Shown: positions 1 to 64,000 of the stretch, piece by piece
How the letters are laid out: every line of letters begins with the position of its first letter
How positions within the stretch are numbered: the first letter of the stretch is position 1
Assembly: GCA_958296165.1 (NCBI GenBank)
Contig: OY282447.1
Coordinates: 868,001 to 932,000 of the forward strand
Direction of reading: 5' to 3'
Length of the DNA stretch: 64,000 bases
Origin: an uncultured Pseudomonadales bacterium
GTDB lineage: Bacteria > Pseudomonadota > Gammaproteobacteria > Pseudomonadales > Azotimanducaceae
Made by a program: the position numbers and the translations under genes
Notes under the pieces: generated by a model
Database searches by the model: none
Seen by the model: the letters and a program-made list of their open reading frames with translations, nothing else
What the model was told of the DNA's origin: nothing

Positions 1-401
1 ATCGGGCGGCGCGGCGACGACGTCGCCGGCTGCCCGTGGCGCTCGCCGCCAGCGCATTGCTGGCGTGTACCGCAACCATCGCGTTCCTCGCGTCATCCCC
101 GCAAGCCCCAAGCGTCAGTGCCGCGCCAGCGGGCGAGCTGGCGGCGCTGTTGGAGCACTCGCGGCGCTTGGAAGAAGGCCGTCGCGCCATCCCACGGCTG
201 CCGCCGAGCGGCACAGAGCTCGTGCTGCGAGCCCGCATCGGCGGCATCGACGCCTCGCTCAACGATCAGCTGCTGCAGGAAGCAACCCTCTCCTTCGACC
301 GCCGCGAACGCCTGTTGCGCGAGCGCGTCGACTTGATGGAGAGCTTGATGCACATCGAAAGGGACCGGCACCGCGAGCTGGTCCGTCAAGCGGTGTTCTA
401 G
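1..401 (+). CDS. Anchored periplasmic protein, 5' end cut by window
   Basis: The frame is open from the window edge, so the true start is probably upstream; the first internal start is a GTG at 36. The visible N-terminus is a run of arginines followed by a hydrophobic stretch (LPVALAASALLACTATIAFL), which looks like a membrane anchor with a short basic cytoplasmic tail. The remainder is a soluble, charged, helix-rich domain ending in DRHRELVRQAVF. It precedes a secreted PDZ protein on the same strand with a 68-base gap. I do not recognise the family; the size and layout resemble small periplasmic sensor proteins linked to sigma/anti-sigma pairs, but nothing here proves that. Confidence 0.55.
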   Translation, partial: RAARRRRRRLPVALAASALLACTATIAFLASSPQAPSVSAAPAGELAALLEHSRRLEEGRRAIPRLPPSGTELVLRARIGGIDASLNDQLLQEATLSFDRRERLLRERVDLMESLMHIERDRHRELVRQAVF

Positions 402-469
402 GACGCCAATGCACGCGGACTTCGCCGGCTTCACCCGACTTCACCCCTCCACCAGACTTGAGGAAACCC

Positions 470-1387
470 ATGAAACACTTGACGATCATCGCCATCGCCG
501 CCATCGGCGCGATGGCATACGCCGACACCAGCGACGAGGCCGACAGCGCCGCGACACAGCTAGCAGAGGCACAAGAGAAGATGGCCGCAGCGCGCGTTCG
601 GATGGCTGAGGCGGCCAAAGAGATGGCGGCAGCTGCGAAGCTGCGCTGGCAACAGCCGGACCGAGCCTTCTTGGGCGTCCTCATCGCCGACGAAGACCAA
701 AGCGGCATCAAGATAGCGGGCATCTCGCCGGACAGCGGCGCCGCCGAAGCTGGCCTCGAAGCGGCCGACGTCATCGTCGCCATCAACGACGAATCCCTGC
801 TCGGCGACGACCGCCCTCTCAAGGTGCTGCACGGAGTGCTCGAAGGCGTCGAGCCAGGCGAGAGCGTGCGGCTGATGATCCTGCGCGATGGCGCGGAGCA
901 GACTGTCGAGGTGACCACAACGCCCTACCTGGCCCAGAGCGGCTTGCACCACTTCCGCTGGTGGGACGCTCTCGATGATGTCGACGTCAACATCGACTTG
1001 CCGAGCTTCGCGATCGACGCGCGATCCTTGCGCCAGCCGCGCCGCGACGGTCTGCGGCTCGCAGACATCGGCGAAGACCTAGGCGACTACTTCGGCGTCG
1101 ACGCTGGCGTGCTAGTCCTCGATACGCCAGCACAAAGCGAACTCAAGCCGGGCGACATCCTCAAACGCATCGACGGCGCCGCAGTTTCGTCGACGCAAGA
1201 TGCCTACCGACTCTTGCGCCGGCTGGAACAAGACGCGCCAGCCGAAGTACGCCGCAAGAACCGCAAAGTCACCGTCAACGTGGCCGCCGCGTCAGCACGG
1301 ATGAGGCTCAGGACAGGGCCCAGGACAGGCAATGTGATGTTCATCGAGAGCGACGAGGAAATACACGAGGAGCAGGAACACCACTAA
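470..1387 (+). CDS. Secreted protein with two PDZ domains
   Basis: A 305-residue protein starting at an ATG preceded by a good ribosome site (gaggaaa, 459-465). The reading frame is open further upstream, but that part overlaps the preceding gene and lacks a signal peptide. Residues 1-18 form a signal peptide (MKHLTIIAIAAIGAMAYA). An Ala/Glu/Lys-rich helical segment follows (about 20-60), then a PDZ domain (about 63-155; FLGVLIAD, GAAEAGLEAADVIVAIND), and a second, more divergent PDZ near 200-275 (GVLVLDTPAQSELKPGDILKRIDG). No protease catalytic domain is present, so it is not a DegP-type protease. Its likely role is substrate or peptide binding in the periplasm. It converges on dsbB with a 10-base gap. 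Confidence 0.8.
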   Translation: MKHLTIIAIAAIGAMAYADTSDEADSAATQLAEAQEKMAAARVRMAEAAKEMAAAAKLRWQQPDRAFLGVLIADEDQSGIKIAGISPDSGAAEAGLEAADVIVAINDESLLGDDRPLKVLHGVLEGVEPGESVRLMILRDGAEQTVEVTTTPYLAQSGLHHFRWWDALDDVDVNIDLPSFAIDARSLRQPRRDGLRLADIGEDLGDYFGVDAGVLVLDTPAQSELKPGDILKRIDGAAVSSTQDAYRLLRRLEQDAPAEVRRKNRKVTVNVAAASARMRLRTGPRTGNVMFIESDEEIHEEQEHH

Positions 1388-1397
1388 CGGTGAAGCC

Positions 1398-1913
1398 TCA
1401 GCGCATGCGCCAGTAGTTCACCGTGATCGCCGCCATCGCCACGAAGCCCACTAGCGCCAGCGCCGGAATCCATGCCGCCTGCTCGGCGCAGTCGCCGGTG
1501 CCGACCGTCATGGCACGCAGGATGTCCATGAGGGGGAAGACCTCGATCAGATAGTCGAAATCCACGCCGCAGCCCGGCACTTGCTCCGCCGGCAGCGTCA
1601 GCAAGTACAGATGCCGCGCGGAGAAGTAGCCGCCGGCCACCGCCGCCAGAGTCGCCAAGAGCGGGTAAATGCCAAGGCGCGGATTGTGCGCCAAGCCGAG
1701 CACGGCGATCAGGCCAGCCAGCAACACGAAAGCGCGCTGCGTCAAGCACAGAGCACAGGGCGCCAGATCAAAGCCATATTGCAGCACCAGAGCGGCGCCG
1801 GCCAGCATTGCGGCCCACCCCACGGCGGCCAAGTTCCACGCTTCCTTCAACGGCAAGTTAGCGAACTGCCGCGATGCGCTTGGCGATTGTTCCAGCGTCG
1901 TGTTTTCCATCAT
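1398..1913 (-). CDS. dsbB: Disulfide bond formation protein B
   Basis: DsbB reoxidises periplasmic DsbA and passes electrons to quinone in the inner membrane. The 171-residue protein has four hydrophobic segments and both redox pairs: Cys53-Ala-Leu-Cys56 in the first periplasmic loop and Cys115/Cys142 in the second (PGCGVDFD and TGDCAEQ). Length and cysteine spacing match the family. It lies 13 bases downstream of mrcA on the same strand and is probably co-transcribed with it. The partner DsbA is not in this window. Confidence 0.93.
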   Translation of the reverse strand: MMENTTLEQSPSASRQFANLPLKEAWNLAAVGWAAMLAGAALVLQYGFDLAPCALCLTQRAFVLLAGLIAVLGLAHNPRLGIYPLLATLAAVAGGYFSARHLYLLTLPAEQVPGCGVDFDYLIEVFPLMDILRAMTVGTGDCAEQAAWIPALALVGFVAMAAITVNYWRMR

Positions 1914-1926
1914 GGTCCTAGCAGTC

Positions 1927-4335
1927 CTAGAAGATGTCCTCTGGCGTCACCGACGACCTCGAACCCGGTCCGGCGAGCCGGCCATCGACCCGTTGCCGGG
2001 GCAGATTATCGGCGAAGAAATACTCGAATATCGCGCTAGGACTATCGGCTGCTGCCGCCAGCCCGCTGCTTGGTTCCACTTTCACGCTCACCACCCCGGC
2101 CGGCATCAACGGTTCTACCACGGGCGCCTCCGCCAACGCTTCGCGCATGAAGTCGATCCAGATCGGCAGCGCCGTGTTCGAGCCGAACACGCCTTCGCCG
2201 AGCGCACGGTGATCCGCAAAGCCCATCCACACCGAGGCCACGAGGCTGCGGTGGTAGCCGTTGAACCATGTGTCGGCGGCTTCGTCGGTGGTGCCGGTCT
2301 TGCCGCCGATGTCGGGGCGCCGCAGCGCATCGCGCGCCCGCCGCCCGGTGCCGCGTTGGATGACGTCGCGCAGCATGGAATCCATTACGAAGGCGTTGCG
2401 TTCGTCCAGAACGCGCACGGCGCGCGGCACGGACGCGTCGGGATCGTCGCCGGGCGGGCACGGATCGCACGCTTCGGGATGCCGCGCCTGCCACAGCAGC
2501 GAACCGTCGAGCCGCTCCACGCGGTCGATGACGTGGGGCTCGATGCGAAAGCCGCCGTTGGCGAATACCGCATAGGCGCTAGCCATCTCGACCGGCGTCG
2601 CGGCCATGTTGCCGCCGCCGATCGCCAACTGGGTGTTAAGCGGCAGCGACTCGGCGGCAAAGCCGAATCTCTGTACATGGTCGACGATGGGCTGTGCTCT
2701 GACATGCCGCATCATGCGCATTGAAACGACGTTGCGCGAACGGTAGAGCGCTTCCCGCAGGCGCATGGGGCGATTGAAGAACTCGCCGCTGTCGTTGCGT
2801 GGCCGATAGCTTGTTTCCAAGTTTGCGTCCTCGAAGACGAGCGGCGAATCCCAGAATACCGAAGCGGGCGTGAGACCGTTGGCGAGCGCCGCGGAATAAA
2901 CAAAAGGCTTGAATCCGGAGCCCGGCTGTCGGCTGGCCTGCAAGGCGTGGTTGAACTGCTTGCTGTAGAAGTCCCAGCCGCCGACCAGCGCCCGCACCGC
3001 GCCGTTGTAGGGATCGAGCGCCACCAAGGCGCCCTGGATGTCCGGCAATTGGCCCAGTCGCCAGCCGGCATCCTGCTGCTCGATCCGAATCAGATCGCCG
3101 ACGGCGACGACTTCCGCCGCACTCTTGGGCCTCGCGCCAATGCTGTCGACGCCGAGGAAGGGCCTCGCCCAACGCAGGCCGGTCCAAGGAATCTCCACCG
3201 GCGCGGCATCGCGCAGCAGCGCAAGGACGCTCTCCTCACCGACCTCGATGACTACCGCCGGCTGCAGGCCCCCAACCGTTCGATAGTCGGCCAACGCAGC
3301 CGCGGTCACATCCATGTCTACAGCGCCATCAGGCGTCTTCACGACGTCGATGCGGCCCTCGGCGCCTCGATAGCCGCGAGGTCGATCGTAGGCGATCAAC
3401 CCCCGCCGCACGGCCTTCTGTGCTGTTGCCTGTAGTTTCGAGTCCAACGTGGTATGGGCAATGAAGCCGGAGTAGATGTCCTGCCCGTAGCGGGCGAACA
3501 GCTCGCGCCGCACCCATTCGGCCGGATACGGCGCCGGAAGATCGATGTCGCGCTGGAACACCCGGGCGGTGATCGGCGCCGCCACCGCCTGCTCGTATTC
3601 AGCCTGGGCGATCGAGCCTTGCTGGCGCATCCGGCGCAGCACCAGATTGCGGCGTGTAAGCGCCCATTCGGGGCCGTTGATGGGATTGCCGCCTTCCGGT
3701 TTCTTGATGATGCCAGCCAGCATGGCAAGCTGCGCCAGATCCAGTTCGCCAACTAGCTTGCCGTAATAGGTGTGCGCCGCCGCCTGCACGCCATAGGCAT
3801 GTTTGCCGAACGCCATGATGTTCACGTAGAGCTCCAAGATCTCTTCTTTGCCGAGCTCCCGCTCCACCTGCAAGGCCAGCAGCATCTCCTTGAACTTGCG
3901 GATGAACTCCTGCTTGTGGCTGAACGAGACGATCTTCGCCAACTGCATCGTGAGGGTGCTCGCGCCGGTGCGCACTTCCGGCGAGGTGAGCAGACCCACC
4001 AGGTCGTTGGCCAGCGAAATGAAGTCGACGCCGGCGTGGTCGTAGAAGCGCTTGTCCTCGGTGTTGATCAGCGCGTCCAGAAAGCCGCGCGGCACGTTGT
4101 CGAGCGCTATGGGATAGAGCCGGCGGTCGCCGAACTCGCCTATCAGCAGGTCGTCCGCCGTGAAGATCTGCAACGGCGTTTCATAGCGGTAGTGTCTGTA
4201 GGTGTCGGTGGACGGAATCTGCGGATCCAAATAGAGAAAAACCGACGCAAGACCGAGAGATGACGTACAGACACCCGCGCCGGCCAGCCAGACAATAGCC
4301 CTCGCAATTCGTCTTCGCCAACGCTTGAGCGGCAC
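1927..4335 (-). CDS. mrcA: Penicillin-binding protein 1A, bifunctional
   Basis: PBP1A polymerises lipid II and cross-links peptidoglycan from the inner membrane. From the GTG at 4335 the protein has 802 residues, close to the family norm, with a basic cytoplasmic tail and a transmembrane segment (about 12-36). The glycosyltransferase domain carries the catalytic Glu93 in TEDKRFYDH, then GASTLTMQLAK (124-134) and KEEILELYVN. The transpeptidase shows all three active-site motifs: Ser473-Gly-Phe-Lys476, Ser533-Arg-Asn535 and Lys679-Thr-Gly-Thr682. An earlier in-frame ATG at 4482 would run into pilM, so I prefer 4335, although no clear ribosome site precedes it. It diverges from the pil operon, as in many gammaproteobacteria. 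Its activator LpoA is encoded about 9 kb away. Confidence 0.95.
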   Translation of the reverse strand: MPLKRWRRRIARAIVWLAGAGVCTSSLGLASVFLYLDPQIPSTDTYRHYRYETPLQIFTADDLLIGEFGDRRLYPIALDNVPRGFLDALINTEDKRFYDHAGVDFISLANDLVGLLTSPEVRTGASTLTMQLAKIVSFSHKQEFIRKFKEMLLALQVERELGKEEILELYVNIMAFGKHAYGVQAAAHTYYGKLVGELDLAQLAMLAGIIKKPEGGNPINGPEWALTRRNLVLRRMRQQGSIAQAEYEQAVAAPITARVFQRDIDLPAPYPAEWVRRELFARYGQDIYSGFIAHTTLDSKLQATAQKAVRRGLIAYDRPRGYRGAEGRIDVVKTPDGAVDMDVTAAALADYRTVGGLQPAVVIEVGEESVLALLRDAAPVEIPWTGLRWARPFLGVDSIGARPKSAAEVVAVGDLIRIEQQDAGWRLGQLPDIQGALVALDPYNGAVRALVGGWDFYSKQFNHALQASRQPGSGFKPFVYSAALANGLTPASVFWDSPLVFEDANLETSYRPRNDSGEFFNRPMRLREALYRSRNVVSMRMMRHVRAQPIVDHVQRFGFAAESLPLNTQLAIGGGNMAATPVEMASAYAVFANGGFRIEPHVIDRVERLDGSLLWQARHPEACDPCPPGDDPDASVPRAVRVLDERNAFVMDSMLRDVIQRGTGRRARDALRRPDIGGKTGTTDEAADTWFNGYHRSLVASVWMGFADHRALGEGVFGSNTALPIWIDFMREALAEAPVVEPLMPAGVVSVKVEPSSGLAAAADSPSAIFEYFFADNLPRQRVDGRLAGPGSRSSVTPEDIF

Positions 4336-4347
4336 GCGGGAGACGAG

Positions 4348-4381
4348 TGATGGAAGGAATGATGGAAGGAATGATGAAAGG
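4348..4381. repeat. 12-bp tandem repeat between mrcA and pilM
   Basis: The unit tgatggaaggaa occurs perfectly at 4348-4359 and 4360-4371, followed by a degenerate third copy. It fills much of the short divergent spacer between the mrcA start and the pilM ribosome site. If mrcA starts further upstream, the repeat would encode Ser-Phe-Leu-Pro repeats, so expansion would alter either the protein N-terminus or the promoter spacing. Confidence 0.8.
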
Positions 4382-4435
4382 TGTGAAGCGAGAGCGGCGG
4401 GCAAGCCTGCCCTCTTGCCCCGAAGGAGTGTTCCA

Positions 4436-5459
4436 GTGGCGCTGTTTTCTCGCAAGTCCGATTCCTTGCTAGGTGTGGACATCGGCTCCACGGCCGTGAA
4501 ACTGGTCGAACTGTCGCACGCGGCGCAATCGTACCGCTTAGACGCCTGGGCCGTGGAAACTCTGCCCGCCAGTTCCGCCAAGGCGGGCAATATAAGCGAT
4601 GTGAAGGCCGGAAGCGCGACCATCCGGCGGGCCGCAAAGCGAGCCGGCTGTCGAGCCAGAGACGGCCGCCTTCGCAGTGCCTGCGTCGGCAGCAGTGACC
4701 AAGACCATCGCCATGGACGCATCGCTCAGCGACCGCGAGCTGGAAGTGGAAGCCACGCTCGAAGCGGACCGGCATCTGCCCTTCGGCGCCGACGAGATAG
4801 CGTTGGATTTCGAACCGCTACACCTGTCGGCGGCGGATCCGTCGCTGGCGGAGGTGTTGCTCGTCGCGTGCCGGGCGGAGCAAGTGGAGAGTCGGCGCAG
4901 CGCGATCGAATCGGCCGGTTTCACGGCCGTGGCGGCCGACGTGGAGACTTTCTGCCAACAACGCGCCGTGCGCCTCTGCGCCCAGGCGGCGCCAGCCGTA
5001 GTCGCCGTCGCCGACATCGGCGCGACCGCTACCACGCTGTCTGTATCAGACGGCGAAGCCGTCGTCTTCAGCCGCGGCGCCTCCTTCGCTGGCGCGCGCC
5101 TGCACGGTGGCAATAGCTTGCAAGCCGCTGGCGAAGATTGGCTGCGCACGGTCTCGCGGCTGCTGCGCCTCTATGCAGCCGCCGCTGCGGGCGTGGGCAT
5201 CGCACGCCTGTATCTCGCTGGCGGCGGCACTGTGCCTGGCCTGGCGCCTTTGGCGACTCGAAATCTGGGGCTGCCGACTGTGGTGGCCAGTCCGTTCGCT
5301 GGCGTGGCGAGCGCGGCACGGCAAAACACGGCCGCGCTAGCCGAGGTTGCGCCGCAGCTGGTGACCGCTTGCGGACTGGCGCTGCGCGATTTCGAGGGCG
5401 CCGTGTTGGGCCATCCGGAGGAGCCGGACACGCCAGACGGGAGCGTCCAAGAAGGATAG
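4436..5459 (+). pseudogene. pilM: Type IV pilus assembly ATPase-like PilM, frameshifted and shortened
   Basis: PilM is the actin-like cytoplasmic protein that docks PilN during type IV pilus assembly. Translation starts at GTG 4436 behind aaggag (4423-4428) and gives a normal N-terminus (LFSRKSDSLLGVDIGSTAVK). Homology then passes from this frame to the frame used from about 4659 onward (ETAAFAVPASAAVTKTIAM), so there is a net one-base insertion near 4650-4660. Downstream homology is good (VVAVADIGATATTLSV, YLAGGGTVPGL) up to the stop at 5459. Between the second phosphate-binding region and the C-terminal lobe, some 30 residues usual in PilM are missing (FAGARLHGGNSLQAAGEDW joins directly). 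A sequencing error could explain the frameshift but not the missing block. It abuts pilN directly. Confidence 0.8.
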
Positions 5460-6044
5460 ATGATGGCATGTATAAACCTACTGCCTTGGCGCCAACGACG
5501 GCGGCGTCGCGCACAGCACATCTTCGGCGCACAACTCGCCGCCTCGTTCACCGCTGCCGCCGTGCTCACTGCCGCGGCTGGTTCCCATGTCGGCGCACGG
5601 GTGGACCGCCAAGAAGGCCACAATCGTGTGTTGACGGCCCAAGTCGCCGAGCTCGACGGCCGCATCGTCGAGACCGATGCCGCGCACCGTCGACGCGACG
5701 AGATCGACGAGCGCGCGAGCGTTCTGGCTCGCCTTTGGCGCGAGCGCTCTGCAACCGTCGGCATCTTCAACGAGCTGGCGCAGGCGGCGGTTGCTGGCGT
5801 CCATTACACCGAGTTGACGCGGCGCGGCGATGCCTTGAGGGCCCAAGGCGTCGCCGAGTCCAACGACAGCGTCTCTCAACTAATGCGCAAACTACACGAC
5901 TCCGCCCGCTTCACGACGCCCGACCTGCAGAGCATCGACACCGCGACGAGCGCAGCCTACGGGCGCGAAGCGGCGGTCTTCACCCTGATGTTTGCCGTCA
6001 CAGCGCTCGACGAGGAGGCCCACGAGGCCCACGGAGAAGGCTGA
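5460..6044 (+). CDS. pilN: Type IV pilus inner-membrane protein PilN
   Basis: PilN forms the inner-membrane alignment complex with PilO and binds PilM through its N-terminal peptide. The 194-residue protein begins MMACINLLPWRQRRRR; INLLPWR is the conserved PilM-binding motif. One transmembrane segment follows (about 22-42), then a periplasmic coiled-coil-like region and a small alpha/beta domain. The ATG directly follows the pilM stop. The C-terminus carries a 9-bp tandem duplication (gaggcccac at 6015 and 6024). The frame is intact, but its partners PilM and PilQ are damaged, so its function here is doubtful. Confidence 0.9.
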   Translation: MMACINLLPWRQRRRRRAQHIFGAQLAASFTAAAVLTAAAGSHVGARVDRQEGHNRVLTAQVAELDGRIVETDAAHRRRDEIDERASVLARLWRERSATVGIFNELAQAAVAGVHYTELTRRGDALRAQGVAESNDSVSQLMRKLHDSARFTTPDLQSIDTATSAAYGREAAVFTLMFAVTALDEEAHEAHGEG

Positions 6045-6045
6045 C

Positions 6046-6684
6046 ATGGTCGACTTGAAAGCACTGCGCGGCGTGGACTTCCGCAATCTGGACTTCAGCG
6101 AGGTGGGCGCCTGGCCGGCGGCGCTGAAGGCGCTTTGCTCCGTTCTCGCCGCGGCGTTGGGGTTGTTGGGCGGATACGCCTTCGCGCTGGCGGACCAGCG
6201 CGCCGAACTAGCGGCTGCCGAGCACCGCGAGCAAGCCCTACGGCGCGAGATCGCCGCTAAACAGCCACAGGCAATGCTGCTGCCCACCGCGCACGCGCAA
6301 CGCGAACGTGCCGCCACTACGTTGGCCGCCATGCTGCAACACTTGCCAGCGCGCGCCGACCTGCCGAGGCTGATCGAAGACATCAGCCGCGCCGCGCTCC
6401 GCAACGGCTTGGTGATCGACCGCATCGAGCTGGCGGAGGAACGGCCTGCTCGCCTTGCCCTGTCAGTCGCCACGACGCCCTATGTCGAACTGCCGATCGC
6501 CATCGTCGTGCGCGGCGGCTACCACCAAATCGGCGCCTTCGCTGCCACCATCGCGGCCCTGCCACGGCTTGTCACGTTGCACGACTTCGATCTCGCCGCC
6601 AGCGAAGGCGCGGCCGACCTCACCTTGTCCATCACCGCGAACACCTATCGCTACATCGACAAGGCCAATGGAGATTCCCCATGA
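6046..6684 (+). CDS. pilO: Type IV pilus inner-membrane protein PilO
   Basis: PilO pairs with PilN and contacts PilP to link the inner-membrane platform with the secretin. The 212-residue frame starts at ATG 6046, one base after the pilN stop; earlier starts overlap pilN. It has a short cytoplasmic segment, a single transmembrane helix (about 24-45, AALGLLGGYAFALADQ), a coiled coil, and a C-terminal ferredoxin-like domain ending TLSITANTYRYID, typical of PilO. Its stop overlaps the pilP start (ATGA). The gene is intact. Confidence 0.9.
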   Translation: MVDLKALRGVDFRNLDFSEVGAWPAALKALCSVLAAALGLLGGYAFALADQRAELAAAEHREQALRREIAAKQPQAMLLPTAHAQRERAATTLAAMLQHLPARADLPRLIEDISRAALRNGLVIDRIELAEERPARLALSVATTPYVELPIAIVVRGGYHQIGAFAATIAALPRLVTLHDFDLAASEGAADLTLSITANTYRYIDKANGDSP

Positions 6685-7220
6685 AGCACGCTCCCAACCG
6701 CCCTTGGCATCTACGCCTCGCAGCCATGCTCACGCTGTCGAGCTGCGGCGGCGGCCCAGCCGATCCAATCACCGCAGCTCCGCCGCCGAGCGCCTTGTCG
6801 GCCACGCCACCCGAACAGGCGCTGCCGGCACCGGCCGCGTATCGAGCGGCGCACCGACGCAGCCCGTTTCAGCCCGCTGTTGCTGCCAAACATGCTGGCG
6901 CCGAAACCGTGATGCCGGACTTCGGGCGCAGCAAGGCATTGCTCGAAAGTTTCGCGCTCGACGAACTGCACATGGTCGGCACTTTGGCCGGGCGCGGCAC
7001 GACACGCGCTCTAGTGCGGGATCCGCAAGGCCGAGTACACGCCCTGCGCACGGGCGACCATCTCGGCATGGATCATGGTCGCATTCAAGCAGTGCGAGCG
7101 ACCGGCGTGAACTTGGTCGAGATCGTCCGCAATGGCAGCGGCGGCTGGACGCAACGCGCTCGCGTGCTCGCCTTGCGCACGAGCGCCGCGAACGACGAGG
7201 AGGCCGGCCATGGCGCGTAG
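6681..7220 (+). CDS. pilP: Type IV pilus lipoprotein PilP
   Basis: PilP is the lipoprotein that joins PilNO to the PilQ secretin. The 179-residue protein has a lipobox (LSSC, cysteine at about residue 22), a Pro/Ala-rich linker, the conserved AHRRSPFQP segment, and a beta-sandwich domain (ELHMVGTLAGRGTTRALV, GRVHALRTGDHLG). It overlaps pilO by four bases and the pilQ start by eleven. The frame is intact. Confidence 0.9.
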   Translation: MKHAPNRPWHLRLAAMLTLSSCGGGPADPITAAPPPSALSATPPEQALPAPAAYRAAHRRSPFQPAVAAKHAGAETVMPDFGRSKALLESFALDELHMVGTLAGRGTTRALVRDPQGRVHALRTGDHLGMDHGRIQAVRATGVNLVEIVRNGSGGWTQRARVLALRTSAANDEEAGHGA

Positions 7221-7671
7221 ATGTCTAGCGGTCGCAATCGCCGTCGCGACCGCGCTGTACACGGTGCCGACGGCGCGGGCGGACGAAGCCGCCAACGGCG
7301 CTGAACCGCTGTCGCTCAACTTCCAGGACGTTGCGGTACGCAGCGCCCTGCAGCTGATCGCCGACTTCGCCGGCCTCAATCTGGTCGCAGGGGACGCGGT
7401 TGCAGGCAACATCACGGTACGCCTTGAGGATGTGCCTTGGGACAAGGCGTTGGACATCGTGCTCGCCGCCAACGGCTTGGACAAGCGGCGCTCCGGCAAC
7501 GTGCTGTACGTAGCCCCAGCCGCCGATGTCGCAGCCCGCGAACAGGCCGAGCTGCAGAACCGCTTGGCGTTGACTGCGCTGGCGCCGCTCGTTACCGAGT
7601 TCGTGCGCATCCGCTACGCGGACGCCGGCCCCTTGGCGGCGCTGTTCACCGGCGAGGGCGCCCGCAGTAAT

Positions 7672-8162
7672 GTCCAATGAGAAGATGAGCATGAACCGAG
7701 GCTCTGTCGCGGGTGTCAGCGAGGGCACCGGTCCTCGTCCAGTCGGGTCAGCATGGCGGCTTGCAGGCGCCGTCGCAACACAATCGCTGCGACGCGAGAC
7801 CGGGGCCTGGGGTCGCCGACGCTTTCGGTCGATCGAGTCGGTCGCGGTCTTCGCGCGGGGTTGTCCACGCTTTGTCCATGGCTCCGTCCCGATTGAACTG
7901 GAGCGGTGGGCAAAGGGTGGTCAACCCCGCTTGACGCCGCCTCATGGTCGCCCAGCCGTTTGGACGGTCGGCGGCGCGGCGAGAGGACGTGGAGCTCGGG
8001 CTGGTCACGCCGCTGCCGGAACGGCGCCGTGGACTTTGCGGAACAGCTCGTCGCGGGCGCGGTTGAGGGACTTGGCGGCCTGCACGTCGGTCTGCGCGGC
8101 GGCGGCGCGGTCGAGGTCGGCGAAGCCTGCGCCTTCCTTGAGGAAGCTGGCGGCGCCGCCGC
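7672..8162. mobile_element. Insertion remnant inside pilQ
   Basis: This stretch replaces the middle of pilQ. Its right third (8005 to about 8160) is coding-like on the minus strand; the left 320 bases show no coding frame and could be the end of a degraded element. I see no complete transposase and no matching terminal repeats, so one end was probably lost when the adjacent pilQ segment was deleted. Boundaries are estimated from where PilQ homology stops and resumes. The element family is not recognised. Confidence 0.45.
8005..8160 (-). pseudogene. C-terminal fragment of an unknown protein inside the pilQ insertion
   Basis: Read on the minus strand, this segment gives a C-terminus (SFLKEGAGFADLDRA, then KSLNRARDELFRKVHGAVPA, ending at TGA 8007-8005). 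Nearly every third codon position is G or C while first and second positions look like those of a normal soluble protein, which argues for once-coding sequence on this strand. The fragment meets resumed PilQ sequence at its 5' side and has no start. It may be the tail of a mobile-element gene; I cannot identify it. Confidence 0.4.
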
Positions 8163-8731
8163 CCGCGCCTACGGGCCCGGCTATTGGCTGGACATGGAGC
8201 TCTCGGCCTCGGTGGCCGCGGGGCAGGTTCGGATCGTCTCCCGGCCCAAGGTGGTCACGGCAAACAAACGCACCGCGGTGATCGAGTCGGGCGTGGAGAT
8301 ACCCTACCAACAGGCCACCAAATCGGGCGCCACGTCCATCGCCTTCAAGGACGCAGTGCTGCAACTGCAGGTTACGCCGCGCATTACGCCGAACGCACGC
8401 ATCGTCATGGATCTCGAAGTGAAGCAAGACACGGTTGGAAGGAGCTTCCACGGCGTGCCGAGCATCAATACCACACGCATAGAGAGCCAAGTGCTGGTGC
8501 GCGATGGCCAGACGGTGGTGCTCGGCGGCATCCTGCAAACCGACAAGCACCACACGGTCGCCCGTGCGCCGCTGTTGAGCAGGCTGCCGTTACTCGGTCG
8601 CGCCTTTCGTCGCACCACGGAACGCGACGACAAGCAGGAGCTGTTCATCTTCATCACGCCATTGATCGTCGCGGACGAAGCCGACGACGACGCCGCGCAA
8701 CAGGCAGCGGCGGAACATGCATAATGGAGCG

Positions 8732-9280
8732 ATGGCGACGAAGCCCAACGTCTTCTTGGTTGGCATGATGGGGTCGGGCAAGACCACGATTGGCCGGCAG
8801 CTAGCGGCGCTGCTGCATTTCGACTTCCACGACACCGACCAAATCGTAGAAGAGCGCGCCGGCGCAGACATTGCCTGGATTTTCGACCGGGAAGGCGAGG
8901 ACGGCTTCCGCGACCGCGAGCAGCTGGCCATTGACGAAGTCACGGCGATGACCGACGTGGTGGTTGCCACCGGCGGCGGCGCGGTGCTGCGCGACCTCAA
9001 TCGGCAGCGCCTGCGCGCGCGCGGCACGGTCGTCTACCTGAGCGCGCCGCCGGCGCTCATCCTCGAGCGCACCCGTCGCGACCGGCACCGACCGTTGCTG
9101 AAGGTGGAAGACGTGGAACAGCGCATCGCCACCCTAAGCCAACAGCGCGAATCGCTGTATCGGGCGGCGGCACACGTCGTCGTGGCCACCGATCGGCGCC
9201 CCGCACGCGCCATCGCCGCCAGCGTAGCGCAACGCGTTGCGGCGCTTGCGCGACCAAGAGCGGAAACGGCAAGGCCATGA
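8732..9280 (+). CDS. aroK: Shikimate kinase
   Basis: AroK phosphorylates shikimate in the chorismate pathway. The 182-residue protein has the Walker A motif GMMGSGKTT near its start, a shikimate-binding Asp in FHDTDQIVEE, and GGGAV. I chose ATG 8732 because it places the P-loop at the usual distance; ATG 8717, which overlaps the pilQ end, is also possible. The gene overlaps aroB by four bases, and the pair is transcribed in the direction of the pil genes. It must be intact for aromatic amino acid synthesis even though the upstream operon is decaying. Confidence 0.93.
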   Translation: MATKPNVFLVGMMGSGKTTIGRQLAALLHFDFHDTDQIVEERAGADIAWIFDREGEDGFRDREQLAIDEVTAMTDVVVATGGGAVLRDLNRQRLRARGTVVYLSAPPALILERTRRDRHRPLLKVEDVEQRIATLSQQRESLYRAAAHVVVATDRRPARAIAASVAQRVAALARPRAETARP

Positions 9281-10407
9281 ACGCCGCCTCGCCGCCGGCC
9301 GTGCAGCGCATCGACGTGGCGCTGCCGGGCGAACGCGCCTATCCGATTCTGCTCGGCGATGGGCTGCTCGGCGCCGTAGACGTGCTCGCGCCGCATATCG
9401 GCCGCCGAGTGCTCGTGGTGAGCAATCCCGCCGTCGCGGGCTTGTATCTAGACGCACTGCGGCCGAGCTTGGGCAACGCGCAAGTCGACTGCGTGGAGAT
9501 CGGCGACGGCGAGCAATTCAAGACTTTGGAGACCTACGCCGCCATCCTGGACGCGCTCATAGAGAAGCGCCACCACCGCACCACCACGGTGGTAGCGTTG
9601 GGCGGCGGCGTGGTCGGCGATGTGGCCGGTTTCGCAGCCGCCACCTACCAGCGCGGCGTCGGCTTGGTGCAGATTCCCACCACGCTGCTGGCACAGGTGG
9701 ACTCGTCGGTCGGCGGCAAGACCGCCGTCAACCACAGCGCCGGCAAGAACATGATCGGCGCCTTCCATCAGCCGCGCGCCGTGCTGGCCGATGTCGCCAC
9801 GCTGAAGACGCTGCCGTTGCGCGAATACCGCGCCGGGCTTGCCGAGGTCGTCAAGTACGGCGTCATAGCCGATGTGGAGTTCTTCGCGTGGCTGGAAACC
9901 CACATGGACGAGCTGGTCGCGAAGGACGCGAAGGCGCTGCTACACGCCGTGCAGCGATCCTGCCAAATCAAGGCTGCCGTGGTGGCGGAAGACGAGCGCG
10001 AGCAGGGTCGGCGCGCAATCCTCAATTTCGGCCACACCTTCGGCCATGCCATCGAGGCGCTGACGGGATTCCGCTATCTGCACGGCGAGGCGGTGGCGGT
10101 CGGCATGGCGATGGCCATGGACCTGTCTGTGCGGCTTGGCCGCGCGAACGATCGCGACGCTGCTCGCGTGCGGCGCCTGCTCGACGCCGCCGGCCTGCCC
10201 TTGGACGCCGATGTCGAACCACAAGCCATGTTGACCGCGATGGCCATGGACAAGAAAGCGCTCGATGACCAACTGCGCCTTGTGGTTTGCGACGCCCTTG
10301 GCCGCGTCTGCGTGACGGCGCAAGCGCCCCGGGCCGCCGTACACGCGGCTATCGAGGGCTGTCGAACACGCCACACCCCCCGCGCTTCCGGCAACTCAGC
10401 CGCTTAG
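9277..10407 (+). CDS. aroB: 3-dehydroquinate synthase
   Basis: AroB converts DAHP to 3-dehydroquinate, the second step of the shikimate pathway, using NAD and a divalent metal. The 376-residue protein has the NAD-binding GGGVVGDVAGFAA, the substrate-binding DSSVGGKTAVNH, and metal-binding histidines in NFGHTFGHAIE, with a glutamate in GLAEVVKYG. Length is normal. The start overlaps the aroK stop (ATGA). Its last 12 bases overlap the convergent Arc-type gene. Confidence 0.96.
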   Translation: MNAASPPAVQRIDVALPGERAYPILLGDGLLGAVDVLAPHIGRRVLVVSNPAVAGLYLDALRPSLGNAQVDCVEIGDGEQFKTLETYAAILDALIEKRHHRTTTVVALGGGVVGDVAGFAAATYQRGVGLVQIPTTLLAQVDSSVGGKTAVNHSAGKNMIGAFHQPRAVLADVATLKTLPLREYRAGLAEVVKYGVIADVEFFAWLETHMDELVAKDAKALLHAVQRSCQIKAAVVAEDEREQGRRAILNFGHTFGHAIEALTGFRYLHGEAVAVGMAMAMDLSVRLGRANDRDAARVRRLLDAAGLPLDADVEPQAMLTAMAMDKKALDDQLRLVVCDALGRVCVTAQAPRAAVHAAIEGCRTRHTPRASGNSAA

Positions 10408-10692
10408 CAGCTCCACCAGCGCGGTCTGCTGGCGCGGCGACAGCCGCCGGAACCGCTGCACGAGCGCGTCTTCGTCGGCGGAGAGGCCGCTGCGCAGGAC
10501 CGCCTCGATGTGCGAGAAGAATGCTGGCTCGATGCTCGACTCGGCCGCACCGGTGATGCCTGTGAGCGAGTGTTCCAGGCGAGCGACGATTTCGGCGTTC
10601 ATGCTGCGCCGGTAGCGGCACGACGCCTCGGCAATGCGCTCGTGCAGACCGTGAGGCAGCCTCACGAGGAACTTGCGGTACTGACTGGCCAT
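10396..10692 (-). CDS. Arc-type ribbon-helix-helix DNA-binding protein
   Basis: This 98-residue protein begins YRKFLVRLPHGLHERIAEAS, then RRSMNAEIVARLEHSL. These are the beta strand and two helices of the Arc/MetJ ribbon-helix-helix fold, including the typical SMNAEIV turn. A second helical segment of about 45 residues follows and may mediate oligomerisation. It is probably a dimeric repressor; the target is unknown. It converges on aroB and lies just outside the insertion sequence that begins at 10780. Confidence 0.8.
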   Translation of the reverse strand: MASQYRKFLVRLPHGLHERIAEASCRYRRSMNAEIVARLEHSLTGITGAAESSIEPAFFSHIEAVLRSGLSADEDALVQRFRRLSPRQQTALVELLSG

Positions 10693-10779
10693 AAGGGTTG
10701 CTCGTCCTCGTTCCGCGCCAAGGCCTTGAAGGGCGGTCGTGGCCTCATGCGAACGATTATAGGTTCATCGGTGCGCGAC

Positions 10780-12096
10780 TAAGGCGTTTCGCTGAAATAA
10801 ACGCTACGATATGGATGTTTGTCACGGAGGGTGGGTTGTCATGGAAGACGCGGTCACGCAGTCGATACTTGAGAAGTTTCTGGTTCTGGGCCCGATACTG
10901 GACGAGCGGGCGAAGAGGCTGTGGGCGGCGGTGGAGGCTCGGTCGCTGGGTCGAGGCGGGATCGCGCGGGTGTCGGAGGCGACGGGGATGTCGCGGAGCC
11001 GGATCCGGTCGGGGATGCTGGAGGTGGAGTCGGCGGGCGCGGGCGGGGTTGCGGCGACGGGTCGGCAGCGCGCGCCGGGCGGCGGTCGGAAGCGCGCGGA
11101 GGAGAAGGATCCGGGTCTGGCGGCGGCGCTGAGGCGGCTGCTGGATCCGGCGACGCGCGGGGATCCGGAGGGGCCGCTGCTGTGGACGACGCTGAGCGCG
11201 GCGCATCTGTCGTCGGCGCTGGCGAAGGAGGGCCACGCGGCGAGCGAGCGGACGGTGAACCGGCTGCTGCACGATCTGGGCTGCAGCATGCAGTCGAACC
11301 GCAAGACGGTGGAGGGTCGGCAGCACCCGGACCGCGACCGGCAGTTCGGCCACGTCAACCGGAAGGCGAGGGAGTTCCAGCGGCGCGGCGATCCGGTGGT
11401 GTCGGTGGACACGAAGAAGAAGGAGCTGGTGGGCAACTTCCGCAACGGCGGTCGGGAGTGGCGGCCGAAGGGCGAGCCGGAGCAGGTGTTGGTGCACGAC
11501 TTCAAGGACGCGGAGCTGGGCAAGGCGATCCCGTACGGCGTCTACGACCTCGCCGCGAACAGCGGCCGGGTGAGCGTGGGCGTGGACCACGACACGGCGA
11601 CGTTCGCGGCGGAGACGCTGCGGCGCTGGTGGCGTCGCATGGGGCGCGCGACGCATCCCGACGCCCGGCGCCTGCTGGTCACGGCCGACGCCGGCGGCTC
11701 GAACGGGCGCCGCAACCGGCTGTGGAAGCTGGAGCTGCAGCGCTTCGCGGACGAGACGGGCCTGGAGGTGTCCGTGTGCCACTTCCCGCCGGGAACCAGC
11801 AAATGGAACAAGATCGAGCACCGCATGTTCTGCTGGATCACCGAGAACTGGCGCGGGCGCCCGCTGGTCAGCCGCGAGGCGGTGGTGGAACTGATCGCCA
11901 ACACGACCACCAGGGAGGGCCTGTCGATCAAGGCGGAACTGGACGCCAACCGCTACCCCACCGGCGTCAAGGTGAGCGACGTCGAATTGGCTGGCGTGCG
12001 CATCCGACGCTCCCGCTTCCACGGCGACTGGAACTATGTGATCCTGCCGAATACGAAAACGTCGCAATGAACTGATTATTTTTGCGAGACGCCTAA
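10780..12096 (+). mobile_element. ISAzo13-like insertion sequence
   Basis: One transposase gene is flanked by imperfect 21-bp inverted repeats: 10780-10800 (taaggcgtttcgctgaaata and one further a) and 12076-12096, whose reverse complement begins ttaggcgtctcgc. The two match at about 17 of 21 positions. I see no convincing target-site duplication just outside. The element separates aroB and the Arc-type gene from rnpB. Because the transposase is intact, it may still be active or be recently acquired. Confidence 0.82.
10841..12070 (+). CDS. ISAzo13 family transposase
   Basis: The 409-residue transposase starts at ATG 10841 behind a strong purine-rich site (cggagggtggg, 10825-10835); an earlier ATG at 10811 lies before that site. 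An N-terminal helix-turn-helix-like region (RGGIARVSEATGMSRSRI) precedes an RNase H-like core with likely catalytic acidic residues in VVSVDTKKKELVGNF, LLVTADAGGSNG and STSKWNKIEHRMF-like sequence (GTSKWNKIEHRMFCWITENW). The C-terminus ends RFHGDWNYVILPN, usual for this family. The frame is complete and spans almost the whole element. Confidence 0.9.
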   Translation: MEDAVTQSILEKFLVLGPILDERAKRLWAAVEARSLGRGGIARVSEATGMSRSRIRSGMLEVESAGAGGVAATGRQRAPGGGRKRAEEKDPGLAAALRRLLDPATRGDPEGPLLWTTLSAAHLSSALAKEGHAASERTVNRLLHDLGCSMQSNRKTVEGRQHPDRDRQFGHVNRKAREFQRRGDPVVSVDTKKKELVGNFRNGGREWRPKGEPEQVLVHDFKDAELGKAIPYGVYDLAANSGRVSVGVDHDTATFAAETLRRWWRRMGRATHPDARRLLVTADAGGSNGRRNRLWKLELQRFADETGLEVSVCHFPPGTSKWNKIEHRMFCWITENWRGRPLVSREAVVELIANTTTREGLSIKAELDANRYPTGVKVSDVELAGVRIRRSRFHGDWNYVILPNTKTSQ

Positions 12097-12115
12097 TGTG
12101 GACTCGGCTGGGCAA

Positions 12116-12132
12116 AGCGCGGGTTTTGCGCT
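12116..12132 (-). terminator. Weak hairpin after RNase P RNA
   Basis: On the minus strand, just downstream of the RNase P RNA, agcgc and gcgct form a 5-bp stem around an A/C-rich loop, followed by only two T residues. It could act as a weak intrinsic terminator or processing stop. It lies between rnpB and the insertion sequence. Confidence 0.3.
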
Positions 12133-12139
12133 AAGGGAA

Positions 12140-12495
12140 AGCTATGGAGAGCCGGTCTATAAGCCGGGTTCTGTCGCGAGCAACCATTCATCTAGGACGA
12201 CCGTCGCCGAATCGCCTCTTGCGGCCTACCCGGGCCCGACGCGGACCACGTCAAACGGACCTCTATTTGGCCTTGCTCCAGGCGGGAATGCCTAGCCGGA
12301 GCTGTTGCCAGCACCCGCGGTGCGCTCTTACCGCACCGTTTCACCCTTGCCGACCTCGAAAGGCCGGCGGTCTGCTCTCTGCTGCATCTGCCGCGGGCTC
12401 GCGCCCCCCAGGGATTACCTGGCGCCCTGTCCTGTGGAGCCCGGACTTTCCTCACGCCCCGCTTCAAGGGCGCGCGGTTGCTTGACCGACTCTCC
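12140..12495 (-). ncRNA. rnpB: RNase P RNA, bacterial class A
   Basis: This is the catalytic RNA that trims tRNA 5' leaders. Conserved blocks on the minus strand, in order, are gaggaaagtccgggctcc, cagggcgccaggtaat, gagcagaccgccgg, ggcaagggtgaaac, ggtaagagcgcaccg, gagcaaggccaaatag and cctagatgaatgg, ending acagaacccggcttat. Helix P1 pairs 12484-12494 with 12147-12157, which fixes both ends within a few bases. Length, about 355 nt, is normal. The rsmI reading frame runs about 80 bases into its 5' end. Confidence 0.96.
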
Positions 12496-13398
12496 GCCGA
12501 CCAGCGTACTCGGTTTCACGCTCGTTTGGGAAACAGCCAGCTCGTACAGCTCGCTCCTCGGCGCTCCGGTGATCTTCGCCGCCAGCTTGGCGGCTTGGGC
12601 GGCAGGGAGTTCGGCCGCCAAGGTGCGCAAGACGGCCTGCGCATCGTCGGACAACGAGTTCGCGCTGGCGGCCGGGGCCCAGGCCGCCAATATGCAGACG
12701 AACTCGCCCCTCGGCAGCGCTTCGCCTTCCGCCTGCAACGCCGCGACGGTGGCCCAGCGGATGGTCTCGAAGCGCTTGGTGAGCTCCCGACACAGCAGCA
12801 ACGAGCGGTCGCCGCCACCTAAGTCCACGAGCTGCGCCAACGCGGCGCGCAGCCGATGCGGCGCTTCGAAGAAGACCACCGGCACATCCGATCTCAGCAG
12901 CCGCGCCAACGCGGCCCGACGGGCCGCGCCCTTGGCAGGCAGGAAGCCTTCGAACCGGAAGCGATTGGCGGCGATCGGCGAGGCGGCAAGGGCGGCGGTA
13001 ATCGCGCTCGGCCCTGGTACCGGCGTTACGGCGATGCCGCGTCGCCAAGCCAGCCTCACTAGCTCGAAGCCGGGATCCGAGATCAGTGGCGTACCCGCGT
13101 CCGAGACCAACGCTACATCGTCTCCGGCCAACAAGCGGTCGAGAACCCGCTCGCTGGCAGGGGCCTCGTTGTGGTCGTGCAAAGTCAGCAGCCGCGCTGG
13201 CGCCGCGCCAATGTGTGCCAACAGCACACGAGAGCGTCTGGTATCTTCGCAGGCTACAACGCGCACCGACTTGAGAACGTCAACGGCCCGCGCCGTGATG
13301 TCCGCCAAGTTGCCGATGGGCGTCGCCACCACATACAACTGTCCCGCCGCGGCACCGCCGCTGGTCGGAGCGCTGGAAGCCGAGCCGCCATCCGCCAT
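12415..13398 (-). CDS. rsmI: 16S rRNA 2'-O-ribose C1402 methyltransferase
   Basis: RsmI methylates C1402 of 16S rRNA using S-adenosylmethionine. From ATG 13398 the protein has 327 residues and shows the tetrapyrrole-methylase fold: LYVVATPIGNLADITARA, VACEDTRRSRVLL, LVSDAGTPLISDPG and VTPVPGPSA. The normal C-terminus (SELYELAVS) is followed by about 38 extra residues encoded by the start of RNase P RNA. The stop TAA lies in the conserved ccaggtaa block of that RNA. A further upstream ATG at 13473 is possible but lacks support. The start codon shares bases with the divergent lpoA ATG. Confidence 0.93.
   Translation of the reverse strand: MADGGSASSAPTSGGAAAGQLYVVATPIGNLADITARAVDVLKSVRVVACEDTRRSRVLLAHIGAAPARLLTLHDHNEAPASERVLDRLLAGDDVALVSDAGTPLISDPGFELVRLAWRRGIAVTPVPGPSAITAALAASPIAANRFRFEGFLPAKGAARRAALARLLRSDVPVVFFEAPHRLRAALAQLVDLGGGDRSLLLCRELTKRFETIRWATVAALQAEGEALPRGEFVCILAAWAPAASANSLSDDAQAVLRTLAAELPAAQAAKLAAKITGAPRSELYELAVSQTSVKPSTLVGGESVKQPRALEAGREESPGSTGQGAR
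12503..12508 (-). promoter_or_regulatory. Possible -10 element of rnpB
   Basis: TACGCT on the minus strand ends about eight bases before the predicted 5' end of RNase P RNA and would lie inside the rsmI coding sequence. No well-placed -35 hexamer is obvious, so this is a weak call based on position. Confidence 0.28.
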
Positions 13399-15310
13399 GT
13401 TTGCATCGCGCCGAAGTCGATTGCCACGCCATTGTAGAGTAGGTCGAACAGGCCGAGGACGTAGCTCAGTCACAGCAGGCAGGCCGCATCGAGGGGCTCG
13501 CGCCCTGGTCGGCGTAGTCGCCGCGCTGCATGTCCTCGTTTACGCTGGCTGCGAATCCACGCGGCCGCAACCGGTGGAGGTGGCGCCAGCGGCGCAACCC
13601 GCGCTGCCGGAGAGCCTGGCGCGGGCACGTAGCGCTCGTGGAGCACAGGCGAGGGCGAGCGCCTACTTGGAAGCGCTGCGGGCGCTCTATCCAAGCGGCG
13701 ACTTAGACACCGTCGCCGACATCGTCGCCGAGCTGCGCACCGAGGGGCTGGCCGCAGCCTTGACGCCCGCTGAGCGTTTTCGAGTCGACGCGGTCGCCTT
13801 GGAACTCGCGCTCGCCGATGCTGACCGCTTACGGATCGAGGAGCTGGCGGCGGCGCTCAATCCCGTCGCCAGCGGGCAGCGGCGTCAAGCCGACCGCTTG
13901 CGCGCACGGGCACTCGCCTATGCTGACGAACCAGAAGCTGCGGCATTGGCGCTGTTGGCGATCATCGACCGGCTCGATGGCGACGCTGGCGGCGACCTGT
14001 CGGCACATACCGCGGCGGCTTGGCGGCACCTGTCGAAGTTGCCGATTCAAACGCTGCGACGACTTGCCCGGTCGGCATCTTCCACCGGCGCCAAGCATTG
14101 GCTGGAGATGGCCCTCGCGGTCAACGCGGCTCTGACCAGCGCTCGGCAAGCAGACATCTGGCAGCGCTTTCGAGTCGAGCACCCCGACCACGTCATTGCC
14201 AGGTTTCCGCCGCCGAACATGCTCCCCGATGCCGCCCCACCCCGCGACGTCGCTCTGCTGCTGCCGTTCAGCGGCGATCTTGCGAATCTCGCCGAGGCGA
14301 TTAGAGACGGCTTTCTGGCCGCCTATTTACGAGTGCAACGAGTGCAACGGGTGCAACAGGTGCAACAGGTGCAACGCGATGCCGGCCGCCCCCAAACCGT
14401 GCGCTTCTACGACACCGGCACGCTTGCCGCCGTCGAAGCCTATCGGCAAGCGGTGCTCGACGGCGCCGACGTCATCGTAGGCCCGTTGGCCAAGTCGGCG
14501 GTAGCGGAGCTCGCCATGCTGCCGCCCGAGCTGCCAGTGGTGGCCTTGAACAGTCTTGACGACGCCGAACCAAGCGGCGAGCACGACACGTTGCAGTTGT
14601 CCTTGGCCCCGGAAGACGACGCTACGGCCATCGCTGCGGCGCTGGCCGGTGCCGATGTAGAGCGCGTGGTGGCGTTCGCTAACGCCGAGCCTTGGGCCAC
14701 GCGCGCATGGACTCGCTTCGAGGCGGAGCTGGACGCGATCGACGTCGTCGCCTTCGGCACTCTCGCCGGCAACAGCGAGGCCACGACGGTGGCCGGCGAC
14801 GTGCTGGGCGTGGCCGCCAGTCAGGCCCGCCACGCGGCCCTCGCCGAACTGTTGGCTACCGATCTGGCATTCGTGCCGCGCCGCCGCGATGATGTGGACG
14901 CCATCGTTGCATTCGTCAACGGCCAGCAACTCATGGCCCTAAAACCCGCGTTGGACTTCCACTTCGCGGCCGACGTGCCCCTCTACGCGCCATCGCAAGC
15001 CGTGCGAGGCGTAGCGTGGGGACGCCTGGAGGGCTTGCGCGTCTGCAACATTCCTTGGCTGCTCCATGCCGATCCTCTGCGCCGCGCGACCAGTGCCTTG
15101 GCGACCAGCCGCGGGGCGCTGGCGTCTTTGTTCGCGCTGGGCGTAGACGGCTTTCGGGTCGCCAACCAGCTGGCCCGGATGACCACCGGCCGCGAATCCG
15201 TCGCTGGCAGCACCGGCGTGCTGACCGTTGGCGAAAACGGGCGTATCCGTCGCCAACTGGCATGGGGGCGAGTCTCGCGCGGGCGGCTGATCGCCACACC
15301 AACGCCATGA
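13397..15310 (+). CDS. lpoA: Penicillin-binding protein activator LpoA
   Basis: LpoA is an outer-membrane lipoprotein that activates PBP1A. The protein has a lipobox near residue 51 (VLVYAGC), a helical TPR-like N-domain, and a C-terminal periplasmic-binding-protein-like domain (DVALLLPFSGDLANLAEAI, DGADVIVGPLAKSAVAEL, PVVALN, VDAIVAFVNGQQLMALKPAL). From ATG 13397 it has 637 residues, but this leaves a long basic leader before the signal; TTG 13421 is an alternative, and neither has a clear ribosome site. A 9-bp unit repeated five times (14333-14377) encodes VQRVQRVQQVQQVQ in a linker of the second domain. Neighbours rsmI, yraN and dolP are the usual ones. Confidence 0.9.
   Translation: MFASRRSRLPRHCRVGRTGRGRSSVTAGRPHRGARALVGVVAALHVLVYAGCESTRPQPVEVAPAAQPALPESLARARSARGAQARASAYLEALRALYPSGDLDTVADIVAELRTEGLAAALTPAERFRVDAVALELALADADRLRIEELAAALNPVASGQRRQADRLRARALAYADEPEAAALALLAIIDRLDGDAGGDLSAHTAAAWRHLSKLPIQTLRRLARSASSTGAKHWLEMALAVNAALTSARQADIWQRFRVEHPDHVIARFPPPNMLPDAAPPRDVALLLPFSGDLANLAEAIRDGFLAAYLRVQRVQRVQQVQQVQRDAGRPQTVRFYDTGTLAAVEAYRQAVLDGADVIVGPLAKSAVAELAMLPPELPVVALNSLDDAEPSGEHDTLQLSLAPEDDATAIAAALAGADVERVVAFANAEPWATRAWTRFEAELDAIDVVAFGTLAGNSEATTVAGDVLGVAASQARHAALAELLATDLAFVPRRRDDVDAIVAFVNGQQLMALKPALDFHFAADVPLYAPSQAVRGVAWGRLEGLRVCNIPWLLHADPLRRATSALATSRGALASLFALGVDGFRVANQLARMTTGRESVAGSTGVLTVGENGRIRRQLAWGRVSRGRLIATPTP
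14333..14377 (+). repeat. Five copies of a 9-bp repeat in lpoA
   Basis: Units gtgcaacga, gtgcaacgg, gtgcaacag, gtgcaacag and gtgcaacgc lie end to end in frame, encoding Val-Gln-(Arg/Gln). They sit just after LRDGFLAAYLR-like sequence, in a surface loop of the ligand-binding-protein-like domain. Copy-number change would keep the frame. Confidence 0.9.
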
Positions 15311-15325
15311 GCGCAGAGGAAGCAC

Positions 15326-15712
15326 GTGTTTCGATCGCTGCCTTGGCGAGCGCGACTCGGCCGCCGCGCCGAACGCCGCGCCGAACGCTTCCTCAAGGCC
15401 GAGGGCTTGCGCACCGTCGCGCGCAACTACGCCCGTCGCAGCGGCGAGATCGACCTCGTCATGCTCGATGGCGAGACGCTTGCATTCGTGGAAGTCCGCT
15501 ACCGCGGCGACAGCGCATGGAATACGGGGCTGGAATCGGTGGATCGTGCCAAGCAAGCGCGGCTGGCCCGAACTGCTAGCCTGTTCCTGAACGACCATCC
15601 GCAACATCGCTTTCGCGCGGCCCGATTTGACGTCGTCGCCGTCTTTAGGCGACACTACCGCATCGCTTGCGAATGGATTCCCAATGCGTTTGAAGCAATG
15701 GACTGCAGCTAG
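15326..15712 (+). CDS. yraN: UPF0102 family nuclease-like protein YraN
   Basis: A 128-residue protein starting at GTG 15326 with a good site (gaggaag, 15316-15322). It shows the PD-(D/E)xK-like core of the family: GEIDLVMLDGETLAFVEVRYR with the conserved Glu, Asp and Glu-Val-Arg. The function is not established; a DNA-processing role is assumed from the fold. A perfect 12-bp duplication (cgccgcgccgaa, 15362 and 15374) gives AERRAERRAERF-like sequence near the N-terminus. It follows lpoA with a 15-base gap, the usual order. Confidence 0.9.
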   Translation: MFRSLPWRARLGRRAERRAERFLKAEGLRTVARNYARRSGEIDLVMLDGETLAFVEVRYRGDSAWNTGLESVDRAKQARLARTASLFLNDHPQHRFRAARFDVVAVFRRHYRIACEWIPNAFEAMDCS

Positions 15713-15773
15713 GACTGTAACTGGCACTGCAACCGGCACTGCAGCTAGCGTCTCGCGTCTGAATCGCTGCGGC

Positions 15774-16319
15774 GTGGCGTTTACGAAACGGCACACTGGC
15801 TATCTCGTTCTCGCCTTGGCATGCGCCGGCTGCGTCAGCGTCACGGGCAACGATCCCACCCTGCGCACGCCGGGAGAGTTGCTCGAAGACCACAAGATCG
15901 AGCGCGAAGCCAAACGCCAGATCGCCGCCGACGACCGTTTGGCCGCCAACCACATCAACCTCGTAAGTTACGACGGCATCGTGTTGTTGACCGGAGAAGT
16001 GGAGGACGAAGCCCTGCGAATGCGCGCCGAGCGGGCCGTGGGCAACGTAGAGAACGTGCGCCGGATCCACAACGAGATTCAAGTGGGCGGTGCCACCAGC
16101 CTGGTCGCGCGCGCCAACGACGGTTGGATCGAGACCAAGGTGTTCTCCAAGTTCGCGGCCGACAAGACCGTGGACGCCGCCCGGGTCAAGGTGGTTGCGG
16201 AGAACGGCGTCGTCTATCTGATCGGCATGGTGCCGCGCGACCACGCCGATGCGGCGGCAGAGGCTGCACGCACGGTGTTCGGCGTGCGCAAGGTGGTGAA
16301 GGTCTTCGACTACCTCTAG
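15774..16319 (+). CDS. dolP: BON-domain outer-membrane lipoprotein DolP
   Basis: DolP (YraP) is a lipoprotein with two BON domains that supports outer-membrane integrity. From GTG 15774 the protein has 181 residues and an ideal lipoprotein signal (KRHTGYLVLALACAGC). BON1 spans about residues 47-110 (DDRLAANHINLVSYDGIVLLTG) and BON2 about 115-180 (ARANDGWIETKVFSKFA, VVAENGVVYLIGMV). An earlier ATG at 15684 overlaps yraN and reads through a tract of about 12-bp repeats (15701-15750), so I consider it unlikely. The gene for DiaA, usually between yraN and dolP, is absent. The 3' end converges on sspB. Confidence 0.88.
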   Translation: MAFTKRHTGYLVLALACAGCVSVTGNDPTLRTPGELLEDHKIEREAKRQIAADDRLAANHINLVSYDGIVLLTGEVEDEALRMRAERAVGNVENVRRIHNEIQVGGATSLVARANDGWIETKVFSKFAADKTVDAARVKVVAENGVVYLIGMVPRDHADAAAEAARTVFGVRKVVKVFDYL

Positions 16320-16327
16320 GCGCGCCG

Positions 16328-16720
16328 CTACTTGACGAGTTTGAGCGTGGGCGCCTTCTTGGCCTTTGGACCGCGCTCAGCGGGCTGGGCTGGCGAAGCA
16401 TCGTCGGGCGAAGTTTCCGCGCCGAACACCATGCCCATGCCGTTCTCGCGCGCGTACAGGGCGGTGACGGCGCCTAGCGGCACACTGACATGCACTGCGC
16501 GGCCCTGGAACCGGCAATCAACGCTTACGGTGTGATCGTCCACCAGCAAGTTGCGGGTCGCGGTCGCAGACAAGTTGAGCACCAGCTTGCCATCGGTAGC
16601 GTAATCTGCCAGCCCCTCAGCGCCGCCTACGGTGCAGTCTATAACGGCGTGCGGCGTGCAATCGTTGTCGACGATCCAATCGATGAGCGCCCGCAGCAAA
16701 TAGGGCCGCAAGTTGGTCAT
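16328..16720 (-). CDS. sspB: ClpXP protease adaptor SspB
   Basis: SspB delivers ssrA-tagged proteins to ClpXP. The 130-residue protein has the conserved substrate-binding domain (RPYLLRALIDWIVDNDCTPH, LVLNLSATATRNL, FQGRAVHVSVPLGAVTALYARENG) and a disordered tail ending in the ClpX-binding motif APTLKLVK. Its start overlaps the sspA stop by four bases. Confidence 0.95.
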   Translation of the reverse strand: MTNLRPYLLRALIDWIVDNDCTPHAVIDCTVGGAEGLADYATDGKLVLNLSATATRNLLVDDHTVSVDCRFQGRAVHVSVPLGAVTALYARENGMGMVFGAETSPDDASPAQPAERGPKAKKAPTLKLVK

Positions 16721-17352
16721 TCGCGCATTTCCACTTCGATCTCGGTGAGGCTCCTGCGGAACGAGCGACGCGCGAAGACCTTCTGCATGTAGCGCCCTAT
16801 GGGCCGGGTGAGGCGTTCTGGAAGATCAACGTTGACGTATTGCAGCCGCCACAAGATCGGTGCCACGCAGCAGTCCACCAAGGTGAACTCGTCGCTTAGA
16901 AAGTAAGGCCGCTCGGCAAACGCCGGCGCGACCGCAACGACGCTCTCGCGCAACGCGCGGTGGGCTCGGTCGAGTACGCGAGCGCCGCCCTTGCCACGCA
17001 TCAGAACATCCAAGTTGCCGCTCCAATCCTTCTCGATCCTGTGCATCAGGAGCCGGCTCTGGGCGCGCGCCACCGGGTAGACGGGCAGCAGCGGCGGATG
17101 CGGGAAGCGTTCGTCCAAGTACTCGACGACAACCGCCGCGTTGTAGAGCACCAAGTCGCGGTCGACCAAAGTGGGCACTGTGTTGTAAGGGTTGGCGTCG
17201 ATGAGCTTTTGCGGCAAGCGGCTCGGGTTCACGTCCACGATGTCCACGAAGACGTCCTTCTCCGCCAACACCATGCGCACGCGGTGGCTGTAATGGTCGC
17301 GCGGATCGGAATACAGCGTCATTGAAGATCGCCTGACCGGATTCAAGTCCAT
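16717..17352 (-). CDS. sspA: Stringent starvation protein A
   Basis: SspA is a glutathione-S-transferase-fold protein that binds RNA polymerase and alters promoter use during starvation. The 211-residue frame has the thioredoxin-like N-domain (MTLYSDPRDHYSHRVRMVLAEKDV, NPYNTVPTLVDRDLVLY) and the helical C-domain (PYFLSDEFTLVDCCVAPILWRL). The start at 17352 gives the N-terminal extension usual in SspA. It lies 21 bases after petC and overlaps sspB. Confidence 0.95.
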   Translation of the reverse strand: MDLNPVRRSSMTLYSDPRDHYSHRVRMVLAEKDVFVDIVDVNPSRLPQKLIDANPYNTVPTLVDRDLVLYNAAVVVEYLDERFPHPPLLPVYPVARAQSRLLMHRIEKDWSGNLDVLMRGKGGARVLDRAHRALRESVVAVAPAFAERPYFLSDEFTLVDCCVAPILWRLQYVNVDLPERLTRPIGRYMQKVFARRSFRRSLTEIEVEMRE

Positions 17353-17373
17353 CGTCCGCTCCTGTCGCCCCGC

Positions 17374-18183
17374 TTAGCGAACGTCCTTCCAGTATTCGCG
17401 ATTGAGCAGTGTGGCAAGGATGAAGAGCCCGACCAGAAAGGCCAGCACCCAAACACCGATCTCCTTGCGCTTCTGCCGCCCGGGCTCGCCCACATAGTGC
17501 AGGAAGTTGGCGATGTCGTATGCCGCTTGGTCGTACTCTTCTGCCGACAACGCGCCGGTGCCCGGCCTGACCTCCAGGACCTGATTGTCTCGATTGGGGA
17601 CGAATCTTCGCCGGCCGTCGTCGCCAGCCGGCACCAGCTCGCCGTTGCCGAGCGGATCGCCAGCCAGCAAATCGAGCGCTTTCGGGCGTTTGTTCTTCAA
17701 CTCGGGCACGCCCTGCAGGCCGATGAGAACATGCGGCATGCCGATGCCCTCGAACACGCGGTTGTTAACGCCGAACGGCCGTGTTGGGTCCAGATAGAAA
17801 CTCTTCAGCATGTTGTACACCCACGCCGTGCCGCGCACTTTGTCCACCATCGTCAAGTCCGGCGGCGGCCCGCCGAACCAGTTCTTCGCGCTCTCCTGTG
17901 GAATGGCGGTCTCCATCAGGCCGCCGATCGCTTGGCCGGTGAAGATCAAGTTGTCCAATGCCACTCGATGCGGGATGCCCAAATCGTCCGCGCTGCGCTC
18001 ATAGCGCTGAAACTTCAAGGAATGGCAGCCGATGCAGTAGTTCATGTACAGCCGCATGCCACGCTGCAGCGACGGTTTGTCGTCCAAGTTGGGCTGCATC
18101 GGCTCTAGCTCGATGGCGGGCGTCGCCGCATGCGCCGGCCAGATCAGCAGCATCGCGGCCAACAGCACCCGGGTGCCGCTCAT
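17374..18183 (-). CDS. petC: Ubiquinol-cytochrome c reductase, cytochrome c1
   Basis: Cytochrome c1 carries electrons from the Rieske protein to soluble cytochrome c. The 269-residue protein has a signal peptide (VLLAAMLLIWPAHA), the heme c motif CIGCH (about residues 50-54), the axial-Met region GIGMPHVL, and a C-terminal transmembrane anchor (WVLAFLVGLFILATLL). The ATG overlaps the petB stop by four bases, showing translational coupling. Confidence 0.96.
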   Translation of the reverse strand: MSGTRVLLAAMLLIWPAHAATPAIELEPMQPNLDDKPSLQRGMRLYMNYCIGCHSLKFQRYERSADDLGIPHRVALDNLIFTGQAIGGLMETAIPQESAKNWFGGPPPDLTMVDKVRGTAWVYNMLKSFYLDPTRPFGVNNRVFEGIGMPHVLIGLQGVPELKNKRPKALDLLAGDPLGNGELVPAGDDGRRRFVPNRDNQVLEVRPGTGALSAEEYDQAAYDIANFLHYVGEPGRQKRKEIGVWVLAFLVGLFILATLLNREYWKDVR

Positions 18184-19436
18184 GTGAGGCGCTCCGGCGG
18201 CGTCTTGGTGCGCTCCACGCGCGTATACCAAGGCATCAGCACGAAGTATGCGAAGTAGATCATCGTGCATACCTGCGCCATGCCGGTGGTGAGCGGCGTG
18301 GTGTGGATCGTGCCCAAGTAGCCCAGTATGAAGAAGCTGACCACCAATAGCGCCAGCATCACCTTCGATGCCAGCCCTTTGTAACGCATGGACCTCACCG
18401 GGCTGCGGTCGAGCCATGGCAGCATGGCCGGCATCAGGATGGCCGCCACCATCACCACGAAGCCCCAGAACTTGGCCTGCAGACCGAACAGCGGGAACGT
18501 GGACGCCCGCAGCATCGAGTAGTAGGGCGTGTAGTACCACACCGGCGCAATGAGCTCGGGCGTCTTGAGCGGATTCGCCTGCTCGAAGTTGGGCTTCTCA
18601 AGAAAGTAGCCGAACATCTCCGGTGCGAAGAACACCACCGCGCAGAAGATGAACAGGAAGACGATGGTGGCCTGGAAATCATGCACCGTGTAGTAGGGGT
18701 GGAACGGGATGCCGTCCACCGGGATGCCGTTTTCGTCCTTGTTGTCTTTGATCTCCACGCCGTCCGGGTTGTTCGAGCCCACCTTGTGCAGCGCAACGAT
18801 GTGAACGAAGACCAGCCCTACCAGAGCCAACGGCAACGCGACCACATGCAGAGCGAAGAAGCGGTTCAAGGTGATTTCCGACATCAGGTAGTCGCCGCGC
18901 ACCCATATCATGAGGTCTTCGCCGATCACCGGAATCGCGCCGACCAGCGAGACGATCACTTGCGCACCCCAGTACGACATGTTGCCCCAGGGCAGCAGAT
19001 AGCCGAAAAAGCCCTCGGCCATCAGCACGAGGAAAATGCCGATGCCAATCAGCCACACCAATTCCCGGGGCCTCTGGTAGGAGCCGTATGCGAGGCCGCG
19101 GAACATGTGCAGGTAGACGACCACGAAGAACGCCGAGGCGCCGGTGGAGTGCAGGTAGCGGATGATGTCGCCGTACTCCACGTCGCGCATGATGTATTCG
19201 ACCGAGGCGAAGGCGCCGTCGCCACTCGGCACATAGGCCATGGTGAGCCAAATGCCGGTGAGCAGCTGCAAGACCAGCACCACCGAGGCCAATACGCCAA
19301 AGTAGTACCAGAAGTTGAAGTTCTTCGGCGCGTAGTACTTGGTGGCGTGCTCTTCCACCACCTTCGTGAGCGGAAAACGTTGGTCGATCCACGCCACTAG
19401 GCGCGTCAATGCGCGATCAGGGGTTGATTCCGCCAC
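18180..19436 (-). CDS. petB: Ubiquinol-cytochrome c reductase, cytochrome b
   Basis: Cytochrome b holds the two b hemes and both quinone sites of the bc1 complex. The 418-residue protein has eight or more transmembrane segments, heme-ligating histidines in RYLHSTGASAFFVVVYLHMF and FALHVVALPLALVGLVFVHIVALH, and the Qo-site motif PVWYYTPYY in place of the commoner PEWY. Thus PEWY is PVWY here, a variant worth noting. The start is GTG 19436. It is the middle gene of petABC. Confidence 0.96.
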   Translation of the reverse strand: MAESTPDRALTRLVAWIDQRFPLTKVVEEHATKYYAPKNFNFWYYFGVLASVVLVLQLLTGIWLTMAYVPSGDGAFASVEYIMRDVEYGDIIRYLHSTGASAFFVVVYLHMFRGLAYGSYQRPRELVWLIGIGIFLVLMAEGFFGYLLPWGNMSYWGAQVIVSLVGAIPVIGEDLMIWVRGDYLMSEITLNRFFALHVVALPLALVGLVFVHIVALHKVGSNNPDGVEIKDNKDENGIPVDGIPFHPYYTVHDFQATIVFLFIFCAVVFFAPEMFGYFLEKPNFEQANPLKTPELIAPVWYYTPYYSMLRASTFPLFGLQAKFWGFVVMVAAILMPAMLPWLDRSPVRSMRYKGLASKVMLALLVVSFFILGYLGTIHTTPLTTGMAQVCTMIYFAYFVLMPWYTRVERTKTPPERLT

Positions 19437-19480
19437 TCGCTATCCCCGCAATCGCCAAGGTGCTGCAGCGCCGGCAGCCA

Positions 19481-20095
19481 TCAGGCGGTCTCCTCGTCGA
19501 CGCCAACGATGATCTCGGTGTCGGAGAGGTAGGAGTGAGGCGGCACCACTAGGTTGTCTGGTGCCGGCACGCCTTTCACCACGCGGCCGGCGAGGTCGAA
19601 GCGGGAGCCGTGGCACGGGCAATAGAAGCCGCCCTGCCAGTTCGGATCGAAATCCTGCGCCGCCGGTTCGCCGTGGTAGGTAGGCGAACAGCCGAGATGC
19701 GTGCAGATGCCGAGGAAGATGCCCACTTCCGGCTTGCGCGAACGCCATGCGTTGCGCGCGTATTCGGGTTGCTTTTCCAGATTGTCAGAGGCGGGGTCGG
19801 CCAATTCGTCGTTCTCTTGGCCTAGCCGCTCGATGTCTGCCGGGGTGCGGCCGACGATGAACAGCGGCTGGCCGCGCCAAGCTGGCGTCGGCTTGAGAAT
19901 CTCGCCAGGCCGCAGCGCGGCGATGTCCACGCGGGTAGGCGCCGCCGCCGCGCGCGCTTTGGCGCTCGGGGTCCAATACTTAACGAACGGCGTCGCCGCG
20001 CCCATCACGCCCACCGCGGTCGCGCCAGCCGTGGCGCCAATCAGCAGATAGCGCCGGTTCTTGTTCGCAGGGGAAGGTTCTTCGCTCACGCGCAT
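19481..20095 (-). CDS. petA: Ubiquinol-cytochrome c reductase, Rieske iron-sulfur subunit
   Basis: This subunit takes the first electron from quinol. The 204-residue protein has a Tat-like N-terminus ahead of a transmembrane helix (NKNRRYLLIGATAGATAVGVMG) and both [2Fe-2S] motifs, CTHLGC and CPCHGS, with the usual extended loop between them. It heads petABC, and lies 104 bases downstream of rpsI, the standard gammaproteobacterial order. Confidence 0.96.
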   Translation of the reverse strand: MRVSEEPSPANKNRRYLLIGATAGATAVGVMGAATPFVKYWTPSAKARAAAAPTRVDIAALRPGEILKPTPAWRGQPLFIVGRTPADIERLGQENDELADPASDNLEKQPEYARNAWRSRKPEVGIFLGICTHLGCSPTYHGEPAAQDFDPNWQGGFYCPCHGSRFDLAGRVVKGVPAPDNLVVPPHSYLSDTEIIVGVDEETA

Positions 20096-20199
20096 CCCTC
20101 ACCCAAGGCCAAGGTTGTTCTGTCCAGCATGGCGGCGGCAGCGGCGCTCACAAGAGGCAGCCAGCGGCACTCCTCCTTCGTCCTGGCGCCTTAAGCGCC

Positions 20200-20589
20200 T
20201 TAGCGTTTTGAGTACTGCGGGCGTTTGCGCGCTTTGCGCAAGCCCACCTTCTTGCGTTCCACCTCGCGGGCATCGCGGGTGAGGAAGCCCGCTTCGCGCA
20301 GCGGCTTGCGCAGATTTTCGTCGTATTCCACCAACGCCCGGGCAATGCCGTGGCGAATGGCGCCTGCTTGTCCGGAGCCGCCGCCGCCTCTGACCGTAAC
20401 CGCGACGTCGAAACCGTCACCGACATCGGCCACCAAGAGCGGTTGACGAACGACCATGCGTGCCGTCTCGCGCCCGAAGTACTCGTCGAGCGGACGCCGG
20501 TTCACTAATATCCGGCCAGCGCCGGGCTTGATGAAGACGCGCGCGGTGGACGATTTGCGGCGACCAGTACCGTAGCTCGTTACAGGCAT
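20200..20589 (-). CDS. rpsI: 30S ribosomal protein S9
   Basis: Ribosomal protein S9, 129 residues, begins [20 protein letters not shown] and ends in the conserved [17 protein letters not shown] tail that reaches the P-site. The start ATG at 20589 gives the family-standard N-terminus; the frame is open upstream only by chance. It is the second gene of the rplM-rpsI operon. Confidence 0.98.
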
Positions 20590-20629
20590 TTCTTTGCTCG
20601 GACTCCTTACAGGCGGTAGGCGACAAGCG

Positions 20630-21058
20630 CTACAGGTCGAGCGCTTGCGGCTGCTGAGCGGCGTGCGGATGCTCCGGCCCAGCATATATCTTCAGTTTGC
20701 GCAGCATGGCCCGACCGAGCGGATTGCGGGGCATCATGCCCTGCACGGCATTGGCAAGGATGCGGTCGGGATGCTCGGCGCGCAGCTTGCCGAGCGGCGT
20801 CGCCTTGATGCCGCCCGGATAGCCGGAGTGCCGATAGTAGATCTTGTCGGTTTCCTTTGCGCCGGTGACGCGCACTTTCTCGGCGTTCACCACGACGATG
20901 TAGTCGCCCGTATCCACATGCGGCGTATACGCTGCCTTGTGCTTGCCACGCAGCCGTCGGGCGATCTCGGACGCCAACCGGCCGAGCGTCTTGCCGTCGG
21001 CATCCACGACATACCAATCGTGCTGCGCGTCTTGTGGACGCGTACTCACGGTTCTCAT
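20630..21058 (-). CDS. rplM: 50S ribosomal protein L13
   Basis: Ribosomal protein L13, 142 residues, with [48 protein letters not shown] and [20 protein letters not shown]. The length is normal. It leads the rplM-rpsI-pet-ssp cluster. Its promoter should lie in the 124-base gap upstream of 21058, where I see no convincing hexamer pair. Confidence 0.98.
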
Positions 21059-21182
21059 CTGACAGGCGAGTTACTAACGGAACTTGAGCGCGGAGTGTAC
21101 GTTCACGCGCCGCATTGAGCAACCCTTTGATCCGATGGCCGGTGGCTCGCACGGAGAAGACGCAAGCCTAGCCCACCTGTGG

Positions 21183-23846
21183 TCAGTTCGTGCTCACCTC
21201 CAGGCTCAGGCTGTAGCTCACGCCGACGTTGTAGCGTTCGTAAAGCAGGCCGCCTTGACGCCACAACACGTCGTCGTCGATCAGATTCTTCGCCTTGAAC
21301 TCCAACTCCATCGGCGTGCCGAACAGATCGAACACATAGCGCACCAGGAAATCGAGCCGACCGCGCGCCTGCTCGACGATGTTGGGGGCGTTCTCGGCGC
21401 CCACCAACACGATGCGCTCGCCGGTGTAGTTGTAGGCGAGCGAACCTTCGACGCCCCGGCCATGGTCGGTGTAGGCGAGAATCAAGTTGCCGAGCACATC
21501 CGATTGGCCGCTGAGACTGCGCTCGTTCTCGTACAGGCGGGCGATCTGGCGCGAGCCCGTTACGTGTACGTCGGCCGCGGTCTCGCCGTCGCCGAACAGC
21601 GTCACGCTCGATTCGATGAGCGAGAGGTTGGCGTTCAGCACAAAGAAATCCCAGGCCGCGCCCCAGCCGAACCAACTGCCTGGTTCCAGCGCCTTGTTCA
21701 GCTCCACCTCGACGCCGCTCAGCTCCGCTTCCTCGCCGTTGAACCATGTGTAGATGTCGTTCTGCGCCTGCACCTTGCCGATCTCGATGGGGTTCTCGAA
21801 GGTCTTGCCGAACAAGCCCACCGAAAGGCTGTCCTCGGCCCCGAAGTACCACTCCCAGCGGGCATCCCAGTTGTCCACCCTGGCCGGCGTGAGGAATACG
21901 TTGCCACGGTAGAGGTTGGAGTCTTCCGGGTTGCGGATGGTGGTGCCGGTGATTTCCAGCAGGCTCGGCCGGTTCAGAGTGCGCGAGTAGGCGAGGCGCA
22001 GCTGCATGTCGTTGATGAACTCGAAGGTCAACGATGCGGCCGGCAACGTGTCGCTGTAGTCGCGGCTGACCGCATTGTTGGAGTCTGGCGCGGTGTTGCC
22101 GCCGTAGGCGTCGGCAAACAACGTCGCTTCCTCTTTGCGGACGCCAGCCGCGGCGCGGATGCGCGGCGTGATCTGCACGTCTACGCCGGCGTAGTACGAG
22201 ACGGTCTCGTCGCCCGAATCCGCGAAGGGAAAGATGCCGCTGGCATTGGCGGCGCCGGCGGAGAAGTCGCGCACGTCCAGATAGCCCTTGCCCCAGTTGT
22301 CCAAGCCGAACAGCTGCCACGGCGTCATCAGCGCGACATGCGACGGCGCCGCGGATGTGATGTCGAAGCGGAAGAAGCGTGTACGGCTCTCGCGCAAGCG
22401 TTCGTAGGCCGAGCCGCCGAACTCGACAACGACGTCCGTGGCGGCCAGGTAGAGCGGAATCTCCACGTCGATGCCGTACTCGGCGATGTCGTCGTCGAGC
22501 GTGGCATAGACGCGATCCGGGGCTTGGAAGACTTCGCGCAGGTCGCCCGCAGCCTGCCGGCTCGGCGTTACCGCTTCCTCCAAGCCTGCCGAGTTGTCGG
22601 CGTAGGTGTAGGTGCGGGTGTCGGGCGCGTCTCGGCTGGCCGCGCCGGCGGCGGCTCGCCAGCTGACGCTGACCTGCTCGATGTCGCCGATGTTGAAGTA
22701 GTGCTCGCCCTTCAAGATCGTGGAACGAATGAGGTTCTCCGTCCATTGGAAGCGGTGGCTCACGACGCGCGTGCCGTCGGAGATGTCGTCCTCGCTGGAG
22801 AGGCCCCGCAAGCGCTGCGTCTCGTCGTCTGTCTGGGCGAGATTCACTTGCGAGATCTGCACCGAGTGACCGTCCAGGAACTCTACGCCTAAGTTGAGGA
22901 AGCCGCTCCAGTCGATGGTCTGACGAGTGGTGAACTGCTCGTAGTCCACCGTTTGCGTGCTGCCGCCATCGACGCCCGTGAACTCGTAGCGGCGGAAGTC
23001 CTTGCGGCGGTTGCTCCAGTTGTTGCCGTACCTGCCGGCGGCCAGCAGCCCAAGGCCGACGCCGTTGCCGAAGTCGCGGCGCCAGCCCAGCTCGCCGCTG
23101 CCGCCCAAGTTCGGTTTCAGTTCCTGCTTCGCGTATACGTCCCAGAAGTTGAAGAAACTCGCCCCCAGCGCCGCGCTTTGCGGCCAGGCAGTCGCTTCGA
23201 ACTGCTCGCTCGTCATGGCTTGGATGTTGGTCGGCTGCAAGCGCGTGCCGTCGTCGAAACCCCAGTTGTCGGCTAGGCCGCCTCGATAGGAGAGCCCGCT
23301 GCCGCCGGTGGTTTCCGAGTCGCCGCCGATACGGAGTTGCGCTGAGAGATAGCTTTGGTCCGGCGTGGGGCGGGTGCGGATCATCACGGCACCGCCGCTG
23401 AAGTCGCCCGGCAGGTCGGTCGAATAGGTCTTCTGCACCAACAGGTTGCGGACGATGCTCACCGGTACGATGTCGAGCGGCACCGTCTTCTGGAACGGCA
23501 CCGGCGACGACAGCCGCGTACCGTCGAGCAACGTCGACGAATAGCGCTCCCCCAAGCCGCGCACGTAGATGTATTTGTCGCCCACCAGGCTCAGGCCCGT
23601 AACGCGGGAGAGTGCGCCGCCGACGTCCGTGTCGGTGAGCAGCGACAGTTCCTCGTAGTCGAGCATGTTGGCGACTTCCGACGTGATGCGTTTGTCGCCG
23701 GGGACGAATTGGCCGAGCACCACCACTTCCTCGACCGGCGCCAGTTCCGATGGGTCGTACTCGGGCTCCTGCGCGGAGGGCGCTGCGAGCGGAAGGGCCG
23801 CCAGCGCTGCGAGCCCGACTATGCGGTTGAGTCTCACGCGTCGCAT
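21183..23846 (-). CDS. TonB-dependent outer-membrane receptor
   Basis: An 887-residue outer-membrane receptor with a signal peptide (LAALAALPLAAPSAQ), a TonB-box-like EEVVVLG near residue 40, a plug domain (DVGGALSRVTGLSLVGDKYIYVRG, DIVPVSIVRNLLVQKTY, DFSGGAVMIRTR) and a large beta barrel (SLTFEFINDMQLRLAYSRTLNRPS). It is of the type that takes substrates not predictable from sequence. The C-terminus ends SYSLSLEVSTN instead of the usual aromatic residue. It begins only 4 bases after a giant repeat lipoprotein, so the two are surely co-translated and probably act together at the cell surface. Confidence 0.93.
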   Translation of the reverse strand: MRRVRLNRIVGLAALAALPLAAPSAQEPEYDPSELAPVEEVVVLGQFVPGDKRITSEVANMLDYEELSLLTDTDVGGALSRVTGLSLVGDKYIYVRGLGERYSSTLLDGTRLSSPVPFQKTVPLDIVPVSIVRNLLVQKTYSTDLPGDFSGGAVMIRTRPTPDQSYLSAQLRIGGDSETTGGSGLSYRGGLADNWGFDDGTRLQPTNIQAMTSEQFEATAWPQSAALGASFFNFWDVYAKQELKPNLGGSGELGWRRDFGNGVGLGLLAAGRYGNNWSNRRKDFRRYEFTGVDGGSTQTVDYEQFTTRQTIDWSGFLNLGVEFLDGHSVQISQVNLAQTDDETQRLRGLSSEDDISDGTRVVSHRFQWTENLIRSTILKGEHYFNIGDIEQVSVSWRAAAGAASRDAPDTRTYTYADNSAGLEEAVTPSRQAAGDLREVFQAPDRVYATLDDDIAEYGIDVEIPLYLAATDVVVEFGGSAYERLRESRTRFFRFDITSAAPSHVALMTPWQLFGLDNWGKGYLDVRDFSAGAANASGIFPFADSGDETVSYYAGVDVQITPRIRAAAGVRKEEATLFADAYGGNTAPDSNNAVSRDYSDTLPAASLTFEFINDMQLRLAYSRTLNRPSLLEITGTTIRNPEDSNLYRGNVFLTPARVDNWDARWEWYFGAEDSLSVGLFGKTFENPIEIGKVQAQNDIYTWFNGEEAELSGVEVELNKALEPGSWFGWGAAWDFFVLNANLSLIESSVTLFGDGETAADVHVTGSRQIARLYENERSLSGQSDVLGNLILAYTDHGRGVEGSLAYNYTGERIVLVGAENAPNIVEQARGRLDFLVRYVFDLFGTPMELEFKAKNLIDDDVLWRQGGLLYERYNVGVSYSLSLEVSTN

Positions 23847-23850
23847 TCGA

Positions 23851-26800
23851 TTACTGAACCCCTACCGTCCAACCGGTGCCCCATGCTTGGACGTTGGAAC
23901 CCACGATGGCACTGCCGGCGTGGTCGAACTGCGCTGGCAGCGCCACTGGGCTTGGCGTCGAGCCATCTTGAGTGACGTTCGCGGCGGCGTCGAGAAACGC
24001 CTGCACGGCGGCTTCGTCGTCGCCCTCGTTGACGGTCGGGCAGTCGAGCCCCACGCCGTGGAACTCGATGCGCGTACCGAGGTGATTCAGCGACTCGCCC
24101 TGCACGCGCAAGCAGCGCTCGGAACCGGACACCATCGAGTTGAAGAGGTGCAGACCGGTGCCGCGCCGCAGGCGGATGGCGCGCTCGTCCGACTTGCCGA
24201 GCATGGTCATGTTGGCGATGAATGGCTCGGCGATGGGCGTTGCCTGTTCGCTGCCTTCGCGATTGTCGGCTTCGATCATGTTGTCGCCGGCGCTCGCCGC
24301 CTGCTCGATGTGCAGGTATTGGACGCTGCCGGTCCAGCCGTCCGTCCAGTCCAGGCTGTCGTCGGCGTTGCCGACCAGCACGACGTGGCGCGCGTGTACC
24401 GTGCCGCCGAAGAACTCGACGCCATCGTCCAAGTTGTTGTAGACCTCGATGTAATCCACCGTGGTGCCGTCGCCAACGCCTTGGAAAGCAATGCCGTTCA
24501 GCTGGTTCTCCGGGTCGACGTTGGCGCCGGCGTACTTCACCACCACGTAGCGCAGCGTACCGCTGGAGTCGTTGGGGTCGGCGCCGCCGAACAGGCCGGA
24601 ATTGGCTTCGCCTTCCTTGGTGCATGCGGCGCTGCCGCCGGCGGCACCTTCCGGGCAATCGTTGATGGGCGCGTGGCCGTTGATCACCAGGCCGCCCCAC
24701 AGCCCGCGCACGTTGGGCCGATCGGCGATGTCGTTGGTGATGTCGGCCGCGGCGGTGAACGTGATCGGAGCATTGGCGCTGCCGTTCGCTTCGATTCGGG
24801 CGCCGCGCGAGACGACTAGGAAGTCTTCGGGGTTGTCTCCGATGATGGTGGTGCCGGATTCGATGCTCAGCACGGCGCCGCTGCGATCGTCCGCCATGTC
24901 GCCCACAACTACCTTGCCGTCCAGGACGTAGTAGTTGCCGCGCGTGAGGGTCAGCTCGCCGCTGATGGTGCCGGCAAGCCGGCAGGCGCGGCGTCCGCCG
25001 ATGGAATCGATTTCGGTAGTGCCGGCAGGGCAGGCGAAGTCCGCCTCCACGCTAGGCATGCCAACGGTCCAGCCCGCGGTCCAATCTTCGTCGGCGTTCT
25101 CCACGGCGCCGATGTAGTCGGTGGCGTCGAAGAAACCGTCCGCGCCAAGGGCCACGGCGCTCACTGCTTGGCCGGTAGTGGAGACGTTGCTCGAGGCGAG
25201 CAGGCTGTTGATGGCGGCAACGTCGTCGCCTTCCACCACCGTGTCGCAGTCGAAGCTGACGCCGCCGAATCGAATGCCGGTGCCGAGCTGATTCAGCGAG
25301 TCGCCTTGGATGCGCAGGCAGTTCTCGCTGTCCTGCACCACCGAGTTGTAGAGTTCGAGGCCGGCGCCGCGGCGCAATCGGATGGCGCGTTCGCCCGCTT
25401 TGCCAGTGAGCGTCATGTTGGCGATCTTCGGCAGCGAACGGGGCGTTGCGGCCTCATCGCCTTCGCGGTTGTCGGCTTCGATGCCGTTGTCGCCGGAGTC
25501 GCTGGCCTGGTCGATGACCAGATACTGAATGCGGCCCTGCCAGCCGTCGGTCCAATCGAGCGAGTCGTCGGCGTTGCCGGTGAGCACCATGTGCTTGGCA
25601 TTCACCGTGCCGCCGAAGAACTCGACGCCGTCGTCTAGGTTGTTGTGGACTTGGATGTAGTCCAGCACGGTGCCGGCGCCCACGCCTTGAAAGGCGATGC
25701 CGTTCAGCTGGTTCTCCGGGTCCACGTTCGAGCCGGCGTACTTCACCACCACGTAGTTCAGCCTGCCGCTGGAGTCGTTGGGATCGTCGCCGCCGAACAG
25801 GCCGGAATTGGCCTCGCCTTCCTTGGTACATGCGGCGCTGCCGCCGGCGGCGCCTTCGGGGCAGTCGTTGATCGGCGCGTTGCCGTTGATGACCAAGCCG
25901 CCCCACTCGCCGCGAGTTGTGGCGATGTCGGCCTCGCCAGCCAAGTCCGATTGACTGGTGAACACCACGGGGGCGGTGCGCGTGCCGTTGGCGACGAGCT
26001 TCGAGCCGCGCGAAATCACCAGGAAGTCCACGTCCGTGCCGCCGAACACAGTGGTGCCGGCCTGCGCCGTCACGGTCGCCGTGTCTTCGTTGTCGCCGCC
26101 CACCACCACTTTGCCGACCAGTTCGTAGAGGTTGTTGCTGCTGAGCAGCATGTCTTGCGTGATCGTGCCGGTGAGTTGGCAGATGCGCCTGCCGTTCAGC
26201 TGCCGACTGGACGCGGTGCTGCCCGCCGGGCAGCCGAAGTCCGGCTGCGACGGCTTGCTGACCGAACCGCGATAGGTCCAGCCTGCCGCCCAGTTGTCGG
26301 CACCGAATGCGCCGACGTAGTCGGTGTTGTCGAAGAATCCGTCGCTGAGCGCAACCGCGTCTACGCGATCGCCGTTCTCGGCTACGTTGGCGGCGCCGGC
26401 GAGGTAGTTGGCCACCGCGCCGTCACCGTCGCGGTTGTGCATTTGCGCACAGCCGAAGCTGACGCCGGCGATGGTGAGGTCGGTGCGGAGCAGGTCCCGA
26501 CTGAGGCCGTCCACGCGCAGGCAGGTGGCGGCGCCGTCCACGAAACTGTTGCGCAGCCGCAGGCCGGTGCCACGACGCAGGCGCAAGGCGTTTCCATCCG
26601 CCTTGCCGTGAATGGTCATGTTGGCGATCGCGGGTTTCGAGCGCGGCGTCGCGTTTTCGTCGCCTTCGCGATTGTCCGCCTCAATGGCGTTGTCGGCGGC
26701 GTCGGTTTGTTCGATGTAGAGGTATTGAATGCGGCCTTGCCAGCCATCGGTCCAATCGAGCGAGTCGTCGGCATTGCCTGTGAGCACGAGGTACTTGGCG

Positions 26801-27717
26801 TCCACGGTGCCGCCGAAGAACTCCACGCCGTCGTCGAGGTTGTTGTGAACTTGGATGTATTCCACCGTGGTGGCGTCGCCGACTGCTTGGAAGGCGATGC
26901 CATTGAGCTGGTTCTCGGGATCGACGTTGGCACCTGCGAAGCGCACGCTTACGTAGCGCAACGTGCCGGAGTTGTCGTTGGCGTTGGCGCCGCCGAACAG
27001 GCCGGAGTTGGCTTCGCCTTCCTTCGTGCATTGCGCCGTGCCGCCTTCGGCGCCTTGCGGGCAGTCGTTGATGGGCGCATAGCCGTTGATGACCAAGCCG
27101 CCCCAGAGGCCGCGGTCGCCGCCTTCGACGTTGCCGGTGACCTCGGTCTTGGCGGTGAAAACGATGGGCTGTTCGGCGGTGCCGTCGGCTATGAGCGCAC
27201 AGCCGCGCTCAATCACGAGAAAGTCCTCGTTGCTGGCCCCGACCACCACGGCGCCGGGCGCAAGCGTTAGCTGGCAATCCGGCAAGCTGCCGCCAGCGCT
27301 CCGCGCCGCACCGTTCGGCGGCGTGATGCGGGCCGCGCCGCCGCTGATCTCGAAGATGAAGTCGTTGCCAAGCGTGACGCCAGCCGGGTCGATGGCGCCG
27401 TCTTCCGTCGCGCTCACATCGCTCACATCGCTCACATCGATGGTGTAGATCGGCTTGTTCGCAAATGCGGCGCTGGCTGTCGTGCCGGAATCGACGATGA
27501 TGTCGCCCAAGCTAGCGGGGATCACGCTGGCGACTGCGTTGCCGCTACTGCCGGTGCCGTCATCACCTCCGTCATTACCACCGCCGCCGCCGCCGGACAC
27601 CGGCACTGCAACGACTACGGATCCGGGCGAGGCGTTTTCCGACGAGCCGCCGCAGGCGGCGATCACCGTGGCGGCCAATGCCAGAACGCCCAGCTTCAGG
27701 ATGTGTAGTAGGTTCAC
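23851..27717 (-). CDS. Giant lipoprotein with three beta-helix-like repeats
   Basis: A 1288-residue lipoprotein starting at GTG 27717 behind gagggg; an upstream in-frame ATG at 27756 would place 13 extra residues before the signal. The lipobox is ATVIAAC (Cys22). A Gly/Asp-rich linker (GGGGGGNDGGDDG) leads into three homologous units of about 380-400 residues. Each unit contains GLWGGLVINGxAPINDC, CTKEGEANSGLFGG, NVDPENQLNGIAFQ, NNLDDGVEFFGGTV and NADDSLDWTDGW, a pattern expected of a right-handed beta helix rich in Asp/Asn and likely to bind calcium. Paired cysteines are conserved in each unit (NDCP...QC, CPAG...C). I infer surface or periplasmic exposure; the ligand is unknown. Single-unit relatives are often encoded near TonB receptors. 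Confidence 0.85.
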   Translation of the reverse strand: MNLLHILKLGVLALAATVIAACGGSSENASPGSVVVAVPVSGGGGGGNDGGDDGTGSSGNAVASVIPASLGDIIVDSGTTASAAFANKPIYTIDVSDVSDVSATEDGAIDPAGVTLGNDFIFEISGGAARITPPNGAARSAGGSLPDCQLTLAPGAVVVGASNEDFLVIERGCALIADGTAEQPIVFTAKTEVTGNVEGGDRGLWGGLVINGYAPINDCPQGAEGGTAQCTKEGEANSGLFGGANANDNSGTLRYVSVRFAGANVDPENQLNGIAFQAVGDATTVEYIQVHNNLDDGVEFFGGTVDAKYLVLTGNADDSLDWTDGWQGRIQYLYIEQTDAADNAIEADNREGDENATPRSKPAIANMTIHGKADGNALRLRRGTGLRLRNSFVDGAATCLRVDGLSRDLLRTDLTIAGVSFGCAQMHNRDGDGAVANYLAGAANVAENGDRVDAVALSDGFFDNTDYVGAFGADNWAAGWTYRGSVSKPSQPDFGCPAGSTASSRQLNGRRICQLTGTITQDMLLSSNNLYELVGKVVVGGDNEDTATVTAQAGTTVFGGTDVDFLVISRGSKLVANGTRTAPVVFTSQSDLAGEADIATTRGEWGGLVINGNAPINDCPEGAAGGSAACTKEGEANSGLFGGDDPNDSSGRLNYVVVKYAGSNVDPENQLNGIAFQGVGAGTVLDYIQVHNNLDDGVEFFGGTVNAKHMVLTGNADDSLDWTDGWQGRIQYLVIDQASDSGDNGIEADNREGDEAATPRSLPKIANMTLTGKAGERAIRLRRGAGLELYNSVVQDSENCLRIQGDSLNQLGTGIRFGGVSFDCDTVVEGDDVAAINSLLASSNVSTTGQAVSAVALGADGFFDATDYIGAVENADEDWTAGWTVGMPSVEADFACPAGTTEIDSIGGRRACRLAGTISGELTLTRGNYYVLDGKVVVGDMADDRSGAVLSIESGTTIIGDNPEDFLVVSRGARIEANGSANAPITFTAAADITNDIADRPNVRGLWGGLVINGHAPINDCPEGAAGGSAACTKEGEANSGLFGGADPNDSSGTLRYVVVKYAGANVDPENQLNGIAFQGVGDGTTVDYIEVYNNLDDGVEFFGGTVHARHVVLVGNADDSLDWTDGWTGSVQYLHIEQAASAGDNMIEADNREGSEQATPIAEPFIANMTMLGKSDERAIRLRRGTGLHLFNSMVSGSERCLRVQGESLNHLGTRIEFHGVGLDCPTVNEGDDEAAVQAFLDAAANVTQDGSTPSPVALPAQFDHAGSAIVGSNVQAWGTGWTVGVQ
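27412..27438 (-). repeat. Three 9-bp repeats in the giant lipoprotein
   Basis: The unit gctcacatc (plus-strand sense) occurs three times without mismatch, encoding DVSDVSDVS near residue 100, before the first large repeat unit. Confidence 0.9.
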
Positions 27718-27800
27718 GTTCCCCTCGTGTGCCCAGAGATGCTTCGGCCGCAACATAGAGATGCCTCGTGACGAGATCGTGACATCGCGGATAGTTCGTT

Positions 27801-29096
27801 GTGCGTCTCGGCAGCCCGTTGAGCGCTAAGCCAGAGGCGTCATTGCGGCAGTACTGGCGCTTCTACTGGCCGCTAGCGCTCACTGGCGTGGCGATGGTGC
27901 TGGCGGTGCAGTTCCAGAACGGCGCTCTGGCCCGCTACCCGGACGCGGTGGAGGAACTGGCCGTGTTCGCATTGGCATCCAGCACTTTCGGCCTGTTCAA
28001 CGCCGGCCTGAACTTCACCTCCCAACTGGCCACCGTGTACGCCCGCAGCACGCACGGGCGACGGCTGAGCCAGCGCTTCGTCGGCGCATGGAGCTTGACA
28101 CTGACCATGCCGCTGGCGGCGATCGCTGGCACCGAGATCGGCGCGTTGGGCATTGCCGTGGCCTACGGCGTGGACGCGGCGCTGGCCGACCGCGTTCAGG
28201 AGTATCTCGTCTACATGCTGCCGCTGCTGTTCGTGACTGCGCAGCGCCTATTCCTCACCGGTCTGCTGGTGCAAGCCCGCTTGACCGGCTGGGTCACCGT
28301 CCTCAACGCCGTGTTTCTGGCCAGTGCCATCGTCGTGTTGGTGGCGGGGCTGTCGCTCGGCGTCGGCCCGGTGGCGACGCTGGTGGGGGCGCAGACGCTG
28401 GCCGGGTCGCTGCACTGGGGCTTGACCGCCCTTGTCGTGCGCCGCAACTACAGTTGGACGCAGGCGGCTGAGCACGAACGCTTGACCGTGGGCGAGCTGA
28501 TCCGCTTCTTCCTGCCCATGACGGCGACCGGCGTGATGTTCGCGATCAGCCGGCCGGTGCTCTACGCTTTCGTCAGCCGCATGCCGGATGGCATCGCCAG
28601 CATCGCGGCATTGCGCGTCGCCTTCGACTTCAGCTCGCTGTTCCAGCAGGCCGCCAACCAATTCCGCCACTTCTTCGTGGCCTTCGGCATCGACGAGCTG
28701 GCAGCCAAGCGTCGCTTCATGGCGTTGGTGTGCCTGGGCATCACCATTGCCATGCTGGCGGTTAGCGCCACGCCGATCGGCGATTGGCTGCTCGGCCGGC
28801 TGCTCGGCATTCCGCAAGCCGTGCTGCAACCGGCGGTGGAGGTGTTGTTGGTGCTGTGCCTGATGCCGTTGGTGATCGTGCTGCGCAACTACTTCCATGG
28901 CCTGTTGATGGTCCAGCGGCGCACCACAAGCATGGCGATAGGCGGCACGATGCGGGTGGTTGCCATCTGGGTGTTGGCGCAGCTGGCCTACGCCCTTGGC
29001 GGCCTTGACCACGTTACGGCGGCGTTCATCCTGCTGTTCGGCTTTGCCACGGAAACGCTGATGGTGTTTCTGGGTGCGAAACGGCTGCCGCCATGA
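27801..29096 (+). CDS. MOP-superfamily (flippase/ANK-like) membrane protein
   Basis: A 431-residue integral membrane protein with about 12 hydrophobic segments, starting FYWPLALTGVAMVLAVQFQNGALARYP. The arrangement resembles the MATE/polysaccharide-flippase superfamily; the opening LAL...GALARYP segment is most like bacterial ANK-type transporters. No charged-residue motif decides the substrate. The start is GTG 27801, 83 bases from the divergent lipoprotein start, so both promoters would share that spacer. Specific function is unknown. Confidence 0.7.
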   Translation: MRLGSPLSAKPEASLRQYWRFYWPLALTGVAMVLAVQFQNGALARYPDAVEELAVFALASSTFGLFNAGLNFTSQLATVYARSTHGRRLSQRFVGAWSLTLTMPLAAIAGTEIGALGIAVAYGVDAALADRVQEYLVYMLPLLFVTAQRLFLTGLLVQARLTGWVTVLNAVFLASAIVVLVAGLSLGVGPVATLVGAQTLAGSLHWGLTALVVRRNYSWTQAAEHERLTVGELIRFFLPMTATGVMFAISRPVLYAFVSRMPDGIASIAALRVAFDFSSLFQQAANQFRHFFVAFGIDELAAKRRFMALVCLGITIAMLAVSATPIGDWLLGRLLGIPQAVLQPAVEVLLVLCLMPLVIVLRNYFHGLLMVQRRTTSMAIGGTMRVVAIWVLAQLAYALGGLDHVTAAFILLFGFATETLMVFLGAKRLPP

Positions 29097-29156
29097 AGAA
29101 CGCGTTGCAGAGATTTCCACCGCGCCGAGTGGCCGGTGTCCTACAGACAAGCCGAC

Positions 29157-29186
29157 TTGGGCATGGAACCATTCTTGGCCTACACT
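29157..29186 (+). promoter_or_regulatory. Possible sigma70 promoter of the coiled-coil gene
   Basis: TTGGGC (29157-29162) and TACACT (29181-29186) are separated by 18 bases and lie 22 bases before the ATG at 29208. This is a plausible but unproven match. Confidence 0.35.
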
Positions 29187-29207
29187 TCGGCAACAAGGGA
29201 AGTCCAA

Positions 29208-29776
29208 ATGAGAGCAGCACCCGTGATCGACACGTCGCGCTACGCCGCCGAACTGCGGAAGACGGGAGTCGAGCCCAAGCAGGCCGAGGGCATGGCGCGC
29301 GTTCTGAACGACGAGCTAGCGGCGCGTGTGCTGACCAAGGCGGACCTCGACGAGCGACTGCTGCCGATTCACCGCGAGCTCACGCAGCTCAGCACCAGAC
29401 TCGACGCGATAGAAGTCAAGTCCGACTCCCAATACGAGGCGACGACAGCGAGATTCGAGAGCTTGACCACTCACTTCAACAGCACGAATGCCAGCCTCGA
29501 TATGAAGTTCGAGACCAAGCTCGACGCGCTCGACGTGAAGTTCGAGACTAAGCTCGACGCCCTCAATGAGAAGTTCGACACCAAGTTCAATTCGAGACCA
29601 AGTTCGCCGCGTTCGACACCAAGTTCACGATATTGATCACGATGATGGTCTTTGGCTTCACACTGCTGACTGCTCTTGGGCTCTATAGCGCACTGCCGCG
29701 AGCCGCTGAAACAGCCGCCGCGCTGCCGGTTGCCCAGCAACCTGCCGCTAGGATCCCACCGCCCAAGCCACCATAG
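29208..29776 (+). pseudogene. CCDC90-like coiled-coil membrane protein, frameshifted
   Basis: The N-terminus (IDTSRYAAELRKTGVEPKQAEGMARVLNDEL) is typical of the DUF1640/CCDC90-like family: a short helical head, a long coiled coil and a C-terminal membrane helix. The start is ATG 29208 after gggaag. The coiled coil is made of near-identical units (FETKLDALDVKFETKLDALNEKFDTKF). In the last unit one base is missing at 29590-29591 (ttcaattcgag where ttcaagttcgag is expected), so the frame stops at 29636. Restoring the base continues FETKFAAFDTKFTILITMM, a transmembrane helix and a Pro-rich tail to TAG 29774. Real slippage or a sequencing error are both possible. Confidence 0.75.
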
Positions 29777-29812
29777 CGCCGAGCTGTCGGGCCGCTGTAA
29801 GCAACGCCGTGC

Positions 29813-31867
29813 TTACAGCGGCTTTTCCAAAGAGAGGTAGAGCAGCCGATTGGCATAGGCCGGGCTGGAGCGCCCTGCTGCGTATACGTTGCGGATGCTC
29901 GCCGCGCCGATGCCGTCGATGGCCCAGTCCCTAGCGCGGTAGCGTTCGATGTAGGCGCCGGCCAACACGGCCAGGCCGCTCTTCAGCCGGTGACGCACAC
30001 GGATGTCCAACGATCTCTGCCGCGAGACCAAGTCCGGGAAGTGGCTAAGCGCCGCCTCGAACATCGTCGCGTAGCTGCCCAACCCGTCCGAGGAAGCGTA
30101 GTCCAGCGTTACGTCGACCCGCCAGCGCGGCACTCGGAAATCAAGCCGGGCAGCGGCCGTCGCCACGGTGTCGCGAGTGTCGTAGCGCCAGTCCGCCGCC
30201 GCGAACGTGGCGCTGCCTGTCGTCGTCGAGCGACGCCCGTCGACGCCATACGAGGCGGTTGCCGACGCATGGCCCAAGGCATAGACGAAGTCGACGTTCC
30301 AGCCGCGCAGCGCGGCGCGTTGCAGGCCCAGAGCGGAGTCAGGGTAATCGTGCTCGCGCGCACTCGCTTGCAGGCCAGCGGCAAAGGCGCCGCGCCGATA
30401 GCGCAGCGAGCTCTGCCAGACGGTCTCGATGCGGCGCGCTTGATAGTAGCGGCGGGTGAGCGGATTGTTCGCCGTGTTGGCGACGAAGTCGGCCGCGCCG
30501 CGCCGTGCCCGCGAGTGCTTGCCGCTCAACAGCCAGTCGCCGAAGCGCCGGCTCACTTCGAGATAGGCACGGCGTTCTCGGTTGCGGCCGATCTCGAGGT
30601 TGGAGCGGGCCGCGTCCCGACCGACGAGACCCGCGGCCAAGCGCAGGCGTCTCGGCGTCCGATAGCGCAGGCGTAGGGCGGTTTGGCGACGCTTGAACGA
30701 AAAGCCGCGCGCCGTCTGCGCCGCCCCAGGCAACAAGTCGCCCAGCACCGGCACAAAGGCTGCGCCAGTGCGGCTGTCGGCGCGGTCGTCGGCCGTGTGG
30801 GACACGGTCAGCCGCAGCCCGGAATCGAATCTGGTGAGCAGGATCACGCGTCCGTAACGAGAGCGGCGAGAGCCGTTCAAGCTGTCCGCTGGCGGAGGCA
30901 CGTCGAGGCGCGAGTTAGTTGTATAGGGCAGAAAGGGTGCGTCTTGGCTGGTCTCGCCGCCAGCGAGCGTAGTGCGGAGCGTGGTGCGCGCGCCGAGCTG
31001 AAACTTGGCAACGAGGCGCAGCAAATCGGTGGCGTTGTCCGGCGCACCGGCGCTGCGCCTCGTCACCAAGCCCTGATAGGGATTCTGCCAGACCAAAGCC
31101 GCCTCGCCGTTCGTAAACGAACGCCGCTCGACGGACACATCGAGCAACGCTCGTTCGGCCTTGTAGCGCCAGCCGAGCAATAGCTCTTGCGTGCGTTGAT
31201 CGACAGGCTGCGGCAGCGCCGCGGCCTGGTAGAAGGCGTCGCGGTAGGTTTCCACAACGCCTGTCTTGCGCTCTTGCGAGTAGCCCACACGGATGTGCGT
31301 ATGCGGCGTTGTCGCGATCCAAGCGCCCACGGCGCCGTGGCGGCGCTCGGTTGCCAGCACGCTGGCCGCATCGTTCGCCGACGGCGTTGTTTGTGCGCCG
31401 GCGAAGCCGCGCCGCCAATCGCTTGGCAGCGCAAGGGTGCCGGCAATGCGTCGGAACGGGAAGCGGCCGTCGTTGGCGATGCGGCGCGGCAACTGCGCCA
31501 AGCGCAACTCAACGCCATAGCGGTCGGCCCGACTCGCAGCCAGGGTGGCGATGCGCGAATCCAAGCCAAGATCGCGTCCGGCCAGCCGCCAGACAGTGCC
31601 CGATTCGCTCGTGGCCTGCCAGCCGGCGTCCAGGCGCAGGTATTGTCCGGCTTGGTCGATGCCGGTGTCGCGCCCGAAGCGGGCTTCGCCGTATGCAGAG
31701 TCCATGCTGCCGACGACGATTTCGCCCGAGCGCGCTTTCGCCTTGTCGAACTCGCACAGTCGGCAGCGCCAGCGACTCGGGTCTGCATTGGCGTAGTTCA
31801 CCGCGTAGTCCGCCCACGCAGCGGCGGTCAGCACCAGTGGCAGCAGCCAGACGATCGCCCTTGCCAT
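29813..31867 (-). CDS. MtrB/PioB-type outer-membrane porin of a cytochrome conduit
   Basis: MtrB-family porins form a beta barrel that sheathes a decaheme cytochrome and carries electrons across the outer membrane. From ATG 31867 the 684-residue protein has a signal peptide (VWLLPLVLTAAAWA) and the N-terminal CxxC (Cys35-Arg-Leu-Cys38) characteristic of MtrB/PioB. The rest is a long series of amphipathic beta strands ending YLSLEKPL. It starts four bases after the decaheme cytochrome gene. An upstream ATG at 31912 overlaps that gene and is less likely. No outer-surface MtrC-like cytochrome is nearby. Confidence 0.88.
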   Translation of the reverse strand: MARAIVWLLPLVLTAAAWADYAVNYANADPSRWRCRLCEFDKAKARSGEIVVGSMDSAYGEARFGRDTGIDQAGQYLRLDAGWQATSESGTVWRLAGRDLGLDSRIATLAASRADRYGVELRLAQLPRRIANDGRFPFRRIAGTLALPSDWRRGFAGAQTTPSANDAASVLATERRHGAVGAWIATTPHTHIRVGYSQERKTGVVETYRDAFYQAAALPQPVDQRTQELLLGWRYKAERALLDVSVERRSFTNGEAALVWQNPYQGLVTRRSAGAPDNATDLLRLVAKFQLGARTTLRTTLAGGETSQDAPFLPYTTNSRLDVPPPADSLNGSRRSRYGRVILLTRFDSGLRLTVSHTADDRADSRTGAAFVPVLGDLLPGAAQTARGFSFKRRQTALRLRYRTPRRLRLAAGLVGRDAARSNLEIGRNRERRAYLEVSRRFGDWLLSGKHSRARRGAADFVANTANNPLTRRYYQARRIETVWQSSLRYRRGAFAAGLQASAREHDYPDSALGLQRAALRGWNVDFVYALGHASATASYGVDGRRSTTTGSATFAAADWRYDTRDTVATAAARLDFRVPRWRVDVTLDYASSDGLGSYATMFEAALSHFPDLVSRQRSLDIRVRHRLKSGLAVLAGAYIERYRARDWAIDGIGAASIRNVYAAGRSSPAYANRLLYLSLEKPL

Positions 31868-31871
31868 TGCG

Positions 31872-32855
31872 CTAGCGCCGCAGCAGATTCCCGGACGGAT
31901 GGTTGGAGCCATGCACCTGGGCGTGGCAGTTCAGGCAGGCATTGGCGAACAGAAACTCCGCCCGCGGCTCGGCCGGGCTCGAAGGCAGTTGCGGCCAGCT
32001 GCGGTGGCCAACCGAGGAATGGCAGGCTTGGCAGAGTTGCGGTGCTCGGCGCACCAGCAGCGCCGGCTGGTTGGCGCCGTGCGGCTCGTGGCAGATGCCG
32101 CAATCTTCGGCGGCGGGAGCGTGTTCCCACAGGAACGGGCCGCGCAGCTCGGCGTGACAGCGCGTGCAGGCTTCGTTGCCAGCGCTGTCGCGCAGCAGCG
32201 CCTCGCCACCGTGCGGGTCGTGGCAGTCTCGGCAAATCAACTGGTTGCGGCGCATCGGGTGCGAGGACGTCTTCAGCATATCCGCGCCGACGCTAGCGTG
32301 GCAGCCAACGCACTGCGAGGCCTGGCCGTTGCGGCTACGCACGGCATCCACCGCAGCATGCACGCGGTGGCAGTCGGCGCAGGCCAAGCCCGCCTGCTCA
32401 TGTGTACTGCCGGCCCAGCGGGCGCGGCCGTAGTCGGCATGGCAGGCGAGGCAAAGCTGGTTCTGCAAGTCCGCCGCCGCGTTGCCGCGCTGGCCGAAGT
32501 TGACAATCGGTTCACGCGCCGCGCCATCCCTAAGAATGCGCCGCCCGTGCTCGCCTACCGGCCCATGGCAGGCTTCGCACTGCAAGCCGGCCGGATAGGC
32601 AGCGGCCGAGCCCTGTGCGAACGGCGAGCCGGCGACGTGCGGGTGGCCGTGCAGCGTCTCGAACACCGCCGCCGTTGGAAACGGCTCTTCCTCGTCGTGG
32701 CAAGTGAGGCACAGGTCTGCGCCGCGGCGGGAATAGTCCCCTGCCGCCAGTTTGGCAACCAACGTTGCGTGTACGTCTGCCGCCGGATCGCCACTCGCAA
32801 GGGATGTCGCCAACAGCGCTGCCAACGCTAGGATCGAAGCGGCAGTGCGGCTCAT
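31872..32855 (-). CDS. Decaheme c-type cytochrome, MtrA/PioA-like
   Basis: This 327-residue periplasmic cytochrome has ten CxxCH heme motifs, with first cysteines at 49, 93, 135, 159, 182, 208, 230, 252, 275 and 307. A signal peptide precedes them (ILALAALLATSLASG). Number, spacing and length match MtrA, MtoA, PioA and DmsE, which form a heme wire within an MtrB porin. Those relatives move electrons out (metal or DMSO reduction) or in (Fe(II) oxidation); sequence alone does not say which applies. It sits between a diheme cytochrome and the porin in one operon. Confidence 0.92.
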   Translation of the reverse strand: MSRTAASILALAALLATSLASGDPAADVHATLVAKLAAGDYSRRGADLCLTCHDEEEPFPTAAVFETLHGHPHVAGSPFAQGSAAAYPAGLQCEACHGPVGEHGRRILRDGAAREPIVNFGQRGNAAADLQNQLCLACHADYGRARWAGSTHEQAGLACADCHRVHAAVDAVRSRNGQASQCVGCHASVGADMLKTSSHPMRRNQLICRDCHDPHGGEALLRDSAGNEACTRCHAELRGPFLWEHAPAAEDCGICHEPHGANQPALLVRRAPQLCQACHSSVGHRSWPQLPSSPAEPRAEFLFANACLNCHAQVHGSNHPSGNLLRR

Positions 32856-32867
32856 CGGCCAAGACTC

Positions 32868-33470
32868 CTAAAAGTCGCCGGCGCTCACATAGAGCTCGAT
32901 GATCGCTTGCTTGTCCGCCGCCGAGAGCGTCTCGTACTTGCGCTGCATCTTGGCGGTCATCGGCCGCGTGCCGGCGTCGAAGTTGCGGAACTCCGTCTCG
33001 AGGTATTCGCGCCACTGGCCGGCGGTGATCGCCAAATCCGCTTCCGGCACGCTGCCGCCCTTCGGATGGCACTTGGCGCACTTTCTGGCGTGGATGACGG
33101 CGCCGCGGCGGGCCAGAGCGGCGTCGAACGCCTGCAAGTGCGGTCGCCACTGCTGCTCCGAATAATAGATGGCGACGGCCTCGATCTCGTCCACCGCGAG
33201 CGAGCGCACGATCGCGTTCATGTCCGTTTCCGTACCGTCGGCAAGCTGCGCCGGCCGAGCAGGACGCTGGCCGCTGGCGTACAACTCGAGCAAATCCATG
33301 ATGGCGAACTCCGTGAACCCGCCGATGGAGGGTACCTGCGGGTTCTCGCTGCGCCCACCGGCACCGTGGCACTCGTTGCACTGCTGCGCTAGCTGCGCTC
33401 CGTTTTCCGCGCCGAAGCACGCGTGCGCGAGGCCGGCCAGCAGGAGTTGGAGCAGGGCGCGCGTTGTCAC
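32868..33470 (-). CDS. Periplasmic diheme cytochrome c
   Basis: A 200-residue exported protein with two CxxCH motifs (CNECH at 31-35 and CAKCH at 131-135), each in a class I cytochrome domain of about 100 residues, like a c4-type diheme cytochrome. The first domain has NPQVPSIGGF after the heme and the second has PMTAKMQ, which may supply a Met ligand. It heads the diheme cytochrome-decaheme-porin operon with a 12-base gap, and is therefore the likely electron carrier between the inner-membrane chain (bc1) and the decaheme protein. Confidence 0.88.
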   Translation of the reverse strand: MTTRALLQLLLAGLAHACFGAENGAQLAQQCNECHGAGGRSENPQVPSIGGFTEFAIMDLLELYASGQRPARPAQLADGTETDMNAIVRSLAVDEIEAVAIYYSEQQWRPHLQAFDAALARRGAVIHARKCAKCHPKGGSVPEADLAITAGQWREYLETEFRNFDAGTRPMTAKMQRKYETLSAADKQAIIELYVSAGDF

Positions 33471-33621
33471 TTTCTCGTACTGGCGATGCTGGTGCGCTTG
33501 GCGACCAAGACGACGAACTGCATACTGTAATCGTTCTAGCCGAACGGTGGCCTCTAGTCATCTAGCAGCGCCTGCTCAAGGTTGTCGTTGCGCTCGCATT
33601 GGCACCCTTGGAGCGTTAGTT

Positions 33622-34539
33622 TTGCGCACCTTGCAAGCTGAGAGAACCGACTTGCCGCAAGACACCGCAATCCCGGCAACATCGTCGCCGCCGCAGAGCG
33701 TGCGCGTCGGCGTCTCCTTTCGTGGCCGCAGCCATGGCCGTGGCCGCGACGGCGAGGGCGATTCCGACCTCGTGACGGTCGAAGAGCCGATGGAGTTGCG
33801 CCTCGACTTTCGCGTTGGCGACGGACGCACCGAACAGAGCATCGCGGTCACCATGCGCACGCCCGGCGACGACTTCGACTTGGCGCTCGGATTCCTGCTC
33901 GGCGAGGGCGCGATCGCCGGCGCCGAAGACGTCGCTGGCGTTGAGTTCTGCGGCCCGCCGAGCCCCGACAAAGCGCTCCACAACACAGTCAAGGTGACTT
34001 TGGCCGATCATGTTCGCTTCGATGCCGAACGCCTCTCTCGCCACGTCTTCACGTCGTCGAGCTGCGGCGTTTGCGGCAAGGCTACTCTGGACGCCGTGCG
34101 GGCGCAGATTCCAGCGATCCAACGCCGGCGGTTTCGCATTCCGCCGGCACGCCTTACGGAGCTGCCGCGCGCCCTGCGCAAGATGCAGACGGAGTTCACG
34201 CGCACCGGCGGCCTGCATGCTTCCGCCTGCTTCGACGCCGAGGGGCGCATACGCAGAGTGCGTGAAGATGTCGGCCGCCACAATGCCTTGGACAAACTCA
34301 TCGGCTCGTATCTGCGCGACGGCGAGCAGCCGCTCGAAGGATTGGCGATTCTGCTGTCCGGACGCGCCAGCTTCGAACTGATCCAGAAGGCCGCGATGAC
34401 GCGCGCGCCATTGGTCGCCGCCATCGGCCCACCATCCAGCCTTGCCATCGAACTCGCCGTCGAAGCCGGGATCGCACTGATCGGCTTTCTGAAGGCGGAT
34501 ACGTTCAATGTCTACGTGGATCCGCAAGGCATCCCGTAG
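33622..34539 (+). CDS. fdhD: Formate dehydrogenase accessory sulfurtransferase FdhD
   Basis: FdhD transfers sulfur to the molybdenum cofactor of formate dehydrogenases. The protein contains VEEPMELRL, the gatekeeping DFDLALGFLLGEG, the active-site cysteines in SSSCGVCGKATLD, GLHASACFD, EDVGRHNALDKLIG and LSGRASFELIQKAAM. I place the start at TTG 33622 after ggag (33610-33613), giving 305 residues; TTG 33631 and GTG 33700 are alternatives. No formate dehydrogenase is in this window. The gene diverges from the cytochrome operon and is followed by mobA. Confidence 0.92.
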   Translation: MRTLQAERTDLPQDTAIPATSSPPQSVRVGVSFRGRSHGRGRDGEGDSDLVTVEEPMELRLDFRVGDGRTEQSIAVTMRTPGDDFDLALGFLLGEGAIAGAEDVAGVEFCGPPSPDKALHNTVKVTLADHVRFDAERLSRHVFTSSSCGVCGKATLDAVRAQIPAIQRRRFRIPPARLTELPRALRKMQTEFTRTGGLHASACFDAEGRIRRVREDVGRHNALDKLIGSYLRDGEQPLEGLAILLSGRASFELIQKAAMTRAPLVAAIGPPSSLAIELAVEAGIALIGFLKADTFNVYVDPQGIP

Positions 34540-34566
34540 CACCTCGCGCGGCGCATTGGCGCTCCG

Positions 34567-35172
34567 ATGGCACCAGAACCCACAACTGCGATCATTCTGT
34601 GCGGCGGGCGCGGTACTCGTCTCGGCAGCGAAGACAAGCCTTTGCTCGACCTAGGCGGCAAGCCGCTGGTCGCCCACGTCATCGAACGGCTCGCGCCGCA
34701 GGTGGACGGCATCGTGCTGTCCTGTTCGCGCTCAGGCGATGCCTACCGTAGGTTGGGCTGCCCGGTCGTGCTGGACGAGCATAGTGGCGAAGGGCCGCTA
34801 GGCGGCTTTGTTTCTGCGCTGCCCCGAACCGCCACGCCTTGGCTCCTGGCGACGCCGGGCGACGTGCCCTTTTTGCCGGCCGATCTGGTCGCCGCAATGG
34901 CGCCCGCCTGCCACCTGCACGGCGCGGTGGTGGCCCGCGCTGGCGGGCGTCGCCAAAACCTTACGATGCTGCTCAATCAGGCGCGGGCGCTGGCGCTGGC
35001 GGCGTTCTTTGCCGCCGGCGGTCGGGCGGTTTGGCGCTGGCTGGACGACAACCGCGTGAGCGCCGTCGAGTTCGCGGCCAGCGCGTTCCACAACGTGAAT
35101 ACGCCAGCCGATCTAGCCGTGGCGCGACAGCGCTTCGCTCGCCGCGACCGACCCGACGCAGGCTCGCGTTGA
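34567..35172 (+). CDS. mobA: Molybdenum cofactor guanylyltransferase MobA
   Basis: MobA attaches GMP to molybdopterin to form the cofactor used by DMSO-reductase-family enzymes such as formate dehydrogenase. The 201-residue protein has the nucleotide-binding LCGGRGTRLGSEDKPLLDLGG, DEHSGEGPLGG and TPGDVPFLPADL. It lies 27 bases after fdhD. Its stop codon falls within the first copy of a 26-bp tandem repeat. Confidence 0.94.
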   Translation: MAPEPTTAIILCGGRGTRLGSEDKPLLDLGGKPLVAHVIERLAPQVDGIVLSCSRSGDAYRRLGCPVVLDEHSGEGPLGGFVSALPRTATPWLLATPGDVPFLPADLVAAMAPACHLHGAVVARAGGRRQNLTMLLNQARALALAAFFAAGGRAVWRWLDDNRVSAVEFAASAFHNVNTPADLAVARQRFARRDRPDAGSR

Positions 35173-35219
35173 GAAGGCGCCTCGGCGCCGGAAGTTGAGA
35201 AGGCGCCTCGGCGCCGGAA
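35168..35219. repeat. 26-bp perfect tandem repeat at the end of mobA
   Basis: Two identical copies (35168-35193 and 35194-35219) of a unit with the palindromic core ggcgcctcggcgcc. The first copy contains the mobA stop codon. The GC-rich core could fold and act as a transcription terminator or mRNA stabiliser; no T tract follows. Confidence 0.85.
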
Positions 35220-35601
35220 AGGTTGGCCTCACTAGTCGGGCTGCGATCAAGAGAGTAAGCGCCCTGCCGAGGAAACACCGTATCTCTATGCGCTCCGAGT
35301 CGGAAGCGCCTACAGCACCGACTAGTGAGGCTGCTCAACATAACCCATCGATAAAGGGGAAAAAAGCCGTTCACCCCGCGTTCGCCACGCCGGTGCTGCA
35401 CTGATTTGCCAATGCCGAAGCACATCAATTAGTTAGCGACCTGCTGACGCGCAACTTCCATATTTCTTCCATTTTTGGCCGCATTGCCGAGGGGTCACTG
35501 ACCCGGCGCCATCCCGGCGCCTCGCGCAGCACGATCCCGACGTGTGTGGAGACGTGCGTGGTGAAGTGGAGCGGCTTTGCCCGATGTTCTACCATAGCCG
35601 C
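35220..35601. other. Gene-free stretch with a 14-bp inverted repeat
   Basis: No credible gene is visible between mobA and the PhyH gene. The stretch holds a perfect 14-bp inverted repeat: 35226-35239 (gcctcactagtcgg) and 35318-35331, about 80 bases apart, which may be the ends of a small degraded or non-autonomous element. The remainder is less GC-rich than its surroundings around 35330-35480. It should also hold the promoter of the PhyH operon, which I could not place. Confidence 0.55.
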
Positions 35602-36504
35602 ATGGGATGCCCTTACACCGTTCTCTTGCACCAATCTACACACGAAGTTCCACACCAAGCCACACGCCAAGCGCACCAAGCGTTCCTGCGCGACGGCTAT
35701 GTCGTGTTGCCGAGCGTCTTCGCCGCCGACGAGGTCGCCGCGATGCGCGCCGACGCGGACTTCATTCTCGAACTCATCATCAACTCCTCGCTGGCCAACG
35801 AGCGCCACAGCGGCCGCCTGGACATACGTCGGCAGTGCGACGGCACGGTGGTGGTGCGCAAGATCCAGCCCATCGCGGATCTCGGCTTGGATCTGGCGCG
35901 ATTCGCAGCCGACGATCGACTGCTCGGCCCCATGGCGGCGTTCATGGGCGACGAGCCGGTGCTGATGGAAGAAAAGCTCAACTACAAGCAGCCGCTGCCG
36001 GAAATCGACGGCTGCGGGTTGTTTCGCCTGCCCCAAGACGACGACCGATTCCCGATTCACAACGACTATGCCTACTACCAACACAACGACTATCCGCAAG
36101 CCGTGATCTCCTCCGCCATCACCATTGACGAATGCCGAGCGGACAACGGGCCGATCTTGGTCTTCCCCGGCTCGCACAGGCGTCACGTCGAGCACCTGCG
36201 CGTGCGCAACGGCTTGGAAGTGCCGCCGGGCACGGTGGACTTGGCGGACGCCGTACCCATACACGCCCCGCCCGGCTCGGTGATGTTCTTCCACAGCTGC
36301 CTCATTCATACGTCCGAGCCCAACCGGTCCGGGCAGCCGCGGCGGCTGATGATCTTCAGCCACTTCCCAAAGACCGCGGGCATCGGCTTCGATATTCGCA
36401 ATGGCCCCAATAGGCTGCGCGAATCGCCCTGGGAGTGGCGCTACCAGCGCTTGAAGGCGGGCGGCGATTACGTCGATGGATTCAGCTTGCGGGCTGGCGC
36501 ATGA
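35602..36504 (+). CDS. Phytanoyl-CoA dioxygenase family protein
   Basis: A non-heme Fe(II)/2-oxoglutarate-dependent oxygenase of the PhyH family, 300 residues from ATG 35602. Family hallmarks are FLRDGYVVLPSVF at the start, the iron-binding His-x-Asp in PIHNDYAYY, and the distal His and Arg region (SVMFFHSCLIHTSEPN, QPRRLMIFSHFP). An ATG at 35584 is also possible. The substrate is not predictable; PhyH proteins hydroxylate many small molecules. Its stop overlaps the GH4 start (ATGA), so the two are translationally coupled. Confidence 0.88.
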   Translation: MGCPYTVLLHQSTHEVPHQATRQAHQAFLRDGYVVLPSVFAADEVAAMRADADFILELIINSSLANERHSGRLDIRRQCDGTVVVRKIQPIADLGLDLARFAADDRLLGPMAAFMGDEPVLMEEKLNYKQPLPEIDGCGLFRLPQDDDRFPIHNDYAYYQHNDYPQAVISSAITIDECRADNGPILVFPGSHRRHVEHLRVRNGLEVPPGTVDLADAVPIHAPPGSVMFFHSCLIHTSEPNRSGQPRRLMIFSHFPKTAGIGFDIRNGPNRLRESPWEWRYQRLKAGGDYVDGFSLRAGA

Positions 36505-38009
36505 GCTTGAAGATCGCCATCGTCGGCGCTGGCAGCATCGGCTTTACGCGGCGGCTGGTGCGCGACATCGCCTCCGTGCCGGAACTCGCCGACGTGCGCT
36601 TCGCGTTCCAAGACATCAGCCAAGACAACCTGCACCGAGTAGCCACGCTGTGCAAGCGCGACATCGACGCCAACGGCTTGGCGGCGCACATCGACTTGAG
36701 CGTAGAGCGCGCACCAGCCCTCGACGGTGCCGACTACGTGATCAATACGGCGCGGGTCGGCGGCTTGGATGCCTTTCGCACCGATGTGGAGATCCCGCTG
36801 AAATACGGCGTCGACCAATGCGTGGGCGACACCATCTGCGCCGGCGGTCTGCTCTACGGCCAACGCACAGTGCCCATGATCTTGGAACTGTGTGCGCAAA
36901 TCGAGCGCTACGCCGGCGCCGACCGCGTCTTGCTGAACTACGCCAACCCGATGGCGATGAACACTTGGGCGGCGCTGGATCACTGCCGAGTGCGAACCAT
37001 CGGCCTCTGTCACGGCGTCCAAGGCGGCCACCACCTGCTGGCGCGGCTGTTCGAGCGGCACGTGAATGCCGGCAAGAGCAAGGATCAAGCCGACTACCGA
37101 CCGATCACGAAGGCGGATGTGGACATCGTGGCCGCCGGCATCAACCACCAAACGTGGTACTTCAAGGTATTGTTCGACGGCAAGGATTGGGCGCGCGAGC
37201 TGCTGCCCTTGTTCGAGGCGGACCCCGCGCTCTGCGAGCGCGAGAAGGTGCGCATGGACATCATCCGCCGCTTCGGCTATTTCAGTACCGAGTCCAACGG
37301 CCACCTCTCCGAATACCTTCCCTGGTACCGCAAGCGCCCGGCCGAGATCGGCGACTGGATTTCCACCGATGCTTGGATTCTCGGCGAGACCGGCGGCTAC
37401 CTGCGCGTCTGCACCGAGAGCCGCAACTGGTTCGAGACCGACTTCCCGCAATGGCTCAAGCAGCCGGCGTGGCCATACGGCATCGACAAGCGCAGCGACG
37501 AGCACGGCGCCTACATCATCGAAGCGATGGAAACCGGGCGCGTCTACCGCGGCCATTTCAACGTCAGGAATGGCAGCGTGATTCCCAACCTGCCGCCGGA
37601 CGCCATCGTCGAAGTGCCCGGCTACGTGGACAAGAACGGGCTGTCGATTCCTGCGGTCGGCGACCTGCCGCTCGGCTGCGCCGCCATCTGCAACAACTCG
37701 ATCCAAGTCCAGCGCATGGCCACGCGAGCCGCCGTGCAAGGCGATGTGGAGCTATTGAAACAGGCCGTTCTGCTCGACCCGCTTGTGGGCGCAGTCTGCA
37801 ATCCGCCCGAAGTGTGGCAGATGGTCGACGAGATGCTGGTGGCCCAAGCGCAATGGCTGCCCCAGTATGCCCACGCCATCCCCGCAGCGCAGCAACGGCT
37901 GGCCGCCGAACCATCCTTGGCGCGCGGCCACGGCACCGGCGCGGCGCGATTGAAGACGCGCACGGTGGCGGAACTTCGCGCCGCGCAAACACGCGCCACA
38001 GCCGGATAG
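36501..38009 (+). CDS. Glycoside hydrolase family 4 (alpha-galactosidase/glucuronidase-like)
   Basis: GH4 enzymes cleave glycosides by an NAD+- and Mn2+-dependent redox mechanism. The 502-residue protein has the Rossmann motif VGAGSIGFTRRLVRDI, LLNYANPMAMNTWA, the metal-binding Cys-His in GLCHGVQGGHH, and the second His in AAGINHQTWY. The closest subgroup by overall length and motifs is the alpha-galactosidase/alpha-glucuronidase one, but the sugar is uncertain. There is no signal peptide, so it acts in the cytoplasm on an imported or internally made glycoside. It lies between coupled PhyH and PanE-like genes. Confidence 0.9.
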   Translation: MSLKIAIVGAGSIGFTRRLVRDIASVPELADVRFAFQDISQDNLHRVATLCKRDIDANGLAAHIDLSVERAPALDGADYVINTARVGGLDAFRTDVEIPLKYGVDQCVGDTICAGGLLYGQRTVPMILELCAQIERYAGADRVLLNYANPMAMNTWAALDHCRVRTIGLCHGVQGGHHLLARLFERHVNAGKSKDQADYRPITKADVDIVAAGINHQTWYFKVLFDGKDWARELLPLFEADPALCEREKVRMDIIRRFGYFSTESNGHLSEYLPWYRKRPAEIGDWISTDAWILGETGGYLRVCTESRNWFETDFPQWLKQPAWPYGIDKRSDEHGAYIIEAMETGRVYRGHFNVRNGSVIPNLPPDAIVEVPGYVDKNGLSIPAVGDLPLGCAAICNNSIQVQRMATRAAVQGDVELLKQAVLLDPLVGAVCNPPEVWQMVDEMLVAQAQWLPQYAHAIPAAQQRLAAEPSLARGHGTGAARLKTRTVAELRAAQTRATAG

Positions 38010-38015
38010 GTCGCC

Positions 38016-39014
38016 GTGCGATTCGTCATCTACGGCGCCGGCGGCATCGGCGGAACCATCGGCGCACGCCTGCATCAAGCCGGCTTCGACGTCGTGTTGA
38101 TTGCCCGCGGCGCTCACTACGAGGCCATTGCCGCCAACGGCTTGCGCTTCGTCACGCCGAGCCAAGACGTATTCCTGCGCATCCCTTGTGCGCAGCAGCC
38201 AGCCCAAGCAGCCATCGCGCCCGACGACTGCGTCATCTTGTGCATGAAGGGCCAACACACCGAAGCGGCGTTGCGCGATCTGTATGCCGCCACAGGCGGC
38301 AAGGCGCGGGTGGTCTGCTGCCAGAACGGGGTGGAGAACGAACGCTTGGCGCTGCGCCGCTTCCCACACACCTACGGCATGGTGGTGTGGCTTCCTGCGG
38401 AGCACTTGCAGCCAGGCGTGGTGGTCAACTTCGCCGAAGGCTCGGCCGGCGGCTTGGATGCCGGCTGCTATCCTTCCGGCACGGATGCGTACATCGAGCA
38501 AGTGACCGCCGCGCTGACAGCCGCCGGCTTCAGCGCTTCGCCCCACCCCGCCATCATGGGCCACAAGTACGAAAAGCTGCTCGCCAACCTCAACAACGCC
38601 GTGCAAGCCGCCACCGGCACGCGTTTCGATGGGACGAGCACCGGCACCGTCGCGGCCTTGCGCGACATCGGCCGCCAGCTGCGCGATGAAGCCTTGGCCT
38701 GCTACGAGGCAGCCGGCATCTACTGCGCGAGCCGCGCCGAAGTGGCCGCCGGCCGCTCGAGCATCCGCGGCGGAGCGGTACCGGGCCACAAGCGCCACGG
38801 CGGTTCCTCGTTGCAGAGCCTGCTGCGCGGCACCGGCGACATCGAGACCGACTTCCTCAACGGCGAAATCGTGTTGCTAGGCCGCTTGCACGGCGTTCCT
38901 ACGCCCGCCAACGCCGTGGTGCAGGAGGTGGGCAACCGGCTGGCGCGGGAGAGCTTGCCGGTGGGCAGTCTGAGCGTTGCCGAGCTGGAGCGGATGATCG
39001 CGGACGCCGGCTGA
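38016..39014 (+). CDS. Ketopantoate reductase family oxidoreductase
   Basis: A 332-residue NAD(P)-dependent reductase of the PanE/ApbA family. The N-terminal Rossmann fold shows FVIYGAGGIGGTIGARLHQAG and CVILCMKGQHTEAAL, with the active-site lysine in IMGHKYEKLLANLNNAV and a helical C-domain (NGEIVLLGRLHGVPTPANAVV). It starts at GTG 38016, six bases after the GH4 stop. Its place in a PhyH-GH4 operon suggests oxidation or reduction of a hydroxy or keto acid in that pathway, rather than pantothenate synthesis; this is inference. Confidence 0.85.
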   Translation: MRFVIYGAGGIGGTIGARLHQAGFDVVLIARGAHYEAIAANGLRFVTPSQDVFLRIPCAQQPAQAAIAPDDCVILCMKGQHTEAALRDLYAATGGKARVVCCQNGVENERLALRRFPHTYGMVVWLPAEHLQPGVVVNFAEGSAGGLDAGCYPSGTDAYIEQVTAALTAAGFSASPHPAIMGHKYEKLLANLNNAVQAATGTRFDGTSTGTVAALRDIGRQLRDEALACYEAAGIYCASRAEVAAGRSSIRGGAVPGHKRHGGSSLQSLLRGTGDIETDFLNGEIVLLGRLHGVPTPANAVVQEVGNRLARESLPVGSLSVAELERMIADAG

Positions 39015-39046
39015 GCGAAGACCGCCGGCGCCGACCGACCTAGAAC

Positions 39047-40201
39047 TTAAGAATCCGCCAACTCGCTGGCCGCCTGACGCAGGCGGTGGATGCCTTGCTC
39101 CAACAGCGACCGCGGGCAGCCGAAGTTAAAGCGCAGGAAGCCAGGCGCACCGAACTCAACGCCGTCCGACAAACCCAATCCATGCGCCTCGAAGCATGCG
39201 GCTGGATCGGCCAGGCGCAACGCGGAGAGGTCGAGCCAAGCGAGATAGGTGCCCTGCACAGGCGTAGTCTCGATGCCCTCGATGTCGTCCAGGGCGGCGA
39301 GCAATCGCGCCGCGTTGCCGGCCAGATAGGCGTTCTGCGCGTCTAGCCAATTCGACACGTCGTTGAACGCGGCGGCAGCCGCGGCATATGCCAGTGGCGA
39401 GAGGCTGGAAGCGAAACCGACGCTGGCGTTCAGGAAGCGCTCGCGCAGGCAGGTATCTGGAATCACCGCCACCGCGCAGCCCAAGCCGGGAAAGTTGTAT
39501 GCCTTGGTAGGCGCAAACAGCGAAATCGAGTGCGCCGCGATCGCCGCATCGAGGCTGGCGATTGGCATGTGGCGGCAGCGGCGATCGAGCACGAGCGGGC
39601 AGTGGATTTCGTCGCTGACGACCACTGTGTCGTTGGCGACGACGAGTTGCGCGAGCTGGGCGAGTTCCGCACGGTCGTACATCCGACCGGTGGGGTTTTG
39701 CGGATTGCAGAACAACACCGCGGCCGTTTGAGACGAAATCTGCTGGCGCAGCGCGTCGAAATCCATGCGCCATAGCGGCCCGTCGCGCAGCAACGGGGAG
39801 ACCACGCCCCGCAAGCCGCTGGTTCCAGGCACCTTCAGAAACGGCGGGTAGACCGGCACCGGAATGATGAGTTCCTCGCCTTGGCCGACCAGAGCGCGAG
39901 CCGCGAAGTTGAGCCCCGGCACCACGCCCGGAATCCACACTAGCCATTGCTCATCCACCTGCCAGCCGTAGCGTCGCTGCAGCCAGCCGACGAACGCTTC
40001 GACGACCGCCGGCGGCGTAGCGGTATAGCCGAGAATCGGATGATCCAAACGCTGCCGGGCGGCGTCGATGACGAACGGCGCGGTGGGCAGGTCCATATCC
40101 GCCACCCAGAACGGCAGAACGTCGCGGCCAGCATACTTCTCCCACTTCTCGCTCGACGTGCCGCGCCGCTCGATGTACCGCTCAAACGTGTCTATGTCCA
40201 T
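39047..40201 (-). CDS. MalY/PatB family PLP-dependent C-S lyase or aminotransferase
   Basis: A 384-residue fold-type I PLP enzyme. It begins RRGTSSEKWEKYAGRDVLPFWVADMD, the signature of the MalY/PatB group, and has NPQNPTGRMYDRAEL, SDEIHCPLVL and the PLP lysine in FAPTKAYNFPGLGCAV, then FGAPGFLRFNFGCPR for carboxylate binding. Members cleave cystathionine or other cysteine S-conjugates. It converges on the PanE-like gene with a 32-base gap and is divergent from grxD. Confidence 0.88.
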   Translation of the reverse strand: MDIDTFERYIERRGTSSEKWEKYAGRDVLPFWVADMDLPTAPFVIDAARQRLDHPILGYTATPPAVVEAFVGWLQRRYGWQVDEQWLVWIPGVVPGLNFAARALVGQGEELIIPVPVYPPFLKVPGTSGLRGVVSPLLRDGPLWRMDFDALRQQISSQTAAVLFCNPQNPTGRMYDRAELAQLAQLVVANDTVVVSDEIHCPLVLDRRCRHMPIASLDAAIAAHSISLFAPTKAYNFPGLGCAVAVIPDTCLRERFLNASVGFASSLSPLAYAAAAAAFNDVSNWLDAQNAYLAGNAARLLAALDDIEGIETTPVQGTYLAWLDLSALRLADPAACFEAHGLGLSDGVEFGAPGFLRFNFGCPRSLLEQGIHRLRQAASELADS

Positions 40202-40314
40202 CGCCGTCGCTTATACAGCTTATGCGCCACCAAGTGCGAGACGGCGCTCAATTGAGCTACACTTGCTCCTACTCCACCCATTGACCCACCCATCGACACG
40301 CAAACGAGGTAGCC

Positions 40315-40641
40315 ATGACCGACGCCGTGCTGGACACGATTCAAGAGCAGATATCCTCGAACCCGATCATCCTCTACATGAAGGGTTCGCCGCAGGCACC
40401 GCAGTGCGGCTTCTCCGCGCAGACCGTGCAATGTCTGATGCAGTGCGGCGAGCGCTTCGCCTATGTGGACGTGCTCTCCAATCCTGACATCCGGGCCACC
40501 CTGCCGAGCTATGCCGATTGGCCGACGTTCCCGCAGCTCTACGTGGACGGCGAACTCGTCGGCGGCTGCGACATCATCACCGAGATGTTCCAATCCGGCG
40601 AACTCGAACCGCTCGTCAAGGCCGCGGCCAAACAAAGCTGA
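40315..40641 (+). CDS. grxD: Monothiol glutaredoxin, Grx4 type
   Basis: A 108-residue monothiol glutaredoxin that carries or senses [2Fe-2S] clusters. The active site is CGFS (within MKGSPQAPQCGFSAQTV), with WPTFPQLYVDGELVGGCDI for glutathione binding. Length is normal. Its last 26 bases overlap the convergent rnt gene. Confidence 0.96.
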   Translation: MTDAVLDTIQEQISSNPIILYMKGSPQAPQCGFSAQTVQCLMQCGERFAYVDVLSNPDIRATLPSYADWPTFPQLYVDGELVGGCDIITEMFQSGELEPLVKAAAKQS

Positions 40642-41218
40642 CGCCGTTCACCACGGCACAGAACAGCTTGGCGGTTACTTCCGCATCGTACGCCGCCGAA
40701 TGAGCGCGTTCGGTGTCGTAGCCAATGCCGGCGCGGGTACACGCCTCGCTCAGCACCGTATGGCCGTACGCGACGGCCGCGAGGCCCACCGTATCGAGTA
40801 CCGAGAACGGATGGAACGGGCTGCGCTTGACGCCGTTGCGAGCCGCCGCGGCATGTAGAAAGCCGTGGTCGAAGTGGGCGTTGTGAGCGGCGACGACTGC
40901 GCGTTGGCAACGCTGCCGCTTGAGTTCGGCGCGTACCATCTTGAATAGCTCGCGGATTGCCACGCCCTCGGCCACGGCAGCCCGGTGCGGATCCTCCAAG
41001 TCGATGCCGGTTACTCGGAGCGACGCTGCTTCCACGCTGGTATCCGGGTGCGGGGCCACCACCCAGCGGTGGCGGTTGCTGATGACGAGACGATCCTCGT
41101 CGAAATCCAGCGTTAGGGCGGCGATCTCCAGCACAGCGTGAACGGCGTGGTCGAAGCCGCCGGTTTCCAAATCCAGCACCACCGGCAAATAGCCGCGGAA
41201 CCGCGCGTTCATTTCCAT
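40616..41218 (-). CDS. rnt: Ribonuclease T
   Basis: RNase T trims 3' ends of tRNA and other stable RNAs. The 200-residue protein has the DEDDh exonuclease residues: Asp and Glu in [11 protein letters not shown], Asp in [12 protein letters not shown], and His and Asp in [16 protein letters not shown] chose ATG 41218; ATG 41212 is equally plausible, and the frame upstream is not protein-like. It diverges from argG. Confidence 0.94.
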
Positions 41219-41361
41219 CGCACTCACCCTACCACGCCCTGCCACGCCGGCAGTCTTCCCACGGCAGTCGCCTAAGTGCATCGGCACCGAGCCGAGCAAC
41301 CTCGGCGCCCGTTCGCCTACACTCGCCGGCCAGCCAGCGGAGCTTCGAGGAGGCAAGCGCC

Positions 41362-42579
41362 ATGCCCAACAAGATCGCCCTCGCCTATTCCGGCGGCCTC
41401 GACACGTCGGTGATGTGCAAGTGGCTGCAAGAAACCTACGATGCCGAAGTGGTCACTTACACCGCTGACATCGGCCAAGGCGACGAGGTGGAACCGGCGC
41501 GGGAGAAGGCCGAAGCGCTAGGCGTGCGCGAGATATATGTCGAGGACCTCACCGAGGAGTTCGTGCGCGACTACGTGTTCCCCATGTTTCACGCCAACGC
41601 CGTATACGAAGGCGAATACCTCTTGGGCACCAGCATCGCCCGCCCGCTGATTGCGAAGAGGCTGGTGGAAGTGGCAGCGGAAACCGGCGCTGCCGCCATC
41701 GCCCACGGCGCAACCGGCAAAGGCAACGACCAAGTGCGCTTCGAGCTGTCGGCCTATGCGCTCAATCCCGACATCGAAATCATCGCACCGTGGCGCGAAC
41801 CGGCTTGGAACCTGCACTCCAGAGAAGCCTGCATGGCCTACGCGGAGCGACGCCAGATCCCCATCGAGTTCCAGCGCGGCGCCGGCTCGCCGTACTCCAT
41901 GGATGCCAACCTGCTGCACATCTCCTACGAAGGCGGCGGCCTCGAAGACCCCGCCCAGGCGGCCGATGAGAGCATGTGGCGCTGGACGGCGGCCCCGGAA
42001 GATGCTCCGGATCAAGCCGACGAGATCGAGCTCGCATACCTTGCCGGCAACGTGGTGGCGATAAACGGCGTCGCCATGACGCCAGCGCGAGTGCTGCGAA
42101 GCCTGAACGAGATAGGCGGCCGGCACGGCGTTGGCCGCAGCGACATCGTGGAGAACCGCTACGTCGGCATGAAATCGCGCGGCTGCTACGAAACCCCCGG
42201 CGGCACCATCCTGCTCAAGGGCCACCGCGCCATGGAATCCATCACGCTCGATCGAGAAGTGATGCATCTCAAGGACGAGCTCATGCCTCGCTACGCCGCC
42301 CTGATCTACAACGGCTATTGGTGGGCGCCGGAGCGCCGCGCCATTCAGGCGTTGTTGACGGAAACGCAACAGCCGGTGAACGGCACCGTCTGCCTCAAGC
42401 TCTACAAAGGCTGCGTATCCGTGACCGCCCGCCGCTCGGAGGACGACAGCCTCTACGACGAAGGCGTGGCGACCTTCGAGGAAGACCGCGGCGCCTACCG
42501 CCAGGCCGACGCCACCGGATTCATCAAGTTAAACGCCTTGCGCCTGCGCTTGGCGGCGCGCAAAGGCCGGCGCTACTAG
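41362..42579 (+). CDS. argG: Argininosuccinate synthase
   Basis: ArgG joins citrulline and aspartate in arginine synthesis. The 405-residue protein has the ATP pyrophosphatase loop [29 protein letters not shown], and [16 protein letters not shown] strong ribosome site (gaggaggc) precedes ATG 41362. It is a single gene here; the 3' spacer to the convergent TauD gene holds two short perfect or near-perfect tandem repeats (42586-42609 and 42674-42695). Confidence 0.97.
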
Positions 42580-42699
42580 CTCCTCTTCACTGCCGGTTTC
42601 ACTGCCGGTGGGACGCGAGCGCGAGATGCTGCCGTGCCGAGCAGGGCGGCGAGATCGTCTTCACCTGCCTCCGGCCACCATCAAGCCACCGTCAAGCCG

Positions 42700-43518
42700 T
42701 CATCGGGCCGGGCGCTGATCGCACAGCACCGCCACTCGGTGCAGTTCCCGCACTTCGGTGCCGAAATCCGGCACTGCGGCATGCTGCACGCAGCGGTTGT
42801 CCCACATTGCCAGCGTGCCCGGCTCGTAGCGAACGCGGGCCTGATACCGCTCTCGGGTGCAATGCGAGTAGAGGAAGTTCAGGATGGCGGTGCTCTCGCC
42901 GGGCGGCAGGCCCTTGATGCGGCGCGTGAAGCCGCCATTCACATAGAGCGCCTTGCGGCCGGTCTCTGGATGCGTGATGACCACCGGATGGGTGGCAGGC
43001 TGGCGAATCAAGTTGATGTCGAATACGCGCCCATCGTGCTCGGCGTCCAAAGGCGCCAGGAAAGTCTGCATGGCATCCGAAAGATCCTCGTAGGCCCGGT
43101 ACTGCGACGCGAATAGCGTGTCGCCTCCCACGGACGGCACTTGCCGAGCGTGCAGCATGGAGATCTTCGGCGGAATCACCTTCCAGCTCACGTCCGAATG
43201 CCAGCCTTCGGCAGTGCCCGGACGCTGCGGATCAGAGCGAATGCGCAGCACGTCGTCATAGCCCTGCACGGTGGGCGAGTAGCCGTGGACATCCAGCTTG
43301 CCCCAACGCAGCCCGAACTCGCGCAGATCGTCGTCCGTGAGATGCTCTTGGCCGTGCAGGGCGATGGCGCTGTATTGCATCAGCAGCGCATGAACGGCGG
43401 CAAAGCCGTCGTCGTCCAGCGCTGCCACGTCCACGCCGCGCACTTCGGCACCGAGCGCACCGGACAGCGGGCGCACGTCCAGCGCCAAGTCGTGTAGGAT
43501 TTCAGCGGCTTCGGCCAT
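42700..43518 (-). CDS. TauD/TfdA family 2-oxoglutarate dioxygenase
   Basis: A 272-residue Fe(II)/2-oxoglutarate dioxygenase. The start is ATG 43518 after ggggag. The iron triad is seen as His-x-Asp in EGWHSDVSWK and the distal His in NRCVQHAAVPDF, with Arg further on (REL HRVAV) for 2-oxoglutarate. Relatives act on taurine, 2,4-D and related acids; the substrate here is unknown. It lies 53 bases after a phytase gene on the same strand and converges on argG. Confidence 0.9.
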   Translation of the reverse strand: MAEAAEILHDLALDVRPLSGALGAEVRGVDVAALDDDGFAAVHALLMQYSAIALHGQEHLTDDDLREFGLRWGKLDVHGYSPTVQGYDDVLRIRSDPQRPGTAEGWHSDVSWKVIPPKISMLHARQVPSVGGDTLFASQYRAYEDLSDAMQTFLAPLDAEHDGRVFDINLIRQPATHPVVITHPETGRKALYVNGGFTRRIKGLPPGESTAILNFLYSHCTRERYQARVRYEPGTLAMWDNRCVQHAAVPDFGTEVRELHRVAVLCDQRPAR

Positions 43519-43571
43519 TATTGCTCCCCGTATGAGTCGAGCTGCGATATTACCCCAACCCAGAGCCCCAA

Positions 43572-44735
43572 TCAGAGCGCCAGCGCGGCCGCCACGTCCG
43601 CCCAAGAGAGGTACTTGAAGTTCTGATGGGCATGTTCGCCGGCGCTGTCGACGTTGTAGCCGTCCTGCACGACCAGCAAGCCATCGGGATACGCGCCACC
43701 AGCCGGCAGCGCCGCGACGTCCAAGCCGTCCGTCTCGCCTGTGCCGTCGATGGCCTCGCTGGCGACGATGCTGAATGTGCCACGGTAGGCGTGAGGTGGC
43801 GCCCGGTCGAACACCACATAGGTCCAATTGCCTTGACTGGATGCGATGAGGTAGCCGGCGTTCGCGCCCGCGTTGGGCGGCGCGTAGATGGCGAGACCCT
43901 CGACGTCCGCGGTGAGGCGGTGCGGGCTGTCTAGCCGTGGCGCTTCCGCTTCCGCCTCCGGCCTGGTGGAGGCGATCAGCGTGCGATCGGCGGCGCTGCT
44001 CTCCGGTGCCGCGTTCAACCTCCAGATGCCCACGTCTTCTTCGCCGATGAACAGAGCGCCGTTGGCGTCGTCCACAACGCAGCCTTCCGATTGGCTGTCT
44101 GTGGCAATGCGGCGCACACGCTCGCCGCGCAACTTGCCCGTTCCCGAGTCTTGTAGTCGCCATTGCACGGCGCCGCCCGCCTTGGCGGTGGCTATGACAA
44201 ACAGCGCGCCGTCGGCGGGCCGTTGGTAGAGGCAGAGGCCGTAGGGATCCTCCATTTCGGCGGGAATCGGCGCTTCGAGCAGGTTGGCCAATTGCCCGGT
44301 GGCCGGGTCCAGCGCCCACACGTCGATGCTGATCGAGGTGCGGTTGGTGGCAGCGACGACGATCTTCCGCTCGCCCGAAACCATCACGCCCGCGCGCCGA
44401 TCCACATTGTTGATGCGCCCCGCGTCCACGCGCCACTGCCGCCGACCCTGCATGTCGTAGACCTCGATGCCGCGCCGTTTGTTGGTGCCGATCACCCAGC
44501 TCCTAGCGGCATCAGCAGGGTTGATCCAAATGGCCGGATCGTCGGCAGCGTCGGTGTCGTCAAGCACCGGATCAGTCTCCGCAAGCGCACGGACGACAAC
44601 GACGTCGGACGGCTGCGGGCGCGGTTCGGTCTCGTAGAACTTGATGATGACGCGGCGCAGCATCGTCTCGACATCGCATGACGCGATGCCTACGGCGGCC
44701 AGCAGAACCAATGCCGCACAGCTGGCTGCCCGCAT
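43572..44735 (-). CDS. Beta-propeller phytase, lipoprotein
   Basis: Beta-propeller phytases release phosphate from inositol hexakisphosphate with calcium. From ATG 44735 the 387-residue protein has a lipoprotein signal (CAALVLLAAVGIASC). Family motifs are DDPAIWINPADAARSWVIGTNKRRGIEVYD, NNVDRR, AEMEDPYGLCLY, QSEGCVVDDANGALFIGEEDVGIWR, TADVEGLAIY and DGLLVVQDG. Earlier ATGs at 44771 and 44795 only lengthen the leader. It is probably anchored in the outer membrane and scavenges phosphate outside the cytoplasm. Confidence 0.9.
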   Translation of the reverse strand: MRAASCAALVLLAAVGIASCDVETMLRRVIIKFYETEPRPQPSDVVVVRALAETDPVLDDTDAADDPAIWINPADAARSWVIGTNKRRGIEVYDMQGRRQWRVDAGRINNVDRRAGVMVSGERKIVVAATNRTSISIDVWALDPATGQLANLLEAPIPAEMEDPYGLCLYQRPADGALFVIATAKAGGAVQWRLQDSGTGKLRGERVRRIATDSQSEGCVVDDANGALFIGEEDVGIWRLNAAPESSAADRTLIASTRPEAEAEAPRLDSPHRLTADVEGLAIYAPPNAGANAGYLIASSQGNWTYVVFDRAPPHAYRGTFSIVASEAIDGTGETDGLDVAALPAGGAYPDGLLVVQDGYNVDSAGEHAHQNFKYLSWADVAAALAL

Positions 44736-44901
44736 CGGCCTATGAAGACGATCTACCGGGCCGGCGCGCATGATCGGCGACGCTACAGGACGCACAGGGG
44801 GTGTGCAATGAGAGCCCGATTACGAGCGTTTTCGCAACGCACTGGTGCCCGCTTGCCTAGCCTGGCGGCAACTACCGTATGATCCGCGTCCCGCAAGCAG
44901 C

Positions 44902-45234
44902 ATGGCGGCAGCGAGCAACGTGCCAACCGTCTACTTCCGAACCCTCGACGACGACACCGTGGCCGTGCCTGGAGATGTCGGCGACATCGTCATGGAGTTG
45001 GCTCGCGCCGAAGGCATCGACGGCATCGATGCCGAGTGTGGCGGCGGCTGCGCCTGCGCGACCTGCCATGTGCATGTGGATCCAAACTGGATGGCGAAGG
45101 TGGGGCCGCCAAGCGCCTTGGAGCGAGAAATGCTGGAGTACGACGGCGAAGTGGCCGAAACCAGCCGGCTCTCGTGTCAGATCGAGCTCACCGAAGAGCT
45201 GGACGGGCTGACCGTAAAGGTGGTTGGTCGCTAG
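44902..45234 (+). CDS. [2Fe-2S] ferredoxin, adrenodoxin type
   Basis: A 110-residue ferredoxin with cluster ligands in AECGGGCACATCHVHV (CxxxxxCxxC pattern) and a fourth cysteine in TSRLSCQIEL. This is the vertebrate-type/adrenodoxin fold used with P450s, Rieske oxygenases and cluster assembly. It is not next to isc genes. It converges on a radical SAM gene, and electron donation to a neighbouring oxygenase or the radical SAM protein is possible but unproven. Confidence 0.9.
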   Translation: MAAASNVPTVYFRTLDDDTVAVPGDVGDIVMELARAEGIDGIDAECGGGCACATCHVHVDPNWMAKVGPPSALEREMLEYDGEVAETSRLSCQIELTEELDGLTVKVVGR

Positions 45235-45286
45235 GCGCCTGCCCCGAAGACGGCGCAAGCTAGACGGCCGGTAGCGCAGCAACGGC

Positions 45287-46249
45287 CTACGCGGAACACT
45301 TGCCGCCACCGACCACGCAGAACTTGGAGCAGTGCGCGTGGTTGAGCCTCACCGCGCCCAAGCTGCCGGCAAGCGTCGCACTCAACGCGAACTCGCGCTC
45401 GTAGGGCAGCAGCGTACAGCTCACCACTTCCGGCCCCGCCGCCCCCTTGTGCTTCACGACCATGCGTGAGTAGGAGCACATCACATCCGCCGGCCGCACG
45501 CCGAGCATGTCCCAGCATTCCGTGGTGATTTCCGGCGTGTCCGCTTCCACATCCATCTCCGGGAACAACACCAGCTGCGCCGGCGATTGCGCGTCCACGC
45601 GCACCCCTTCGGCATCGAAGAGCGCCTGAAAGCCGGCGCGCAGGGCGTCTTCGTCGTCGCCCCAACGGCGGCGCCCGGCGACGCGTACCGCGAAGTCGTT
45701 GTCGCTCAGCCAGCGCAATCCCTGCAAGGTAGGCAGCCAAGAACGGCGCCCACGCTCCTGCTCGTGCAGATCTTGGCGAAAGTGATCGACGGATACGCGC
45801 AGCACCAAGCGCTTGGCGTGCCGAGTGCGCATGTCCAGCAGCGCATCGGCCCACTTCATCATCGGCCGCATGGCGTTGGTGAGCACCAGCACCTGGTAGC
45901 CGGCAGCCAGGCTGTCTTCCAACATGCCGATGATGTCTGGGTTCATGAACGGTTCGCCGCCCGTGAAGCCGATCTCCTCGGTGCCGAGGCGCAGCGTGCG
46001 CAACTCGTCCAGATAGCTCCGCGCTTCGGCCCGGTTCAAGTAGACCAGCCGGTCGTTCTTGGGAGTCGATTCGATGTAGCAGTGCTCGCAAGCAAGATTG
46101 CACAGCGTGCCGGTGTTCAGCCACAACGTGCGCAGCTGATCCAAAGCCACGCTGGCGCGCGGCTTGCCGTCCGCCGTGCGCGAAGGGTCGACGAACTTCC
46201 GCGCCCCAGTCGCGGCGGAGATTGCGTTGCCAACGATTAAGTCGCCCAC
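45287..46249 (-). CDS. Radical SAM protein with C-terminal cysteine cluster
   Basis: A 320-residue radical SAM enzyme starting at GTG 46249. The [4Fe-4S] motif is Cys50-x3-Cys54-x2-Cys57 (TLCNLACEHCYIES), with GGEP at 97-100 for SAM binding. Further cysteines (PADVMCSYSRM, VVSCTLLPYE, and Cys307, Cys311 and Cys318 in HCSKFCVVGGGKC) may hold a second cluster, though the pattern is not a standard SPASM domain. There is no precursor peptide or cofactor gene beside it. The reaction is unknown. Confidence 0.82.
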   Translation of the reverse strand: MGDLIVGNAISAATGARKFVDPSRTADGKPRASVALDQLRTLWLNTGTLCNLACEHCYIESTPKNDRLVYLNRAEARSYLDELRTLRLGTEEIGFTGGEPFMNPDIIGMLEDSLAAGYQVLVLTNAMRPMMKWADALLDMRTRHAKRLVLRVSVDHFRQDLHEQERGRRSWLPTLQGLRWLSDNDFAVRVAGRRRWGDDEDALRAGFQALFDAEGVRVDAQSPAQLVLFPEMDVEADTPEITTECWDMLGVRPADVMCSYSRMVVKHKGAAGPEVVSCTLLPYEREFALSATLAGSLGAVRLNHAHCSKFCVVGGGKCSA

Positions 46250-46351
46250 GCCGATGCCTCTCGAGTCGCGTCCGCACTACCTTGTTGTCGAGGCCACGCC
46301 TTGTCAACAGGAGCGGCCCCGCGACGCCACTTCATTGCCGGCGCCTCATTG

Positions 46352-48493
46352 CTAGCGGCGCCACGCGTGGAACTTGCCCACCCACTCGAGCAACCCTTCG
46401 GGCGCATGCTTCTTGCGCCAAGTGCTGGCGGCGAACTTGCTGGCTTCGCTAAGGGTCGGGTAGATGTGGATCGTGCTCATCACTTTCTTCAGGCCCAAGC
46501 CCCACTTCATGGCCAAGATGAACTCCGCCATCAAGTCGCCGCCGTGATGGCCGACGATAGTGACGCCCAAGATGCGATCCTTGCCTGGCCGAGTCAGCAC
46601 CTTCACGAAGCCCCTGCCCTCTTCATCCGCCAAGGCGCGATCGAGTTCGTCCAAGTGGAAGCGAGTGACTTCCACGGCGATGCCGTCCCGCTCCGCGTCC
46701 TGCTCGTTCAGCCCAACGCGGGCCACTTCCGGATCCGTGAACGTAGTCCAAGGAATCACCGAGTAATCCGCCTTGAAGCGCTTGAAAGGGCTGAACAGGG
46801 CGTTCACCGATGCGTACCACGCTTGATGCGAGGCGGTGTGGGTGAACTGATACGGCCCGATGGCGTCGCCGCAGGCATAGATGGTGGGCACGCTGGTGCG
46901 CAGATACTCATCGACTTCGAGCGCACCGCCCTGGCCGAATGCCACGCCGACCTCCTCTAGGCCGAAGCCAGCCGTGTTCGGCTTGCGGCCCACGGCCACC
47001 AGGATGGCGTCGAAAGGAACCGCAACTTCGCCGCCGTCCGTGCGTTCGCATATCAGGCGCTTCTCGCCATGCTCGGTTTCCACTCTGGACGCACGGTGAT
47101 CGGTGAGGACGTCAATGCCTTCCTTGACGAACTGCGCCTGCATCAGCTCGATCACGTCCGCGTCTTCGCGGATCAACAGATGCGGGAGCATTTCCACTTG
47201 CGTAACCGTGCTGCCGAAGCGCGCAAATGCCTGCGCCAGTTCGCAGCCGATTGGGCCGCCGCCGAGCACCACAAGGCGCTTCGGCAGCTCGCGCAGATCC
47301 CAGATGCTGTCGGAGGTGAGATAGCCGGCCTCGGCGAGGCCAGGAATGGGCGGCACGAAAGGCCTGCCGCCAGTGGCGATGACGATGTTGCGGGTAGTGA
47401 TTTCCCGTTCGCCCACCCTTACGGAATACGGCGACGTGACAGTGGCATCGCCCATCACACACTCCACGCCCAGGCTCGTATAGCGCTCCACGGAATCGTT
47501 GGGTTCGATCTTCTTGATGATGCGCTGAACGCGCTCCATCACGTCCGCGAAATCGAACTCGGCGGTAGCGCTCTTCAGGCCGAACTCCTGCGCCCGGGAA
47601 ATATAGGAGAGCATCTTCGCCGAGCGAAGCAGCGATTTGCTCGGCACGCAGCCGGTGTTCAGGCAGTCGCCGCCCATCTTGTCGCGTTCGATCAGCATCA
47701 CTTTGGCCTTTACCGTCGCAGCAATCAGCGCCGCTACCAAGCCGCCCGAACCTGCCCCGACTACCACCATGTTGGCGTCGAACTGCTTCGGTTTCTGGAA
47801 GCGGCGCAGAACGGCTTTGGCCTTGTAGGCGTCCAGCACTTTCTTGGCGATGAGCGGGAACACGCCAAGCAAGACGAATGAAGCGATGAGCGCTGGCGAG
47901 AGGATGCCGGAGAGCGAATCCAACTGCAACTGGCCGAGCTGAACGCCGGCATTAACGTACACCGCCGTGCCCGCCAACATGCCCACCTGGCTTACCCAAT
48001 AGAACGTCCAGGTGCGCACTGGAGTCACGGACATTGCCAGATTGATGGCGAAGAACGGGAATGCCGGCACCAAGCGCATGGCAAAGAGGTAGAACGCGCC
48101 GTCCTTCTCGATGCCGCGGTCGATGGCTGCCAATTGGCGCGCAAAGCGGGAACGCACTGCATCGCGGAACAGGTAGCGGGCAATCACGAAGGCGAGCGTG
48201 GCGCCGATGGAGCTGGCGAAGGAGACGATGACGATGCCGAGCGCTAGATCGAACAACGCACCGGCCACCAACGTGAGCAACGCCGCCGCCGGCAGCGCCA
48301 GAGCGGTGACAATCACGTACATCACAAAGAACGCGATGCCCACCAACCACGGATTTTCCGCTTGGAATGCCGCGATGGCCTGGCGCTGCGCGCGGAAGTA
48401 ATCGAGCGTGAAGTACTGCCCCAAGTCGAAAACGAAGAACGCCGCAATCAACACCGCGACAACGGCCAAGAGGATGATTCGGCTAGCCTTCAC
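46352..48493 (-). CDS. VTT/DedA-domain fused to dihydrolipoamide-dehydrogenase-like flavoprotein
   Basis: A 713-residue fusion starting at GTG 48493 after ggagg. Residues 1 to about 230 form a VTT (TVP38/DedA-type) membrane domain with six or so helices. The rest is a pyridine-nucleotide-disulfide oxidoreductase: VVVGAGSGGLVAALIAA, the redox pair in GGDCLNTGCVPSKSLL, VVLGGGPIGCELAQAFARFG, and IYACGDAIGPYQFTHTASHQA. It resembles mercuric reductase-like proteins tied to the membrane. This two-domain architecture is known, but its substrate is not. Confidence 0.9.
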   Translation of the reverse strand: MKASRIILLAVVAVLIAAFFVFDLGQYFTLDYFRAQRQAIAAFQAENPWLVGIAFFVMYVIVTALALPAAALLTLVAGALFDLALGIVIVSFASSIGATLAFVIARYLFRDAVRSRFARQLAAIDRGIEKDGAFYLFAMRLVPAFPFFAINLAMSVTPVRTWTFYWVSQVGMLAGTAVYVNAGVQLGQLQLDSLSGILSPALIASFVLLGVFPLIAKKVLDAYKAKAVLRRFQKPKQFDANMVVVGAGSGGLVAALIAATVKAKVMLIERDKMGGDCLNTGCVPSKSLLRSAKMLSYISRAQEFGLKSATAEFDFADVMERVQRIIKKIEPNDSVERYTSLGVECVMGDATVTSPYSVRVGEREITTRNIVIATGGRPFVPPIPGLAEAGYLTSDSIWDLRELPKRLVVLGGGPIGCELAQAFARFGSTVTQVEMLPHLLIREDADVIELMQAQFVKEGIDVLTDHRASRVETEHGEKRLICERTDGGEVAVPFDAILVAVGRKPNTAGFGLEEVGVAFGQGGALEVDEYLRTSVPTIYACGDAIGPYQFTHTASHQAWYASVNALFSPFKRFKADYSVIPWTTFTDPEVARVGLNEQDAERDGIAVEVTRFHLDELDRALADEEGRGFVKVLTRPGKDRILGVTIVGHHGGDLMAEFILAMKWGLGLKKVMSTIHIYPTLSEASKFAASTWRKKHAPEGLLEWVGKFHAWRR

Positions 48494-48580
48494 TTGCTTT
48501 GCGCCTCCGCAGTCCTTGTGTACCCAACATAGCACGCTCCCCTTGCCACCCTGCCACCCTACATCGGCTACGCTCGCCGA

Positions 48581-50155
48581 GTGAGCCCAGACATCGTAAT
48601 CATCGGCGGCGGCCCGGCCGGCAGCACGGCAGCGACCCTGCTGGCGCGCACGGGTCTGCACGTGCGCGTGTTCGAGCGCGAACGCTTCCCTCGCGCCCAT
48701 GTAGGCGAATCGCTGCTGCCGGCAACGCTGGCGGTGCTCGATGAACTAGGCGTGCTGCCAGCCGTCGAGGCGGAAGGATTCACCAAAAAGTGGGGCGCAA
48801 CGATGAGTTGGGGCCGCCGCGCCGAGCCGTGGAGCTGGTATTTCCGCGAAACCAACAGGCGTTTCCCGCACGCCTACCAAGTGTGGCGACCGCGCTTCGA
48901 TCAGATCCTGTTGCAGCACAGCCGTGCGAGCGGCGCGGATGTGCGCGAGGGCGTTGGCGTGCAGGAGGTGATTTGGCAGGACGACCGCGCAGTTGGGGTT
49001 CTTCTCGACGGCGGCGAGCGCGTTGACGCACAGATCGTGATCGACGCATCCGGCCAGTCGTCGCTGATCGCCCGCAGGAGAGGGCTGAAGAGATGGGATC
49101 CGTTCTTCCGCAACTTGGCGGTGTACGGCTACTTCCGCGCTTGCCGCCATCTCGAACCACCGGACGACGGCAACATCTTCATCGAATCCTACCCGCATGG
49201 CTGGCTGTGGAAGATTCCGCTCGCCAACGGCCTCTCCAGCATCGGTGCAGTGGTGGATCGCGACTTCGGCGTCGAGGCCATTCGCGCCGTTGGTTTGGGC
49301 AGCTTTCTGCGTGAGCAGATCGCCGCTGCACCGCGTACCGCGGCGCTGGTCGGCGGCCGATCTCCAGACTCCGCGCCACACGCGGTACGCGACTGGTCCT
49401 ACGCGGCGGCAAACATGACCGGCCCCGGCTACGTGCTGGTCGGCGATGCCGCCTGTTTCGTGGACCCGCTGTTCTCCACCGGCGTTCACTTGGCGGTCAC
49501 CGCCGCGCACATCGGCGCTTCCTACGTCGTTACGGCGCTGAAAGACCAAGACCTAGCCGCAGAAGCCGCAGCCGCTTTCGAGCGCCTCTACCGTACGCAG
49601 TACAGCCACTTTCACGAGCTTGCGCGCTTGTTCTACGCCGGCAACCGCAGCGTGGACTCCTATTTCTGGGCGGCGCGCCGCATTACCGGCGACCGGCGCG
49701 CGCCGCGAGAAGCGTTTGTACGCGCCGTCTCCGGGCAATCGCCCGCCGGCTACGAACGATCCGTGCTCAGCCACGGCGCGTTGCCGGACGGCTTCGCGGC
49801 GGCACTGCAAAATGCGGCGCCAGAGCCGCCCGGCGGAGACGTCGACGCACTCAGGCCGGAACTGGCGCCGGGCTTGAAGCTCGTCCGCACGGCTGTGCTT
49901 GGCGACGGCTGCTTCGAGCGCGGCTACGCGATCCGCGGCGAGCATCGCGAGGACCTTCCGGTGAGCCCGCTGGTGGCCCACTTGGTACAACGGGCAGCCA
50001 CCAGCGACGGCGCCACCACCGCCACGATCGCCAAGCGCCTCGCTGACGAGAACGGCTGGTCGGCGCAAGTTCTGCCGCACCTACGCAGCGCTGCCGATCT
50101 GCTGTTCCGCGATGGCGTATTCCGCCAGCGCCGATCTCCGGTTGGTTCAGCTTGA
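48581..50155 (+). CDS. Flavin-dependent halogenase-like monooxygenase
   Basis: A 524-residue FAD enzyme starting at GTG 48581. It has the FAD motif IVIIGGGPAGSTAATLLAR, VGESLLPA, the halogenase-type WxWxIP motif at 208-213 (WLWKIP), a lysine in GFTKKWGATMSWG where the catalytic Lys of halogenases lies, and GDAACFVDPLFSTGVHLA. These features fit flavin-dependent halogenases, although relatives that only hydroxylate share part of them. No flavin reductase or biosynthetic cluster adjoins it. Confidence 0.8.
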   Translation: MSPDIVIIGGGPAGSTAATLLARTGLHVRVFERERFPRAHVGESLLPATLAVLDELGVLPAVEAEGFTKKWGATMSWGRRAEPWSWYFRETNRRFPHAYQVWRPRFDQILLQHSRASGADVREGVGVQEVIWQDDRAVGVLLDGGERVDAQIVIDASGQSSLIARRRGLKRWDPFFRNLAVYGYFRACRHLEPPDDGNIFIESYPHGWLWKIPLANGLSSIGAVVDRDFGVEAIRAVGLGSFLREQIAAAPRTAALVGGRSPDSAPHAVRDWSYAAANMTGPGYVLVGDAACFVDPLFSTGVHLAVTAAHIGASYVVTALKDQDLAAEAAAAFERLYRTQYSHFHELARLFYAGNRSVDSYFWAARRITGDRRAPREAFVRAVSGQSPAGYERSVLSHGALPDGFAAALQNAAPEPPGGDVDALRPELAPGLKLVRTAVLGDGCFERGYAIRGEHREDLPVSPLVAHLVQRAATSDGATTATIAKRLADENGWSAQVLPHLRSAADLLFRDGVFRQRRSPVGSA

Positions 50156-50191
50156 TGCGTGCGTAAGAACGCGGTTGGACGCCATCCACGA

Positions 50192-50349
50192 TCCGTGGCG
50201 CTACAATGACCGCCTTCAACCACCTGCCAATGTCTACTTGCCGCAACGCGCCGCTAGGATCCTCCACGGCTTCCGTGGCGCTACAATGACCACCTCCACC
50301 ACCTGCCACTGTCTACTTGCCGCAACGGGCCGCTAGGATCCTGCACGAC
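50192..50349 (+). repeat. Tandem duplication of about 80 bp before the GNAT-like gene
   Basis: The segment beginning tccgtggcgctacaatgacc (about 50192) recurs 80 bases later (about 50272), and both copies continue through tctacttgccgcaacg and ccgctaggatcct. The second copy is one base shorter in its middle, which shifts the frame relative to the first. Each copy carries a possible -10 sequence (tacaat) and start-like codons, so the duplication affects the leader and start region of the next gene. Confidence 0.85.
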
Positions 50350-51531
50350 ATCGGCGCCATCGACGCGGCGGCGTGGAACCGTTGCGCGAATCCAGCCAGC
50401 GCCGAATACAACCCGTTCCTGGATCACCGCTTCCTGCGCGCCTTGGAAGACAGCGGCAGCGTGACCGCGAAGACCGGCTGGCAGCCGTTCCACGTTGCGC
50501 TGTCCGAGCGCGACGACGGCGTTGACGACGCCATCGGCGTCATGCCGATGTATCTCAAGTCGCACTCGCGCGGCGAGTACGTGTTCGACGGCGGTTGGGC
50601 AGAAGCGTTCTACCGCGCCGGCGGCCAGTACTATCCAAAGCTGCAAGTGAGCGTACCATTCACGCCCGCCACCGGCCGGCGGCTGCTAACCGCGGAAGGC
50701 CAAGACGTCCAGGAAGTGGAGCAGATGCTGCTAAGCGTCGGCATACGAGTGGCGCAGCAGACCGAGGCGAGCTCGCTGCACCTCACCTTCCTGCCCGAGC
50801 GCCAATGGCAACGAGCGGCCGAAATCGGCTGCCTGCAACGCATGGACACGCAGTTCCACTGGCAAAACGAAGGCTACGCGACCTTCGACGACTTCCTCGC
50901 CGCGCTTGCATCCAAGAAGCGCAAGAACATTCGCCGCGAACGCCGCGACGCCTTGGCTAACAACATCAGCATCGAATGGTTCACCGGCGACATCAGCGAA
51001 GCGCATTGGGACGCCTTCTACGCCTTCTACGTCGACACCGGCCACCGCAAGTGGGGCACGCCGTATCTGAACCGCGAGTTCTTCAGCCTAGTGGGCGAGA
51101 GCATGGGCGAACAGGTTCTGCTGATACTGTGCAAACGGGCCGGCCGCTACATCGCCGGGGCCATCAACTTCATCGGCGGCGACACGCTCTATGGGCGCAA
51201 TTGGGGCTGCATCGAGGATCACCGCTTTCTGCACTTCGAGACCTGCTACTACCAAGCCATCGATTTCGCCATCGAACGCGGCTTGCAGCATGTGGAGGCC
51301 GGCGCTCAAGGTGCGCACAAGATCGCTCGCGGCTATCTGCCGAAGGCCACCTACTCCGCGCACTGGATTCGCGACCCGCGCCTGCGCAGCGCCGTGGAGC
51401 ACTATCTGGATCAGGAACGGCGCTATGTGGAAGAGGACATCGCCTATGTAGAAGAGCGCCACTCGCCGTTCCGGAACGACGTGGACGTGGCCAGCTATCG
51501 CGACCGAGTGCAACCGCTGCAAGCGCGGTAG
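50317..51531 (+). CDS. GNAT-like N-acyltransferase (COG3146-type)
   Basis: A 404-residue cytoplasmic protein with tandem acyltransferase-like halves, of the type often called peptidogalycan biosynthesis or DUF482. Visible family segments are NPFLDHRFLRALEDSGS, KTGWQPFHVAL, LHLTFLPERQW, FDDFLAALASKKRKNIRRERR, HRKWGTPYLNREFFSL and GAQGAHKIARGYLPKATYSAHW. The first in-frame start is TTG 50317, inside the duplicated leader; no ATG lies near the expected start, so the N-terminus is uncertain. It is followed by PPK2 with a 32-base gap. Confidence 0.82.
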   Translation: MPQRAARILHDIGAIDAAAWNRCANPASAEYNPFLDHRFLRALEDSGSVTAKTGWQPFHVALSERDDGVDDAIGVMPMYLKSHSRGEYVFDGGWAEAFYRAGGQYYPKLQVSVPFTPATGRRLLTAEGQDVQEVEQMLLSVGIRVAQQTEASSLHLTFLPERQWQRAAEIGCLQRMDTQFHWQNEGYATFDDFLAALASKKRKNIRRERRDALANNISIEWFTGDISEAHWDAFYAFYVDTGHRKWGTPYLNREFFSLVGESMGEQVLLILCKRAGRYIAGAINFIGGDTLYGRNWGCIEDHRFLHFETCYYQAIDFAIERGLQHVEAGAQGAHKIARGYLPKATYSAHWIRDPRLRSAVEHYLDQERRYVEEDIAYVEERHSPFRNDVDVASYRDRVQPLQAR

Positions 51532-51563
51532 TCGGCGCTCATCGTGCAAGACAGGACGAAGAC

Positions 51564-52448
51564 ATGAATGAAGCCAATGCAGCCAGTGGCGACCGTACAG
51601 AGTTTCGCGTCGAGCCCGGCAGCACCGTGCATCTCGACGCGCTGCATGCGTGTGCCGAACTCGCGGCCTTGCGCAGCAAGCAACTGCGCAAATTGCTCAC
51701 CGAGCAAGTGCGCAGATTCGCGCGGCTGCAAGAGCGGCTGTATGCCGAAAGCAGCCGAGCGCTGCTGCTCGTGTTCCAGGGCATGGACGCCGCCGGCAAA
51801 GACAGCACCATCAAGCACGTTACGTCCGGCGTCAATCCGCAGGGCTTCCGCGTCACCAACTTCACGCGCCCCACCTTCAAGGAGATGGAATACAGCTGGC
51901 TGCAACGCCACTGGCCGGCTTTGCCCGAACGCGGCCGGATCGGCATTTTCAACCGCTCCCACTACGAGGAAGCGGTGACATTGCGCGTGCATCCCGACCT
52001 GCTCGCCGCCCGCAAGCTGCCGCCCCAGCCGGTGGACGACAACTTCTGGCAAGAGCGGCTGCGCGACATCGTCGCGTTCGAGCGGCATCTGGTGCGCAAC
52101 GGCACCACCGTGGTGAAGTTCTTCCTGAACGTATCGAAGGAGGAGCAGCGACGGCGCTTGATCGGGCGCTTGAACAGGCCGGCGAAGAACTGGAAGTTCG
52201 ATCCTTCCGACCTAGCGGCGCGGCAACACTGGGACGCCTATCACCGAGCCTATGAAGCAGCCTTCGAGGCCACCAGCACCGCCGAGGCGCCTTGGTACAT
52301 CGTGCCAGCCGACAGCAAGCCGGCCATGCGCTTGATCGTGGCTTCCATCATCGTCGAGACGCTTACGGCAATGGCGCCGGAGTTCCCGAAACCGGATGCC
52401 AAACTGCTGCAAGCCATCAGCGAGGCGCGCGAGCAGCTTGGCGCCTGA
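51564..52448 (+). CDS. Polyphosphate kinase 2 family protein
   Basis: PPK2 enzymes transfer phosphate between polyphosphate and nucleotides. The 294-residue protein starts at ATG 51564 after agga and has the Walker A motif FQGMDAAGKDSTIK, the lid and Walker B regions (RIGIFNRSHYEEAVTLRV, VVKFFLNVSKEEQRRRL) and WYIVPADSKPAMRLIV. Single-domain length suggests a class I or III enzyme acting on ADP/GDP or AMP; sequence alone does not decide. A link with the phytase gene 7 kb away through phosphate economy is possible. Confidence 0.93.
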   Translation: MNEANAASGDRTEFRVEPGSTVHLDALHACAELAALRSKQLRKLLTEQVRRFARLQERLYAESSRALLLVFQGMDAAGKDSTIKHVTSGVNPQGFRVTNFTRPTFKEMEYSWLQRHWPALPERGRIGIFNRSHYEEAVTLRVHPDLLAARKLPPQPVDDNFWQERLRDIVAFERHLVRNGTTVVKFFLNVSKEEQRRRLIGRLNRPAKNWKFDPSDLAARQHWDAYHRAYEAAFEATSTAEAPWYIVPADSKPAMRLIVASIIVETLTAMAPEFPKPDAKLLQAISEAREQLGA

Positions 52449-52469
52449 TTGCCTTTCCGGGCGCAGCGG

Positions 52470-53498
52470 CTAGCCGGCGAGGCCAGCCCGCACCGCGTCC
52501 GCAGACTCGTCAACTGTTCGCATCAGCGATGCCGAGCGCTCCTTGCCGTGGGGGATTTCCGGGCGCGCCGCGCTCCAGCCGATGGACGCCAAGCTGCGGA
52601 TGAGCAGGAACAGCGGCAACAGGCGCACCGCATCTTCGGTGAAGGGGCGGCGGCGGCGATAGCCCATGAGCAGGGCGTCGCGTAGCGCCTCGAAGCGTGG
52701 GTCGCGTTGGTAGTGGTAGAGCGCTACCGCGATTTCGTATTGATGCCAGCCGAAACCGGCGTCGTCGAAATCGATCACATGCAAACGCCGGCCGGCGACG
52801 ATGACGTTGCCCGGATGCAGGTCCGCATGGATCATGCTGTAGGTGCCGCGCCACTTGCCGTAGGCGCTCAAGGCGTCGTGGATCGGCTTGCGCAGCGATT
52901 CCAAGCGGCGCCGCTGCTGCGAGTCGAGATGCGGCGATAGCCAGAATCGACCCCAAAACGGCTGCTCGCCCAGCAAGCCGTCGGCATCGAAGGCGTGACG
53001 AACGAACCCAGGCGGGGGCACCCACGCCGTGGCTTGGTTATGGATCGCAGCCATGATTTCGCCCAGAGCGGCGAAGTGGCCGCATAGGGCGGCTGTTGCT
53101 GAATCCGCCGGCGCGTCCAGCGCCTGTCGCCCGATAGCGGCGCCGAGCGTTTCGCCCTGCACCCACTCCAACATGCCGGCCTGACGCCGCTCGCCAGCCA
53201 CATCTACAGGCGCATAGGCGGCGCCGGTGGCGGTTCGCACGGGAACCGGTACGTCAACGCCCGCCTGCAGCAGCGCGGCCGTCCAAACCTGCTCCGCTAT
53301 CAACTCGTCGAGCGTGTGGTACCAAGGTCGGTGCAGGCGTAGCACATAGGGCTTGCCGCTCGCATCAACCACCTGGAAAGCGATGTTCTCGGAAACCGAC
53401 ACCCGCTCCACCCCGGCCACGCGGAGCGGCCAGGCGCCGAGCACTTGCCACGCCGCCCGCAGATGTTCCGCAAGCAGTGCATCGGCATGATCCTTCAC
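52470..53498 (-). CDS. APH-fold small-molecule kinase
   Basis: A 342-residue aminoglycoside-phosphotransferase-fold kinase. It has the ATP site region (NIAFQVVDASGKPYVLRLHRP), a catalytic loop MIHADLHPGNVIV and metal-binding HVIDFDDAGFGW. The start is GTG 53498, whose first bases overlap the stop of the upstream class III aminotransferase (GTGA), so the two are coupled. Pairing with a phospho-lyase-like aminotransferase points to phosphorylation of a hydroxylated amine or amino acid, as in hydroxylysine kinase. Confidence 0.85.
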   Translation of the reverse strand: MKDHADALLAEHLRAAWQVLGAWPLRVAGVERVSVSENIAFQVVDASGKPYVLRLHRPWYHTLDELIAEQVWTAALLQAGVDVPVPVRTATGAAYAPVDVAGERRQAGMLEWVQGETLGAAIGRQALDAPADSATAALCGHFAALGEIMAAIHNQATAWVPPPGFVRHAFDADGLLGEQPFWGRFWLSPHLDSQQRRRLESLRKPIHDALSAYGKWRGTYSMIHADLHPGNVIVAGRRLHVIDFDDAGFGWHQYEIAVALYHYQRDPRFEALRDALLMGYRRRRPFTEDAVRLLPLFLLIRSLASIGWSAARPEIPHGKERSASLMRTVDESADAVRAGLAG

Positions 53499-54754
53499 TT
53501 TATCGGCAGCTCGCCTAGCGTCTCCTCGAACGCGGTTAGAAACGCAGCCGCATCGACGCTCGAGAACACCAGCGGCGGGCGGATCTTCACCACGTTGCCG
53601 AATGCGCCGGCATTGCCGATCAGAAACCCTTTGTCCTTCATCGCGTTTACCACGCGAACGGCACCGGCCCGGTCGGGTTTCTTGGCGGCGCGATCCTGCA
53701 CCCACTCGACGCCGATGAACAGCCCGTGGCCACGCACATCGCCCATGGCTTCGCAGCCCGCTTGCAGTTCCTTGAGCTTGTCGCGCAGCGCCTGGCCCAC
53801 GCTCGCCACGTTGGTGCGCAAGTGCTCGTTTTCGATCACGTCCAGCACCGCATTGCCGGCGGCTGCTTGCAGCGGGCTGGCGGCGAACGTATTGAAGTAG
53901 CCGCTGCCGCGGCGGAAGGTCTCCACCAATTCCCGACTGGCGGCAGTGGCCGCAACCGGCACGCCGGCGCCCAAAGGCTTGCCCATCACGGCGATGTCCG
54001 GCTGCACGCCCTGCGTTTCATAGCCCCACCAAAGGCCAGTGCGGCCGAGGCCGGCTTGCACTTCGTCGGCGATGAACACGCCGCCGGTCGCACGGGTCAG
54101 TTCGGCGGCTTGAGCCATGAATCCGGGCGGAATGTCGGGCAGTCCTTCGTTGGCGAGGATGGGGCAGAGCAGCGTTCCGGCAAACGGGATGCCGTCGCGC
54201 TTGAAGCTCTCGATGACCTCGCGCAAGCGGTCGAGATGCCAGTTCAGCGGGTCTTGCGCTTGGCAGCGATAGGTCTCCGGGAAGGGAATCGACCGCACCT
54301 CGCCGGCGTTGTCCTTGGGCCGGGTGAGCTGGCGCACCGCGGCGCTGTTGCCGTGATAGGCCGCGTTGGTGCAGACGATGCCGCGTCCGCCGGTGGCCAG
54401 GCGGGCCATCATCAGCGCCACTTCGTTGGCCTCCGTGCCGGTGCAGGTGAACACCACGCTCTCGATGCCGTCGTGGTGATGGTCGGCCAGGCGCTCCGCA
54501 TAGTCGAGGATGCCTTCATGCAAGTAGCGGCTATGGACGTTCAGCGTCGCCACCTGCTCGCTGATCGCCTCTACAACGTGCGGATGACAGTGGCCGACGC
54601 ACGGCACGTTGTTGTACATATCCACATAGCGCCGCCCGTCTGGATCGAAAACCGCTACGCCTTCGCCGCGCACGATGTGGACTGGCTCGCGATAGAACAG
54701 CGGCGCTCCCGCGCCCAGCAGGCGTTCGCGCCGTTGCAGCAAGGTTGCTGTCAT
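53495..54754 (-). CDS. Class III aminotransferase, phospho-lyase-like
   Basis: A 419-residue PLP enzyme starting at ATG 54754 after agagga. It has FYREPVHIVRGEGVAVFDPDGRRYVD, VFTCTGTEANEVALMMARL, FIADEVQAGLGRTGLWW and the PLP lysine in VMGKPLGAGVPVAATAAS. The MGKPxGxGxPV form of the lysine motif and overall pattern resemble ethanolamine-phosphate and phosphohydroxylysine phospho-lyases (AGXT2L group) more than true transaminases. It is coupled to the downstream kinase. Confidence 0.87.
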   Translation of the reverse strand: MTATLLQRRERLLGAGAPLFYREPVHIVRGEGVAVFDPDGRRYVDMYNNVPCVGHCHPHVVEAISEQVATLNVHSRYLHEGILDYAERLADHHHDGIESVVFTCTGTEANEVALMMARLATGGRGIVCTNAAYHGNSAAVRQLTRPKDNAGEVRSIPFPETYRCQAQDPLNWHLDRLREVIESFKRDGIPFAGTLLCPILANEGLPDIPPGFMAQAAELTRATGGVFIADEVQAGLGRTGLWWGYETQGVQPDIAVMGKPLGAGVPVAATAASRELVETFRRGSGYFNTFAASPLQAAAGNAVLDVIENEHLRTNVASVGQALRDKLKELQAGCEAMGDVRGHGLFIGVEWVQDRAAKKPDRAGAVRVVNAMKDKGFLIGNAGAFGNVVKIRPPLVFSSVDAAAFLTAFEETLGELPIK

Positions 54755-54876
54755 GCAGGCGTTCCTCTTAACGGTGCAGGTCGGCAGATTACAGCACGGC
54801 CTCACCCGCTTTGCGGACTGCAACCAACGGCGCGCTTGCACTAGAATCCGCGCCCACTGACAACCACGGAAGAGTT

Positions 54877-56694
54877 ATGGCCAACACAAGCGAGCAACAA
54901 GACTTGGGATTCGATCCAGACGCTTTGCGCGACAAGTACCGCCGCGAGCGCGACAAGCGTCGGCGCGAAGACGGCAACGAGCAATACGTGGAAGTCGCAG
55001 GCCAGTTCGCGCACTTTGTGGACGACCCTTATGTCGAACCCGGCGTCGAACCCGGCGCCCGAGAACCGCTGACAGACGAAGTGGACGTAGCGATTATCGG
55101 CGGCGGCTTCGGCGGCTTGTTGGCCGGCGCCCGACTGCGCAAAGCCGGCGTTGCGAGCCTGCGCGTGATCGAGAAAGGCGGCGACTTCGGCGGCACCTGG
55201 TATTGGAACCGCTATCCCGGCGCCCAGTGCGACATCGAGTCCTACATCTATCTGCCGCTACTCGAAGAGACCGGCTACGTGCCGAAGGAGAAGTACAGCT
55301 TCGCGCCGGAAATCCTCGCCCACGCTCGCGCCATCGGCGAGAAATATCGCCTCTACGACAACGCCTGCTTCCAAACCGAAGTCACCGCCATGCGTTGGGA
55401 CGAAGACGCCCTGCGCTGGATTGTCGAGACCAACCGCGGCGACGCCATGCGGGCTCGCTTCGTGGCCATGTCCAACGGCCCGCTGAACCGCCCCAAACTG
55501 CCGGGCATCCCCGGCGTCGGCACCTTCAAGGGCCACACCTTCCACACCAGCCGCTGGGACTACGGCTACACGGGCGGCAACTCGAATGGCAACCTGACGG
55601 GACTCAAGGGCAAACGGATAGGCGTGATCGGTACCGGCGCCACGGCGGTGCAGTGCGTGCCCCATCTCGGCGAACACGCCGAACATCTTTACGTTTTCCA
55701 ACGCACGCCGTCTTCCATCGACGTGCGCGGCAATGCGCCCACCGATCCCTCCTGGGCGGCGGCGCTCCCGCCGGGCTGGCAACAGCAGCGCATGACCAAC
55801 TTCAACGTGCTGGTCACCGGCGGCTTGCAGGACGAAGACTTGGTGAACGACGGCTGGACGGACATCATCCGCAATCTCGCCACGTTGGGCCGCCCGCAGC
55901 CAGGCGAGGAAATCACGCCACAGCAGGCCGCAGCGCGCGTGGAGCTAGCGGATTTCAAGAAGATGGAGCAGATCCGCGCCCGCGTGGACGACTTAGTGGA
56001 AGATCCCGCCACTGCCGCCGCGCTCAAGCCGTGGTATCGCCAGTTCTGCAAGCGCCCCTGCTTCCACGACGACTACCTTAGGACGTTCAACCGCCCCAAC
56101 GTGACTCTAGTGGACACCGACGGCAGAGGCGTCGAGCGCATCACCGAGCGCGGCGTGGTGGCGAACGGCCAAGAACACGAACTCGACTGCCTCATCTACG
56201 CCACCGGCTTCGAGGTAGGCACGGCCTACACACGCCGCGCCGGCTACGACATCGTGGGCAAGGGCGGCATCAAGCTCTCCGACAAGTGGGCCGACGGCCT
56301 GCGCACCTTGCACGGCTTCCAAACCCGCGGCTTCCCGAACTGCTTCTTCATGGGCGTAACGCAAGGCGGCTTCACCGCGAACTTCCCGCATATGTTGAAC
56401 GAGCAAAGCCTGCACATCGCGTACATGATCGATCAGGCCACGCACAGCAACGCAAACTGCATGGAACCAACCGAATCCGGCGAACAGGGATGGGTAGACA
56501 CCATCCGACAGATGGCCGTCTTCAACAAGCGTTTCCTAGAGGAATGCACGCCGGGCTACTACAACAACGAGGGCAAGCCCGGCCAGGGCAATTCGCTGCT
56601 CGGCAGCCAATACGGCGGCGGGCCGGAAGCGTTCTTTCAGATCCTGCGCGACTGGCGAGAGGAAGGGACGCTCGAAGGCGTAGAGTTCTCGTAG
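54877..56694 (+). CDS. Flavin-containing Baeyer-Villiger monooxygenase
   Basis: A 605-residue type I BVMO using FAD and NADPH to insert oxygen beside a ketone. The FAD site is VAIIGGGFGGLLAGARLRKAG, the NADPH site IGVIGTGATAVQCVPHL, and the fingerprint FxGxxxHxxxWD is FKGHTFHTSRWD. The GTWYWNRYPGAQCDIESYIY segment is also typical. The start ATG 54877 follows ggaagag. A perfect 12-bp duplication (gtcgaacccggc, 55033-55056) gives VEPGVEPG in the N-terminal extension. It diverges from the aminotransferase. Confidence 0.93.
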   Translation: MANTSEQQDLGFDPDALRDKYRRERDKRRREDGNEQYVEVAGQFAHFVDDPYVEPGVEPGAREPLTDEVDVAIIGGGFGGLLAGARLRKAGVASLRVIEKGGDFGGTWYWNRYPGAQCDIESYIYLPLLEETGYVPKEKYSFAPEILAHARAIGEKYRLYDNACFQTEVTAMRWDEDALRWIVETNRGDAMRARFVAMSNGPLNRPKLPGIPGVGTFKGHTFHTSRWDYGYTGGNSNGNLTGLKGKRIGVIGTGATAVQCVPHLGEHAEHLYVFQRTPSSIDVRGNAPTDPSWAAALPPGWQQQRMTNFNVLVTGGLQDEDLVNDGWTDIIRNLATLGRPQPGEEITPQQAAARVELADFKKMEQIRARVDDLVEDPATAAALKPWYRQFCKRPCFHDDYLRTFNRPNVTLVDTDGRGVERITERGVVANGQEHELDCLIYATGFEVGTAYTRRAGYDIVGKGGIKLSDKWADGLRTLHGFQTRGFPNCFFMGVTQGGFTANFPHMLNEQSLHIAYMIDQATHSNANCMEPTESGEQGWVDTIRQMAVFNKRFLEECTPGYYNNEGKPGQGNSLLGSQYGGGPEAFFQILRDWREEGTLEGVEFS

Positions 56695-56698
56695 GACG

Positions 56699-56860
56699 CA
56701 AGCTGGCGCATCCGATTCACTCGTCGAAGTACCAAGTGGAGGGGTGGCAAGAGAGCGTCCAGCGGTTGTCCCAGCCCCACAAGCTAGCGCATCCGATTCA
56801 CTCGTCGAAGTACCAAGTGGAGGGGTGGTAGGAGAGCGTCCAGCGGTTGTCCCAGCCCCA
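56699..56860 (-). repeat. 81-bp tandem duplication of the end of the binding-protein gene
   Basis: Two copies (56699-56779 and 56780-56860) differ at only a few positions. The inner copy encodes the last residues and stop of the peptide-binding protein (DNRWTLSYHPSTWYFDE); the outer copy is a redundant downstream duplicate that reaches to within five bases of the BVMO stop. It appears recent because divergence is small. Confidence 0.9.
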
Positions 56861-58729
56861 GATGCCGTCCGGCAGGACGTTCTTCAGGCGTTTGGAAACC
56901 ACCACTGGGTGCGGCGCCAAGCCCACTGTGCCGATCACCCAGAGGTTCTCTGCACCGGTACGCAACAGGTTCCTAGCCACTTCCGCGCGGCGTTCTTCGT
57001 CCATGGTGGTGCGCAGTTCGTCGGCCCAGCTTTGCAGTTGGCGGATCAGCGGCGGCGGTTCCTCGCCCAGGCGGCCGTCGGTTTGGTAGAAGCGCGCCCA
57101 CTCGTTCCACATGCATCGATCCCAACCCACCGAGCGCGGCACCCACCAATCGGGCACGACGGGGAATAGGATGTCTGTGACGCGATCGGCATGCCAGATG
57201 GTCATCTGCATTTCCCCCGCCTGCGCTCGCGCCGACTGCAGGCCGCGATCGACGAGTTTCAAGCGCAAGTCGATGCCGATGTCTCGCCAGTATTCGCGCA
57301 CCAGTTCCATGGAGATGCCCTTCGGCGTTTCGAAATCCAGGAACTCCAACGTAATCGTGAGCTGCGTGCCGTCTGGATACTCCCGAAAGCCGTCGCCGTC
57401 TCTATCGATCACGCCCATCTCGTCGAGCAGGGTGCGCGAACGGTCGGGATCGTATTCCGTGTAGGCGAACGCGAACGCGGGCTCGTAGTAGACGCTTGTG
57501 GGATGAACCGTCACCTGGCGCGGCACGCCGCGCCCGAAATAGATCACGTCGTTCATCTCCTGGCGATTGATCGCGTAGGAAAGCGCGTGGCGGAAGCGCT
57601 TGTCCCAATACAGCGCCCGCAGGCGCTTGTCCTCGTGCGTGTAGTTGGGCTGAATCGCAACGTCGCTGGCGTGCAGGCGCGTCCAGATGTAGACGTCGAT
57701 CAAGCCGCCGCGCTCGCCGAGCTTGAGCAGCGGGATGTCTTGGGTACGCAGTGGAAACGCTGCGAAGTCGAGCTGTCCGGTGGCCGCCTTGGCGGTAGAG
57801 AGTTCGGCGTTGTCTAGATTCACTTCCGCATCGATGGCGTCGATGTAGGGCAGTTGCTGGCCAGCGGGATCCACCTTGTGGTAGTAGGGATTGCGCTCCA
57901 AACGCATCATGTCCAAGGTGCGGCTGACCACCTTGTAGGCGCGCAACGTCGGCACTTCGGCGCTCTGTTCGATGCGCGCCATGCGTAAATCGTCGATCCA
58001 CTTCATCCAGTTCAGGTAGCCGGCGTCTCTCACGCGCTCGTCCAGCTCTTCGTTGTCCACGTAGGCGGCGTGGAAGTTCCTGAAATAGTGTTCCGGGTCC
58101 ACCATGAAGTTGCCGTACTGCGCGATCAAGTTAACGAACGATGGGTTCGGATCCTTGAACACGTACTTGAACGTCAGGTCGTCGATTTTCACGATTTCGC
58201 CGCCGAGCACGATGAGCGACGTAACCGGCGATACGTCTTTGTCCAACCAGATGCGGTTGAACGTGAACACGAAGTCGTCGCTGGTCAGCGGTTCGCCATC
58301 AGACCAGCGGATGCCGGCGCGCAGCTTGAGCGTGACCGTGCGGCCGTCCTCGCTCAGTTTCCACCACTCGGCCAGATTGGGCAGAAAGCCGCGCATGTCT
58401 GGCGACAGCGTGAGGGCGGCCTCCCAATTGAAGAACTGCCAACTGTCGTCCAGCATGATGCTGGCTTTGCCGCCGTAGCGGCCAATGCTCTTGTAGGGCT
58501 CGATGACGATGGGATCTTCGGGCAGCCTGTCTTGCACAGGCGGCAGACCGCGATGGGCAAGGAAGGGGCTCTCGGAGAAGGCCGTGATGCCCAATGCGCT
58601 CGCCGTCTTCGGCGCTTCGAACCACGACTGCGGCCAGTCTCTGTTCTCGATGCCGTTGTCGGCGCCGGCAAAGGTCCCTATAGCCAGCGCCCAGGCCGCC
58701 GCCCACTTATCTACAACGCGCGCCCGCAC
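56798..58729 (-). CDS. ABC transporter substrate-binding protein, family 5
   Basis: A 643-residue periplasmic binding protein of the peptide/nickel family. The start GTG 58729, two bases after the upstream gene, gives a signal peptide (WAAAWALAIGTFAGADN). Typical segments are LAEWWKLSEDGRTVTLKLRAGIRWSDGEPLTSDDFVFTFNRI, DKRFRHALSYAINRQEMNDVIYFG and DYDPDRSRTLL-like sequence (YTEYDPDRSRTLLDEMG). No permease or ATPase gene is nearby, so it is an orphan component here. Its 3' end is duplicated. Confidence 0.9.
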   Translation of the reverse strand: MRARVVDKWAAAWALAIGTFAGADNGIENRDWPQSWFEAPKTASALGITAFSESPFLAHRGLPPVQDRLPEDPIVIEPYKSIGRYGGKASIMLDDSWQFFNWEAALTLSPDMRGFLPNLAEWWKLSEDGRTVTLKLRAGIRWSDGEPLTSDDFVFTFNRIWLDKDVSPVTSLIVLGGEIVKIDDLTFKYVFKDPNPSFVNLIAQYGNFMVDPEHYFRNFHAAYVDNEELDERVRDAGYLNWMKWIDDLRMARIEQSAEVPTLRAYKVVSRTLDMMRLERNPYYHKVDPAGQQLPYIDAIDAEVNLDNAELSTAKAATGQLDFAAFPLRTQDIPLLKLGERGGLIDVYIWTRLHASDVAIQPNYTHEDKRLRALYWDKRFRHALSYAINRQEMNDVIYFGRGVPRQVTVHPTSVYYEPAFAFAYTEYDPDRSRTLLDEMGVIDRDGDGFREYPDGTQLTITLEFLDFETPKGISMELVREYWRDIGIDLRLKLVDRGLQSARAQAGEMQMTIWHADRVTDILFPVVPDWWVPRSVGWDRCMWNEWARFYQTDGRLGEEPPPLIRQLQSWADELRTTMDEERRAEVARNLLRTGAENLWVIGTVGLAPHPVVVSKRLKNVLPDGIWGWDNRWTLSYHPSTWYFDE

Positions 58730-58731
58730 AG

Positions 58732-59181
58732 CTAGCGCCCGCCTCTCGGCACCGGCAGATGGTCGTACTTGCCGTCGTCGCCAAGTTGAAACGTCACCGC
58801 GCTCACTCGGTTCCGTGCAGCAACAACCCGGCCTGCCTCCGCTGCCGGTTTGAACCGCCACGAGCGCACGGCCGCCAACGCCGCCGCCTCGAAGACGCCA
58901 GGCGGCTCGGCCACCTCTACCGTGACGTTCACCACCCGCCCCTCCTCGGTAACGTCGTAGCGAACCAGCACCCGACCTTCGACGCCCGCTGCCAGCGCGG
59001 CCTCGGGATAGACGAGGTCCGTGCCGCCGGCGAACTGCGGCGGACGAAACCCGCTAGCGCAACCGGCCGAGGCCAATGCCAGCAACAGCGCTGCCGCCTT
59101 CAAGCCACACGGCCGCCGCGCCGCGGCCGGGCGCGGCCGCGCGGCGGGTTCGTCCAGAATCGACAGTGGCACACGTTTCAC
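58732..59181 (-). CDS. Lipoprotein with TonB C-terminal domain
   Basis: A 149-residue protein with a lipobox (LLLALASAGC) and a TonB-type C-terminal domain (LVYPEAALAAGVEGRVLVRYDVTEEGRVVNVTV, FEAAALAAVRSWRFKPA). True TonB is anchored by an N-terminal helix; here a lipid anchor replaces it, so it is unlikely to transmit proton-motive force itself. It is two bases upstream of the binding-protein gene and is likely co-transcribed. Confidence 0.85.
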   Translation of the reverse strand: MKRVPLSILDEPAARPRPAAARRPCGLKAAALLLALASAGCASGFRPPQFAGGTDLVYPEAALAAGVEGRVLVRYDVTEEGRVVNVTVEVAEPPGVFEAAALAAVRSWRFKPAAEAGRVVAARNRVSAVTFQLGDDGKYDHLPVPRGGR

Positions 59182-59313
59182 AACGAACGGAGCATACGCC
59201 TTACAACGTGCGTGCGCCCTAATGGGCGCGCAGGCTGTGGCGCGGTGGGCGGCTTGATTGCGTCCTGTTCAGGTGTGATATGTTGAAGCAGCCGTGTGCT
59301 TAGGGGTGGCGAA

Positions 59314-60501
59314 GTGTCAGATAACAGTGACTCCGCGCAACAGGCGGGCAAGATGCAGTTTCAGTGGCGAGGCATCGCGCAGCTGGTCGTCGTTGCGATT
59401 GCAGTATTTGTAGCCGTCTACTTTGCCCGAGCGCCTAGCAGCGATGCCCTATTCGAGGACGTACAAACCGTCGAAGCGGTGCCACGGCCAACCGTCAACG
59501 TGGTTCGGCCTGCTGTCACCAGCGCCGCGCGGGAGGTCAGAACCACCGGCGTCGTTGCCGTGGTTGGCGGCGTTAGCGTGCGTACTCGCGTCGGTGGCGA
59601 GGTCGTGTTCGTGGCGCCGCAGATGCGCAGCGGCGGTTCGTTCGCGGCCGGCGAAACACTGCTGCGGATCGATCGGCACGACCACGGATTGCGTCTGGAA
59701 GGAGCCCAAGCTCGGCTGCGGCACGCCCAGGCGCGGCTGGCGAAACAGCAACTGAAGGGCGAGGCAGGGAGCGCCAAGTATCGGCGCGACAACCCCGGCG
59801 CCGAGGTGCCGCCATTGGTCGCTCGGGTGCCGCAGATCGCAGAAGAACAAGCTCTAGTCGATCTTGCCCAGAACGCCATCGAAATCGCCGAACTCAATCT
59901 CTCGCATACCGTCGTGTCGCTGCCGTTCGACGGTTGGGTGACGACCGGCAACGTACAAGTGGGGCAGGTCGTCGGCTCTACCATGCCGATCGCGCAAGTA
60001 TTCGCGAAGGATGCCGTGGAAGTGGAAGCGCGTATTTCGCAGGAAGACGTGAACGCGCTTCGGCCGATCATGGGACGCGCCGCACGGGTCGCCGTTGGCG
60101 GGCCCCGCGGCCCGGTATTAGATGTCGCCGTGCAGCGAGTCTCACCGGTGGTCGATCCCCAAAGCCGCTTGGTTACGCTGTACCTGGCGTTTGCGGAAGA
60201 GGTCGATCTCGCTGCGTTGCCGCGTCCCGGCACCTTCGCCAACATCACCCTGGAAGGATCGCCCTTGGATGGCGTGATGGTGCTGCCCGCAGCGGCGGAA
60301 CAATCGAAGGGCAGCGTCTGGATTATCGAAGATGGCGCCCTTGCGTCCATCACGCCGCGTTCGCTGGGGCACATCCGCGCCGGTTGGCTGGTGCAGGCGT
60401 TCGATACTGGCCAAGGCGTGGTGGTCGGCAAGGTGCCCGGAGCGCGCGCCGGGCTGCCCGTCGATGTGAAACCTGCGTCTTCCTCGCGTCTAGCGGAATA
60501 A
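59314..60501 (+). CDS. RND efflux periplasmic adaptor
   Basis: A 395-residue membrane-fusion protein. I chose GTG 59314, which follows agggg at a good distance; GTG 59296 precedes that site. After a membrane anchor (IAQLVVVAIAVFVAVYFA), it shows the barrel-sandwich/lipoyl halves (VGGEVVFVAPQMRSGGSFAAGETLLRID and NLSHTVVSLPFDGWVTTGNVQVGQVV), a helical hairpin between them and a beta barrel. It pairs with the RND pump 27 bases downstream. Confidence 0.92.
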   Translation: MSDNSDSAQQAGKMQFQWRGIAQLVVVAIAVFVAVYFARAPSSDALFEDVQTVEAVPRPTVNVVRPAVTSAAREVRTTGVVAVVGGVSVRTRVGGEVVFVAPQMRSGGSFAAGETLLRIDRHDHGLRLEGAQARLRHAQARLAKQQLKGEAGSAKYRRDNPGAEVPPLVARVPQIAEEQALVDLAQNAIEIAELNLSHTVVSLPFDGWVTTGNVQVGQVVGSTMPIAQVFAKDAVEVEARISQEDVNALRPIMGRAARVAVGGPRGPVLDVAVQRVSPVVDPQSRLVTLYLAFAEEVDLAALPRPGTFANITLEGSPLDGVMVLPAAAEQSKGSVWIIEDGALASITPRSLGHIRAGWLVQAFDTGQGVVVGKVPGARAGLPVDVKPASSSRLAE

Positions 60502-60528
60502 CGTGCCTGAGCACCCAGCGGGTCCGAG

Positions 60529-63500
60529 ATGGCAAGCGACATTCTAGGCAACGGCAAAGAACGTGCCGGCAATCGCGGCAGCGGTTTGATCGGCTACTTC
60601 GCCAACAATCATGTTGCCGCCAACGTGCTGATGCTGCTGCTGCTCGGCATCGGGCTGTACTCGGCCAATCAATTGCCGAAGGAGCAGTTTCCGGCATTCG
60701 ATCCGCGCACCGTGACGGTTACGGTGCCCTATCCAGGTGCCGCGTCCGTGGAAATAGAGAAGGACGTAAACCGGCGCATCGAAGAGAGCCTTGGCGGCAT
60801 TGTCGGCGTCGACCGCGTGCGTTCCAGCGCGGCCGAAGGCGTAGGGGTCGTAACGGTTGAATTGAAGACGTTCGCCGATCCGTTGGAGGTGCTCCACACC
60901 GTCAGAACCGCCGTCGATCGCATCGAGAACTTCCCGCCTGTGGACGCCGAGCAGCCGGAAATCGTGCGTTCCGAGACCGTACGAAAGGTAGCGGTGCTGG
61001 CGGTTTCCTCATCGAATCTAGACGAGGATGGTCTGCGGCGCGATGCCGAAGCCCTGCGCGATGCGCTGTTGGCGCTGCCGACCGTGTCCTTCGTTTCGCT
61101 GGTCGGTGCGAGAGAACGCGAGATGCAGATCGAGCTCAGCGAAGAGGCGCTGCGGCGCCACGGGCTGACGATCGACGAGGTGGTGAATCTGGTGCGTCAG
61201 TCCTCGATCAATCGAACCGGCGGCGAGTTGCGCACCCGCGCCGGCGACATTGTCATCAGCACCTTTGCCAAGCGCACCGAAGCGGAGGAGTTCGAGGCCA
61301 TCGTGCTGCTTGCCGGTGCCGATGGTTCGGTGGTTAGGGTACGGGATGTAGCGACGGTACGGGATGGCTTCGTCGAGGAGCAGTTGACCAACGAGGTGGA
61401 CGGTGTCCCCGCTGTTTTCGTTCGGGTCGATGCGGCGGCGGGGCAGGCGGTTCAGAACGTATCGGAGGACGTGAAACGTTTCGTTGCTGGCTATGTTCCG
61501 CCGCCCGGCACGGAGGTAACGCTGCGGGAAGACGTGGCGAAGTGGAACGCCGAGCGGATATCCCTTATCGCCAGAAATGCCGTCATTGGCGCAGTGTTGG
61601 TGTTCATCGCCCTGTTGATGATCTTCGACTTGCGCGTTGCCTTGTGGATTGCGCTGGGTATTCCTATCTCGTTTCTCGGTGCGCTGGTGTTCTTCGACGC
61701 CACGGGGATGACCATCAACATAAATACGATATTCGCGTTCTTCATCGTCACGGGCATCGTCGTGGACGATGCCGTGGTGGTGGGCGAGAGCATCGCCCGA
61801 CAGCGGGAGCTGGGGCACAGCGGCGTGGCTGCATCGATTGCCGGCGTTCGCGCCGTGGCCGGCCCGGTGCTGGTGGGCGCGCTTACTACTGTGGTTACTT
61901 TCTTCGCCTTGTTTCCATTGGATGGCTGGGGCCAACTGTTCCGCGTGATCCCCGTGGTCGTCGCGTTGGTGCTGGCGGCTTCACTCGTTGAAGTTTTCTT
62001 CATCCTGCCAGCGCACTTGGCGGGCTCGCGCCCGTGGAGCCGTTCGCCTTTGGTGGAGTTTCAGGCCCGTGCGCGTCTTGCTTTCGACGAGTTCATCCAT
62101 GCCAAGCTGCTGAGGGCCATCGCATTGGCCGTGCGCCATCCCTACCTTACCGTGCTCGCGGTCGTGGCGTCGATCGGCGCGGCGGGCGGGCTTGTTGCAT
62201 CCGGCGCGGTCGGCTACGCGCCGCTTCCTGCCGTTGCGGTGGATCGCTACCTCGCCACCGTGACGATGCCGCGAGGCACGCAGTTCCAAGTGACGGACGC
62301 TGCCGCTCGGTATGTCGCCGAAGCGGCGCGGAACGTCGATCGGAAGATGGGGGGCAACGCCATTGAGTCCGTCGCGGTGCTGATCGGGGGCAAAAAACCC
62401 ATCGAAAACTTCCTAGGCAGGCAGGAAGTGATCACCGGCGACCACCTAGCCACGGTAGAGGTCCAGTTCAATTCTCCGGATTTGCGTTCCATTGCCTTGG
62501 CCGACTTCGTGCGGCTTTGGGAGCAGGCCGCGGCGAGCGTTCCAGGCGCGGAGACCGTCGTTTTCCAAGGAGATGTCGGGCTCGGAGCATCAACTGTGTC
62601 GTACCTGCTGATCCATGACGACGCCCAGGTTTTGGCACAAGCCACCTCGGAACTGCGCGATGCCTATGCCGCCATCGACGGGATGACCGAGATCGAGGAT
62701 TCCCTAGCGCCGGGCAAGCGCCGGTTAGACATTCAATTGACCGACGCCGGCGTCGCGGCCGGACTGACGGCGGCGCGCGTGGCCGATCATCTTCGAGACG
62801 CATTCTTCGGCGCGGAAGCGCAGCGTATTCAGCGCGGGCGCGACGAGGTCCGCGTTGTCGTGCGCTATCCAGGCGAACGCCGCAGCAGCTTCGGCGATCT
62901 GCTGGACGAGCGCATCGCCTTGCCGAGCGGCGGCGATGCGCCGCTGGCAACGGTGGCGCGAATCGTCGAAACCCAAGATGCCGAGAAGCTGGAGCGCGTC
63001 GATGGCCGTCGCGCGGCAACCATTACCGGCTGGTTCGACTCGACCGTGGCGAGCGCTGCAGCAATCAACGCGGCACTGCGCGAGAACATCCTGCCCGACA
63101 TGCTTGCCCGCTACCCGGGGTTGGAAGTACACGAAGACGGCGAAACACGCGAAAACAGCGCGATGCTCGGTACGTTGGCATGGTCGTTTGCGATTGCGCT
63201 GCTCATTGTCTATGGGCTGTTGGCATCGCAGCTACGCAGCTTCGGCCAGCCCTTGCTGGCGTTGGCCGCCATGCCGATGGCCGTGGTCGGCGCCATCGTG
63301 GGGCATCTGGTGCTGGGCTACGACCTGGCGAACACGTCGCTGTTCGGAATCGTCGCCGTCTCCGGCGTGGTGGTGAACGACACGCTGCTGCTGCTCGACC
63401 GCTACAACCGCATTCGTCGCGAAGACCCGCACCTGCCCGCCATAGCGGCGATTTCGGGCGCGGCGCGGCTTCGCGCCAGGGCAATCGTGCTCACTAGCGT

Positions 63501-63720
63501 TACTACCGTCGTCGGTTTGCTGCCGTTGATCTACGACAAGAGCGAAGCCCTCACATATACGGTGCCGATGGTGATTAGTCTCGGCGCCGGTCTGGTGTTC
63601 GCCAGCATGGGCGTTCTGTTCCTTGTGCCCGCGGCAGTCATCATCGGCGAAATCGTGAGGTTCTCGGCACCGCTGGCCAGTCTGCGCGGTGGCTCTGGCT
63701 TGCGGAATGGCGAACTGTAG
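60529..63720 (+). CDS. RND efflux pump, inner-membrane transporter
   Basis: A 1063-residue proton-driven exporter of the AcrB/MdtB type. It has a first helix (NNHVAANVLMLLLLGIGLYSANQLPKE), two large periplasmic domains, and the proton relay Asp pair in FFIVTGIVVDDAVVVGESIAR; the second half has VVNDTLLLLDRYNRIR. Length is normal. No outer-membrane channel gene is in the window. Substrates are unknown. Confidence 0.95.
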   Translation: MASDILGNGKERAGNRGSGLIGYFANNHVAANVLMLLLLGIGLYSANQLPKEQFPAFDPRTVTVTVPYPGAASVEIEKDVNRRIEESLGGIVGVDRVRSSAAEGVGVVTVELKTFADPLEVLHTVRTAVDRIENFPPVDAEQPEIVRSETVRKVAVLAVSSSNLDEDGLRRDAEALRDALLALPTVSFVSLVGAREREMQIELSEEALRRHGLTIDEVVNLVRQSSINRTGGELRTRAGDIVISTFAKRTEAEEFEAIVLLAGADGSVVRVRDVATVRDGFVEEQLTNEVDGVPAVFVRVDAAAGQAVQNVSEDVKRFVAGYVPPPGTEVTLREDVAKWNAERISLIARNAVIGAVLVFIALLMIFDLRVALWIALGIPISFLGALVFFDATGMTININTIFAFFIVTGIVVDDAVVVGESIARQRELGHSGVAASIAGVRAVAGPVLVGALTTVVTFFALFPLDGWGQLFRVIPVVVALVLAASLVEVFFILPAHLAGSRPWSRSPLVEFQARARLAFDEFIHAKLLRAIALAVRHPYLTVLAVVASIGAAGGLVASGAVGYAPLPAVAVDRYLATVTMPRGTQFQVTDAAARYVAEAARNVDRKMGGNAIESVAVLIGGKKPIENFLGRQEVITGDHLATVEVQFNSPDLRSIALADFVRLWEQAAASVPGAETVVFQGDVGLGASTVSYLLIHDDAQVLAQATSELRDAYAAIDGMTEIEDSLAPGKRRLDIQLTDAGVAAGLTAARVADHLRDAFFGAEAQRIQRGRDEVRVVVRYPGERRSSFGDLLDERIALPSGGDAPLATVARIVETQDAEKLERVDGRRAATITGWFDSTVASAAAINAALRENILPDMLARYPGLEVHEDGETRENSAMLGTLAWSFAIALLIVYGLLASQLRSFGQPLLALAAMPMAVVGAIVGHLVLGYDLANTSLFGIVAVSGVVVNDTLLLLDRYNRIRREDPHLPAIAAISGAARLRARAIVLTSVTTVVGLLPLIYDKSEALTYTVPMVISLGAGLVFASMGVLFLVPAAVIIGEIVRFSAPLASLRGGSGLRNGEL

Positions 63721-63770
63721 AAACGGTTGGAAGATGGACTTGCACCGAGAAGCCTTGCCGACGGTCGACG

Positions 63771-64000
63771 GTGCCTAAACCCAAAGGCATCGTCGCCGTT
63801 CTCATCGGCGCAGCGTTCTTGGCGGCGTGCAGCGAGCCGCTCAGCAGGCTCTCTGGCGGCGAACTGTCCGGCGCACCGGCCTCGCCTCCGGCACACTGGA
63901 GCGACGTGCCGGAAGTGGTGCAGTTGGAAGTGCGGCCGGCGGAACCTTATTCGGTGAACGTCTGGTGCGTGCTTGTTGGCAACGATCTGTACATCTCCAC
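63771..64000 (+). CDS. Lipoprotein, cut by window end
   Basis: The frame opens at GTG 63771 and runs off the window. The first residues give a lipoprotein signal (IVAVLIGAAFLAAC) followed by a Ser/Pro-rich linker and HWSDVPEVVQLEVRP, then VNVWCVLVGNDLYIST. The latter part resembles small DUF2255 or split-barrel flavin-binding domains, but too little is visible for a firm family. It follows the RND pump by 50 bases. Confidence 0.6.
   Translation, partial: MPKPKGIVAVLIGAAFLAACSEPLSRLSGGELSGAPASPPAHWSDVPEVVQLEVRPAEPYSVNVWCVLVGNDLYIS

Follow-up and report, generated by a model that had tools for sequence, protein, structure and literature searches.

A triple-repeat lipoprotein and its TonB-dependent receptor, an ElpS-like candidate pair for phosphorus scavenging

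We analysed a stretch of 64,000 nucleotides from the genome of an uncultured Pseudomonadales bacterium (the window). On its reverse strand a gene for a large lipoprotein is followed by a gene for a TonB-dependent receptor (TBDR). The features of this pair are:

27768..27784, (-) strand: Pho-box-like site TGTCACGATCTCGTCAC, two GTCAC half-sites with an 11-nt period
23851..27717, (-) strand: gene for a triple-repeat, predicted surface lipoprotein, ElpS-like, 1288 aa, recognised by its ORF, GTG start, lipobox and repeats
27655..27717, (-) strand: signal peptide of 21 residues, MNLLHILKLGVLALAATVIAA-C
27652-27654, (-) strand: codon of the lipid-attachment Cys22
27622..27630, (-) strand: SPG motif in the linker, 8 residues past Cys22
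26245..27537, (-) strand: repeat 1, with a divergent N-cap, residues about 61-491
25054..26244, (-) strand: repeat 2, residues 492-888, modelled as a right-handed beta-helix
23854..25053, (-) strand: repeat 3, residues 889-1288
21183..23846, (-) strand: partner TBDR gene, 887 aa, with PF00593 and PF07715

The GTG start of the lipoprotein gene has AGGGG upstream, the lipobox reads ...VIAAC22GG, and the linker after Cys22 is Gly-rich and contains the SPG motif. The lipoprotein stop lies at 23851 and the TBDR ATG at 23846, leaving a gap of 4 bases. A three-repeat lipoprotein four bases before a TBDR had been reported in the first-pass annotation, and the reading frame, the lipobox, the identities between the repeats and the PF00593 and Plug matches of the receptor bear this out. 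When the homologous N-termini were searched, [SAT]PG was found within 25 residues after the cysteine in 79 of 114, whereas a control stretch gave 4 of 175. The SPG motif after the lipidated cysteine recurs in family members from alpha- and gammaproteobacteria, and it is possibly a surface-sorting or cleavage signal.

Each of the three repeats is about 400 residues long. At the protein level repeat 2 shares 63% identity with repeat 3 and 55% with repeat 1, and DNA identity between the repeats is 78-80% over cores of 560-690 nt. The cysteine pairs that had been noticed earlier are indeed conserved: among the 129 aligned repeats, nearly all have C128/C139, and the majority have C5/C22 and C309/C333. 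Furthermore, N181, D204, D205, E208, D226, D227, D230, E256, D258, N276 and R291 are invariant (129/129), and all three window repeats retain these polar residues. They are spaced about 20-30 residues apart, close to the length of one coil of the helix, and so may form a stacked polar ladder. Searches of Pfam, NCBIfam and PDB sequences gave no credible relative of the lipoprotein. Weak Pfam matches to FeS or mono-CXXC proteins fell below the cut-off and were taken as chance. The AlphaFold2 model of repeat 2, made with 129 homologous rows, had a mean pLDDT of 97.5, and its best structural matches were right-handed parallel beta-helices (VIA Z about 22). This is the fold predicted for repeat 2, in line with the beta-helix-like repeats first described from the sequence. 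Foldseek gave no match for the lipoprotein model at E<=0.001, and the closest beta-helices were tied in score, so that we claim no specific functional relative. Membership in SusD is ruled out by the absent Pfam match together with the beta-helix model, as the annotation had also held.

The likeness of the repeats at the DNA level had been taken as a sign of recent amplification. A maximum-likelihood tree was built from 93 repeats. In it the repeats of 24 gammaproteobacterial loci cluster by their position (1, 2 or 3), with repeats 1 and 3 each forming a strongly supported group, and dS between the window repeats is 0.6-0.8. The grouping by position and the dS values show that the triplication is old, which rules out a recent amplification. 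As read from these sequences the triplication in the window is ancient, and the DNA likeness of its repeats mostly reflects protein conservation. In the same tree the repeats of two-repeat alphaproteobacterial and three-repeat Alteromonas proteins pair within the protein or a close lineage. Either the repeats multiplied several times independently, or gene conversion has blurred their history in lineages other than that of the window.

The partner receptor matches PF00593 (E 1.4e-26) and Plug (2.8e-6); only Plug and barrel models match its 887 residues, and it has no credible PDB sequence relative. Its structure model (pLDDT 86.5) is nearest in fold to PhuR, FecA, PqqU and TbpA, and XusA is also among the structural matches. 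These nearest folds belong to haem, siderophore, PQQ and transferrin receptors and were counted against a phosphorus ligand; the fold search with the receptor model should be read as excluding an unusual receptor only and as giving no pointer to the ligand. Alphaproteobacterial partner TBDRs score about 280-440 bits against a profile of the partner receptor, and the eight TBDRs of the window's own genome that match PF00593 best (43 stretches match it in all) score below 27 bits. These profile scores set the partner TBDR apart as a distinct lineage. Among 75 related loci, the TBDR gene comes immediately after the lipoprotein gene, on its 3′ side, in all that extend far enough to judge except L086, where it lies upstream; the pairing of lipoprotein and receptor thus held up in the homolog survey. 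The distances of the two proteins rise together (Spearman 0.59; permutations reached 0.15 at most), a correlation that shared descent alone can give. At two loci (L043 and L142) the lipoprotein coding region is broken over frames beside an open TBDR frame, which reflects either a decaying gene or a sequence error. At four Halieaceae loci (L034, L035, L036 and L041) the gene is split in two: the first part encodes a small SPG-bearing lipoprotein, and the following part a secreted protein that has the three repeats and a signal peptide of its own.

The Pho-box-like site TGTCACGATCTCGTCAC is located 51-67 nt before the lipoprotein GTG. The strict pattern YGTCAYN5YGTCAY has six matches in the 5.07-Mb genome, one of which is the window site, and the reversed control pattern has three. 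The other five strict sites are not clearly upstream of phosphate genes. Because of the control matches and the positions of these five sites, the single site alone is weak as a regulatory signal, and we put weight on its conservation across homologs. Of 67 upstream regions (the 250 nt before each lipoprotein gene), 22 contain GTCA-N7-GTCA; other spacings occur in 0-3 of them, and the motif in 0.7% of random windows. A PWM scan detected the Pho box in 80/133 upstream regions at p<=0.05, where the per-locus p values are conservative because background windows could overlap the tested region. Many homologs, including most single-repeat Caulobacterales loci examined, have no recognisable Pho box, and this was counted against control by PhoB. 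PhoB is present in the window's genome, just over the cut-off, so that both features of a PhoB regulon, the upstream site and the regulator, occur here.

On the A. macleodii plasmid pBGP9 the genes lie on one strand in the order phoB, phoR, pstS-like, 2OG oxygenase, three-repeat lipoprotein, TBDR, DUF3450, ExbB, ExbB, ExbD, TonB and TPR. L027 and L071 have a PhoB equivalog next to the pair, and L163 has one next to the lipoprotein gene; in Pseudoalteromonas a DUF3450-TonB operon comes before the pair. The window's own genome has phoB-phoR next to a DUF3450-ExbB-ExbB-TonB-TonB-TonB-TPR operon elsewhere (G000:C1:2,946,222-2,955,993; L139:8223-17994), in which three similar TonB genes stand in tandem. 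Literature on DUF3450-type TonB operons yielded an iron paper only and no phosphate role. In this assembly, which is one contig and 98% complete, there is no PstB over the cut-off, no PstS-type PBP_like_2 and no match to a Na/Pi cotransporter.

One member of the family has been described before. ElpS (CC0170 / CCNA_00169) of Caulobacter crescentus is a surface-exposed lipoprotein of about 50 kDa as secreted, and its production is specific to phosphate starvation (Le Blastier et al. 2010, PMC2996285). The induction of the CCNA_00169 promoter by phosphate starvation was also measured in another study (PMC5172544). In C. crescentus elpS is followed by the TBDR gene cc0171 and then by gspC-N, and relatives of ElpS were reported from Shewanella and Bacteroides (PMC2996285). 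A gsp operon after the TBDR is found in C. crescentus and some others, not in all relatives. By homology and gene order, and not by direct comparison with CC0170, the window pair appears to belong to the ElpS/CC0171 family. Against the window repeat profile, alphaproteobacterial proteins whose genes lie in the ElpS order reach about 1e-79 at best in the one-repeat form and 1e-116 in the two-repeat form. In the order of Maricaulis the domain is encoded in 60 of 80 genomes, in a one-repeat (about 510 aa) or two-repeat form, and at six one-repeat loci the lipoprotein and TBDR genes are followed by genes in gsp-like order. The genes after the pair in L128 are gspD, E, F, G and L, gspE adjoins the pair in 10/11 alphaproteobacterial genomes checked, and a Sphingomonas record has the lipoprotein-TBDR-gsp order too. 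A Parabacteroides plasmid carries TBDR-lipoprotein. Family matches, some of them weak, were obtained in 24 of 274 gammaproteobacterial genomes. Within the window's genus the three-repeat form occurs in the window's genome (G000) and in G094, with fragments in G100, and several other genomes encode one divergent copy (about 500-580 aa), in most cases with an adjoining TBDR. Two-repeat members were also seen in genomes of 1.2 and 0.9 Mb with 97% completeness (G324 and G180; L174 and L175); streamlined cells thus retain the system.

Like ElpS/CC0171, the window pair consists of a gene for a (here predicted) surface lipoprotein and then a TBDR gene with apparently phosphate-linked regulation (in the window, a Pho box only), and homologous Caulobacterales loci keep the published gene order down to the gsp operon. 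With regard to the surface exposure and protease-dependent release known for ElpS, the window protein shows a lipobox and a linker. In contrast to the single domain of ElpS, the window protein has three domains, and its pair has a clear Pho box and no adjacent gsp genes; in some of its relatives the pair instead adjoins phoBR and a TonB operon. Downstream of the window TBDR, genes for ribosomal proteins and others with housekeeping roles take the place of a gsp operon, and the gspD of this genome, at 3.7 Mb, is away from the pair, which was counted against uptake. The suggestion of an undescribed uptake system therefore stands only in part: ElpS with CC0171 is a published member for which a phosphorus role was suggested in 2010 (PMC2996285), with no function reported in the literature since then as far as could be found. 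New compared with that work are the triple-repeat form, ancient by its sequences, the Pho box with conserved spacing and the phoB and TonB-operon neighbours.

Because of the linkage to a TBDR, the Pho box, the adjoining phoB genes and TonB operons, the induction of ElpS by phosphate starvation and the invariant repeat residues, we consider it fairly probable that the genes encode a PhoB-controlled, TonB-dependent lipoprotein-TBDR pair for phosphorus scavenging. Metal or carbon limitation had been proposed as the condition for expression, whereas the Pho box and the neighbours point to phosphate limitation. Regulation and linkage are deduced from sequence evidence, and ligand, hand-off and transport we infer. 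Upon phosphate starvation PhoB would bind the Pho box and the operon would be transcribed. The lipoprotein would then reach the cell surface, as was shown for C. crescentus ElpS, held by its N-terminal lipid and flexible linker. Here the three beta-helix domains may bind a phosphorus compound via the invariant Asp/Glu/Asn ladder and the one invariant Arg, probably through a metal such as calcium, and the triple-repeat form may multiply binding sites or reach. The ligand would be passed to the paired TBDR and imported with power from TonB/ExbB/ExbD, the energy probably coming from the DUF3450-type TonB operon beside phoBR. Two results from C. crescentus count against this: a change in intracellular phosphate was not detected, and cc0171 was apparently constitutive by RT-PCR (PMC2996285). 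More tentatively, and with doubt prevailing, the beta-helix lipoprotein and its dedicated TBDR/TonB might replace diffusion porins as a phosphorus importer of Pseudomonadota and be the main PhoB-controlled scavenging route in this genome, in which neither PstB nor PstS was detected.

It is unlikely, though the best of the alternatives, that the lipoprotein acts at the cell surface as an enzyme, or helps secreted phosphatases as a co-factor, by hydrolysing or presenting organic phosphate, with the TBDR importing the product or just sharing the operon. ElpS overproduction increased alkaline phosphatase activity in the supernatant; however, neither refolded nor immunoprecipitated ElpS showed phosphatase activity, and deletion of elpS did not lower the activity (PMC2996285). 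An acidic cluster and an Arg that are invariant in all repeats, in a fold frequent among polysaccharide-active enzymes, would suit an enzyme, whereas the near-universal pairing with a TBDR suggests binding and transfer. Rather improbable is the import of a non-phosphorus ligand (metal chelate, glycan or cofactor) that is needed more in phosphate stress. The cargo of the nearest solved TBDR folds, the frequent glycan binding among beta-helices and the missing Pho boxes in some family members are consistent with such a ligand, but several lineages carry phoB or phoBR-pstS-like genes next to the pair, and for ElpS iron depletion caused no induction and phosphate salts caused repression (PMC2996285). 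A structural or adhesive surface protein for stalk or envelope remodelling, with a merely co-transcribed TBDR, would fit the presence of ElpS and CC0171 in stalk extracts at low phosphate (as cited in PMC2996285) and the differing repeat numbers among lineages, yet it is very improbable: across classes the partner TBDR is conserved and diverges in step with the lipoprotein, and the invariant polar ladder residues suit ligand binding more than adhesion.

Lipoprotein-TBDR pairs are known from other uptake systems. SusD of the SusCD glycan importers is an alpha-helical TPR-type lipoprotein, BtuG is a beta-propeller and not a beta-helix, and the iron-acquisition pairs XusA-XusB and TbpA-TbpB, which likewise combine a classical TBDR with a surface lipoprotein, have other lipoprotein folds and iron ligands. 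While SusCD shares the gene pair arrangement, the window has a beta-helix lipoprotein without a SusD Pfam match and an 887-aa TBDR of Plug and barrel domains only, without the SusC-type N-terminal extra domain; SusC is a larger TBDR (PMC10404256). The BtuB-BtuG vitamin B12 importers resemble the model of the window pair in having a surface lipoprotein lid on a TBDR of regular size (PMC10404256). Lipoprotein-capped transporters seem exclusive to Bacteroidetes according to the same paper, whereas the window pair is found in Pseudomonadota. If the phosphorus-scavenging reading is true, lipoprotein-assisted TBDRs would exist outside Bacteroidota, where PMC10404256 thought them confined, and TonB transport would gain phosphorus compounds as a nutrient class. 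A testable proposal for ElpS, TonB-driven phosphorus uptake across the outer membrane, comes from the Pho box, the TBDR lineage and the neighbouring phoB genes and TonB operons. The lipoprotein domain matches no Pfam or NCBIfam family.

Elsewhere in the window, at 29813-33470 on the (-) strand, genes for an outer-membrane barrel of MtrB/PioB type, a multihaem cytochrome and another CXXCH-type protein lie in a row, possibly encoding an extracellular electron-transfer conduit.
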